NCBI RefSeq assembly: GCF_002891535.1
Contig: NZ_PDZR01000030.1
Span: 1 to 43,153 of the forward strand
DNA from: Methylocella silvestris
GTDB taxonomy: Bacteria > Pseudomonadota > Alphaproteobacteria > Rhizobiales > Beijerinckiaceae
Direction of reading: 5' to 3'
Length of the DNA: 43,153 nucleotides
Below the pieces are notes generated by a model that was not told where the DNA came from, searched no databases, and worked only from the letters and a program-made list of their open reading frames with translations. The first letter of the stretch is position 1, and each line of letters starts with the position of its first letter. Shown piece by piece: positions 1 to 43,153 of the stretch. The position numbers and the translations under genes are program-made.

Positions 1-350
1 GGCGGGGGCGGCGGCCGGCGCGAGACGGAAAATAGCGGCCGCTCACGGGTGGCCCGCAAGGACTCGAATGTGATCGAGGAGAGCGGATTGAACTTGGCGC
101 CGCGCGGGTGCGTCGCCGGCGCAGCCGGGGCCTCCTCAGGCGGGGCCGATTGATCCGTCTCCAGGTCTGCCGGAGCCTCGGCAGTCGAGATCGGGGAGGG
201 GGCGGGCGCGACGGGAGCCGCCTCCTTCGAGGACAGATCATTGCGGGGAGCGAGGACGTGCTTATTCGCGCGCGAGGGTTCGGCCAAGGCGAAGGCAGGC
301 AAGGCGGCGGCGAGCATGAGGGCGGACATCGTCAAGCGGCGCGACGTCAT
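1..350 (-). CDS. T2SS protein, GspN/GspC-like (partial, 3' end outside window)
   Basis: The reading frame opens with ATG at 350, inside an ATGA overlap with the gspM stop codon, and stays open to the window edge (about 116 codons seen). It begins with a clear signal peptide (residues 1 to about 23, ending AFALA), so the product is periplasmic or inner-membrane anchored. A Pro/Ala/Glu-rich linker follows, then the segment ATRERPLFSVSRRPPP, which I recognise from the last gene of alphaproteobacterial gsp operons, annotated GspN or a PilP/GspC-like protein. In that family the domain after this motif is a small beta domain that may contact the secretin, the role of GspC elsewhere; that part lies outside the window. 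Position at the end of the gsp operon supports the call, but whether it is a GspN or a GspC equivalent cannot be decided here. Confidence 0.6.
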   Translation of the reverse strand, partial: MTSRRLTMSALMLAAALPAFALAEPSRANKHVLAPRNDLSSKEAAPVAPAPSPISTAEAPADLETDQSAPPEEAPAAPATHPRGAKFNPLSSITFESLRATRERPLFSVSRRPPPP

Positions 351-895
351 TTCGGGACCCGCCATTGACCGGCGACGTCGATTTGCACCCGCATCTTTTT
401 TCCTTCCACGGCGCCGCCCCCTTGGGACGACTGGATAATCAGTTGCTCAACGAACAGGAAGGGCGCCCGTTCCTCAATATCGTAGAGCAACGGCTGCAAC
501 GCCGTCTGTGCGACTTCGCAGCTGGTCGACAGGACCACAAACCCTTCGCTCGCCTGCGATCCCTGGAGATCGATCTGCGAGGACAATACGCTCCCTCCGA
601 CCGCCGCGACCGCGGCGACGACGCGGCGCTGCAGCTCCGCGCCCGCGACGGTGATGGTCGGGCCTTCAAGGAAAGGCGAACCGTCTATTTCGTCGCCGGC
701 TTGCTTGCCTGCGCCGGCGCGTCCCTCAAGCGCGGCAAGTCTCGAGCCGGCGGAGATATAATCGGCGTAGGCGTCGCCCAAGCCCGCCGAGGTCAACCAA
801 ATCGTCACAATCAACCCTATCACAACCGCGACATAGACTAAAGCGGCTAGGGCGCCCGATTGGCTGATGCGTTTGCTAAAATCGGCGAAGTTCAT
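347..895 (-). CDS. gspM: T2SS inner-membrane protein GspM
   Basis: The product has 182 aa: a short cytoplasmic N-terminus, one membrane helix at about residues 15-37 (rich in Val, Ile and Leu), then a periplasmic region with a coiled-coil-like start and an alpha/beta domain, the PilO/GspM layout of the GspMb type. GspM pairs with GspL to form the inner-membrane assembly platform that links the ATPase to the pseudopilus. Start and stop both overlap neighbours by ATGA (gspL at 892-895, the GspN-like gene at 347-350), which implies translational coupling. The family is weakly conserved in sequence, so the call rests on topology plus position. Confidence 0.8.
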   Translation of the reverse strand: MNFADFSKRISQSGALAALVYVAVVIGLIVTIWLTSAGLGDAYADYISAGSRLAALEGRAGAGKQAGDEIDGSPFLEGPTITVAGAELQRRVVAAVAAVGGSVLSSQIDLQGSQASEGFVVLSTSCEVAQTALQPLLYDIEERAPFLFVEQLIIQSSQGGGAVEGKKMRVQIDVAGQWRVPK

Positions 896-2025
896 TGGCT
901 TTGCGCCTCCGGCCTATGGACGCCCGGCGAGATATGCGCCTCGATGAAGAAATGCTGCCCGGCGTCCGAGGGCAGCCGCGTCGTCGGCGCGAAAAACACG
1001 GCATGCGTGAATTGCGGCGATTGCTCGATGAGGCGGATGAGCCCGGTGGCGTCGCGCGCGACGCCGACGATCTGGACCTTGTCGCTCTCGACGCGCAATT
1101 CGGTCAGGTAGGAATCATCGGGTAGAATACGCGACAATTCGTCGTAAACGACGATCATCGAGGGCGCGTCGCTCTTTCTTTGCCGCAACGCGAGGGCGGC
1201 TGCGCCGGTCGGATCGGCGCCCGACCCCAGCGCCGCGCGGCGCTCTGTGATCTTGTGATTGATATCCTCGAGTCGGGACTGAAGTTCGCTTGTAGCGAGG
1301 GCTGAAACGGCAAGAGCGATGGCGCAAAGTAGGCCAAGGCCGATGAGGAGACCCGCGAGCCAGCGCCGCAGCCGTCTGGCGTCGAGCGCCGCGCCGATTT
1401 TTTGCTCGAATATCTTGACGGGCTCGGTTCCGCTCTGCGGATTGCCCGCGGCGGGCGCCCGGGTTGAAATGATGACTCTCTCGACGCCGAAGGGGGCGAT
1501 CGCATCGACATAGGGCGTCAACAGGCGCCGCGACGTGGCGGCGACGGTGACAAGCATGCGGTCGCCAGCGGTCTCGGTCGACGGCAGGCAGCCGAACGCC
1601 GCCTCGGCGGGTCCCCACGGCGTCAACCGATCGATCTGCGCCCGGACGATGCCCTCCAGAAAGTCGGCGGCGCGGCGGGGCAGGTAAAGCGGCCGGAACA
1701 GAAAACGATCCGGCCGCAGCTCGATCTCGACGCGCGCGCCGGACAAGATTTGTCCGAGCGCCACGCTGTCGCTGGCAATCACGACGCCGTCTTTCATCTG
1801 GATCCGTCCGGCGCCGGCCCGGGCTTTGCCTTCGGCCTTGCGCGCGCCGGCGCCTCCCTTGGCGCCGGGCGGCGCGGAATCCTCGATCGTGAAGGCGCCG
1901 TCATCGCACTCGGCGAGGCGAGCGAAACGCGGCGGGCGGAAAGTCTCGCGCCAGGCCAGCGTGGCGGTCGCCACTTCGTCCAGCCAATGCGAGGCTCTGG
2001 CGGACAGCGTATCGATGAAGCTCAT
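892..2025 (-). CDS. gspL: T2SS assembly protein GspL
   Basis: The product has 377 aa. The N-terminal half (to about residue 220) resembles the actin-like cytoplasmic domain of GspL/PilM, interrupted by a Lys/Ala/Gly-rich stretch near residues 53-72. A single membrane helix (about 240-262) is followed by a PilN-like coiled coil and periplasmic domain. GspL recruits the ATPase GspE through its cytoplasmic part and pairs with GspM through the membrane and periplasmic parts. It lies 51 bp downstream of gspK and overlaps gspM by ATGA. ATG at 2025 is used; another ATG five bases upstream is out of frame. Confidence 0.85.
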   Translation of the reverse strand: MSFIDTLSARASHWLDEVATATLAWRETFRPPRFARLAECDDGAFTIEDSAPPGAKGGAGARKAEGKARAGAGRIQMKDGVVIASDSVALGQILSGARVEIELRPDRFLFRPLYLPRRAADFLEGIVRAQIDRLTPWGPAEAAFGCLPSTETAGDRMLVTVAATSRRLLTPYVDAIAPFGVERVIISTRAPAAGNPQSGTEPVKIFEQKIGAALDARRLRRWLAGLLIGLGLLCAIALAVSALATSELQSRLEDINHKITERRAALGSGADPTGAAALALRQRKSDAPSMIVVYDELSRILPDDSYLTELRVESDKVQIVGVARDATGLIRLIEQSPQFTHAVFFAPTTRLPSDAGQHFFIEAHISPGVHRPEAQSQ

Positions 2026-2076
2026 GCCATTTTCCGGCTCGATCAGGGTGATTTGCGTTGGATCGATATCATGGGT

Positions 2077-2973
2077 TTAGAAACTTCCGTCGAAATCGTC
2101 ACGCCAGGAAAGGACGCGGTAGGGCTGCGCGTCCTTGTCGGCAAACAAAATCACGGCCTCGGAATTCACGCGGCGTCCCGATGAAAAGCGCAATCCGACA
2201 TTGACGCGGCTTGCCTTGCGCGGCTCGAGTGACACGCTGTCCTTGGCCCGCCCGAGCAGCGAAAGGATCGCTTTGGCGTCAAGCGCGCCGCGCTTTTGGA
2301 CAATTGTCGCGGCCACATCGGCATTGAGATGCGGCAGGCTTTCGACGATCTCAGGCGCGGCGGCGAAGACGTCGATCTGCGGCAGGCCGTTGAACACGGT
2401 CACGAAAGCCATGCAGCTTTCGACGAGGTCCGGCGGTAGACCCAGCACGAAACGCAGCTCGGCGATATTCTGGAACGGCGTCTGCCGCGGCGCATAACTG
2501 AGGCCCGCGTCCTTGTAGAGGTCGGCCTCCTTGTTCTGCTTGCCGGCCTCGCCCTTCTTGCGCCAGCCGATGATTCGGTCGGCAAAAGAATCGGCGTCGT
2601 CGGATTTCGCGCCGAGGGTCTTGAACAATCCGGCAAGCAGGTCTTTCGGGGCGGCGTTGAGGTCGATTCGCCCGCCCTCGCTGCGGAAGGTCACAAGGAT
2701 TTCGGCGCCGCCCATCCGAAACTGAAATTCGCCCAAGCTGCGCGGATCGTCGTCGCTGCGCCCGAGCAGCCGTAGCGCCGTCAGTTCGAGCGCGGAAGAG
2801 ACCAGCGCCTCCGCTTGCAGCCTGTCGGAGGTGGCGCGGGCGGCGACCGCGCTGGCGCTGGCGTAGAAGGAGTAGATCGAGGCGAGCATCGCCAGCGCAG
2901 CGAGGATCCACAAGACGGCGACGAGGACAAAGCCGGTTTCGCCGCAGGCCGGCGCCCCTGCGGAGCGCCTCAT
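2077..2973 (-). CDS. gspK: T2SS minor pseudopilin GspK
   Basis: The start is set at ATG 2973, which overlaps the gspJ stop as ATGA; an in-frame ATG at 3063 would add 30 Arg-rich residues ahead of the prepilin leader and is less likely. The 298-aa product carries a class III leader ending ETG before FVLVAVLWILAALAML. As in known GspK proteins the usual Glu at +5 is missing (Ala here). The rest is the large alpha-helical T2SK domain. GspK sits at the pseudopilus tip with GspI and GspJ, and its lack of Glu5 is thought to suit capping rather than internal packing. Confidence 0.88.
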   Translation of the reverse strand: MRRSAGAPACGETGFVLVAVLWILAALAMLASIYSFYASASAVAARATSDRLQAEALVSSALELTALRLLGRSDDDPRSLGEFQFRMGGAEILVTFRSEGGRIDLNAAPKDLLAGLFKTLGAKSDDADSFADRIIGWRKKGEAGKQNKEADLYKDAGLSYAPRQTPFQNIAELRFVLGLPPDLVESCMAFVTVFNGLPQIDVFAAAPEIVESLPHLNADVAATIVQKRGALDAKAILSLLGRAKDSVSLEPRKASRVNVGLRFSSGRRVNSEAVILFADKDAQPYRVLSWRDDFDGSF

Positions 2974-3734
2974 AACACAGCGCCATGCGCGGGCGGAGAG
3001 CCGGCGGGCGATGACGAATTGGGCGCGGCGGGCTCGCGCGCCTTGCCGGGTTCGGACAGACATTGCGTGCCGGCTCCCGTCGCGGCGCAGGAGGCGGGCG
3101 CGTTGATGTGGATCAGGGCCGCCGTCGAGGCGGCGAGAATTTCGTCCGAGGGGCCATCGCGCACCGTAATGCGAACGGCGGCCGGCAGGCGGTTCGAATC
3201 GGTCCAGGCTTCAGTCCAGATGCGGTCCGCCCCGGCAAAGCCGAACGAAACTTTGAGTGGCGGACGCAACAGCAGGGTCTTGTCCGAGAATTCAAAATCT
3301 TCGGATTTCGCGCCAAGGCTCGCCTGTGGCGTGAAGACGGCGCGCGAGCGGCTGAGGCCGCCGTCTTCGCCGCCGGCGATTTTGATGATCTCGAGTCCCG
3401 TGGGGACCGGCCCCGTTGAGGGTCGAGGGCCGATCGGCGCGCGCACGAAGGTGACCGCGTCGGCCGAGCCGTAGAACAGGATACCAGGATCGCCGATCGG
3501 CGTCATATACTCGGCGGCGGCGAGATCCGAGGTGACCCGGTCCAGGGCGAGGCTGACGAGTTCGGCCTGCTCGATCCGGTGATAACCGGCGCGCCAGCGC
3601 GGCAGCCATTGCGCGGTGATGGCGCCGAGAATCGAAAGAATGAGGCCCATCATGGCGACCGCCACGAGCGCCTCGAACAGCGTGAAGCCCGCCTCGCTTT
3701 GACGGGGATCTGCCGGCGCGCCGGTAACGCTCAT
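2970..3734 (-). CDS. gspJ: T2SS minor pseudopilin GspJ
   Basis: The 254-aa product has a prepilin leader with cleavage expected between Gly and Phe in EAGFTLFEALVAVAMMGL (Glu at +5) and then a hydrophobic helix. The globular domain ends in a Pro/Ser-rich tail with a possible disulfide pair near the C-terminus (ASCAATGAGTQCLS). In characterised systems GspJ forms the tip complex with GspI and GspK. Both ends overlap the neighbouring genes by ATGA, so the minor pseudopilins are probably made in fixed ratio. Confidence 0.88.
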   Translation of the reverse strand: MSVTGAPADPRQSEAGFTLFEALVAVAMMGLILSILGAITAQWLPRWRAGYHRIEQAELVSLALDRVTSDLAAAEYMTPIGDPGILFYGSADAVTFVRAPIGPRPSTGPVPTGLEIIKIAGGEDGGLSRSRAVFTPQASLGAKSEDFEFSDKTLLLRPPLKVSFGFAGADRIWTEAWTDSNRLPAAVRITVRDGPSDEILAASTAALIHINAPASCAATGAGTQCLSEPGKAREPAAPNSSSPAGSPPAHGAVL

Positions 3735-4237
3735 TGGGTCTCGCTCGGAATGAGCCGCAGCGTCTCGACCTCGATCATCGAACCCGTTTCGCCGCGCACC
3801 GTGATGACGATCCTTTGCGGCGTCCAGGCCGGCGCGGCCTTGGTGGAAGGCGGGGGCGAAGGGTCGGGGAAGGGCGTCGAGCCGATTGAAAAATCCGCCG
3901 AGCCCATCTCGCCCGAGAGCTCTTCCGTGAGACGGGCGCGATTGGGCAGCGCCGCCTCGATCTTGCGCAGCGCGGAGACAAGCGCCAGCCTCTGCTCGAT
4001 CTGCCGCACCGAGCGGGTATTCGACGCCACGAGCGAGCCGATCGCCGCAAGGCAGACAGCGATGACCGCGAGCGCGACCAGCGCTTCTATGAGAGTGAAG
4101 CCGGCGCGGCTCGAACCTCGGACGATAGCCGACGGCAGCGCTTGGCCTGCAAAGGGTCGCGGCTCAAAACGTCTTCTGGGGCACAATTTCGACGCCTCCG
4201 GTGAGCCAGGCGACGCGCACTTCGAGGGTTTCGCCAA
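3731..4237 (-). CDS. gspI: T2SS minor pseudopilin GspI
   Basis: The pseudopilin signature GFTLIEALVALAVIAVCLAA is present, with Gly/Phe cleavage site and Glu at +5, followed by a short globular domain typical of GspI. The start is uncertain: ATG at 4237 gives a 168-aa protein with a leader of about 47 residues, far longer than the usual 5-15, and overlaps gspH by 74 bp. An in-frame TTG near 4186 would shorten the leader but still overlap gspH. Function as an initiator of the pseudopilus tip is inferred from the family. Confidence 0.82.
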   Translation of the reverse strand: MAKPSKCASPGSPEASKLCPRRRFEPRPFAGQALPSAIVRGSSRAGFTLIEALVALAVIAVCLAAIGSLVASNTRSVRQIEQRLALVSALRKIEAALPNRARLTEELSGEMGSADFSIGSTPFPDPSPPPSTKAAPAWTPQRIVITVRGETGSMIEVETLRLIPSETQ

Positions 4238-4625
4238 GCCGCGACAGCGAGAGCGCGCCGCCGCAGGAAAGCCCGGACGGGAAGAAGGAAATCGTTGTCC
4301 CGGCGGGGTGCTGATCGCAGCTCTCCACCAGCATCGCGCTGAAACTGACGTCGCCTGGCACGATGACGTGATTTTGCCCAGCGCCGGAGCGGATGACGCG
4401 CCCGACCGTATCGATTTCGGTTGAGACCGGCGCGCCGCGGCGCATGGCGGCGTTGCGGTCCGCCTTGAGCAGGCTCGCCGTCGCCATCGCCAGCGCCTGA
4501 AGCTGCGCGGGCGAAGTGGCGCGGGGAAAGGCCGGCATCACAACCGCCGCCAGAATCGCGATAATGGCGAGCACGCATACCGTTTCGAGCAAAGTGAAGC
4601 CGCCTTGACCGCGCCGTGAGTTCAT
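4164..4625 (-). CDS. gspH: T2SS minor pseudopilin GspH
   Basis: The 153-aa product has a very short leader (MNSRRGQGG) followed by FTLLETVCVLAIIAILAAVV with Glu at +5. The C-terminal domain has the GspH/FimT layout, with two Cys residues (within ESCDQH and GLSCGG) that may form a disulfide. GspH is a minor pseudopilin that joins the GspIJK tip to the GspG body. Its start overlaps the gspG stop by ATGA. Confidence 0.85.
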   Translation of the reverse strand: MNSRRGQGGFTLLETVCVLAIIAILAAVVMPAFPRATSPAQLQALAMATASLLKADRNAAMRRGAPVSTEIDTVGRVIRSGAGQNHVIVPGDVSFSAMLVESCDQHPAGTTISFFPSGLSCGGALSLSRLGETLEVRVAWLTGGVEIVPQKTF

Positions 4626-5140
4626 CGGCTCTCCGCTTTCTTCAGGCCTCCGATTTCCGTGCTCTTGATGTCGGCGGCAAGACCCGAGCCGCCTTCCTGT
4701 CCGTCGGAGCCGAGGGACGTGATTTCGAATGGGCCGCGCTCAGCCGGCGAACGGTAAATATAGGCATGCGCCCAAGGATCGATTGGAACATTATTGCCCT
4801 TTATATATGGGCCGTTCCATGCGGTTGCGCCACCAGGCCGCTGGACCAGCGCGGTCAGCCCCTGCGCCGTCGTCGGATAGCGCCCCATATCGAGGAAATA
4901 GAGGTCGAGCGAACTCGAGAGGCTTTCGATCTGAATGGTCGCCGCCTTGACCTTGGATTCCGAGAGATAATTCAGCACGCGCGGACCGACGAGGCCCATG
5001 ATCAGGCCGATAATGGTGATGACGACCAGAATTTCGACGAGGGTGAATCCGGCCTCGCCGGCGCGGCGGGAAGGCGATGGGATGCCGGGCTGCGCGCCGA
5101 GCCGGAAAAGGGCGACGATGGATGTTTTGCCGTTGTTCAT
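4622..5140 (-). CDS. gspG: T2SS major pseudopilin GspG
   Basis: ATG at 5140 is chosen; a TTG at 5158 in the same frame would add six residues. The leader ends GEAG before FTLVEILVVITIIGLIMGLVG, and Glu is at +5. The body contains the hallmark GspG segments: YFLDMGRYPTTAQGL, a WNGPYIK motif, DPWAHAYIYRSP and SLGSDGQEGG, which in known structures build the C-terminal calcium-binding loop. It is the main subunit of the periplasmic pseudopilus. A gap of 129 bp separates it from gspF, the first wide gap within the leftward run, so a separate promoter or processing site there is possible. Confidence 0.95.
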   Translation of the reverse strand: MNNGKTSIVALFRLGAQPGIPSPSRRAGEAGFTLVEILVVITIIGLIMGLVGPRVLNYLSESKVKAATIQIESLSSSLDLYFLDMGRYPTTAQGLTALVQRPGGATAWNGPYIKGNNVPIDPWAHAYIYRSPAERGPFEITSLGSDGQEGGSGLAADIKSTEIGGLKKAESR

Positions 5141-5269
5141 TCCGCGACCGTTGTTCAATGTGTCCCGCGATTCTTCTGATCGATTATTGCGACCAAACCA
5201 TGAGCCTGTCCCGCGGCTTGCCGCTTTTTCCAGCCGCGCCGAGTCGGCCGATTGCCTGAGCCCACGACC

Positions 5270-6484
5270 TTAGCCCACCACCTGGCTGACCGACATGAGC
5301 GCCGTCATGATCGAGACGATCAGACCACCGACGATGATGCTGATTGTGACGATCGCCAAAGGCCCGATGACGCCGACGAGCTTGTCGAGGCTGCGTTGCA
5401 GCTTGACCTCATAATAGCCGGCGATGCGCTCGGCGAGGAGGGGCAATTGCCCGGAATCCTCGCCAAGGCGCAAGGTGCGCACCGCCATCGGCGGCAGAGC
5501 GCGCGTGTCGCTGAGAGCGTCCGACAGCTTTCCGCCATGGCGCACACGATCGACTGTTTGCTGCCAGGCCGGCGAGCCGCCGGCCGTCGCCATCATGTCG
5601 GCGAGAATGCGCAAGGTGGCGGTCAACGTGACCCCGGCGGCGAGCAGCACGCCGAGATTGCGGCAGAACACGGCTGTTTGATGGTAGCTCATGATTCGGC
5701 TGACGAGCGGCAGCCGCGCCAGAACGCGCATCAGGGCGTTGCGCGTTTGCGGCCGGCGCAGCAGGAAAAATGCGGCGGCGCCAAACGCAGCGAAGCCGAG
5801 GCCGAGCGCCGCCTTGTTGGCCGAGAAGAAATCCGAGAGGGCGAGAAAGCCGGTCACGATCGGATCGAGTTTGGCGTTGAAGTCGCGCAGCACGGCGCCA
5901 AATTGCGGCAGCACGAATGTCAGAAAGAAAATCAGCACCGCGCCGGCCGCGGAGAGCACAAACGCCGGATAGCGCAAGGCGTCGCCGACCTTGCGACGCA
6001 ATGCCTCGGAGCGCGTGCGCTCCGCCGTGATCGCTTCGAGCACCGGAACGAGATTGCCGGAAGTCTCGCCGACGCGCACAAGCGCGACATACATCGGCGG
6101 GAACAGGGCGGGGTGATGCGAGAGCGCGTCGGCGAAGCTCTCGCCGCCGAGAATCGCCGCCGTCAGCTTCGCGATCGTCGGCCGCAGGCGGCCGACGTCG
6201 GCGTCGGTTGCGACGAGATCCAGGGCTTCGTTGATGCGCGCGCCGGTGCGCAGCAGCAAGGCGAGATCGCCGGTGAAGAAGGTGACTTCCTCAAAGCGCG
6301 GCGCCGCCGTGAAAGTCAGGCCGAAGCGCGCCGCGCGCGCGCCGGCGTCATCAAGCTTGGTGTCGACCGGAATGAGGCCAAGATATTCAATGCGCACGGC
6401 GACCTCGGCCGCGCTTTCGGCCGCGATGACGCCGCTGACGATTTCGCCCGTCTGGGTCAGCGCGGAATAGCGAAAACTGAGCAT
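5270..6484 (-). CDS. gspF: T2SS inner-membrane platform protein GspF
   Basis: The 404-aa length is standard for GspF/PilC. Two T2SSF cytoplasmic helical domains are visible (about residues 70-190 and 270-395); each precedes hydrophobic membrane segments (about 168-192, 222-240, 372-396). Typical motifs include RTGARINEALDLV, LVRVGETSGNLVPVLE and the paired LRLGEDSGQLPLLAERIAGYYE. GspF is the polytopic core of the inner-membrane platform, coupling GspE ATP hydrolysis to pseudopilin extraction. It lies 112 bp downstream of gspE. Confidence 0.95.
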   Translation of the reverse strand: MLSFRYSALTQTGEIVSGVIAAESAAEVAVRIEYLGLIPVDTKLDDAGARAARFGLTFTAAPRFEEVTFFTGDLALLLRTGARINEALDLVATDADVGRLRPTIAKLTAAILGGESFADALSHHPALFPPMYVALVRVGETSGNLVPVLEAITAERTRSEALRRKVGDALRYPAFVLSAAGAVLIFFLTFVLPQFGAVLRDFNAKLDPIVTGFLALSDFFSANKAALGLGFAAFGAAAFFLLRRPQTRNALMRVLARLPLVSRIMSYHQTAVFCRNLGVLLAAGVTLTATLRILADMMATAGGSPAWQQTVDRVRHGGKLSDALSDTRALPPMAVRTLRLGEDSGQLPLLAERIAGYYEVKLQRSLDKLVGVIGPLAIVTISIIVGGLIVSIMTALMSVSQVVG

Positions 6485-6596
6485 ATAACGAGATCCGACA
6501 AGGACGCGGACAGGGTGCGCGAGGGTCGGCGCGGTTCGGGGAATATGTCAATACAAATCTCCGCTGCCTCGCCGCGCGCGCGGCGAGGCCCCGGCC

Positions 6597-8282
<1,686 letters not shown>

Positions 8283-8478
8283 GAGACCGCGCCTGGCGAA
8301 GGGTTGCGTAAATTCGTCGTAATGCCTGAATATGGTCGCAAGAAGCCGCTTATAACGGGCGTCTGGCTGCGGCCTCTCGCCCTGCTGGCGGGCAAGGCTT
8401 CATCATAGTATCAAACTGTGACATTCATCGCTAACGCGTCGGTTCGGTCCTCAGCCGCGTCTTGTTCGAGTAGGGTTA

Positions 8479-10884
8479 TTGTTGAGACTCCAGGGCCGCG
8501 CCAAAGTTTATCTTTCGAGCCGCGTGATTTCGGCTGGTCTGTTCGTCTGTATCAGCGTTCTCGTTGCAGCCTGCGCGCAATCGCCGCTGATGGGCGGCGG
8601 CAATGAAGCGCCGGATGCGGTCGATCGCGTTCGCGGCCTCGATCTGCAGCCGCGCTTTCCGAAATCGAGCGATACCGTTAACACCGGCGTCGGCGGTAAT
8701 GACCGTCCGCAGCTCTACTACGGCAGCACTGCCGACGGGTCAGCGGCCGCCTCCGGCGGAGGCGACAGCGCCGGCGCAGGTTCTGGCGCGGGCGGCGGCG
8801 GGGGCGTCGATCTCAACTTCGAAAACGCGCCGATCACCGCGGTCGCCAAGGTGATCCTCGGCGACGTGCTCGGCCTCGGCTACGCCGTCGACCCACGCGT
8901 GCAGGGCACCATCACGCTGTCGTCGGGGCGCCCCGTGCCGAAATCGCGGCTGCTGTCCGTCCTCGAGAGCGCTCTACGCACCAGCAACGCCGTCCTCGTG
9001 CACGACGCTGGCGGCTATCGCATCATTCCGGTTGACGACGCGGTTGGCAATGGAAGCGTCGATCGCGGCGGCTCCCGGCTCGAGCCGGGCTACGGCATGA
9101 CCGTGGTTCCGGTCCAGCATGTTTCGGTCCAGACCATCAACAAACTGCTCGAAGGCTTCGCCACGAGGCCAGGCGCGATTCGCGTCGATTCCGGGACGAA
9201 TATGGTCATCATCGTCGGCACCGGGGTCGAACGCCGCACCGCCGTCGACACGGTCCTCAGCTTCGATCAGGACTGGATGCGCGGCCAATCGGTCGGCATT
9301 ATTCCGGTGCGGAACACGACGCCCGAGCCAATCGTCGTCGAACTCGAGAAAATTCTCGACTCGGGTGAGGCCGGCCTCAGCCAGAACATGGTGAAGGTGC
9401 AGGCGATGAACCGCTCCAACGCCGTGCTGGTCGTGGCGCGCAAGCCGGAGCTTCTGCGCGCGGCGGCGACCTGGATCGCCCGTCTCGACGGATCGGCGAC
9501 GGCAAGCACTGGCGTCAAGGTCTACCGCGTCCGTTATGGCGACGCGAAGCTGATCGCAAGATTGCTCAGCGACCTCTTTACCGGCGGCGCCAGCAGCAGC
9601 GACAGCGCGGCGAATTCGCTTGCGCCAGGGTCCGGCTCCTCTGTGTCGACCACCGATCGCCTGACGGGTGGAACCGCGTCCCTCGCCGCATCGGCGGGCG
9701 GAGGCGGATCAGCCGGTTCATCGCTTGGCGCTGGCTCTGGCTCCAGCTCCTCGTCATCCCTTGGCGCTGGCGCAGGTTCGTCGGGCGCGGGTTCGCAAAG
9801 TCCCTTCGGCACGCTCGGCAGCGCTGGCGCCGCAGGCGGCGCGGGCGGCGCTGACAGTTCGGCGGCGGGCGGCGCAGGCTCCAGCTCGGGAGGACTTGGC
9901 GGCGGCGGCAAAGGTCCTGTGCTGCTGCCGGGCGTCAGAATCATGGCCGATACAGCCAATAATTCCGTCGTCATCTACGCCAATCAGCAAAGCTACAAGG
10001 TCATCGAAAAGGCGCTGGAGCAGCTCGACCGGCCAAAACTTCAGGTCGCAATCGACCTCACCATCGCCGAAGTCACCTTGAACGACACGCTGAACTACGG
10101 CGTGCAGTTTTTCCTCGGCAGCAGCAATCTCGGCCTCGGCACCAATAATGGCTTTGTCACCAATACGGCGTCGAGCATACCGCTGTCGCAGACCTCGGGA
10201 AGCGGCGGCACCACGCCGGGCTTCAACCTCACGCTCGGCAATGCGGCCAGTCCGCGCGTGATCATCAACGCGCTGCATCAATATACCGACGTCAAAGTGC
10301 TCTCCAATCCCTCGCTCGTCGTCGTCGACAACCAGGTCGCGACCTTGCAGGTCGGTGACGAAATTCCGATCCAGACCGGCTCGGCGACAGTGCTTTCGGC
10401 CAATAACGCCGTCGTCAACACCATCGACTACAAGAACACCGGCATCATTCTGCGCGTGCAGCCGCGCGTCAATTTCAATGGCAATGTCTCGCTCGATGTC
10501 GAGCAGGAGATCAGCAATCAGGCGGGGACTTCCGCTCTCGGTCCGACCTTCTCGCAGCGCAAGGTCAAGAGCTCCATCCTCGTCGCCAGCGGGCAGACCG
10601 TGCTGCTCGCGGGGCTTATCAGCGACGGCGTCAATGGCACAAAGGCGGGAATTCCGGTCGCCGACCAGATTCCCGTCCTCGGCAATCTTTTCAACAATAA
10701 TTCGAACAGACTGGTCAGCCGAACCGAACTCATCATCTTCATCCGGCCGCAGATCATCCGCGATGGCGTCGACGCCTCCTTCGTGGCCGAGGAGCTGCGC
10801 TCGAAGCTGCGCGGCAACAAGGTCGGCGACATCTATCCCACGGGAGCGGTGACGCCGGTCCCGCTGCGGGCGCTGCAACAATGA
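8479..10884 (+). CDS. gspD: T2SS secretin GspD (lipoprotein-type)
   Basis: The 801-aa product forms the outer-membrane channel. The start appears to be TTG at 8479; GTG at codon 16 is an alternative. The N-terminus has a lipobox ending VAAC with Cys32, so the secretin is probably lipidated. N0/N1-type domains begin at about residue 113 (VDLNFENAPITAVAKVI), further ring domains follow, and the C-terminal secretin domain contains VLSNPSLVVVDNQVATLQVG and the VPVLGNLF-like IPVLGNLFNNN motif. A Ser/Gly/Ala-rich low-complexity insert occupies about residues 370-479, within the N3 loop region. It is transcribed away from gspE and overlaps the prepilin peptidase start by ATGA. Confidence 0.95.
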   Translation: MLRLQGRAKVYLSSRVISAGLFVCISVLVAACAQSPLMGGGNEAPDAVDRVRGLDLQPRFPKSSDTVNTGVGGNDRPQLYYGSTADGSAAASGGGDSAGAGSGAGGGGGVDLNFENAPITAVAKVILGDVLGLGYAVDPRVQGTITLSSGRPVPKSRLLSVLESALRTSNAVLVHDAGGYRIIPVDDAVGNGSVDRGGSRLEPGYGMTVVPVQHVSVQTINKLLEGFATRPGAIRVDSGTNMVIIVGTGVERRTAVDTVLSFDQDWMRGQSVGIIPVRNTTPEPIVVELEKILDSGEAGLSQNMVKVQAMNRSNAVLVVARKPELLRAAATWIARLDGSATASTGVKVYRVRYGDAKLIARLLSDLFTGGASSSDSAANSLAPGSGSSVSTTDRLTGGTASLAASAGGGGSAGSSLGAGSGSSSSSSLGAGAGSSGAGSQSPFGTLGSAGAAGGAGGADSSAAGGAGSSSGGLGGGGKGPVLLPGVRIMADTANNSVVIYANQQSYKVIEKALEQLDRPKLQVAIDLTIAEVTLNDTLNYGVQFFLGSSNLGLGTNNGFVTNTASSIPLSQTSGSGGTTPGFNLTLGNAASPRVIINALHQYTDVKVLSNPSLVVVDNQVATLQVGDEIPIQTGSATVLSANNAVVNTIDYKNTGIILRVQPRVNFNGNVSLDVEQEISNQAGTSALGPTFSQRKVKSSILVASGQTVLLAGLISDGVNGTKAGIPVADQIPVLGNLFNNNSNRLVSRTELIIFIRPQIIRDGVDASFVAEELRSKLRGNKVGDIYPTGAVTPVPLRALQQ

Positions 10885-11495
10885 GTTGGCGCGCCGCGAC
10901 CAGCGTTCTCCTTCGCCGCGGCGCCGACTCGCGCGAGGGCCGCATGATCGGGATCGCCGCGCTGGTCGGCCTTGGCGCCGCCGCCGTTGTGACGAGCCTT
11001 ACCTTCGCGCCGGGCTTCTCCGGATGGTTCGGCGCGGCTCTGGCGCTTTTGACGCTCGCCATCGCGGTCATCGACGCGCGGTCCTTTCTCATCCCGAACG
11101 AACTGAGCCTCGCCGTTTTCGCATTGGCGCTCGTCTCTACGGCGGTCGGGGCGCCGGAGGGCGCAATGACAGGCGTGGCGTTTGCCATCCTGCGCGCCTG
11201 CGTGCTGGGCCTTGCCTTTTTCGCCCTGCGGGAAGTCTATTATCGCTGGCGCGGCCGCGAGGGCATCGGGTTTGGTGACGTCAAGCTCGCCGCGGCCGGC
11301 GGCGCCTGGCTCGACTGGCCGATGATGCCGGTCGCCGTCGAGATCGCTGCGCTCGCGGCGATCGCCGCTTATTTGCTCGTCCAGTCTGCCGGGCGCCGCC
11401 GCATCGACGCTTCCGAGCGTTTGCCGTTCGGCCTTTTTCTCGCGCCGGCGATTTGGCTCGGATGGCTCATTCAGACCGGCAATTTTGGATTTTGA
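10881..11495 (+). CDS. Prepilin peptidase, A24 family (GspO-like, no methylase domain)
   Basis: This is a 204-aa polytopic membrane protein with about six hydrophobic segments. The two catalytic aspartates of A24 aspartic peptidases are visible: Asp65 in IDARSFLIPNEL and Asp133 in GFGDVKLAAAGG. At 204 aa it lacks the N-terminal Cys-rich N-methylation domain of classical GspO/PilD and resembles short CpaA-type peptidases. The ATGA overlap with gspD strongly suggests that it cleaves the leaders of GspG-K. Whether the mature pseudopilins are methylated by another enzyme cannot be seen. Confidence 0.88.
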   Translation: MSWRAATSVLLRRGADSREGRMIGIAALVGLGAAAVVTSLTFAPGFSGWFGAALALLTLAIAVIDARSFLIPNELSLAVFALALVSTAVGAPEGAMTGVAFAILRACVLGLAFFALREVYYRWRGREGIGFGDVKLAAAGGAWLDWPMMPVAVEIAALAAIAAYLLVQSAGRRRIDASERLPFGLFLAPAIWLGWLIQTGNFGF

Positions 11496-11503
11496 GGCGC
11501 GCC

Positions 11504-12076
11504 ATGGCCTTTTTAGCGAGTCCTGCAAATTCTAAGACGCAGCCGCGGCCGGGCCGGCGGCGCGCCCGCGGTTTTCGCGGCGCAATGGCCGCCTGCCTCT
11601 TGTTCGCGGCGGCGGATCCGGCTCTGGCGCAGGATCGCCTGCAAATCGGCGTCGCGGCGGCGCGCGCCCATAATTACGTCAAAGCGGCGGAGATTTTCCT
11701 GCCCCTGGCGACCTCCGGCGATCCACGCGCCCAGGCCTTTCTCGGTTTTATGTATCAACGCGGCCAGGGCGTACCGCAGAACTGGATCGTGTCCGCGGCC
11801 TGGTATCGGTGCTCGGCCAATCAGGGCTTCGCCAATGCGCAATATGAACTGGGGCTGATGTACGACAAGGGCCACGGCGTTCCGCAGGATTACGTTCTTG
11901 CCTATACATGGCTTAATCTTGCGGTCGCCGGCGCAGGGCCTGAGCGTGATCATTGGGTGGTCGTGCGCGACGCGGTGCTGTCGAAACTGACCCTTTTGCA
12001 GCGTCAGTCGGCGCAATTGCTCGCCTTCACGCAGCCTCCGGCGCAGCCTTGCCTGCCGATCGAGACGGGGCTTTGA
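11504..12076 (+). CDS. Sel1-repeat (TPR-like) secreted protein
   Basis: ATG at 11504 lies 9 bases after the prepilin peptidase stop codon; this start gives about 190 aa with a signal-like hydrophobic stretch (AACLLFAAADPALAQ) after a basic N-terminus, so export is likely. At least two Sel1-type repeats follow: AQAFLGFMYQRGQGVPQNW with its partner helix, and AQYELGLMYDKGHGVPQDY. Sel1 repeats are protein-interaction solenoids. The position at the end of the gspD operon suggests an accessory or periplasmic partner of the secretion system, but that is inference. The C-terminus has a Pro/Cys tail. Confidence 0.75.
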   Translation: MAFLASPANSKTQPRPGRRRARGFRGAMAACLLFAAADPALAQDRLQIGVAAARAHNYVKAAEIFLPLATSGDPRAQAFLGFMYQRGQGVPQNWIVSAAWYRCSANQGFANAQYELGLMYDKGHGVPQDYVLAYTWLNLAVAGAGPERDHWVVVRDAVLSKLTLLQRQSAQLLAFTQPPAQPCLPIETGL

Positions 12077-12168
12077 ACAAGGCCGTATTGACCAAAGCCC
12101 GCTTTGACTTGGCGTTCGATAATCGCGTATAGGGCATTTCGTCGGCGCCCTCGATAAAGGGACGCTGC

Positions 12169-12242
12169 GCGGGTGTAGCTCAATGGTAGAGCAGCAGCCT
12201 TCCAAGCTGAATACGAGGGTTCGATTCCCTTCACCCGCTCCA
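12169..12242 (+). tRNA. tRNA-Gly (anticodon TCC)
   Basis: The acceptor stem GCGGGTG pairs with CACCCGC, the D-arm GCTC..GAGC is intact, the anticodon loop CTTCCAA gives TCC, and the T-arm contains GGTTCGATTCC. CCA is encoded (12240-12242). The first anticodon-stem pair looks mismatched, which is common for this tRNA. It is decoded by eye, not by a covariance search. Confidence 0.97.
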
Positions 12243-12308
12243 ATTTTTCTCCGATTGTTCACAATTGAAACCGGCGTCGCTTGCCAGCTGCGCGAAACCG
12301 ACCAAGGT

Positions 12309-13276
12309 TCAGGATCGGGCGGGCCGCTCGACCACATTCGTCCAAAAGCGGCGAAGACTGTCGAGACCTCCAGCCGTGGAGCTCCAGAGCGTCGCATCGC
12401 CAATCAAGAGAGCGCCGGCAAAAGTCTCCGGCCGCGACTGGAGCGGGGCGTCGAAAGTGGTGTGTCCGTCCTCGACAAAGGGGTGAGGCGGCGCGGTCAG
12501 ATCGATCGCCTGTCGCGCGAGCACGTCGAGTTTGACGGCGTCGTCGCCGAGACGCGCAAAATGCGGCAGATGCGGGTGGAGATTGAAATTCATGACGCCG
12601 GCCAGCAGTTTCAGCCGGTCGAGCGCCGTTCCGATCTCGAGCAGCGCCGGCGATCCATCCGGCGCGGCGGCAGGGTGTAGCCCGAAGCGATTTTCGACCG
12701 GAACCCCAAGCGCTGCAAGCAGCGAACGGCCGAAGCCGCCAAAGCGCTGCTGCGGCGGAATCGTGCGATCGCCATGGTGCAAAAAAGCCGTTTCCTGAAG
12801 CTGAAGCCGCTCAGAGTCGGAGAGGTTGGAAGCCTCGCCGATGTTATGGTGGGGGCAGACGAAAACAAGATGATCGGGGTTGTCGAGGAAGCGCCGGACG
12901 GCGTCCGCCTCGGCGCCGCTCGCCTGCTGCCCCGTTCTGAGCGAATCGAAGCTGACGACGATCAAGGTGTCGACGCGTTCGAGAATTGCACCGTCCAGCG
13001 GCGTCAGCTCGCCGCTATCGTCGACGCGCTCGACTTCAAGAACAGCTGTGCCGGTCGCTGCGCCCGTCTGCTCGACGAAGGCCGTGTAATTGGGCTTCAA
13101 GATATGGTCGAGGAAGCCCGTGATGCTTTGGTCGAAGCGGCGTGGGTCCGATAGTTCCTCCAGAGCATGCGCCGGCTTTCGAACAGCGCCGGAAATCGAT
13201 TCTCGATGATCGAAAGCGGGGCGCCGGTCTCGCCCGGCCGACTCCAGGCGTAGTAGAGGGCGACTCTGCGGGCCAT
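12309..13276 (-). pseudogene. Conserved hypothetical gene with a one-base frameshift
   Basis: Two abutting frames make one protein. Frame one starts at ATG 13276 (AAAGGA eight bases upstream) and reads MARRVALYYAWSRPGETG.. to ..FESRRMLW near 13160, then runs on as unrelated Arg/Thr/Ser-rich sequence to a stop at 13097. Frame two continues from the same point as EELSDPRRFDQSITGFLDHI and stays open to 12309. Adding one G to the GG at 13160-13161 joins them without loss of any residue. The joined product is about 320 aa, with no signal peptide and no motif I can name; I recall similar N-termini in other Hyphomicrobiales hypothetical proteins. It may be a true pseudogene or a homopolymer sequencing error; the downstream frame shows no other damage. 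Confidence 0.75.
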
Positions 13277-13625
13277 TCGCAATCCTTTGCAGCGGGACGC
13301 TTGGGGTCGAGATGAAAACCGATTTGAGGAAGACGGCGTCGCGACGGGGGGCAAACGCAAAATTACCCCGTCAGCAGCATTTTGACTCGCCTCATTTGTT
13401 TTGTCGCGGCCGGAAGCCGAAAGGCGCGCCGTCCGCATCGCAGCGGCTCGTTCAATAAATGTTGCATCTTTACATCGCGATGAAGAATTGTTCGGCGCGT
13501 GACGAAGCTCGTAGAGGGACAATTGTCGAACTAGAACAATACTAAAACACAACACTTGCGACAGGCGGAAGCCTCGCTTTATCCCTTCTACAGGCAACGT
13601 CGGGTTGCATGTTTTGGGGGACGAT
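13277..13625. other. Intergenic region upstream of the porin
   Basis: This gap of about 350 bp separates the divergent broken gene from the porin. Its right half is relatively AT-rich (about 13480-13560) and should carry the porin promoter, but I could not settle on a single -35/-10 pair. A GGGGGACG Shine-Dalgarno-like sequence ends a few bases before the porin ATG at 13626. No RNA gene or repeat was recognised. Confidence 0.4.
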
Positions 13626-15071
13626 ATGCGCGTTTCTTTACTTAGCGCTTTGCATCGGCGCAGCTGGGCGCGCGCTGCTGCGTCCGCGGCCGCTTTGACC
13701 ATCGGATCTGCGGGCCTTGCCCATGCGGCGGACGTGGCGGCCAAGCCGCCCGAGGCGCCGCCGCCCGGCATCTGCGACGCGTCGCCGTCGATCACGACGA
13801 GCATCGCCATTCCCGTCGCAGGCGACATCAAGAAATATCTCTGCGACCACGGGATCAACCTACAGGTCAATTACATCGGCGAAGTGTTCGGCAATCCGAC
13901 CGGCGGCATCAAACAAGGCGCCCGCTACGAGCAGCGCGTTGAACTCGGCCTCGACGCCGATCTCGACAAGCTGGCCGGGTTGAAAGGGTTGACCTTCCAT
14001 GTCAACGCCTATTCGATCGCGGGGCAGAGCGTCACGACCTATAATCTTCTAAACTATTCGGCGATCAGTAATATCGCAGCGCATCCCGGCCTGTCGTTGT
14101 TCGAGCTCTGGGCCGAGCAAAAGCTGTTCGACGACAAGGTGGCGATCCGCATCGGCCAGCTTGCGGCGGACAGCGAATTCTTCATCAGCGAATTCGGCGG
14201 CCTCTACACCAACTCCACCTTCGGCTGGCCAAATCCGATGGCCGTCAACCTCCCCAGCGGCGGGCCGGCCTATCCGTATGCGACGCCCGCCGTGCGCATA
14301 AAATACAATCCCATCGACTCGCTCACCCTGATGGGCGCCGTGTTCAACGGCGATCCGACCGGCGCGGGCTTTACCGGCGAGGTCTATCAGAACGATCCCT
14401 CCGGAACGGATTTCCGGCTGCAGGATTCGCCATTCGTGATTGGCGAGGCGGCCTACGCCTACAATCAGGAAAAGGATTCGACGGGCCTCGCCGGCACGCT
14501 GAAATTCGGCGGCTGGTATCATTTCGGCAATTTCTACAGCCAGCACTATGACACCAATAATGTGTCGCTCGCCTCTCCAGACAGCAACGGAATCGCAAAA
14601 CAGGTCCAGGGCGACTGGGGCCTTTACGGCATCCTCGACCAGATGGTGTGGCGCCTTCCCGGCGATGATCCGAAAAAAGGCGTCGGCGTCTTTGCGCGCG
14701 TGACAGGGGCCCCCAATTTTCAGAACACCATGAATTTTTACGTCGACGGCGGCGTAAATTTCATGGGTCTGTGGTCGGCCCGGCCGGATGATTCGTTCGG
14801 CCTCGCCGTCGCCTATTCGGAAATATCGCCGTCGGCGCGGGCGCTCGACCAGGAGACCGCGTTCTTCTCGGGAACCTATATGCCGTCCCGCAACTATGAA
14901 GTCGCGCTCGAACTCACCTATTCGGCGCAGATCATTCCTGGCTTCACGATTCAGCCGGATTTCCAATACATCTTCCATCCGGGCGCCGGCGCGGCGAACC
15001 CGCTTGATCCCAACAACGCCCCGATCCCGGACGCCGCGGTGTTTGGCGTGCGTTCTGTCATCCGCTTCTGA
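13626..15071 (+). CDS. Carbohydrate-selective porin, OprB family
   Basis: ATG at 13626 is chosen for the Shine-Dalgarno-like GGGGGACG just upstream; this gives 481 aa with a signal peptide ending AHAAD. The mature protein has the OprB pattern: an N-terminal segment with an LQVNYIGEVFGNPTGG-type first strand, alternating strands throughout, FELWAEQKLFDDKVAIRIGQ, FGGWYHFGNF, and a C-terminus ending in Phe (VFGVRSVIRF) as needed for outer-membrane assembly. OprB porins form 16-stranded channels that pass sugars and other small solutes. The substrate here is unknown; no sugar-uptake genes are adjacent. Confidence 0.88.
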   Translation: MRVSLLSALHRRSWARAAASAAALTIGSAGLAHAADVAAKPPEAPPPGICDASPSITTSIAIPVAGDIKKYLCDHGINLQVNYIGEVFGNPTGGIKQGARYEQRVELGLDADLDKLAGLKGLTFHVNAYSIAGQSVTTYNLLNYSAISNIAAHPGLSLFELWAEQKLFDDKVAIRIGQLAADSEFFISEFGGLYTNSTFGWPNPMAVNLPSGGPAYPYATPAVRIKYNPIDSLTLMGAVFNGDPTGAGFTGEVYQNDPSGTDFRLQDSPFVIGEAAYAYNQEKDSTGLAGTLKFGGWYHFGNFYSQHYDTNNVSLASPDSNGIAKQVQGDWGLYGILDQMVWRLPGDDPKKGVGVFARVTGAPNFQNTMNFYVDGGVNFMGLWSARPDDSFGLAVAYSEISPSARALDQETAFFSGTYMPSRNYEVALELTYSAQIIPGFTIQPDFQYIFHPGAGAANPLDPNNAPIPDAAVFGVRSVIRF

Positions 15072-15110
15072 CGCCGGACCCTCGCCCCAAAGGGCGCGGT
15101 TTAGTAGGGT

Positions 15111-15137
15111 CGACGCCTCCGCCTCGCGGGGGCGTCG
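15111..15137 (+). terminator. Hairpin after the porin gene
   Basis: CGACGCC at 15111-15117 pairs with GGCGTCG at 15131-15137, with partial pairing inside the loop. It lies 40 bp after the porin stop and before the next Shine-Dalgarno. No long T run follows, so intrinsic termination may be weak. Confidence 0.4.
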
Positions 15138-15208
15138 TTCGTTCGGGCCCGGCCGATCGTTGACGACGCGCTGTCTTGGAGGATAAGCCTCGTTGCGAGG
15201 AGCGGACC

Positions 15209-16264
15209 ATGGTTCAAGCCGACGTCATCATCGAAACCCGCGGGGCCTGCGGCCTTATCACGCTCAATCGGCCGGCCGCGCTGAATTCGTTGAATATCAG
15301 CATGGCCCGCGCGATTGCCGCCGCGCTCGATCGCTGGCGGACGGATGCGGCGGTCGGATGTGTCGCGATCAGGGGAGCCGGCGGGCGGGCCTTTTGCGCC
15401 GGCGCCGATATTCGCGCGCTTTATGAACTCGGCAAGAGCGGGCATGGCGACGAACAGCTCGCTTTTTTCCGTCAGGAATACCGTCTCGACCATGCCATCG
15501 CGCGCTACCCGAAGCCCGTCGTCGCGCTGATCGACGGGATCGTCATGGGCGGCGGGGTCGGGCTTTCCGTGCACACGGCCCATTGCGTCGCTGGCGACAG
15601 CGTCACATTCGCCATGCCCGAAGTCGGCATCGGCTTCTTCCCCGATGTCGGCGCGACCTATTTTCTGTCCCGCCTGCCGGGCGCCATTGGCGCTTTTCTC
15701 GCCCTGACCGGCGCGCGGATCGGATCGGGCGACGTGCTCGCTCTGAAACTCGCCTCGGCCTACGTTCCTTCAGCGCGTCACGAGGCGCTGACAGAGCGGC
15801 TCGCCAAGGGAGAAGCGCCTGCGGCTGCGATCGCGGCGGAAGCAGAGACCCCTCCGGACTCTGCCTTCATCAAAGAGCGGAGCTGGATCGACCGCTGCTT
15901 CAAGGCGCCGACGGTCGCGGCGATCGTGCAGCGGCTTGGCAATGAACAATCGGGTTTTGCCGCGTCATGCCTCGCCGCGCTCGCCTCGAAGTCGCCGACG
16001 AGCCTCGCGATCGCCCTGCGTCAGGTTCAGATCGGCGCGGATCTCGATCTTGAAGAGGCGCTGCGCGTCGAATTTCGCATCGCTGCGCGCATTCTTGCCG
16101 GCCATGATTATTATGAGGGCGTCCGCGCGACGATCGTCGATAAGGATCAGCGGCCGAAATGGCTGCCCGCCGACTTTGCGGCGGTCACCAGCGGGGATAT
16201 TCAGTCCTACTTTGCCCCGCTCGCCGAGGAGCTCGAATTTTCGGCGCCGGCGGCCGCCGCATGA
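15209..16264 (+). CDS. Enoyl-CoA hydratase/isomerase family, likely 3-hydroxyisobutyryl-CoA hydrolase
   Basis: ATG at 15209 follows a GAGGAG Shine-Dalgarno; an upstream in-frame TTG at 15176 is less likely. The 351-aa crotonase-fold protein has the CoA-binding/oxyanion segments FCAGADIR (62-69) and MGGGVGLS (113-120), the catalytic-type Glu138 in PEVGIGFFPDVGATYFLSRL and Asp146. The FFPDVGATYFLSRLPG stretch and the roughly 350-aa length with an extended C-terminal domain (DYYEGVRATIVDKDQRPKW) fit the HIBCH subgroup rather than plain enoyl-CoA hydratases. HIBCH frees 3-hydroxyisobutyrate from its CoA ester in valine breakdown. The membrane protein downstream overlaps its stop by ATGA. Confidence 0.85.
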   Translation: MVQADVIIETRGACGLITLNRPAALNSLNISMARAIAAALDRWRTDAAVGCVAIRGAGGRAFCAGADIRALYELGKSGHGDEQLAFFRQEYRLDHAIARYPKPVVALIDGIVMGGGVGLSVHTAHCVAGDSVTFAMPEVGIGFFPDVGATYFLSRLPGAIGAFLALTGARIGSGDVLALKLASAYVPSARHEALTERLAKGEAPAAAIAAEAETPPDSAFIKERSWIDRCFKAPTVAAIVQRLGNEQSGFAASCLAALASKSPTSLAIALRQVQIGADLDLEEALRVEFRIAARILAGHDYYEGVRATIVDKDQRPKWLPADFAAVTSGDIQSYFAPLAEELEFSAPAAAA

Positions 16265-16725
16265 AAAGTTTTGGCGGCTCCGAACGGGAGACGGCGCGCG
16301 ATGGATCGGCGGCAATCCGGATTGGCGACGCCGGAGCGTCCGAAGAAAAATCGATCTGGGGACTGATCCTCGTCGTCTTCATGCGCGTTCTGGCGGCGCT
16401 TTGGGTGTTGCAGGGCTTAAGCCAATGGGGCGCCATCTTGACGCCGCGCGAGCCTTTGTTCGATCAGGTTGACGGTGTCTTTGGGGCGGCGGTGATCTTT
16501 TTCGCCATCCTCGATCTTGTGGCGGCTGTCGGGCTTTGGCTGGCGACGCCCTGGGGCGGCGTGCTGTGGCTGTTCAGCGCGATCGCTCAGATGTTCGCGG
16601 CGCTGATGGTTCCCGGCTTCTTCGCCAACGCCTGGATCGGCGTCAATATGATATTGATCATCGCTTATTTTGCCCTGACCTGGCGGGCTGGGCTGTCGCG
16701 CGAAGACGCCAGTCGCCGCCGATAG
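16261..16725 (+). CDS. DUF6163-like small membrane protein
   Basis: ATG at 16261 overlaps the previous stop as ATGA. The 154-aa product has a soluble N-terminus of about 30 residues and four hydrophobic helices (roughly 32-56, 70-92, 96-115 and 119-140), ending in a basic tail. I recognise the arrangement as the DUF6163 family that follows HIBCH-like genes in Hyphomicrobiales; its function is unknown. Translational coupling suggests a link with the acyl-CoA enzyme, but nothing in the sequence shows a reaction. Confidence 0.65.
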   Translation: MKSFGGSERETARDGSAAIRIGDAGASEEKSIWGLILVVFMRVLAALWVLQGLSQWGAILTPREPLFDQVDGVFGAAVIFFAILDLVAAVGLWLATPWGGVLWLFSAIAQMFAALMVPGFFANAWIGVNMILIIAYFALTWRAGLSREDASRRR

Positions 16726-16745
16726 GCCTGGAGCTCTGAAGAGTT

Positions 16746-16778
16746 CCTTGCGCCACGAATGCGCGCCCCGGCGCAAGG
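16746..16778 (+). terminator. Hairpin after the HIBCH/DUF6163 pair
   Basis: CCTTGCGCC (16746-16754) pairs perfectly with GGCGCAAGG (16770-16778) around a 15-base loop, 21 bases after the stop codon. It lacks a T run, so it may act as an RNA-stabilising hairpin or a weak terminator. Confidence 0.45.
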
Positions 16779-16854
16779 CGGTCCCTTGGCTCTTCTGCGC
16801 GACAGCCGGGCTCAGGCCAGCGGCATCCACCCGGCCTTGAAAACCTCGTTCATA

Positions 16855-16966
16855 TTCCGATCAGATTGAATCGCTCTGATCGACAAGAGTATGCTCAAGC
16901 TCTTGAATCTGGCCGAGTTCTTATCGACCGAATGATTTCATCCGGTCGGCAAGCGCTTCAGAGCAT
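16855..16966 (+). repeat. Dispersed intergenic repeat, family 1 (copy A1)
   Basis: This segment, running from CCGATCAG through GATCGACA, TGCTCAAGCTC, TTCTTATCGACCG and ATCCGGTCG to GAGCAT, matches the reverse complement of 22959-23068 along its whole length, and partly that of 22863-22934. All copies are intergenic. Confidence 0.75.
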
Positions 16967-17058
16967 CCGCCGGAAAAGCTGAGGCTTTTTGGATCAAGCG
17001 GATGCGTTGAAACAATGGGCTAAGAGAAAAGCCGTTCCAGTTGGATCGGTTTTGATCT
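16959..17058 (+). repeat. Dispersed intergenic repeat, family 2 (copy A2)
   Basis: About 100 bp beginning CAGAGCATCCGCC, with GAAAAGCTGA and the core GTTGAAACAATGGG. The reverse complement of 26338-26435 aligns with it over the full length with scattered differences. It ends exactly at the rplI stop codon, so it is also the 3' untranslated region of rplI. Confidence 0.75.
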
Positions 17059-17626
17059 AGCGGTCGCCGAGGCTGCCGCCTGCGTCGGCCAGCGCCGCGC
17101 CGACTTCGAGGCCGAGATCGTCCATGGTGGCCTCTTCGACGACATTGACCTCTTCACCGGCGGCCTGACGTTCGGCTTCCGCGGGCGAGCGGGCGACATT
17201 GACCGTGATCGTGGCGACGACCTCCGGGTGCAGATGAACCGGCACCTCATGCAATCCGATCGACTTGATCGGCGCGGCGAGAACGATCTGGTTGCGATTG
17301 GCCGAAAAGCCGCCCGCGGTGACGATCTCGGCGATATCGCGCGGCGACACCGAGCCGTAAAGATGGCCGGTCTCGCCGGCCTGCCGGATGATGACGAAGA
17401 CCTGACCGTTGAGCGTTTCGGCGACCGCCGACGCTTCGCTCTTCAGCTCCAGATTGCGCGTTTCGAGCTGGGCGCGCTGCGTTTCGAAGCGCGCCTTGTT
17501 GGCGGCCGTCGCGCGCAGCGCCTTGCCGCCGGGCAGCAGGAAATTGCGGGCGTAGCCGTCCTTGACGCGCACCATGTCGCCCATCTGGCCGAGCTTGGCG
17601 ATGCGCTCCATCAAAATAACTTCCAT
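17057..17626 (-). CDS. rplI: 50S ribosomal protein L9
   Basis: ATG at 17626 gives [19 protein letters not shown], the standard L9 N-terminus; the longer open frame upstream is not used. The 189-aa product has the conserved [14 protein letters not shown] motif, the long central helix (about 40-75) and the C-terminal RNA-binding domain ([30 protein letters not shown]). A C-terminal acidic extension of about 40 residues beyond the E. coli length is common in Alphaproteobacteria. It is last in the rpsF-rpsR-DUF2232-rplI run, 28 bp after the membrane gene. Confidence 0.96.
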
Positions 17627-17654
17627 TGGTATCGTCCTTGTCGTGTTGTGTTGA

Positions 17655-18707
17655 TCAGGATTTGCGGGTGAGAGAATTTCGCTTGCGCGCGCGCAAGGAA
17701 AAGATCGATTCGGCGACGCCAATCGCGGCGAAGGCGATCAGCAGCCACGGCGGCGCCAGCAGGACGAGGCCGAAATAAACGAATCCGAGAAGCAGCGTCC
17801 GATATTTCAGTCCGCGGGACACGTCATGGACGACGGCGAGCCCCTCCAGCGCAAATCCCATGGCGAGCGTCGCGGCGACGATCGCGCTGACGACGCCGGC
17901 AAGACCACCGACAAAGCTGACCCCGATGGCGACGACAAGCGCCGGAACGTAGATGCGCGAGAGCCCCAGCTCGCGCGGAATGTCCGGCCACGGACGCGGC
18001 AGCAGCGCGGAGATCTGCGCCGCGCGGGCGGCGAGCCACAGATTGGCGAGCAGCATCAAAAGCGTCGAGGCGGCGATCGCCGGCGGCGCGGCAAGCGCCA
18101 TCAGCCGCGCCATCTTGTGCAGATCGATTCCCTGGGGCAGGGGCGCCTCCGCCGCCAACATTTCGAGCACGGGCGTCAGGGTCGCGTCCGCATGCGCCAG
18201 CGCCGCGGCAAAGCCGCCGTGGCGGGCTGTTGCGATGATCGTGGTGACGACGCCGACCGTCGCCGCAATGGCGATCGCCGTGGCGAGCAGCCACTCCAGC
18301 GGATGGAACTCCTGCGACGCGGCGCCAGCGCGCAGCTGGCCTAGCGCGCGAGCCTCTTTCGGCTTGGTCAAAGCGAGAAAACTCAACCACAGGGCCGGGG
18401 CGGCAAGGGCAAGGGCGAAGGTCGCGCCGGCGAACGCGGCCGTTCCGGCGCTTGCGCCGCTTTCCTGGTGGGCCTGTTGCAGATAGGCGATCACACAGAC
18501 GGCGAGGGTGGCGACGGCCCCGGCGATAAGGCCCGCGGTTCGTCCGAAACCGATCATGGCGATCATGATCGGCAGCGGCGATAAATAGGCGAGGGCGATG
18601 GCGGCGAAAGTCGCCTGGGAAACCAGGCAAAACAACAGCGCCGAGGCAAGGCCGGCGCCGGCCGCCGCGGCAAAGGCCGCGCTCGAAGAGGAAACCCGAT
18701 TGACCAT
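17655..18707 (-). CDS. DUF2232 family multi-pass membrane protein
   Basis: The 350-aa product is highly hydrophobic, with eight or more predicted membrane helices (for example [28 protein letters not shown] and the final [19 protein letters not shown]), ending in a basic [12 protein letters not shown] tail. I recognise it as the DUF2232/YybS-like protein that lies between rpsR and rplI across Hyphomicrobiales. Distant similarity of this family to S-component/ECF-type membrane proteins has been suggested. No substrate or reaction can be read from the sequence. Confidence 0.8.
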
Positions 18708-18855
18708 ATGGTTTGCTGTCCCGCTTGCGGCGGTTAGAGGCGGGTCAGAGCCTTTCGCCCGCCCGTCCCAACACAGGGTCCAACCGATCGACGACCGGTT
18801 GGGTGATATTTATCGCTACAGGACCTCGGCGCTTAAATAAGCGCGGCGGGAAAGC

Positions 18856-19098
18856 CTACCGGATCACATAGGGCAGCAGGCCGAGGAAGCGGGCGCGCTT
18901 GATCGCCTGCGCGAGTTCGCGCTGCTTCTTGGCCGACACGGCGGTGATGCGCGAGGGCACGATCTTGCCGCGTTCCGAAATGTAGCGCGAAAGGAGTCGC
19001 GTATCCTTGTAGTCGATCTTCGGCGCGTTCGGGCCCGAGAAGGGGCACGTCTTGCGGCGGCGGAAGAATGGACGGCGTGGCGCTGCGGTCGTCGTCAT
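18856..19098 (-). CDS. rpsR: 30S ribosomal protein S18
   Basis: The 80-aa product has the S18 signature [19 protein letters not shown], then [44 protein letters not shown]18 binds the small-subunit platform as a heterodimer with S6. Its ATG overlaps the rpsF stop (TGATG at 19096-19100), so the partners are translationally coupled. About 150 bp, ending in a short AT-richer run, separate it from the DUF2232 gene. Confidence 0.98.
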
Positions 19099-19538
19099 CA
19101 GAAGCCTCCCTCTTCGCTGGCGGGCGCGTCATCGCGCGGACGGCGCGGGGGACGGTCGGGGCGCGGCCCGCGGCCGCGATCGCCGCGATCGGGGCGATCG
19201 CCGCGATCGTCGTCATCGCGCTTGCGCATCATCGCCGACTGGCCAGCTTCGAGCGCCTCGACGCGGATCGTCAGCAGACGAAGCACGTCTTCATTGAGGC
19301 TGCTCTGACGCTCCATCTCGGTGATGGCGGCGGCCGGCGCGTCAATGTTCAAAAGGGTGAAATGCGCCTTGCGGTTCTTCTTGATGCGATAGGCGAGGGT
19401 CTTGACGCCCCAATATTCGACCTTCTCGATCTTGCCGCCGAGAGATTCGATGATCCCCCGGAACTGCTCGGTCAGCGCTTCCACCTGCTGGGCGGAAACA
19501 TCCTGACGCGCGAGATAAATATGCTCGTAGAGAGCCAT
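19098..19538 (-). CDS. rpsF: 30S ribosomal protein S6
   Basis: The 146-aa product starts [15 protein letters not shown] and includes [19 protein letters not shown] and [12 protein letters not shown], the ferredoxin-like S6 core. A tail of about 45 residues rich in Asp, Arg, Gly and Pro ([20 protein letters not shown]) extends beyond it, as is common in Alphaproteobacteria. It is the first gene of the operon. The leader just upstream can form a hairpin (19560-19583) that might be an autoregulatory S6:S18 site. Confidence 0.97.
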
Positions 19539-19559
19539 GCGTGTGCCTTTCTAAAACGT

Positions 19560-19583
19560 CTCTCGCGGCGCTCCGGCGCAGAG
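19560..19583 (-). promoter_or_regulatory. Possible S6:S18 leader hairpin
   Basis: In the rpsF leader, CTCT and AGAG flank a GC-rich inner hairpin containing a CCG triplet, ending about 22 bases before the rpsF start codon. S6:S18-responsive leaders with an exposed CCG are known in many bacteria. Matching here is by eye and weak. Confidence 0.25.
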
Positions 19584-19838
19584 CCCTTCGAGCCCTGGAA
19601 AGGCTCGACAAGACAAACGAAGGCGGAGACACTGGAAAGCGGAGGCGTATTTCCATCAGCGCTTGACGTCGATCCGGAAAGTCTGCGACTTTTCGGCGTC
19701 CTGCTATGGCGCATCCTGCCCGCGAATGCGGGTTTTCCGTTCAGCCCCCGGCCGAAGCCGCGAAGGGCGCTTTATAGACGGATTTCCGCCGCAGGCAAGT
19801 CGCCGCCGATCAAGAACGTGGGCGGCCGCTCGCAAAAG

Positions 19839-20255
19839 TCAGACGCAAGGCCCGCATTCCCCATTTGGCCAGATGCGCCAGGCCTTGAGCCCGGCTTTGG
19901 CGACGACCAGCCGGCCGCTTTTCGCCACTGAGAGAAGATGCATGAAAATCAGCGGATGACGCCAAGCCATCGGTTTGGCTGGATCGCAGACGGCGCGATA
20001 TTCGTCCGAATCCGGATCCTCCATCAAGAGGACCCCGACCCGGTCCGGGCGCAGCCGCGAACTGAGGCCGCGATCGCCTTTCCAGAGACATTCATAGTCG
20101 CGGCAGACGTCCGGGCGCGATTGATAGATGCTGCAGCCGGCGGTCTCAACACAATGCGGGCACCAGGGTCCTGCCGGCTTCTCTAATTCGGCGATCTCAA
20201 GCACCTTGCAGCAAAAGCCGCATGCGCCGCAGGCTTTTCCCGGAATTGACGACAT
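19839..20255 (-). CDS. YkgJ-type cysteine-cluster protein
   Basis: ATG at 20255 is chosen so that the protein (138 aa) begins just before the first Cys cluster; a longer frame from 20345 adds 30 basic residues of poor quality. Eight or more conserved cysteines are visible: ACGACGFCCK near the N-terminus, WCPHC, GCSIY and VCRDYECLWK, with CDPAKP and a final CGPC. This is the pattern of the YkgJ/CxxCxxCC family, thought to bind zinc or an Fe-S cluster; its role is unknown. It is divergent from fabD across 250 bp, and tail-to-head with rpsF. Confidence 0.72.
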   Translation of the reverse strand: MSSIPGKACGACGFCCKVLEIAELEKPAGPWCPHCVETAGCSIYQSRPDVCRDYECLWKGDRGLSSRLRPDRVGVLLMEDPDSDEYRAVCDPAKPMAWRHPLIFMHLLSVAKSGRLVVAKAGLKAWRIWPNGECGPCV

Positions 20256-20505
20256 TGCGTCCCGCTTGTTCTGGCTTCTCGTCGATTCGACTATTCTTAA
20301 AGCTTTTCCGAGAACAGCCAAGATGCGAGTAGATTTGCAGACCAAAGGGCTCCGCTGGAATTGCCGCCGGATAAAATCTCCAGGAGGCTACTCTAGTGGA
20401 AATGACGCGCGCCGCTTGACAGAGGTTTGCTGCGGTGTCACTCGCTGCCGCCTCAAGAAGAATTGGATCTTTTCGGAATGAGGCTTTGAGCGGCGGGATG
20501 CGGAT

Positions 20506-21459
20506 TTGACGAAAGCTTTCCTGTTTCCAGGTCAAGGTTCGCAATCTGTCGGTATGGCCAAAGCGCTCGCCGAGAGATTTCCGCAGGCGCGCGCGCTTCT
20601 CGACGAGGTCGATGACGCGCTGGGACAGCGCCTGTCCGACTTGATGTTTGAAGGTCCGCTCGACGAACTGACCCTGACCGCCAATGCGCAGCCGGCGCTG
20701 ATGGCGGCAAGCCTTGCCGCCATCCGCGTGCTCGAGGCGGAAGCGGGCCTTGATCTGAAGCGCGACGCCGCTTTTGTCGCTGGCCATTCGCTTGGCGAAT
20801 ATTCGGCGCTCGCCGCTGCAGGTTCAATCAGCGTCGCCGACGCCGCAAGGCTGCTGCGCCTTCGCGGCGAAGCGATGCAGGCGGCGGCTCCCGTCGGCGT
20901 CGGGGCGATGGCGGCGCTGCTCGGGGTCGAGGCCGACGCGGCGCAGGAGATCGCCAGCCAGGCGGCCGCGGAATCAGGCGCAGACGTCGTTTGCGAGGTC
21001 GCAAACGACAATGGCGGCGGCCAGACCGTCGTCTCGGGATCAACGGAAGCCGTCAATCGCGCCATCGACATCGCGAAATCTAAGGGCGCCCGGCGGGCGA
21101 TTTTGTTGCCGGTCTCGGCCCCGTTCCACTGCGCCCTGATGCAGCCTGCGGCCAAGGTCATGAGCGCAGCGCTGGCCGATGTCGCCATCGCGCCGCCCGT
21201 TGCGCCGCTCGTCGCCAATGTGCTGGCTGCTCCCGTCAGCGATCCGGAAGAAATTCGCCGTCTTCTCGTCGCGCAGGTGACGGGCGCGGTTCGCTGGCGC
21301 GAAAGCCTTCTGTTCATGGCGGGCGCGGGCGTCGGTCTGTTCGTCGAATGCGGCGCTGGCAAGGTTCTTTCAGGCCTCATCAAACGCGTCTGCGCTGGCG
21401 CCATCGGCATTTCGGTTGGAACGCCGGAAGATGTCGCGGCCTACAGGGCGCTCGCCTGA
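20506..21459 (+). CDS. fabD: Malonyl-CoA:ACP transacylase
   Basis: The start is TTG at 20506, which gives the family-standard N-terminus MTKAFLFPGQGSQSVGM; the nearby ATG at 20498 is in another frame. The 317-aa protein has the nucleophile Ser95 in GHSLGEYSA, the QGSQ oxyanion loop, the malonyl-binding Arg in LLRLRGEAMQ and catalytic His208 in SAPFHCALM. It loads malonate onto ACP at the start of type II fatty-acid synthesis. It heads the fabD-fabG-acpP-fabF cluster, 24 bp before fabG. Confidence 0.97.
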   Translation: MTKAFLFPGQGSQSVGMAKALAERFPQARALLDEVDDALGQRLSDLMFEGPLDELTLTANAQPALMAASLAAIRVLEAEAGLDLKRDAAFVAGHSLGEYSALAAAGSISVADAARLLRLRGEAMQAAAPVGVGAMAALLGVEADAAQEIASQAAAESGADVVCEVANDNGGGQTVVSGSTEAVNRAIDIAKSKGARRAILLPVSAPFHCALMQPAAKVMSAALADVAIAPPVAPLVANVLAAPVSDPEEIRRLLVAQVTGAVRWRESLLFMAGAGVGLFVECGAGKVLSGLIKRVCAGAIGISVGTPEDVAAYRALA

Positions 21460-21483
21460 GCGGCGCATATTGGAGTTCTTAGA

Positions 21484-22221
21484 ATGTTCGATCTTTCCGG
21501 CAAGACCGCTCTTGTCACGGGCGCGAGCGGCGGCATCGGCAAAGAAATCGCCCGCGCGCTGCACGCCCAGGGCGCCCGCGTCGCAATCTCCGGCACGCGG
21601 CGGGAGGCTCTCGATGCGCTTGCCGCCGAACTCGGGTCGCGGGTCGAAATGCTGCCCTGCGATCTCTCCGACGCGCAGGCGGTCGAAGCGCTTGTGCCCG
21701 CGTCGGAAGCCGCGCTGGGCGGGCTCGATATTCTCGTCAGCAACGCCGGCGTCACGCGCGACAATCTCTTCATGCGCATGAAGGATGAGGAGTGGGACAA
21801 CGTCATCGCGATCAATCTGACCGCGAGCTTCCGTCTCGCCCGCGCCTGCGTCAAATCAATGATGCGCAAGCGCTTTGGCCGGATCATCGGAATCACGTCG
21901 GTCGTCGGCGTGGTCGGCAATGCCGGGCAGGGCAATTACGCAGCTTCGAAGGCGGGCATGATCGGCATGTTCAAAAGTCTCGCCAGCGAGGTCGCGAGCC
22001 GCAACGTGACTGTCAATTGCGTTGCGCCGGGCTTCATTGAAAGCCCGATGACGGATGCGCTCAACGAAAAACAACGTGCCGCCGTGCTGACGACCGTGCC
22101 GATGGGCCGGCTCGGAACGGGCGCGGAAATTGCGGCCTCAGTGGTCTATCTGGCGAGTTCGGAAGCCTCATATGTGACTGGCCAGACCCTCCATGTTAAC
22201 GGAGGAATGGCAATGATTTGA
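21484..22221 (+). CDS. fabG: 3-oxoacyl-ACP reductase
   Basis: The 245-aa short-chain dehydrogenase has the NADP-binding TGASGGIG (12-19), NAG (87-89), catalytic Asn111, Ser139, Tyr152 and Lys156, and ends NGGMAMI as FabG does. It reduces the beta-keto group after each condensation step. The sequence GGAG lies eight bases before the ATG. Confidence 0.97.
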   Translation: MFDLSGKTALVTGASGGIGKEIARALHAQGARVAISGTRREALDALAAELGSRVEMLPCDLSDAQAVEALVPASEAALGGLDILVSNAGVTRDNLFMRMKDEEWDNVIAINLTASFRLARACVKSMMRKRFGRIIGITSVVGVVGNAGQGNYAASKAGMIGMFKSLASEVASRNVTVNCVAPGFIESPMTDALNEKQRAAVLTTVPMGRLGTGAEIAASVVYLASSEASYVTGQTLHVNGGMAMI

Positions 22222-22505
22222 GTGATTTAACAGGAATTACCGGGCGCGCGCGCAAGCTCTCGCCAAGGTGAATGAAGTGTGTTACCAAGCCTGCGTTGTG
22301 CTGTGAGGGGAAAGCGATCTTTGCGGGATTGAAGAGCCGGATCGGCCTCCAATCCAAAGCTGCGCGTCGAACTTCAGCCGTCGGATCTGCCGATACGAAG
22401 GTTTGGACGCAGGTTTGTAAACAGCGCGCATGGCTAAAGACGCCGGGCGCCGCGCATTGACGTCGGCCAATGTCGGCAATTTATGAGGACGAGGATAAAA
22501 CGACC
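22222..22505. other. Intergenic region between fabG and acpP
   Basis: This 284-bp gap has no convincing gene. It probably holds an independent acpP promoter, as acpP is usually expressed far above its neighbours, but I could not fix the boxes. A GAGGACGAGG stretch about 10 bases before the acpP ATG serves as ribosome binding site. Confidence 0.4.
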
Positions 22506-22745
22506 ATGAGCGATGTCGCTGAGCGGGTGAAGAAAATCGTAATCGAGCATCTCGGCGTGGATGCCGATAAAGTTGTCGACAATGCCAATTTCATTGAGGA
22601 CCTTGGCGCGGATTCGCTCGATACGGTCGAGCTCGTGATGGCCTTCGAAGAAGAATTCAGCGTCGAGATTCCGGACGACGCGGCGGAGACGATCGTGACT
22701 GTTGGCGACGCGGTCAACTTCCTCGAGAAGGCGACAGCCGCCTGA
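22506..22745 (+). CDS. acpP: Acyl carrier protein
   Basis: ATG at 22506 follows a GAGGACGAGGATAA Shine-Dalgarno region; the open frame begins earlier but the ACP starts [12 protein letters not shown]. The 79-aa acidic protein has the phosphopantetheine site Ser37 in [19 protein letters not shown] and the IPDDAAETI helix. It carries the growing acyl chain for FabD, FabG and FabF. Confidence 0.98.
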
Positions 22746-22862
22746 TCTTTGCGCCGCGCTGCGCTTGCGCGCGGGAGCGTTCCTTCGATCACCGTCCGCG
22801 ATCAATGTCGTAATCGTTTTACAGCGACCGCCGTTATCCGGCCGGGCGCCGGAACGCTTTTC

Positions 22863-22934
22863 CACCGAATCAATCTGGCTAAGTCGATAAGAAGTCGCTC
22901 CAGAGTCGCAAGCCGGAGCATATTCTGGTCGATT
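22863..22934 (-). repeat. Dispersed intergenic repeat, family 1 (copy C1, partial)
   Basis: The reverse complement contains AATCGACCAGAATATGCTC, a CTCTGG stretch and TTCTTATCGAC in the same order and spacing as copy A1 (16880-16945), with more differences than copy C2. It lies in tandem with C2. Confidence 0.6.
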
Positions 22935-22958
22935 GGATTGTTTCTCTGCGACGGGACT

Positions 22959-23068
22959 ATGCTCAAACGCGTTTTTCGACCGGATAAACGTACCCGGTCG
23001 ATCAAGAAATCGCGCCGCAATCAGGAGCTTGAGCATTTATCGATCGGCTGAGCCAAACTGATCGGGAT
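22959..23068 (-). repeat. Dispersed intergenic repeat, family 1 (copy C2)
   Basis: The reverse complement aligns with 16855-16966 over about 110 bases, sharing CCGATCAG, GATCGATAAATGCTCAAGCTC, TTGATCGACCGG, TATCCGGTCG and the terminal GAGCAT. Confidence 0.75.
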
Positions 23069-23101
23069 CTGCTTTAACTGGCATTTGGGCCGGATCGAAT
23101 T

Positions 23102-24361
23102 ATGCGCAGAGTCGTCATTACCGGTGTTGGCATGGTTTCGCCGCTCGCTTGCGGCAGCGAAGCCACGTGGACGCGGCTGCTCGACGGCCAAAGCGGCGCG
23201 CGCGCGATCGAGGAGTTCGACACGTCCGATCTTCCTTGCAAGATCGCGATGCCTGTCCCGCGCGGCGACGGACAGAACGGCAGTTTCGATCCCAACGAAT
23301 GGATGGAGCCGAAGGAGCAGCGCAAGGTCGATCCCTTCATTGTTTTCGCCATCTCGGCGGCGACGCAGGCGCTAAACGACGCCGGCTGGAAGCCGACCAG
23401 CTATCAGGACCAGATCGAGACAGGCGTCCTCATCGGCTCGGGCATCGGTGGGCTGACCGGCATCGCCGAGACGGCTGTTATTCTGCATGAGCGGGGCGCG
23501 CGGCGCGTATCGCCCTTCTTCATTCCCGGGCGGCTGATCAACCTCGCTGGCGGCTATGTCTCCATCCAGCACGGGCTGCGCGGGCCAAATCACGCAGTGG
23601 TCACGGCCTGCTCAACGGGCGCGCACGCCATCGGCGACGCGGCGCGGCTGATTCAGTTCGGCGACGCCGAAGTCATGGTCGCGGGCGGCGCCGAATCACC
23701 GATCAGCCGCATTGGCGTTGCGGGCTTTGCCGCCTGCCGCGCGCTTTCGACCGGATTCAACGATCGCCCCAAACAGGCGTCCCGGCCCTATGACAAGGAT
23801 CGCGACGGCTTTGTCGTTGGCGAGGGCGCGGGCTGTGTCGTGCTTGAGGCCTACGAGCACGCCAAGGCGAGGGGCGCGCGGATCTATGCTGAAATCATCG
23901 GTTACGGCATGTCGGGCGACGCCTATCACATCACCGCGCCGCAGCCGACCGGCGACGGCGCCTTTCGGGCGATGAGCGCGGCGATCAAGCGCGCCGGCGT
24001 TTCGCCGCTCGACATCGACTATATCAACGCGCACGGCACCTCGACGCCGCTTGGCGACGAGATCGAATTGCAGGCGGTGCAGCGGCTTGTCGGCGATCCG
24101 AAGGGCCTTTCGATGTCCTCGACGAAGTCGGCGATCGGCCATCTTCTTGGCGCGGCCGGCGCGGTCGAGGCGATTTTCTCGGTCCTTGCCTTGCGCGACC
24201 AGATCGTGCCGCCGACTCTCAATCTCGACAATCCGTCGGTCGACACAAAGATCGACCTCGTGCCGCATAAGGCGCGCAAGCGCGAAGTCGAGTTCGTGCT
24301 GTCGAATTCCTTCGGCTTTGGCGGCACCAATGCGTGTTTGATCTTCAAGCACGCCGAATAG
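23102..24361 (+). CDS. fabF: 3-oxoacyl-ACP synthase II
   Basis: The 419-aa condensing enzyme has the Cys-His-His triad: Cys170 in VTACSTGAHAIGDA, His311 in NAHGTSTPLGD and His347 in STKSAIGHLLGAAG, with Lys342. The C-terminus NSFGFGGTNACLIFK is typical. The segment PVPRGDGQNGSFDPNEWMEPKEQRK is the slightly longer alphaproteobacterial version of the loop before the first core helix. It elongates acyl-ACP in type II fatty-acid synthesis. mltG follows 157 bp downstream, as often seen in this order. Confidence 0.97.
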   Translation: MRRVVITGVGMVSPLACGSEATWTRLLDGQSGARAIEEFDTSDLPCKIAMPVPRGDGQNGSFDPNEWMEPKEQRKVDPFIVFAISAATQALNDAGWKPTSYQDQIETGVLIGSGIGGLTGIAETAVILHERGARRVSPFFIPGRLINLAGGYVSIQHGLRGPNHAVVTACSTGAHAIGDAARLIQFGDAEVMVAGGAESPISRIGVAGFAACRALSTGFNDRPKQASRPYDKDRDGFVVGEGAGCVVLEAYEHAKARGARIYAEIIGYGMSGDAYHITAPQPTGDGAFRAMSAAIKRAGVSPLDIDYINAHGTSTPLGDEIELQAVQRLVGDPKGLSMSSTKSAIGHLLGAAGAVEAIFSVLALRDQIVPPTLNLDNPSVDTKIDLVPHKARKREVEFVLSNSFGFGGTNACLIFKHAE

Positions 24362-24518
24362 TTCGCGGGCGACAGGCAACCAGAATTAGCCATATTTCCT
24401 TGCTTAGAGAAGCCGGGGCCAAGCGGCGGGCGTCACGACCGCGCTAAAAAGCGGTCCCGTCTTCGGCCGACTCCGACTATAATGACGACGACCGAAGCAG
24501 GCTGAGCGAGTTGGGTTG

Positions 24519-26336
24519 ATGAGCGGCGCGCCCCCAGACGATCACGGCGATTCGCCTTCGCGGCCATCCGCGCCACGGCCGGGAGGGCGGTTCGGCATGC
24601 GCGTTGCCCCGCAAAGTCCGAACGAGGCGCTTCAGCCGGAAGCCGCGCCGCCGCCTCCGCCGCGGCCTCCGCCAAGCCGGCGCCGTCCGATCATGTCGGC
24701 GGTCAGCGGCTTCCTGTCGTTCCTTTTGATCGCCGCGGTCGCGGCCATGATCGGCCTCGTCTGGAGCGAACAGCGCGTCCGGGCTCCGGGACCGCTTACC
24801 GCCGACAAGGTCCTCTACATCGTGCCCGGCACGGATCTGCCTGAGATCATCGGAGAGCTCGATCGCGGCGGGATCATCGACAGCCCATTCCTGCTGAACG
24901 TCGCGCTTCTCGTCGAGGGCAACCGGTCCAAGGTCAAGGCCGGCGAATATTTGTTCAAGCAGGGCGCGAGTCTTCGCGAGGTCATGGACACATTGGTCAG
25001 CGGCAAGCAGGTCCTGCACGCGATCACGATCCCGGAAGGGCTGACCAGTCAGCAGATCGTCGAGCGGCTGCTCGAAAGCGACGTGCTCACCGGCGATATC
25101 AAGGATTTGCCGAAGGAAGGCAGCCTGATGCCGGACACCTACAAGGTAACCCGCGGCTGGTCGCGCGCCGATCTCGTCCGCAAGATGCAGGACGATCAGA
25201 AAAAAATCGTCGACCAGATCTGGGCGCGCCGCACCAGCAATCTGCCGCTGCACTCGCCTTATGAAATGGTGACGCTGGCCTCGATCGTCGAAAAGGAAAC
25301 CGGCAAGGCCGACGAGCGCCCGCGCGTCGCGAGCGTATTCATGAACCGGCTCGTCAAGCGCATGCGGCTTCAGTCCGATCCGACGATCGTCTACGGCCTC
25401 GTCGGCGGCAAAGCCACGCTCGGACGCGGCATCACCCGCAGCGAACTGGAAAGGCCGACGCCCTATAATACCTATACGATCGACGGACTTCCGCCGGGCC
25501 CCATCGCAAATCCCGGCCGCGCGGCCCTCGAGGCCGTCGCCAATCCGTCGCGCACGCAGGATCTCTATTTTGTCGCGGACGGCACGGGCGGACATGTCTT
25601 CGCCGAAACGCTCGATCAGCATGGCCGCAATGTGCAGCGCTGGCGCCAGATCGAGAAGGACGCCAGGGACAAGGCGGGCGCAAGCCAGGATATCGACAAA
25701 TCGGCGCCGCCCGTCGCCTCGCCGCCCGGCGTTCCGAAGAGCGATCAGCGCGGCGAAATGGACGGCGGCGCGAGCTCGATCTATGGCGATCTCGGGCCGT
25801 CTACCCCTACGGCGCAGATCGGCGGCGCTGCGTCGCAGTTCGAGAGCGCCTTCGGGGTCATTGGCCCGGCTCTCGTCGCCGATGCGCCTTGGGCCAGCGC
25901 CGCCCTGAAGCCTGGTTCAGCGGGGCGCGCAGACGCCAAATCGCGCGGCTCCAAATTCGCCGATCAAAAGGTCCTCGCGCCGGTGACGGTCGGCCCTGGT
26001 CTTGATGAACTGGGCATTGGCGTCAAAGGCGCGCAGGCCGCAGCCGAGCTCGACGGCCCGATCAATGACGCCGATGCGGAGGCGCCGGCGTGGCCCGCTA
26101 CCGGTCTTGGCTCGCGCCAGGCGGCGCTGGCGCCGGATGCGCAGACAGCTTCCGTGCTTGGCGGCGTGGCGCAGAACACCGCAGGCGACGCGCCGCAGCG
26201 TGACGGAAAATTAGTGCGGCCGCGCATCATCGACGTTTCGGAAGGCACGCCGCTCGATCCGCTGCGCGACAAGACCTATGATCTGAATTTCGCCAAGACG
26301 GTGCCGACGGCCAAGCAGATGGCGTTGCCGAATTAG
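24519..26336 (+). CDS. mltG: Endolytic murein transglycosylase MltG with long C-terminal extension
   Basis: ATG at 24519 is preferred over TTG at 24516. The 605-aa protein has a Pro-rich cytoplasmic N-terminus, one membrane helix (about 61-82), a LysM-like segment (YIVPGTDLPEIIGELDRGGI) and the YceG catalytic domain with Glu258 in ASIVEKETGKADERPRVASV, QSDPTIVYGL and PYNTYTIDGLPPGPI. MltG cleaves nascent peptidoglycan strands and sets glycan length. The usual end of the family falls near residue 385; the remaining 220 residues are Ala/Gly/Asp/Pro-rich and look disordered and periplasmic. Confidence 0.93.
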   Translation: MSGAPPDDHGDSPSRPSAPRPGGRFGMRVAPQSPNEALQPEAAPPPPPRPPPSRRRPIMSAVSGFLSFLLIAAVAAMIGLVWSEQRVRAPGPLTADKVLYIVPGTDLPEIIGELDRGGIIDSPFLLNVALLVEGNRSKVKAGEYLFKQGASLREVMDTLVSGKQVLHAITIPEGLTSQQIVERLLESDVLTGDIKDLPKEGSLMPDTYKVTRGWSRADLVRKMQDDQKKIVDQIWARRTSNLPLHSPYEMVTLASIVEKETGKADERPRVASVFMNRLVKRMRLQSDPTIVYGLVGGKATLGRGITRSELERPTPYNTYTIDGLPPGPIANPGRAALEAVANPSRTQDLYFVADGTGGHVFAETLDQHGRNVQRWRQIEKDARDKAGASQDIDKSAPPVASPPGVPKSDQRGEMDGGASSIYGDLGPSTPTAQIGGAASQFESAFGVIGPALVADAPWASAALKPGSAGRADAKSRGSKFADQKVLAPVTVGPGLDELGIGVKGAQAAAELDGPINDADAEAPAWPATGLGSRQAALAPDAQTASVLGGVAQNTAGDAPQRDGKLVRPRIIDVSEGTPLDPLRDKTYDLNFAKTVPTAKQMALPN

Positions 26337-26337
26337 A

Positions 26338-26435
26338 GCCAAAGCTGATCTGAATGGGAAGAACTTTGTTCTAACCCATTGTTTCAACGTGCCGCCTGCT
26401 CCAAAAGGGCTTCAGCTTTTCGGGCTGATGCTCTA
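26338..26435 (-). repeat. Dispersed intergenic repeat, family 2 (copy B)
   Basis: The reverse complement starts TAGAGCATCAGCCCGAAAAG and includes GTTGAAACAATGGGTTAG; it aligns with 16959-17058 end to end. It begins one base after the mltG stop, so, like copy A2, it lies at the 3' end of a gene. Confidence 0.75.
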
Positions 26436-26481
26436 GCCTTGGCAGGCTTGCAGGCCTTGGCGTCGCTGAGCGTCAATCGCG

Positions 26482-27855
26482 TCAGACCGCAACTCCATAC
26501 AGATCATAGGCGTCGGCGCGGTCGATCTTTACCGTGATGATTTCGCCTGTCCGGAGCGGACGGCGGGAATTGATGAAGACCTTGCCGTCGATCTCCGGCG
26601 CGTCGGCCTTGCTGCGTCCGATCGCATCGCGGCCGCCGACGTCGACAATGACCTGCAGCCGTCTGCCGATTTTGTCCTTGAGCTTCTTGGCGCTGAGGAT
26701 CTGCGCCCGCTCCATGAAGCGGCGGTGACGGATGTCCTGGATTTCCGCGGGCACGAATGGACGGCCGAGCGAATTTGCGGCGGCCCCTTCGACCGGCTCA
26801 TATTTGAAGGCGCCGACGCGGTCGAGCTTCGCCGCCTCCAGCCAATCGAGGAGAATCGCAAAATCCTCCTCCGTCTCGCCGGGAAAGCCGACGATAAAGG
26901 TCGAGCGAATGGCGAGATCCGGACAGATCGCGCGCCATTTTCGGATCCGCTCGAGGGTTTTCTCCTGATCGCCGGGCCGCTTCATCGCCCGCAGCACTTC
27001 TTTGCTCGCGTGCTGGAATGGAACGTCGAGATAGGGCAGCACAAGGCCCTGCGCCATGAGTTCGATCGCTTCGTCGACATGCGGGTAGGGATAGACATAG
27101 TGTAGGCGCACCCAGACGCCGAGCGCGCCCAATTCGCGGATGAGATCGATGAATTTGGCCTTGACCGCGCGGTCGCCGAACATGCTTTCCGAATAACGCA
27201 GATCGAGCCCGTAGGCGCTCGTGTCCTGCGAAATGACAAGCAATTCGCGCACGCCCGCGGCGACCAGTTTTTCAGCCTCGCGAAGAATGTCGGCGGCGGG
27301 TCGCGAGGCGAGATCGCCGCGTAGTTTTGGAATGATGCAGAAGCTGCAGCGATTGTTGCAGCCCTCGGAAATCTTCAGATAGGCGTAATGGCGCGGCGTC
27401 AGCTTGACGCCCTGCGCCGGGATGAGGTCGAATTTGGCGTCATGCGGACGCGGCGCCGCGGCGTGAACGGCCTGCATCACGGAATCGAAATCCTGCGGTC
27501 CGGTGATGCGAAACAGATTGGGAAACCGCGCGCTGATTCCTTCGGGCTCGGCGCCCATGCAGCCGGTGACGATGATCTTGCCATTCGCCGCCTGAGCCGC
27601 GCCGATCGCTTCGAGCGATTCGGCCTTGGCGCTATCGAGGAAGCCGCAGGTATTGACGATGACCGCCGCCGCCCCGTCATAGCTCTTCGTCAGCTCATAG
27701 CCCTCCGCCCGGAGGCGGCTGATGATCTGTTCGCTGTCGACGAGCGCCTTTGGACAGCCGAGCGAAACGAAAGCGATTCGAGGCGCGTCGGCGGTTTGTG
27801 CGGCAAGGGTGTGTTCGGAGGCGGGCGGGTTGATCATCATGAAATTGCTTGCCAT
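26482..27855 (-). CDS. rimO: Ribosomal protein S12 methylthiotransferase
   Basis: The 457-aa product has the UPF0004 N-terminal domain with three cluster cysteines (Cys34 in [12 protein letters not shown], Cys70 in [10 protein letters not shown], Cys99 in [12 protein letters not shown]), the radical-SAM motif CNNRCSFC (166-173, Cys166/170/173) and a C-terminal TRAM domain ([29 protein letters not shown]). The [12 protein letters not shown] motif marks RimO rather than MiaB. It methylthiolates the conserved aspartate of ribosomal protein S12. It converges with mltG across repeat copy B. In-frame ATGs at codons 6 and 7 are possible starts. Confidence 0.95.
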
Positions 27856-27912
27856 GCCCGCTGATGGCTTGCAACTGCGGGCCGCGCGGCGCGGGTCAGG
27901 CTCGAAATGCAG

Positions 27913-27940
27913 GAAAGCCCGACCTTGCGGCCGGGCTTTC
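27913..27940 (-). terminator. Hairpin terminator after the first omp gene
   Basis: GAAAGCCCG (27913-27921) pairs perfectly with CGGGCTTTC (27932-27940). It lies about 54 bases past the stop of the leftward porin gene and upstream of rimO, so it separates the two transcripts. The T-rich arm supplies three Ts. Confidence 0.65.
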
Positions 27941-27993
27941 TGATCTTGAAGCTGTGAAAGTCGGGGCTGGGCGCCCCAATCTCAGTGCTTGAC

Positions 27994-28761
27994 TCAGTAC
28001 TTGGCGACGACCGGGGCCGGGGGGGCGAAGGTGTCGAACTTGTAGCTGAAGCCGACCTGAACCTGGTTCACGTTGAACTTGCGGTTCACGTAGGGGCCGT
28101 TGTCGAAGCCGGCGAGGCTGGCCGGATAAAGCGTGGCGTTGCCGAAGTTCGAGTAGCGATACTCGGCGCGGATCGACCAGTTGTTGGTGACGGCATATTC
28201 GACGCCGCCGCCGACAGTCCAGCCCACCTTGGTGGTGGAGGCGCTGTCATAGCTGACCGGGGTCGACAGGCTGGCGTTGACGCCGGCGAAGGCGACGCCG
28301 CCGGTGGCGTAAACGAGAACGCGATCCCAAGCATAGCCGACGCGGCCGCGGATCGAGCCCTGGACGTTGGCGTTCGAGTGGAAGTTAACGCCAGCAGCGC
28401 TGCCATCGTTAAGGAAGACGGTTCCCGACGAGCTCTTTCCGATGCTGGAGCCGTCGACGGAGCCTTCGAGACCGACGACGAACTGGTTCAGCTGCAGATT
28501 ATAGCCGACATGCGCGCCGCCGATGACGCCATTGCCGTTGCCGCTGAAGCCAATGAAGTTGCCGTTGGCGTCGCCGAAATTGGCGCTGCCCTGGCCCCAG
28601 GCGTAACCGATCTGGCCACCGATATAGACGCCAGTCCAGGTGAAGATCGGAGCCGGCGGCACATAGACCGGCGGGGGAGCGCGCGAGGGAAGATCCGCGG
28701 CGAGAGCCGTTCCAGCGAGCGCGATGGCGCCAACCGAGGCCAAGAGTACACGACGTAACAT
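27994..28761 (-). CDS. Omp25/31-like outer-membrane beta-barrel protein (paralogue 1)
   Basis: The 255-aa product has a signal peptide cut after TALA (mature start ADLPSRAPP), a Pro-rich segment, then an eight-stranded barrel with FTWTGVYIGGQIGYAWG, IGGAHVGYNLQLNQFVVGLEG, IRGRVGYAWDRVLVYATGG and WTVGGGVEYAVTNNWSIRAEYRYS. These are hallmarks of the Omp25/Omp31 porin-like family of Hyphomicrobiales, abundant structural outer-membrane proteins. TTAGGAG lies ten bases before the ATG. It is nearly the twin of the next gene upstream, including the promoter area. Confidence 0.9.
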   Translation of the reverse strand: MLRRVLLASVGAIALAGTALAADLPSRAPPPVYVPPAPIFTWTGVYIGGQIGYAWGQGSANFGDANGNFIGFSGNGNGVIGGAHVGYNLQLNQFVVGLEGSVDGSSIGKSSSGTVFLNDGSAAGVNFHSNANVQGSIRGRVGYAWDRVLVYATGGVAFAGVNASLSTPVSYDSASTTKVGWTVGGGVEYAVTNNWSIRAEYRYSNFGNATLYPASLAGFDNGPYVNRKFNVNQVQVGFSYKFDTFAPPAPVVAKY

Positions 28762-28857
28762 TTAGCTTACTCCTAAGGGTTCGAAGCTTCCGCTACCTAC
28801 CCTCGTTTTATGGCAGGCACAATGTGCGGAGCGGGGGAATTGACAGTTGAGGCGGCG

Positions 28858-28876
28858 TATTCCAGCTTGTGTGGCG
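28858..28876 (-). promoter_or_regulatory. Conserved upstream box, omp paralogue 1
   Basis: Read leftward, GCCACAC then GGAATA occurs 97-115 bases before the start codon. The same two elements occur at the same distance upstream of paralogue 2 (29876-29894), while the rest of the leader differs. It may be a promoter or an activator site. Confidence 0.4.
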
Positions 28877-28948
28877 CGTTTGCCACATCGCAATCAAGCT
28901 TTTGTGAGATTCTGATACAATTGGTTATCAAACTGTTAAAGCAGAAGA

Positions 28949-28967
28949 CCCGGCATTGTGCGCCGGG
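28949..28967 (-). terminator. Hairpin terminator after the second omp gene
   Basis: CCCGGC (28949-28954) pairs with GCCGGG (28962-28967) around a seven-base loop, 49 bases past the stop of paralogue 2; on the transcribed strand a TCTTCTGCTTT run follows. Confidence 0.55.
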
Positions 28968-29015
28968 CCCTCATCAGTATTGACGCCTTGAAAGTCGAAG
29001 CTGCTCGTACTGATT

Positions 29016-29780
29016 TCAATACTTGGCGACGACGGGAGCCGGCGGCGCGAAGGTATCAAACTTGTAGCTGAACCCGACCTGCACCTGGTTCTCTTTGAAG
29101 TGACGATTGATGAAGGGGCTCGTCAGCACGACCGAACCGTAGTTGCTCGGATAGAAGGTCGAGTGTCCGAAATCCGAATAACGATATTCGGCGCGGATCG
29201 ACCAGTTGTTGGTGACGGCGTATTCGAGACCGCCGCCAACCGTCCAGCCGACGCGGGTCGAGGAGGCGCTGTCATAGCTGAAGGGGCCGTAGAAATTGGC
29301 CTTCACGCCGGCGAAGGCGACGCCGCCGGTGGCGTACAGCAGGACGCGGTCCCAGGCGTAGCCGACGCGGCCGCGGATCGAGCCCTGAATATTGCTCTGA
29401 GCGCTGAGGGTCAGGCTGTTGCCGAATTCGTCGGACAGGAACGCGCTTTTGCTCATGCTGGAGCCGTCGACGGAGCCTTCGAGGCCGACGACGAACTGGC
29501 TGAGCTGGAGATTGTAGCCAACATGCGCGCCGCCCAGGACGCCGCTCGTGTCATAGCTGACCGATCCGAGCGTGCCGATGAACGAGTCGCCGAAATTGGC
29601 GTTCTGGGTGCCCCAGGCGTAACCGATCTGGCCGCCGATATAGACGCCGGTCCAGGTGAAGATGGGAGCCGGCGGCACATAGACCGGCGGGGGAGCGCGC
29701 GACGGAAGATCCGCCGCAAATGCGGTTCCAGCTAGCGCGACGGCGCCAACCGAGGCCAAGAGTAAACGACGTAGCATCAT
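29016..29780 (-). CDS. Omp25/31-like outer-membrane beta-barrel protein (paralogue 2)
   Basis: The frame opens at 29903, but ATG at 29780, right after an AAGGAGAAAGC Shine-Dalgarno, gives the correct signal peptide (MMLRRLLLASVGAVALAG, cut before ADLPSRAPP). The 254-aa product is near-identical to paralogue 1 in the signal peptide, the first strands and the last 30 residues (YKFDTFAPPAPVVAKY); the divergence is concentrated in the segments expected to be surface loops. This points to a tandem duplication followed by loop variation. Confidence 0.9.
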   Translation of the reverse strand: MMLRRLLLASVGAVALAGTAFAADLPSRAPPPVYVPPAPIFTWTGVYIGGQIGYAWGTQNANFGDSFIGTLGSVSYDTSGVLGGAHVGYNLQLSQFVVGLEGSVDGSSMSKSAFLSDEFGNSLTLSAQSNIQGSIRGRVGYAWDRVLLYATGGVAFAGVKANFYGPFSYDSASSTRVGWTVGGGLEYAVTNNWSIRAEYRYSDFGHSTFYPSNYGSVVLTSPFINRHFKENQVQVGFSYKFDTFAPPAPVVAKY

Positions 29781-29875
29781 GCTTTCTCCTTCAAGGGTTC
29801 GAAGCCATCCCAAGCTACCCGGATTCAGGGGGTCCAGAAATGCCGCCCGAGGGGAAAAGGGCGATTCTGGGGCGC

Positions 29876-29894
29876 TATTCCCACCAGTGTGGCC
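29876..29894 (-). promoter_or_regulatory. Conserved upstream box, omp paralogue 2
   Basis: This is the counterpart of 28858-28876: GCCACAC and GGAATA on the transcribed strand, 96-114 bases before ATG 29780. Confidence 0.4.
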
Positions 29895-29998
29895 GGTAGG
29901 CAACGAATTCGCCGCCGCTTCGCTGATTTGCGGGGAGAACCCGGGTTTTATCTGGGCGCTGGTGCGCGCGATCGATTAGCCGACGCGCGCTTTCACCC

Positions 29999-30718
29999 TT
30001 ATCGCGCGTAAGAGGGCGCGAAGAGTCCGTCGAATTTATAGCTGAATCCGACTCGCGCGGCGTTTTCGGTGAGATGGCGGGTGACATTGCCGCCAGGGCC
30101 GGCCGTGAATGTATAATCCGTCGCCGTGCCGAAGTCGGAATAGCGATATTCCGCCCGCACCGACCAATTATTTGTCAGCGCATATTCAAGGCCGCCGCCG
30201 ATCGTCCAACCGGCGAGCGAGCGGTTCAGCGAATTATAGCCAAGATAAGACTGGTATTGGTTGGTGACGCCGGCGAAGGCCGCGCCTCCCGTCGCGTAAA
30301 ACAAGGCGCGATCGACCGCAAAGCCAAGCCGGGCGCGGATCGAGCCCTGCACCGGAATTTGCGTCGTATAGAGCGTCGGCCCGAAGCCATAGGTCTTGTC
30401 GACGCCGGTCCCTTCGACATCGCCTTCGAGGCCAAGCACGATCTGGTTGAATTGAAGATTATAGCCGACGTGGGCGCCGCCGAGGATGCCGCTCGGACTA
30501 TAGCTTACGCCCGAAAAAGCGAAAAAGGGGCCCCAGCCGGATATGGCGCTATTCGCCCAGCCATAGCCGATCTGGCCGCCGACATAGAGGCCGGTCCAGG
30601 TAAAGATCGGCGCGGGCGCGTAGCCGCCAGTCCCCTGTCCGTAGGGCAGGTCAGCGGCAAGCGCCGAGCCTGCGAAAACGGCGAGCGTCGTCGTCGTCAA
30701 TAGCGCTCTGCGGAGCAT
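29999..30718 (-). CDS. Omp25/31-like outer-membrane beta-barrel protein (paralogue 3)
   Basis: The 239-aa product has a signal peptide cut after SALA, then the same family strands (FTWTGLYVGGQIGYGWANS, ILGGAHVGYNLQFNQIVLGLEG, WTIGGGLEYALTNNWSVRAEYRYSDFG) and the end NAARVGFSYKFDGLFAPSYAR. It is clearly more distant from the other two: the Pro-rich segment is shorter, the loops differ and it lacks the shared upstream box. It may therefore be under different control. Confidence 0.88.
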   Translation of the reverse strand: MLRRALLTTTTLAVFAGSALAADLPYGQGTGGYAPAPIFTWTGLYVGGQIGYGWANSAISGWGPFFAFSGVSYSPSGILGGAHVGYNLQFNQIVLGLEGDVEGTGVDKTYGFGPTLYTTQIPVQGSIRARLGFAVDRALFYATGGAAFAGVTNQYQSYLGYNSLNRSLAGWTIGGGLEYALTNNWSVRAEYRYSDFGTATDYTFTAGPGGNVTRHLTENAARVGFSYKFDGLFAPSYAR

Positions 30719-31097
30719 CTCATGCCTTCCACTCTTGAGGATGCGCGCAAGCCGGGCCGGACGCGGCGGGCAAGGCGCTGCATATGCGTCGAATCTGTAT
30801 CACCGGCGGCCGAAGCCGCCATTTATGGTTGCGTACCGAAATAGGCTGGATGCCTTACTAAATTGTCTCGAATTGTGCTTACCCGAGCGTTAAGGCCGCT
30901 TTTGCGCAGCCGGCCGAGCAGCGGCGCGGCACAGGGCCGACGCAGGCGAAAAGATTCGGCCCGGCGATAAAGAATCTGCGGCGTGAGGAAAGCGATGTTC
31001 GCCGCCGCCGCATGCAGGCGGTTGGAATCGATCCGGCGATTGTGTAGAGGAGAGCCAAGCGCGGCGGCGCGCGCTGTCTTGGGGCTCGCCGCGATAA
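30719..31097. other. Intergenic region omp3-tRNA-Ser
   Basis: About 380 bp without a credible gene. The left part should hold the omp3 promoter. A leftward frame covering the tRNA antisense is rejected (see rejected list). No repeat or RNA was recognised. Confidence 0.4.
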
Positions 31098-31187
31098 GGA
31101 AGGGTGGCCGAGTGGTTTAAGGCAGCGGTCTTGAAAACCGCCGTGGGCGCAAGTCCACCGTGGGTTCGAATCCCACCCCTTCCGCCA
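31098..31187 (+). tRNA. tRNA-Ser (anticodon TGA)
   Basis: The acceptor stem GGAAGGG pairs with CCCTTCC, with discriminator G and encoded CCA (31185-31187). The anticodon loop CTTGAAA gives TGA. The long variable arm (GTGGGCGCAAGTCCAC) is that of a class II serine tRNA, and the T-arm reads GGTTCGAATCC. An integrase gene starts 87 bases beyond the 3' end, so this tRNA is the likely attachment site of the island to its right. Confidence 0.97.
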
Positions 31188-31273
31188 GCCCTTGATTGAA
31201 CTATTGCAAATCAATAAGCTGCGGGTTTTCTTAGGTTAATCGCCTTGGCGGTGGTCCGTCAAGGGGGTCCGGG

Positions 31274-33040
31274 TTGCCGCGCTACATGCACACGCCTTAT
31301 CGTCATCCGAAGACCAAAATCTTTTGGGTCAAGGGCTCGGTTCCCGCCGAAGTTCGCGACCTCCCCAGCTATAGCGGCACGAAGCAATTCAACCGCTCCC
31401 TCGGCACGCGAAACCCCAAGGAAGTCCAAGCGGCCCTCGCCAAGGTCACGCTGGCGTTGCGGGCGGAGTGGGACGCGCAACTGGCTCCGCCGTCTCCCGC
31501 TCCAATCACCCTATCCGAGCACCAAATAAGGGCGCTGGCGGGTCGATGGCACGACCAAAGGCTGCGGGAGGAGGAGCGGCAAGACCAGCATCAGGAAAGC
31601 CTCCTGGCGGTCTTAAGCACGCTTGAGGGGGAGGACGCGCCCGACGCACTGTTCACGAGAAGCGGACTCGTGGCAGATGCCGTGGACAGGTTGCTGAAGG
31701 ACGAACCCGTCCCTTGCGATGAGGCAAGCCGCGCGAGGCTTCACGGCGAGTTGCTGCGGCAGCACAAGTCTCTTTATCGGCTCTTATTGCGGCGCGCGAA
31801 GGGGGATCATACGGCGGAGGTCGAACGCTTCCCGGAATGGAAAACCGCCGCAACGCCGGGGACGCTTGCTACCGCCACCGTTCCTCTCCCTCCGCAGCCC
31901 GCCGCCGCCAGCCAAACGACCAGCCAGGGTTTGACCGTTGGGGAGTTGATGGACCGCTACGACGCGGACCCGAAGCGGCTGGGCATCCGGGAAAGGTCAA
32001 AGGCGGGCTATGCGGTTATCTATCGCGTCCTGAAGGAACTTCTCGGCGCGGACAAGCCTGTCAAGGCGATTACGCGAGAGGACTGCCGCCAAGTTCGTGA
32101 CGTGCTCTTGAAGCTGCCGCCGAATTACACGAAGCGCTTCCCAAGGATGACAGCCAAAGAGGCGGCCGAGGAAGCGTCGCGCAAGGGCGTTGCGCCCCTC
32201 GCCCCCGGCACCGTGGACGGCTACTTGGAGAATCTTGCGGCGGTGTTCAACTGGGCGGTGGCGGAGGAGTATATGGAGCGCAACCCCGCCAAGGGCCTCG
32301 GGACAACCGGGAAGGTCAAGGCGAAGGACAAGCGGCTGCCGTTCACGCTGGACCAGCTTCAGGCGATCTTCTCTGCGCCGCTCTATACCGGATGCAGGGA
32401 CGATGAAGCGAACTACGCCGCGCCCGGCCCCAATCATCCCCGCCGCGCCCGCTTTTGGGTGCCGCTTCTCTCGCTCTGGACGGGGATGCGGCTCAATGAA
32501 TGCTGCCAGCTTCTTACCTCGGACGTGCGGGCGCTCGACGGCGTGCCGTGCCTCTTCATTTCGGAGGAGGTGGCAGACGGGCCTCGCGAAGCCGGGAGGG
32601 GAAAGCCAGCGCCGGTGAAGCGCGTCAAGACGGAGGCCGGAGAACGATTCGTGCCAATCCACCCCGAACTGATTCGGATCGGCTTCTTGAAATTCGCGGA
32701 GAAGAAGAGGGCGGCGCGGGCGGAGCGGCTGTTCCCCGAGTTGTCCGCGAGCGGCGAGGGCTATTTCTCCGACGCCTTCTCGAAGTGGTTTTCCCGGTTT
32801 CTGGCAAGCCGCAACGCGAAGACGAGCCGCACGAGTTTCCATAGCTTCCGCCACTGCTACAGGGACGCCATGACGGAAGCCCGCCTTGGCCGCAACTCTG
32901 TCCTGCTCTTGGGCGGCTGGGAGGGAGGCAAGACGGATGACGGCTACGGCGGCAAGGTGCGCGCTTCGTTCTTGCTTGAGGAGATTTCCAAGGTCGCCTA
33001 TCCGGGCCTCGATCTGGGGCACCTAAGGGGTGAGGCTTAA
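31274..33040 (+). CDS. Tyrosine site-specific recombinase (island integrase)
   Basis: The start is TTG at 31274 (GGGGG seven bases upstream) or ATG at 31286. The 588-aa product has an N-terminal DUF6538-like segment (IFWVKGSVPAEVRDL), a core-binding SAM-like domain (about 225-330) and a C-terminal catalytic domain with Arg406 in TGMRLNE, His523-x-x-Arg526 in HSFRHC, Trp549 in GGWEGG and the probable nucleophile Tyr558 in DDGYGG. It is longer than typical integrases because of its helical N-terminal part. Its position right after tRNA-Ser shows that it drives integration of the downstream DNA into that tRNA. Confidence 0.92.
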   Translation: MPRYMHTPYRHPKTKIFWVKGSVPAEVRDLPSYSGTKQFNRSLGTRNPKEVQAALAKVTLALRAEWDAQLAPPSPAPITLSEHQIRALAGRWHDQRLREEERQDQHQESLLAVLSTLEGEDAPDALFTRSGLVADAVDRLLKDEPVPCDEASRARLHGELLRQHKSLYRLLLRRAKGDHTAEVERFPEWKTAATPGTLATATVPLPPQPAAASQTTSQGLTVGELMDRYDADPKRLGIRERSKAGYAVIYRVLKELLGADKPVKAITREDCRQVRDVLLKLPPNYTKRFPRMTAKEAAEEASRKGVAPLAPGTVDGYLENLAAVFNWAVAEEYMERNPAKGLGTTGKVKAKDKRLPFTLDQLQAIFSAPLYTGCRDDEANYAAPGPNHPRRARFWVPLLSLWTGMRLNECCQLLTSDVRALDGVPCLFISEEVADGPREAGRGKPAPVKRVKTEAGERFVPIHPELIRIGFLKFAEKKRAARAERLFPELSASGEGYFSDAFSKWFSRFLASRNAKTSRTSFHSFRHCYRDAMTEARLGRNSVLLLGGWEGGKTDDGYGGKVRASFLLEEISKVAYPGLDLGHLRGEA

Positions 33041-33044
33041 GACC

Positions 33045-34541
33045 TTATCTCTGGTGCGCGAGTACGCGCTCGCCAATGATCGCCTCAAGAAATTCTTCAG
33101 GCAACACACGCTCGAAAACGCCGATGGCTGTCCGTATGAGTACTAAGTAGTGGTCCCAGTCGCCGCCCTCAACGCGACGCCATAAACTGGGTAAATACCG
33201 CACCACAATCGAGAGCGCATATAAGACTACCAGTGCGAGCGTTCGGTATTCAGATGCGCCAGCAAGCACGGGAAGGATTAGAGTTCCGGAAGGCAGGAAT
33301 GCACTGCGATGAAGCGGCAGCGCTCCGTCCCAGTATTCATGTCCATCGTGATCGACGCGTACGCGAAAGGAGCGGCCGCCACTCTCGGTGGCAATTTCGG
33401 TAAGCTCTGCAACCGGCCAACCGGCGGCTTCGAGACGCGATCCTGAGACGCGCCCCGACACATCAACTAGATCGACGTAGGTACTCCCAACGCGTTCTGT
33501 GCGCCCAAATAATACAGACGTGCTGTTTGCCTCGACGTCGTAGTGGGGCGAAACCCATGAAGGCGCGCTGTCGAATACTTCTAGGTACAGGTCACCCAAC
33601 TCCGGGATCGCGGACAACAGTTCGCCCAGAGACGCGTGGGTGTGGGTAGGCAGATCGTGTAGGTCGCTCTGATTTTTAGCTTTCTTGGTCGGATAGGCGC
33701 TGATATTATGACCAAGGAATGCTGCCCAGCGGGGATAAAATCCCGAAGCGAGCACGCCTACGCTAAGTCCACCAAAGTCATGCGTAATAGGAGGTACTGT
33801 GTAAAGCCCATGACCAAACTTCGTGAAACCTTCGACGTCGTCTAAGTTGGCCGATCCGTCCGGCGAAGCCAACATATCGGCGGATGCAAGCGCGAGAGCA
33901 CCGTAGTAGAGGCTGAGAATTCTTCGGCTCAGGCTTTCGTTAGTTCCTGACCGAAAATAATCCGCTCCATTTCGGATCGCGAAGGCGAGCCCTTCTGCCT
34001 TCTTCGACAACGGGGTGGGAGTGCGGGGCACACCTCCTTCCGCCATGCGGCGCTCTATCAGCTTTTCCGCTAACCGAACACTAGCGAACTGCTCTAGCCG
34101 TGCCCAAATCGCGTCTAGCGGGCTTTCTGCCGTGATTTGCCTTATTGCCCGCGCCCGATATGGCGGTATGGACGAGTCTGCCGTGGGCGCAAGGGCCTTA
34201 TTCCACTCAATGAGTGTGCCTGGAAACTGATCGATGGAAGCAACGGGCGTCGAGATTCCGTAGGCATAACTTCCGACATTATTCAAGGCACCATTCGTGA
34301 AAATGTGGTCAACGCTTAAATCGAGTGCGCGGTAGTGTCGGTTCTCCATAGCCGAGGTGTAAAGGACAGCAATCGAGCGCGAATAGCCATTCTTCTGAGC
34401 GGTCACAACGATGTATTCACCTTCTTCACTTGCGGGAGCGGTGCAAGTCTCCCAGCCATGGATTCGCAATGGCTGTATGAGATGCCTATCGACTGCCTCG
34501 TGGAGAATCCTCATGCGCATCTCAAAACCAGCGTCCGCCAT
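33045..34541 (-). CDS. YaaC-like protein with an extra N-terminal domain
   Basis: The 498-aa product has two parts. Residues 1 to about 120 (ILHEAVDRHLIQPLRIHGWE.., SIAVLYTSA, ALDLSVDHIFTNGA) form an alpha/beta domain I cannot name; the layout resembles small nuclease-like domains but no catalytic motif is certain. Residues 140-498 resemble Bacillus YaaC: a helical LYYGALALASADML segment, GHGLYTV, and a C-terminal block LVVLYALSIVVRYLPSLWRR. YaaC function is unknown. The gene is visibly richer in A+T than the core genome, faces the integrase (4 bp between stops) and stands alone, which fits a transferred cargo gene, possibly for defence. That role is inference. Confidence 0.5.
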   Translation of the reverse strand: MADAGFEMRMRILHEAVDRHLIQPLRIHGWETCTAPASEEGEYIVVTAQKNGYSRSIAVLYTSAMENRHYRALDLSVDHIFTNGALNNVGSYAYGISTPVASIDQFPGTLIEWNKALAPTADSSIPPYRARAIRQITAESPLDAIWARLEQFASVRLAEKLIERRMAEGGVPRTPTPLSKKAEGLAFAIRNGADYFRSGTNESLSRRILSLYYGALALASADMLASPDGSANLDDVEGFTKFGHGLYTVPPITHDFGGLSVGVLASGFYPRWAAFLGHNISAYPTKKAKNQSDLHDLPTHTHASLGELLSAIPELGDLYLEVFDSAPSWVSPHYDVEANSTSVLFGRTERVGSTYVDLVDVSGRVSGSRLEAAGWPVAELTEIATESGGRSFRVRVDHDGHEYWDGALPLHRSAFLPSGTLILPVLAGASEYRTLALVVLYALSIVVRYLPSLWRRVEGGDWDHYLVLIRTAIGVFERVLPEEFLEAIIGERVLAHQR

Positions 34542-34945
34542 CTTTTTTTCACTCCAAAATGCATGATTCCAAAGGCTTTCTCAGCGAATGCCTCCAGGCC
34601 TCTTCAGGCTTAATCTTGTAAGCGACAGCGCGGTGAATAAATTGTCATCGATCTCGATGGTAGAACGGTTCGTCGAACGGGTCACTCCTGCCGCTCGAAC
34701 GAGGCTGCCCTATGGAAGGCCAGAGAGAGACCCTGAGACCCTCTCTGCCAAAGAGGTGAGCGAGTGCTTCCCGTTCCGCTTCAGGCTGGGTAAGATCGGT
34801 CGGTCGTAGGTGGACAGCCTCGGATCACGCGCGGAGTCCGCCCAAGCTTGCCGCGAACCCCAGGCGGGGACAAAGTGCCACCCGACACGGACAAATCGTC
34901 TGCCCATTTCTAGGGTGGAGCGGATGGCCGAGCTAGGAGCATCCG
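34542..34945. other. Intergenic region between divergent cargo genes
   Basis: About 400 bp, moderately AT-rich at the left, holding the promoters of two divergent genes. A strong Shine-Dalgarno AGGAG precedes the rightward ATG by six bases. I saw no RNA, repeat or hidden gene. Confidence 0.4.
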
Positions 34946-36352
34946 ATGAGGTGGCCGAGGTATTTGTCTGCATTCGAATTAGACGCGATGTTCCGGGCTC
35001 TTCCCGACCAGACCACCATCGCTCCGGTCACAGTCAGCGGGTTTACGCAGTATAAGACGCACGTGTCGGACTTGCCCGCGAGCGAAAGCGCCAAAATCGA
35101 CGCCGTCGCTGACGCGATCGTGACGAGCTATCGCGCGGGACGCCACCCGATCATCGGCGTTTTGATCGTCGGCCATGCGGACCAGGACCTTTCACGTGGC
35201 GTGGCGTTCGAGCAGGAAATCAGCATCGAGCGGGCGGAATGCGTGCGTGAAGCGTTGCTCAGTTCTTTGCAAAGCCGCACCGGTGCGGGGTTGATGCCGC
35301 TCCAGGTCAAAGAGGCTGCGGTGCGTACGGCGGGGGTCGGGGCGACTCAGCGGGTGGTGACGCATCCGATCAATGAGGCGCAGCGCGCGCAAAACCGCAG
35401 AGTGGTGTTGTATCTCGCCGAGTCGATTACGCCGGTCGTACCGCTCGATGGATTCTTTCCGGTGCCCCCGCAAAAGGTCGAAGACGAGGAAGGAGCCGCA
35501 CCTGCCTCCCCACGGCCGCAGCGCTCGCCTCTCTTGCTCGCATTTTCCATACCGATCTTTGGCTCCCCGGCGCTTGCCGGAGCCGCCGTGTTCGCGTCTG
35601 GACAGCCAAGAAGGCCGAGCATCAAACATGACCACGGCTTCCTGGATGACGGCAAAGGCAACATCGATCCATCGAAGCGACAATCCCCGACCGATACGGA
35701 CCGCGCGCGAAAGGACGTGTGGAAGTTCCTCCTTGGGCTCACAATCCAGAACAAGCCCGAATTGAAGGACGCCACCGATGCCTACAAGCATTTCCTGGTG
35801 GACAACAACGGCACCCAGCTTACCGTTCGCTACGAAGGCTTCGTAAAGGACGACGCCAACGGCAAAACGGTGTTAAAATCGGCGATAGACGATACGCGCA
35901 CGGGCGTTCTCGATATCTTCGACAGCCAGTTCCCGAAGCCCTTGACATCAGCGGCGCGGACGTTGTTGCAGGTGACAAGCTCCGCAGTGACGGTGGGGCG
36001 AGCGACGCCGGACTTTCGCTATCCATATCCGGCCGATGAGAACTGGCAGAAAGCAATCGGCGGCCACGCGCTGTGGATATCGGCCGACGCGATCATAGAC
36101 AGCGCGCCCGGCAAGCTCCGCACCGTGGCCATTACGATGACCCTGCACGCCGAGGACATGTACAACTTCAACCCGGACGGCGCGGACATCGCGACGAACA
36201 CCAGAGACGCCGAGAATGGGCGCTTCGAAATTGTCGGGCTTGGGACCGAGTTTCTCCAAATCGGCACCGCCCAACGCACCATCACGTTCACCATCCCGAA
36301 TGCGAAACAGGCCGACAATCGGGTGGTGCCAGCGGATCAGAAAGTCACGTAA
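34946..36352 (+). CDS. OmpA-domain protein with an effector-like C-terminal domain
   Basis: The 468-aa product lacks a signal peptide. Residues 70-157 match the OmpA/MotB peptidoglycan-binding pattern: GHADQD, then ISIERAECVREAL and NEAQRAQNRRVVLYL. A Pro-rich linker and a hydrophobic stretch (195-218) lead to a C-terminal domain (about 225-468) with IGGHALW (371-377), DMYNFNP (404-410), DIATNTRDAENGRFE and a final beta region. I have seen the YNFNP..DIAT..NGRF pattern in uncharacterised proteins that look like secreted or bacteriocin-type effectors, and it loosely recalls colicin M-like active sites. No immunity gene is evident beside it. The fusion of a wall-binding domain to such a domain without a leader suggests delivery by a specialised system or phage particle; this is inference. 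Confidence 0.5.
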   Translation: MRWPRYLSAFELDAMFRALPDQTTIAPVTVSGFTQYKTHVSDLPASESAKIDAVADAIVTSYRAGRHPIIGVLIVGHADQDLSRGVAFEQEISIERAECVREALLSSLQSRTGAGLMPLQVKEAAVRTAGVGATQRVVTHPINEAQRAQNRRVVLYLAESITPVVPLDGFFPVPPQKVEDEEGAAPASPRPQRSPLLLAFSIPIFGSPALAGAAVFASGQPRRPSIKHDHGFLDDGKGNIDPSKRQSPTDTDRARKDVWKFLLGLTIQNKPELKDATDAYKHFLVDNNGTQLTVRYEGFVKDDANGKTVLKSAIDDTRTGVLDIFDSQFPKPLTSAARTLLQVTSSAVTVGRATPDFRYPYPADENWQKAIGGHALWISADAIIDSAPGKLRTVAITMTLHAEDMYNFNPDGADIATNTRDAENGRFEIVGLGTEFLQIGTAQRTITFTIPNAKQADNRVVPADQKVT

Positions 36353-36764
36353 TTAGTGGGCCGCGCCGTCGCGGTTTCAAGGACACCCGTTGGTCGCTCG
36401 CCCCGCGCGCTCTAACATACCCGATGCCCAAGTGAGCAAAAGGAAATCTGACGGAACGCGTAATGTACGCCGGAGGCCTGGGCAAAACGAGGGCAGCGCG
36501 AAGTGTCAATGTCGGGGTGAGCGCAAGGCCGCCTTGTCGGATGGTATTGTGGCTGGAGTGGCAGTTGGATAAACCCGCCAGCGCATTCTCACTATCAGGG
36601 CGGCCATGAGAGGCAGCCTCAAAGGATACGGAGGCCGGGGGTTGTTCTCTATTATCTTTTTCCTCCAACTCCATCACCTCAAGGCGGGCTATGTAAACCA
36701 GTTAAGAGAGGTCTAGAGGGATGTCCTTAACAGCAACCAACTCGCTTTCGCCCTTTAGCGCCAA
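36353..36764. other. Intergenic region
   Basis: About 410 bp between converging genes. A 110-codon leftward frame here shows no recognisable domain, no Shine-Dalgarno and a composition like random GC-rich sequence. Nothing else was recognised. Confidence 0.35.
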
Positions 36765-38204
36765 TCACTTAACGCCTATTTTGATCCTGACGCCCGTGAC
36801 CTTCAAAGCCGCCGCAGCGAACGCTTCTTGAACTGCCCCGGACTTCGATTCGGCGCAAAGCAGCGCATCGTGGAGGGGCAGCGCGACGACGCCTTGCCCG
36901 GTCAGCTCCTTCATGGCGTCCAGAATGATTTCGCTCTCGGTGAACATGAAGCCGTAGCCAGCATTCGTTCCAAGGGCGATGAACGGAGCGAGGTCCGGCA
37001 AGGTTTCCAGCACGGCCGCGCGGAGGGTCGCCACGGTCAGGCCGTGAGGCATCGCCGTTTCGATCTCCCCCGGCCAACGCCGCCCGTTTAATCCAAAGAA
37101 CAGGGCGTTGACGGCTTTCTTGATCGCGCCGCGTTGGACGCTGAAGCCTTTCGCTGCGAGGAGTTCGGCGGTTTGGTCGTAGGGGTCGGCGTCGTCGAGT
37201 TGACGCCCCGCGCTTGCATAAGCCAGCCGCGTGAAAAGGGCGTTGGCGTCCACCTCCGCGATGCACTCGCCGTCGATCCGTAGGCTTGCCGCGCGGCGTT
37301 CCTTGTCGAGGTTGCTCCAGAACGCCCCAAACAGCCGTCCGCCCATATGAGGCACGCCACGGCGCGGGAGAGGGCAGCCTGAAGGCAAGGAGAAGTAGCG
37401 GCGAAGGCGTCTGTCCGACACGCGCACGTGGCCGCGCCCGTCATCCTCGAAGGCAAGGTCCGCCCCAGCAAGGACGGCATTCATCTCGCGCAACTCCTCC
37501 CGCCATTTGTTCGTCTCGGGGGTGTCAATATAATCGAGGCGTTCGCGAGATACGGCCTTCTGCGCCGCGCCGTTCACCCAGTCGAGGGCTGAGGCGTTGC
37601 GGGACAGGATAATCATCTCCTCTCTGTCATCGCGTCCGAGGTCCGCGTTTGAGATGCCTTTGAGGCGGGCTTCGTTTGCGAAGTTGGACGTTGGCGTGAT
37701 GCGGGAGGCCGTCCCTCTCCACTCGCCATTTGTCGGCAAGCGCCCCAAACCCAGCCTCAGGAACTCTCCCTCGGCAACGTCAAGGACCGCCTTCAGCGTC
37801 TTCGGCCCAAAATGCGGCGGGCTGTAGCGGCTCCCGCTCCAGTTGTTCCACCCGAGGATGATAAGAAGGCCGCATTCCCCCGCGCCGTCCCGCACAAGGT
37901 TGCAAACGAGCGCCTCCACGGCCGACATGAAGCCCGCCCTTTCCTTGGCCGAGCGGCGGTTTCCTCGGGGCCGCCCGTTGGCTTCGATGATCGCCGCGAT
38001 GTCGTCTACAAGCTGCCGCAGTGCAGGACCAACGGCAACAAGCCAAGGATCGAACCAGAGCGATTCTGTAGGCCCCTGCGGACTCTTCCGAGCGCCTTCG
38101 TGGGCCGCTAGGCTATCCTCCATGCTCTCCGACGAGACGGCGGCCAAGGGACTCGCCAGGGCTTCGTGAGGCAGTCCCGCTGCGTCAATATCTGTGGATG
38201 ACAA
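36765..38204 (-). CDS. Protein with family-A polymerase palm-like motifs (candidate replication protein)
   Basis: The 479-aa product belongs to a recurring mobile-element family that I recognise by its pattern but not by a name. After an N-terminal region without landmarks, GGRLFGAFWSNL (288-299) leads into ECIAEVDANALFTRLAYASAG, with Asp319 placed like motif A of Pol I. Then DPYD, a motif B-like GAIKKAVNALFFG (Lys362/363, Asn366), FTESEIILDAM and a motif C-like VVALPLHDALL (His445-Asp446) follow. Order and spacing mimic the palm of family-A DNA polymerases, without fingers or exonuclease domains. Its start overlaps the upstream zinc-finger-like gene by 20 bp. Polymerase activity is inference; a non-catalytic replication role is equally possible. 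Confidence 0.5.
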   Translation of the reverse strand: MSSTDIDAAGLPHEALASPLAAVSSESMEDSLAAHEGARKSPQGPTESLWFDPWLVAVGPALRQLVDDIAAIIEANGRPRGNRRSAKERAGFMSAVEALVCNLVRDGAGECGLLIILGWNNWSGSRYSPPHFGPKTLKAVLDVAEGEFLRLGLGRLPTNGEWRGTASRITPTSNFANEARLKGISNADLGRDDREEMIILSRNASALDWVNGAAQKAVSRERLDYIDTPETNKWREELREMNAVLAGADLAFEDDGRGHVRVSDRRLRRYFSLPSGCPLPRRGVPHMGGRLFGAFWSNLDKERRAASLRIDGECIAEVDANALFTRLAYASAGRQLDDADPYDQTAELLAAKGFSVQRGAIKKAVNALFFGLNGRRWPGEIETAMPHGLTVATLRAAVLETLPDLAPFIALGTNAGYGFMFTESEIILDAMKELTGQGVVALPLHDALLCAESKSGAVQEAFAAAALKVTGVRIKIGVK

Positions 38205-39126
38205 GTTTCTCTCCCGCCGGTGTTTCTTTTACCTCAACAGACTTCGGCTTGCGCAACGGATTGGGCGGCCCGTCGTCAACCTTGATCACAGTTGCATGTC
38301 GGCCCTGGATGACGAATTCGGGTGGGTAGGGGCGCTCCTTCCAGCTTGTCTTCGGCTTCCCCGTCTTGGTCGTCATGGCCTCCAGCGCGCGCTTCATCTC
38401 AAACACCCCGGAAAGGTGATGTTGCGTGACGAGTTCGGAGGCTTCCTCAAGCGCTTCCCCGAGCCGCCGCAAGACGAGCCCGTGGGACGGCTGAAAGGCT
38501 TCGATCCTGAAAGGTTTGTCGGGGGCCGAGGACCGCTCCCAGCGCTTCGTGATGCCGCCGCCGAGCGTATTGAGCACCTTGCCCATTTGCACGCGCGGAT
38601 ACTCCCGGAACTTGTCGGGGCCGCTTGTATGGGGCGGGTCGGCTTCATCGGCAAAGGCGGCTTCGACTCCCAAGGATGCCCCAAGCAACACCTTCGGGTC
38701 GATCTTCCGCCTCTTGATCCGAGCGAACACGGCGCGGGCCTTTACGGCGGGGGAGAGCGTTCGGATGTCATGGGCTTCGACAACCGGCCCCGCACTATCG
38801 AGAAGCCCTTCGATCCGCGCCAAGGCAGTCTTGACGAAAAGCTCGGAGGCGTTCTTGACGATCCATTCGAAGGCGGCGCGGCGGTAAGGGGTGAGGTGTC
38901 GTGCGGTATAACTACCGATTGTAGTATGGCCGTGGCGGCGGAGGTGATGGCGATGGCTGCGGCAGTATTTCCCCATGCCTTCCGTTGTGGCGGCCAGCGG
39001 GGGACGCTTGCAGCCGAGCACCCAGCACGTCTCATTGGCATAGGCGGGGTCGATGGTGGCGGCCTTGCGGATGGCGTCGGCGCGGCGTTTGAGGGCTTTT
39101 GGCGCTGTCGGAGGCGTGCGCCTCAA
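38185..39126 (-). CDS. Hypothetical protein with an N-terminal Cys/His cluster
   Basis: The start is TTG at 39126, placed by GAGAGGAGATCGCA just upstream. The 313-aa basic protein has a likely zinc site at residues 34-66 (CWVLGCKRPP.., then YCRSHRHHLRRHGH), followed by a helical middle region and a Lys-rich C-terminus. It could bind nucleic acid. It overlaps the palm-motif gene, so the two are coupled and probably work together. I do not recognise the family beyond the phage/ICE-like Cys/His arrangement. Confidence 0.55.
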   Translation of the reverse strand: MRRTPPTAPKALKRRADAIRKAATIDPAYANETCWVLGCKRPPLAATTEGMGKYCRSHRHHLRRHGHTTIGSYTARHLTPYRRAAFEWIVKNASELFVKTALARIEGLLDSAGPVVEAHDIRTLSPAVKARAVFARIKRRKIDPKVLLGASLGVEAAFADEADPPHTSGPDKFREYPRVQMGKVLNTLGGGITKRWERSSAPDKPFRIEAFQPSHGLVLRRLGEALEEASELVTQHHLSGVFEMKRALEAMTTKTGKPKTSWKERPYPPEFVIQGRHATVIKVDDGPPNPLRKPKSVEVKETPAGEKLVIHRY

Positions 39127-39365
39127 TGCGATCTCCTCTCGTTAATCCACACAAATATTAGGTATAATTACCGGCTTGGGCTGCCCTGTCCCTGCCTCAC
39201 AAAAACGCGGTATCGCGGACAAATTGGTCGTGAAGGAGCGCGGGAGGGCCGACAAGCGGGGTATGGGTAGCCCCAGGGCAAGAAGCGGGGGAGTTTGATG
39301 TCCCGCCGACTCCCTGTCCCTGAGGCCTCCGTCTAGCAGCCTACAAGAGGGTCAGCCGGGGTTCC

Positions 39366-39917
39366 TTAGGCGGCGACGGGAGGAGCGCCCAACGCATTAA
39401 GCCGAGCATCCGTGGCCGCGTCCTTGGCGCATTGGCGGAACCGGTTGTCCGCTGTGTTGCACGCTTTGCTCCACACGATTTTGTCATAGCCGCCGAAGCG
39501 CACAGTCTCCGCAGCTAAATCCAGCCAAAGGTCGAAATTGGAGGCGGGTTTGCTTGATGCGCTCTTTGCACCCGAACGGCCGCCGCTTGCTATGAATGAC
39601 GCAAAGTCAGTGACGTTATTGAGGAACCAACTCTCCTCAACGACAATCCGCAAGCGTGTTAAGCCGCGATCGGAGGCCAGCCGTAAAGCCATGATGGTAG
39701 CCAAAATGGCCGCCCTTGGGCCTGTAACATCCGCATCCGTATTGCATTCGCATGGTGGCTGGAACGCGATGGCGTTCTTCCTGCGGTCCACGAACAGCAC
39801 GCTTAGTGCCGCTACGGCGGGCGCTTTTGTCGTTGAATGAGCAATGTAAGCAATTTCTTCGTAGGAGTCGTTCGCTGCGGTTAACGTCGAAGTGTCCAAG
39901 TGCATATTTCCTTTCAT
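39366..39917 (-). CDS. Divergent RNase H-like fold protein
   Basis: The product has 183 aa from ATG 39917; ATG at 39905 is an alternative. The layout follows RNase HI: strands around VAALSVLFVDRRKNAIAF, a helix TGPRAAILATIMALRLASDRG in the place of the catalytic-Glu helix, strand-helix LRIVVEESWFLNNVTDF in the place of the DSxxxxN motif, and an end KIVWSKACNTADNRFRQCAKDAA in the place of the final N..AD..A helix. The canonical Glu is replaced by Ala and the second Asp by Glu, so catalysis is doubtful. It lies 240 bp upstream of the zinc-finger/palm-motif pair in the same direction. Confidence 0.4.
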   Translation of the reverse strand: MKGNMHLDTSTLTAANDSYEEIAYIAHSTTKAPAVAALSVLFVDRRKNAIAFQPPCECNTDADVTGPRAAILATIMALRLASDRGLTRLRIVVEESWFLNNVTDFASFIASGGRSGAKSASSKPASNFDLWLDLAAETVRFGGYDKIVWSKACNTADNRFRQCAKDAATDARLNALGAPPVAA

Positions 39918-39942
39918 TGTTTCTGTTGATGGAAGTGGGCTC

Positions 39943-40314
39943 TCAGCGCCCGCTTTGCTTCTTGTTGGGGAGGTGATCCACCATCGCGTTGATGGCCTGT
40001 AAGATACCCATGGCGTTCCGCAATGGGATGAGCCCTATGGCGCGCTTCGCCTCGGATCGGGTCCCCGACCACCCGTCCCTGATGCTCTCGATGCCCGTCT
40101 GGAGGGCGTCAAAGATCGCGCCCGCCATGTCCACCACGGGGATGCTGGTGATCGCGTTGAGGGTTAGCCCCGACGATCTGGCGGCTTGCCCGAAGCCTTG
40201 CCCGTCCTCATCCTTAGGGGGGAGCCCTAAGCGCTGCCCCGTGGTTAGAAAGGGTCCTATGACCTCGGGAGTTATGCCCGCCATGCCCACGCGGGACCAC
40301 ACGTTGAGGGCCAT
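39943..40314 (-). CDS. Small hypothetical protein, possibly phage-derived
   Basis: The 123-aa product has two weakly hydrophobic helices (ITSIPVVDMAGAIFDALQTG and AIGLIPLRNAMGILQAINAM) and ends LPNKKQSGR. The ending resembles the C-terminal ends of large internal virion proteins of podovirus-like phages, so it may be the remnant of such a gene. It lies 26 bp upstream of the RNase H-like gene, same strand. Confidence in any function is low. Confidence 0.4.
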   Translation of the reverse strand: MALNVWSRVGMAGITPEVIGPFLTTGQRLGLPPKDEDGQGFGQAARSSGLTLNAITSIPVVDMAGAIFDALQTGIESIRDGWSGTRSEAKRAIGLIPLRNAMGILQAINAMVDHLPNKKQSGR

Positions 40315-40444
40315 CTTGGCCAGCGGGCCACCTCTCCTTCGTGTTTGTTTGTTTGTTGCGCGCTCGCAGATAGTCGAACAAAAGCGGCCTCAGAGGCAGC
40401 GCTTGCGCCAAGTGCTTTGCCGATGTCGCGAATGTCTAAGAGGG

Positions 40445-40669
40445 TTAGCGGGAGACTTGCTTAGTGGCGGGAAGGCGGCGCTCGAAACGCCACGCCCTGG
40501 ACTGCTTATGGAGGTGCCGCTCACCAGCTTCGGAGGTTTCTTTGCGGCTGGAACGGATCGCCCGTTGCTCTTGCTTGGAAGTTCCTGGGGGATAGGAGGA
40601 ATAGTGCTGATCGTGCGGATGTTGCGGCCGTGGCGCGGCGATTTTGCGCGCTGCTTCTTTAGCGGCCAT
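40445..40669 (-). CDS. Small hypothetical protein
   Basis: The frame encodes 74 aa, basic and Gln/Arg/Pro-rich, starting MAAKEAARKIAAPRPQ. It shares the orientation of the module to the left. I see no motif and no strong Shine-Dalgarno; it may be non-coding. Confidence 0.22.
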   Translation of the reverse strand: MAAKEAARKIAAPRPQHPHDQHYSSYPPGTSKQEQRAIRSSRKETSEAGERHLHKQSRAWRFERRLPATKQVSR

Positions 40670-40738
40670 CGCCTCGCGAGTAATCAGGGTGAAGGTCTGC
40701 GTTGGGGCCTCCTGCGGTTTCGACGTTGCTTTGTCTCG

Positions 40739-40921
40739 TCAGCTTGGGAAAGAACCCAAGGACCGCTTTGCGCCATCGCGCCAACGGGGCCGCTTGCGCG
40801 CCTCCCGTGCCGCTTGCGCGGCTTGTTCGCCTCTAGGGCCGCTTGCGCGGCTTGGCCCCCGGTTATGTCCGGCTCCGGGAACCGCTACGCCCCCGGTATG
40901 GGCTAGAAGCCACAAACGCAA
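40739..40921 (-). CDS. Small protein with GHNRGP motif
   Basis: The 60-codon frame starts at TTG 40921 and contains VPGAGHNRGPSRASG, then an Ala/Arg/Glu-rich helix. GHNRGP near the N-terminus recurs in small prophage-encoded proteins of Alphaproteobacteria, whose role is unknown. The start is poorly supported, so the frame may be a remnant. Confidence 0.3.
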   Translation of the reverse strand: MRLWLLAHTGGVAVPGAGHNRGPSRASGPRGEQAAQAAREARKRPRWRDGAKRSLGSFPS

Positions 40922-41257
40922 ATAGCCGTCAAGCTCAAAATCGAACTTGCCGGCACAACTTCCCCATTTGCACCGCTTCTATCCCATAAAAAGCGCCGGT
41001 GCAAGGCGCAATACTACTAAACATTCTGTCGCAGTCAGTAAATTCAATTGGTTACGAGGCGGCGCGTGCCACCCGCGTCCCAATAAACGTCGGAAATGGC
41101 AGCAACTTCAATTAGTTGCTCATTGCAAATCGTGCCAACGGACTGTCGATCGACGCGACCAACCGGTAGCGTGCGCGGCGGCACATTCACCGGAACGTCC
41201 GCTGATAGGGTCCCACAAACCGGCACCAGGGGATCGAATTATTTTCGGAGGCGAGCA

Positions 41258-41770
41258 ATGCAATTTGAACAATTCGACAGCGGCGACGCGGGTCCGACAG
41301 CGTCGTCGAAGGATCACGCTAGCAAGTTTCCCAACTGCGGCAATTATCTCAAGAATTCAATGAACCCACAGAAGCTTAAGAAGGATAAGCCCAAAGTATG
41401 GGCCGCTTTCGTTAAATGGTGCGGCAACGAGGTATGGGCCACCACGGCGTGCACGTGGGGCAAGGGGCCGATGGTTCAGATCAACAGCGCCAAGGTTCGC
41501 CGCGCCAATGGCCGCACCACGGGCGACGACGCCGAGCATGTGATGTGCTTCATTCATGGCAAGGTCGCCAACAAATATGAACAGGGCAACGTGGCTATCG
41601 TTTGGGAATCGACGGTCCTGCACGAACTCGTTCATTGGACGCGCTGGAAGCAGAAGCTTGTCGATCCGAAGGACGACAGCGGTACGGAGATCGAAGTGGG
41701 CAAGGCCTTCGAGAACGAGGCCTACGGAGGCGACGTGTCCTTGCAGACACCCGACGCGCCCAAGCCCTAA
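41258..41770 (+). CDS. HExxH zinc metallopeptidase, effector-like
   Basis: ATG at 41258 follows a GGAGG Shine-Dalgarno; the longer open frame upstream lacks one. The 170-aa product has no signal peptide. Zinc ligands are His122 and His126 in VLHELVHW with catalytic Glu123, and the third ligand is probably Glu152 in the motif KAFENEAYGGD. The HELVHW...GxxFExExYG arrangement is that of small zincin domains found as C-terminal toxins or stand-alone effectors of contractile systems. No immunity gene is visible next to it. It converges with the resolvase, the two stop codons overlapping (41767-41770). Confidence 0.6.
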   Translation: MQFEQFDSGDAGPTASSKDHASKFPNCGNYLKNSMNPQKLKKDKPKVWAAFVKWCGNEVWATTACTWGKGPMVQINSAKVRRANGRTTGDDAEHVMCFIHGKVANKYEQGNVAIVWESTVLHELVHWTRWKQKLVDPKDDSGTEIEVGKAFENEAYGGDVSLQTPDAPKP

Positions 41771-42339
41771 CCGAACACCGACGGGCGACCTGAGCCGCGC
41801 TTCCCAAGCGCCCGATACACGCTCATCCGACTTATGTTCATGGCCTTCGCGATCTCGCTTGGTCCAAGGCCTTTGGCTTGGTGTTCACGCACCTTCTCCG
41901 CGTCGATGCTCGCAGGACGCCCGTTGTACTTCCCTTCCGCCTTGGCCTTGGAGATGCCCTCAAGCTGGCGCTCCTTGCGAAGGTTCGTCTCGAATTCCGC
42001 GAACACCCCGAGCATGTCGAGGAAGGCTTTCCCAGCGGCCGTTCCGGTATCAATTGGCTGTTCGGTCGCCTTCAACGTCACCCCCTTGGCTTTCAACTCG
42101 CGCACGATGTCCTGCAAGTCGCCAATGGAGCGCGCGAGGCGATCAACGCGGGTGACCACTAACTCATCGCCCTTGCGCAGGAAGCCCATGAGTCGCTTCA
42201 ACTCCGCGCGGCCCTCCAGCTTGGTCCCGCTGACTTTCTCCTGCCGCACGTCCTCGCACCCAGCCGCCTCAAGGGCATGGAGTTGGATGCTCGTATCCTG
42301 GTCGGTCGTGGAGACGCGGGCATATCCGAACTTCGTCAT
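41767..42339 (-). CDS. Serine recombinase, resolvase/invertase family
   Basis: The 190-aa product starts MTKFGYARVSTTDQD with catalytic Ser10 and contains the family motifs RKGDELVVTRVDRLARS, DTGTAAGKAFLDMLGVFAEFE and a C-terminal helix-turn-helix (GLGPSEIAKAMNISRMSVYRAL). These are all intact. Such enzymes resolve cointegrates or invert DNA; Tn3-type resolvases act at a res site next to their own gene. The region directly upstream (42357-42470) has the repeats expected of such a site. No transposase of Tn3 type is visible within the window. Confidence 0.93.
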   Translation of the reverse strand: MTKFGYARVSTTDQDTSIQLHALEAAGCEDVRQEKVSGTKLEGRAELKRLMGFLRKGDELVVTRVDRLARSIGDLQDIVRELKAKGVTLKATEQPIDTGTAAGKAFLDMLGVFAEFETNLRKERQLEGISKAKAEGKYNGRPASIDAEKVREHQAKGLGPSEIAKAMNISRMSVYRALGKRGSGRPSVFG

Positions 42340-42356
42340 GGCTGCTTGTCCTGGGA

Positions 42357-42470
42357 TGTAACATTAGGGTGTATGCAGCTGTGTTACATGTCACAGAACT
42401 AGAGGTCAACCTTATGTTACGCATCCTTCGAGGGCCGAGGCGTGTAACCTCAGGGTATACCCTAACGTGA
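42357..42470. promoter_or_regulatory. Candidate res/recombination site with repeated half-sites
   Basis: The half-site TAACATTAGGGTGTA (42360) recurs as TAACCTCAGGGTATA (42446) and inverted as CGTTAGGGTATA (42466 leftward), so that AGGGTATACCCT at 42452-42463 is a perfect palindrome. TGTAAC (42357) and GTTACA (42383) also form an inverted pair. This matches the multi-subsite form of serine-resolvase targets and overlaps the resolvase promoter. Confidence 0.5.
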
Positions 42471-42568
42471 CGAAGGAGCCGGGCTAAGCTGGTAAAGAGG
42501 ATTGACAAAACTGCCTAGGTGGAAGAGCCCGGTAACATGGGCGCTTGTCGCGGGGAGGAGCAGGGCAA

Positions 42569-43039
42569 GTGGGCGACGATGGACTAAGCGTCGAAGAACG
42601 GCGTTCCCGCTGGGCCGATGTCATCGCGCGGCTATTTTTTGAGATTCCTGGGGATTTTTTTCTAAGCGTCGAAGCATTGCTGGAGCCCGATTGCCAGTTC
42701 CGCCCGGCGGGTCTGGCACTTATCGGAAATCTCCTTCGGGCCGCAACAGTCGCATCGCTTCCTTATACGATGGCTTCCTCAGAAGTTATGCAGCGTCGCT
42801 ACAGCCAGTTACTTGCAGCCGAGAGTATTCGACAGCTTAATTACCACGAATCACCATTGAATGAAGAAGCACAGGCAAAAGCCGCCGAAATCGCTCATAG
42901 GCGAATGCGGGAAGAAACAGAGGCCGACGCGCGGCGCGAATTTCCATGGGCAGCCTCGGCAACATTGAGTAATCTTGAGAGCCGCCTTCATGACGAAAAG
43001 TTTTCGGCCGCTGCCGCCGATCTTCTTAGGTCCTGTTGA
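42569..43039 (+). pseudogene. Hypothetical gene, 3' end cut by an IS element
   Basis: GTG at 42569 is preferred because AGGAG lies about nine bases upstream; a TTG at 42545 is the frame's first start. The 156-residue reading frame is helical and Glu/Ala/Arg-rich at its end (EAQAKAAEIAHRRMREETEADARREF), without a recognisable domain. The last codons (LRSC, stop) lie in what looks like the terminal inverted repeat of the adjoining IS, so the natural C-terminus is missing. Confidence 0.45.
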
Positions 43040-43153
43040 CAAATACCCTCATCCATAGTCGGACGGCGGCGATGAGGACGAAGCCGCGGTAGCTTTCGGC
43101 GGTCTTGTCGTAGCGGGTCGCCAAGCGGCGCCAGTTTTTCAGTTTGTTGAAGC
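43026..43153 (-). mobile_element. IS5-family insertion sequence, transposase 3' end (partial)
   Basis: Read leftward from the window edge, the frame gives FNKLKNWRRLATRYDKTAES, then YRGFVLIAAVRLWMRVFVN and a stop at 43026-43028. This is the conserved C-terminus of IS5-family (IS427-like) DDE transposases. The element end is probably near 43029, with GGTCCTGTTGACAAATA as the inverted repeat, next to CTTAG, a likely YTAR-type target. The rest lies outside the window. Confidence 0.85.

What the first reader, a model, noticed from the sequence alone, without database searches (positions are those of the whole stretch)
36765..40314. A leftward mobile module pairs a palm-motif protein with a zinc-finger-like and an RNase H-like protein
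Four same-direction genes, two of them overlapping, encode a protein with A/B/C motifs like a family-A polymerase palm (Asp319; Lys362/Asn366; His445-Asp446), a Cys/His-cluster protein, a degenerate RNase H-like protein and a possible virion-protein remnant. Motifs are seen in the sequence; a joint role in replicating the element is inference. A stand-alone palm without fingers or exonuclease would be an unusual replication enzyme.
Basis: partly seen in the sequence, partly recalled or inferred. Interest (0 to 1): 0.75.

Follow-up and report, generated by a model that had tools for sequence, protein, structure and literature searches.

The report
Mobile element with its own polymerase
The bacterial DNA carries part of what looks like an undescribed kind of small mobile element that integrates at tRNA genes and brings its own stripped-down polymerase, related to DNA polymerase I, probably to copy itself.

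Summary
The four leftward ORFs are as drawn. The 479-aa protein has no Pfam family and belongs to PHROG 4756, function unknown. A confident AlphaFold2 model (pLDDT 87) matches family-A DNA polymerases (best E 2.6e-6). Asp319, Arg358, Lys362, His445 and Asp446 are invariant in 78 of 78 aligned proteins. A zinc-cluster protein is its frequent neighbour, with a serine resolvase and a tyrosine integrase, as in the window. In relatives, all 28 tRNA genes whose 3' end is repeated in the fetched locus (27 loci) form pairs that enclose the polymerase gene: elements of 2.7-15 kb with variable cargo that includes anti-phage defence genes. Best reading: a self-replicating integrative element built on a minimal Pol I-type polymerase, like pipolins in plan but with another polymerase family. 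Replication is inferred, and the window's own right end was not found. The 183-aa RNase H-like identity is weak; the virion remnant is unconfirmed.

The parts
36765..38204 (-). Stand-alone family-A-like polymerase: N-terminal part with a winged-helix-like order of elements (inference), then palm with reduced fingers; motif A D319, motif B R358/K362, motif C H445-D446
   Evidence: AF2 model pLDDT 87.4; Foldseek to Taq/Bst/apicoplast Pol A, best E 2.6e-6; invariant motifs 78/78; PHROG 4756; no Pfam
38185..39126 (-). Zinc-cluster partner protein (C34, C39, C55, H58, then R64-H65-G66), helical body without a recognised fold
   Evidence: Relative near the polymerase gene in 12 of 18 and 55 of 86 loci; AF2 pLDDT 82.5; no PDB match at E <= 0.001; no Pfam above cut-off
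39366..39917 (-). 183-aa protein, possibly a degenerate RNase H-like protein without the catalytic set
   Evidence: Match to a profile of RNase H neighbours, E 5.5e-7 in a set of five proteins; 12.5 bits against best of 20,000 shuffles 9.5 for the intact set, but second behind a shuffle for the degenerate set; alignment A5
39943..40314 (-). 123-aa ORF, possible fragment of a phage internal virion protein
   Evidence: PHROG 342 E 9.2e-6 to the C-terminal end only; no tblastn match; no relative in other loci
41767..42339 (-). Serine resolvase, probably of the element
   Evidence: Pfam Resolvase E 1.1e-40; 63 relatives, down to E 1.1e-78, among ORFs of polymerase-bearing loci, the only ones compared; resolvase near the polymerase gene in 57 of 83 loci
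31274..33040 (+). Tyrosine integrase, probably of the element
   Evidence: Matches the profile of integrases of polymerase-bearing loci, E 1e-99 in a set of five proteins; Phage_int_SAM_5 and DUF6538
31098..31187 (+). tRNA-Ser(TGA), probable integration site and left end of the element
   Evidence: ARAGORN; homology to relative genome G207 ends exactly at 31187, the last base of the tRNA; right end not found
33045..36352 (.). Probable cargo: YaaC-like protein (33045-34541, -) and OmpA-like protein (34946-36352, +)
   Evidence: Pfam YaaC E 3e-15; OmpA E 4.6e-5, below cut-off
41096..41770 (+). Probable cargo: Tox-MPTase3 metallopeptidase domain protein
   Evidence: Pfam E 1.5e-46

Best explanation
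The region is the replication and maintenance core of a tRNA-integrating mobile element. The 479-aa protein is a minimal family-A-type DNA polymerase, without a recognisable exonuclease domain, that copies the excised circular element. Its N-terminal part has the order of helices and strands of a winged helix, so it may also recognise the element's origin. The zinc protein is its usual partner (origin binding, priming or loading). The serine resolvase separates multimers, and where an active RNase H is present it removes or processes RNA primers. The tyrosine integrase excises and inserts the element at the 3' end of tRNA genes; the rest is exchangeable cargo that includes anti-phage defence genes. 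Shown by computation: the polymerase fold, invariant catalytic motifs, the recurring gene set, integration at tRNA genes in relatives, defence genes among their cargo. Inferred: polymerase activity, that its template is the element, the roles of the zinc protein, resolvase and RNase H, the winged helix, and that the window's element is whole.
For: Fold: AF2 pLDDT 87.4, pTM 0.86; 57 PDB matches at E <= 0.001, the 50 shown all family-A polymerases; eleven viral proteins match over nearly the whole length (E 2.9e-20 to 7.3e-13, TM 0.45-0.70). D319, R358, K362, E423, H445, D446 each 78/78. R358-x3-K362-x7-F370 has the spacing of the motif R-x3-K-x3-F-x3-YG in Pol I of this genome and 18 relatives, 19 of 19. 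Of 83 distinct loci, 57 have a serine resolvase, 51 the zinc protein and 44 a Tyr integrase of the window's kind within 6 kb; from 16 integrases in 4.28 Mb of the own genome roughly 5% would be expected by chance for the last. 28 of 28 tRNA genes whose 3' part is repeated (at least 16 nt exact) in the locus form pairs that enclose the polymerase gene; 27 loci, 2.7-15.2 kb. Loci are centred on the gene, so a random pair would enclose it fairly often, but not always. L054 (7.06 kb) holds integrase, resolvase, zinc protein, an RNase H-like protein, polymerase and ORFs of 121 aa or less. Defence-like cargo. Polymerases from Nitrospira, beta-, gammaproteobacterial and Planctomycetota contigs group with alphaproteobacterial ones (support 0.59-0.92).
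Against: No biochemical or copy-number evidence. TM-scores to solved polymerases are low (0.21-0.31 of the query in the 50 shown), so only part of the protein superposes. Profile-profile alignment to Pol I puts motif A in register but is not significant (34 columns, E 0.038, probability 1.4%). No recurrent iteron origin: found in 1 of 27 stretches, not in the window. The window's own right end was not found. In phage ICP1 the relative is a second polymerase-like gene beside the annotated one (ORF100 against ORF58), so it may not be a main replicase there. 26 of 83 loci lack a detected resolvase, 32 the zinc protein and 39 the integrase within 6 kb, some because contigs end. Three of 136 cargo proteins match PHROG 16, DNA helicase, and two match reverse transcriptase families; they may belong to restriction or defence systems but were not checked. 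25 of 53 tRNA genes had no repeat in the locus.
Confidence: 0.6

Rival explanations
1. The protein is a single-subunit RNA polymerase or primase that makes primers or element transcripts, with replication left to the host replisome.
For: Family-A DNA polymerases and T7-like RNA polymerases share the motif spacing (recalled). The Glu that excludes ribonucleotides in Pol I (role recalled) is absent in 78 of 78 (F 30, G 13, A 11, N 6, others), and the O-helix Tyr is Phe in 58 of 78 and Tyr in 1.
Against: The 50 PDB matches shown are DNA polymerases, none an RNA polymerase. Some matching viral proteins are named DNA polymerase.
Confidence: 0.2
2. The polymerase is part of a defence or repair module carried by the element, not its replicase.
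For: Cargo of relatives includes defence genes; some defence systems use palm polymerases (recalled). Large Vibrio and Aeromonas phages carry a relative, in ICP1 as an extra gene.
Against: It is accompanied by integrase and resolvase while the other genes vary. This is partly by choice of query: loci were picked by the polymerase.
Confidence: 0.13
3. The window holds a decayed prophage or satellite in which the polymerase is a leftover of a phage replication module.
For: The 123-aa ORF resembles the end of a phage internal virion protein; phage relatives of the polymerase exist.
Against: Catalytic residues are intact. The Pfam, PADLOC and PHROG families shown for 136 cargo proteins of delimited relatives (25 of 69, 25 of 558, 25 of 113) name no capsid, terminase or tail, but the lists are cut.
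Confidence: 0.07

Closest known systems
Pipolins (integrative elements with primer-independent family-B polymerase)
   Same: Integrates at a tRNA gene, carries recombinases, encodes its own polymerase; the polymerase gene and attachment sites are the only common features of E. coli pipolins and the rest varies (PMC7385651, abstract read).
   Different: Polymerase is of family-A type, not B; a zinc-cluster partner and a serine resolvase recur; priming is untested.
DNA polymerase I family (Pfam PF00476)
   Same: Palm fold, motif A Asp, R-x3-K of the O-helix, His-Asp of motif C.
   Different: No Pfam hit, no exonuclease domain recognised, no Glu at Asp+5 of motif A, Phe for Tyr in the O-helix in most, HD followed by A/G/C/S instead of E, different N-terminal part.
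Phage satellites such as PICMI
   Same: Small elements integrated at specific chromosomal sites, some with defence genes (PMC10803314, passages read).
   Different: PICMIs were searched for by integrase, AlpA, primase and Fis; here a polymerase, zinc protein and resolvase. The Pfam families listed for cargo of delimited relatives include no AlpA or primase, but the list is cut at 25 of 69.
PHROG 4756 (phage proteins of unknown function, e.g. ICP1 ORF100)
   Same: Same family: all 14 proteins of alignment A1 match it; similar predicted folds occur among viral proteins. That ORF100 is in this PHROG is inferred from its tblastn match.
   Different: The two phage members looked at sit in large phage genomes among mostly hypothetical genes, with no integrase in the stretches seen.

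Membership tests
Family-A DNA polymerase (Pol I) | Palm fold with two catalytic Asp in motifs A and C | tested here: met
   D319 and D446 78/78
Family-A DNA polymerase (Pol I) | O-helix motif R-x3-K-x7-Y-G | tested here: inconclusive
   R and K 78/78; Phe at the Tyr position in 58/78, Tyr in 1
Family-A DNA polymerase (Pol I) | Glu at Asp+5 of motif A (steric gate) | tested here: not met
   0 of 78 have Glu; the 18 of 19 Pol I sequences listed read DYSQIE
Family-A DNA polymerase (Pol I) | Sequence match to PF00476 | tested here: not met
   No family for the window protein; PF00476 not among the five families matched by the 14 members
Family-A DNA polymerase (Pol I) | DNA polymerase activity | not testable with these tools
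   Needs an enzyme assay
Pipolin | Primer-independent family-B polymerase | tested here: not met
   The 50 PDB matches shown are family A
Pipolin | Recombinase and direct repeats at a tRNA gene | tested here: met
   Relatives: 28 of 28 repeated tRNA ends enclose the gene; in the window only the left end is seen
RNase HI (183-aa protein) | Catalytic D-E-D-D | tested here: not met
   Alignment A5: set not kept in the window protein; kept in L059, L070, L074, L129, L053
RNase HI (183-aa protein) | Sequence relation to RNase H | tested here: inconclusive
   no Pfam RNase_H hit
Phage satellite (PICMI-like) | AlpA and primase genes | tested here: inconclusive
   Not among the Pfam families listed for cargo or for ten ORFs of five small elements; the first list is cut at 25 of 69

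The most novel reading that the evidence does not exclude
A class of self-replicating integrative elements whose replicase is a minimal family-A polymerase that starts DNA synthesis itself or from an element-specific RNA (loss of the ribose gate, RNase H beside it in some elements): the family-A counterpart of pipolins, common in Alphaproteobacteria and a carrier of anti-phage defence genes.
Probability: 0.3. Interest if true: 0.87.

Novelty: new variant of a known kind. Interest (0 to 1): 0.72.

Why it matters
It gives a testable function to a protein family of unknown function found in 24 of 398 sampled genomes of the phylum and 18 of 199 of the order, the own genome counted in both, with relatives of phage ICP1 ORF100 in 163 phage records. 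It would show that integrative elements with their own replicase arose with more than one polymerase family, and it supplies a small natural Pol I-type polymerase without a recognised exonuclease domain or Glu gate. It also gives a handle for finding tRNA-borne islands that move defence genes between bacteria.

Tried and rejected
Rejected: 'no fingers' (O-helix present). Rejected: a shared structured RNA as part of the core. It lies near the zinc or polymerase gene in 12 loci but is absent from the window, and it occurs without the polymerase: none of the nine genomes with it is among the 18 with the polymerase (fewer than one shared genome would be expected by chance, so this shows independence, not exclusion). 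Led nowhere: scans of genome contigs and viral contigs with the single protein; tblastn of the 183-aa protein and the zinc protein in phages (no match); sequence search of PDB (nothing convincing); fold search of the zinc protein; iteron search; right end of the window's element; hhalign to Pol I. Literature: ten searches; no title or abstract start in the listings described such elements. Searches listed only 20 of 75,243 and 6 of 8,490 papers, and the library is open-access only, so this is weak evidence of novelty.

Rows dropped before counts: A3 uses the window and 77 of 86 find_related loci (left out: duplicates L127, L128, L130; broken frames L070, L105; L061, L087, L101, L123 not entered). 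A1 holds the window and 13 of the 18 loci; the alignment holds 16 of them. Gene maps drop the three duplicate loci; after the overlap filter they show the zinc gene in 51 and RNase H in 10 loci, where the plain searches give 53 and 11. Cargo scans used 136 of 188 listed ORFs of 26 of the 27 delimited loci; how many of the 136 match a defence model in all is not in the output. Several find_related loci are the same contigs as genome-search loci (for example L047 and L029), so the two sets are not independent.
Full report
Observation. The window is contig C23 of a 79-contig genome. The polymerase-like ORF and the zinc-protein ORF overlap by 20 nt, and both have a purine-rich stretch before a TTG start. 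G+C at third codon positions is 0.75, 0.75, 0.63 and 0.82 for the four ORFs. Coding is plain for the first two by homology; for the last two it is likely but not proven.

What the 479-aa protein is. It has no Pfam family and no convincing sequence relative in the PDB. All 14 proteins of alignment A1 match PHROG 4756, function unknown. An AlphaFold2 model from 78 sequences is confident (pLDDT 87.4, pTM 0.86) except for residues 1-43. Foldseek gives 57 PDB matches at E <= 0.001; all 50 listed are family-A polymerases (Taq, Bst, Plasmodium apicoplast, Aquifex, Mycobacterium, phage G20c, polymerase theta), best E 2.6e-6. TM-scores are low (0.21-0.31 of the query), so only part is shared. In the viral library eleven proteins match nearly full length (E 2.9e-20 to 7.3e-13), one of them named DNA polymerase. 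D319, R358, K362, E423, S424, H445 and D446 are identical in 78 of 78. R358-x3-K362-x7-F370 has the spacing of the motif R-x3-K-x3-F-x3-YG seen in 19 of 19 Pol I sequences of this genome and relatives; so the fingers are reduced but the nucleotide-binding helix is there. At Asp+5 of motif A, where Pol I has Glu, none of 78 has Glu. Profile alignment to Pol I puts motif A in register but is not significant on its own (E 0.038). No exonuclease family was matched. Residues 60-171 run helix-helix-helix-strand-strand, apart from one three-residue strand, the order of a winged helix; this is inference.

The partner genes. A relative of the 313-aa protein lies near the polymerase gene in 12 of 18 loci from a whole-protein search and in 55 of 86 loci from pattern scans. 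In the 53 distinct loci measured it is upstream in 38 and downstream in 15; in 47 of 53 gap or overlap is at most 200 nt, and in 16 the frames overlap as drawn from the first start codon. Its Cys/His cluster is at least 90% conserved in 48 proteins; its predicted fold has no PDB match at E <= 0.001. The window resolvase and integrase fit the same kind of element: the resolvase has 63 relatives, down to E 1.1e-78, among ORFs of polymerase loci (only these were compared), and the integrase matches the profile of the neighbouring integrases. RNase H-like genes occur in 11 of 83 distinct loci: five keep the catalytic acids, five have lost them and one is damaged at the end. A further pair (L056, L058) may belong too (hhalign probability 80%). 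The window's 183-aa protein lacks the catalytic set. It scores above 20,000 shuffles of itself for the intact set (12.5 against 9.5 bits) but only second, below one shuffle, for the degenerate set, and as a lone query its only hit below E 1 among about 9,500 ORFs is an RNase H at E 0.28. I call it possible, not shown.

The element. Among the 83 loci, 53 tRNA genes were found; 28 of them have an exact repeat of at least 16 nt of their 3' part elsewhere in the locus, 25 do not, and all 28 pairs enclose the polymerase gene (27 loci, 2.7-15.2 kb). Because loci are centred on the gene, part of this is expected; I ran no formal control. The smallest, L055 at 2.7 kb, may be mis-bounded; L054 at 7.06 kb is the smallest with integrase, resolvase, zinc protein and polymerase. 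In the window, homology with relative genome G207 stops exactly at the last base of tRNA-Ser, 86 nt before the integrase ORF, which fits a left end. The right end was not found: no second copy of the tRNA end in the genome and no match to the flank of G207. Of 188 cargo ORFs listed in 26 delimited elements, 136 were scanned. The 25 families shown in PADLOC include PARIS, restriction-modification methylases, Septu, Gabija and OLD-type ATPases, each in three or four members; Pfam adds Pycsar/CBASS-type effector domains and restriction subunits. PHROG lists a DNA helicase family in three members and a reverse transcriptase in two, not followed up. Ten ORFs from five small elements show no replication or mobilisation family. 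In a FastTree of the polymerase, Nitrospira bins group with Rhodobacterales sequences (support 0.92) and Cupriavidus, Nevskia and a Planctomycetota bin with Parvibaculum (0.88), consistent with transfer; some may be binning errors.

Distribution. 18 of 199 genomes of the order; 24 of 398 of the phylum, 23 of these in the same class, own genome included in both; 3 of 72,556 plasmid records; 60 phage records by the window protein and 163 by ICP1 ORF100. ICP1 has its annotated DNA polymerase elsewhere (ORF58, near RNase H and primase/helicase), so ORF100 is an additional, unannotated polymerase-like gene.

Mechanism. Most likely the integrase excises the element, the polymerase with its zinc partner copies the circle, the resolvase resolves multimers, and the element re-integrates at a tRNA gene. 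RNase H next to the polymerase in some elements recalls the ColE1 pairing of RNase H and Pol I (recalled), and the missing Glu gate leaves room for self-priming. Both are proposals.

A separate find. While looking for an origin I found a conserved non-coding segment in several elements. A covariance model built from eight of them finds those eight and four more among 92 sources, E at most 5.2e-16, and not the window; in 199 genomes it finds 12 matches in nine. On the 24 sequences 95.3% of cells pair and 32 of 41 pairs show changes on both sides, against 15.9 in shuffles (the alignment was fitted to the model, which leans towards it). Rfam gave no match. It occurs without the polymerase, so it is an independent passenger.

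Novelty. Ten literature searches in an open-access library listed no description of such elements. Pipolins are the nearest concept (abstract of PMC7385651 read) and PICMIs a related small-island type (passages of PMC10803314 read). I file it as a new variant of a known kind. After checking, the confidence was lowered slightly (0.62 to 0.60), because the helicase matches among cargo and the lack of a control for the enclosing repeats had been left out.

Noticed in passing
L107:8235-8372 (-), L056:7883-8020 (-), L077:12083-12217 (-), L073:12866-12999 (-) and others; not in the window: Candidate new structured RNA of about 135-240 nt with strong covariation (32 of 41 pairs with double changes in 24 sequences) and no Rfam match, on several kinds of locus in this order; by eye often before a small membrane- or regulator-like protein gene.
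   Followed up: partly
L134:7555-9222 (Vibrio phage ICP1 ORF100): An additional, unannotated family-A-like polymerase gene in ICP1-type phages. In nine listed records named ICP1 the best match to it is only 27.9% identical over 43% of its length, so isolates carry very different versions (45 of 163 records listed).
   Followed up: partly
L078, L083, L090 and L047, L048, between resolvase and zinc/polymerase gene: Further stretches conserved at DNA level (79-91% identity) in the gap after the resolvase gene that could be origins or regulatory RNAs.
   Followed up: no
L054:7942-8541: Five copies of GGGTAGGGGCA near the start of the zinc-protein gene in the smallest gene-complete element; iteron-like, but the only such case among 27 stretches.
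   Followed up: no
window 40769-40846: Imperfect repeats around GCCGCTTGCGC in the gap between the 123-aa ORF and the Tox-MPTase3 gene; G+C-rich, may be chance.
   Followed up: no
window 43040-43153: The contig ends in what looks by eye like the end of an insertion sequence (sequence), which would explain the missing right end; not tested.
   Followed up: no
window 41096-41770: Stand-alone Tox-MPTase3 metallopeptidase domain protein with no relative among the ORFs of the other loci.
   Followed up: no
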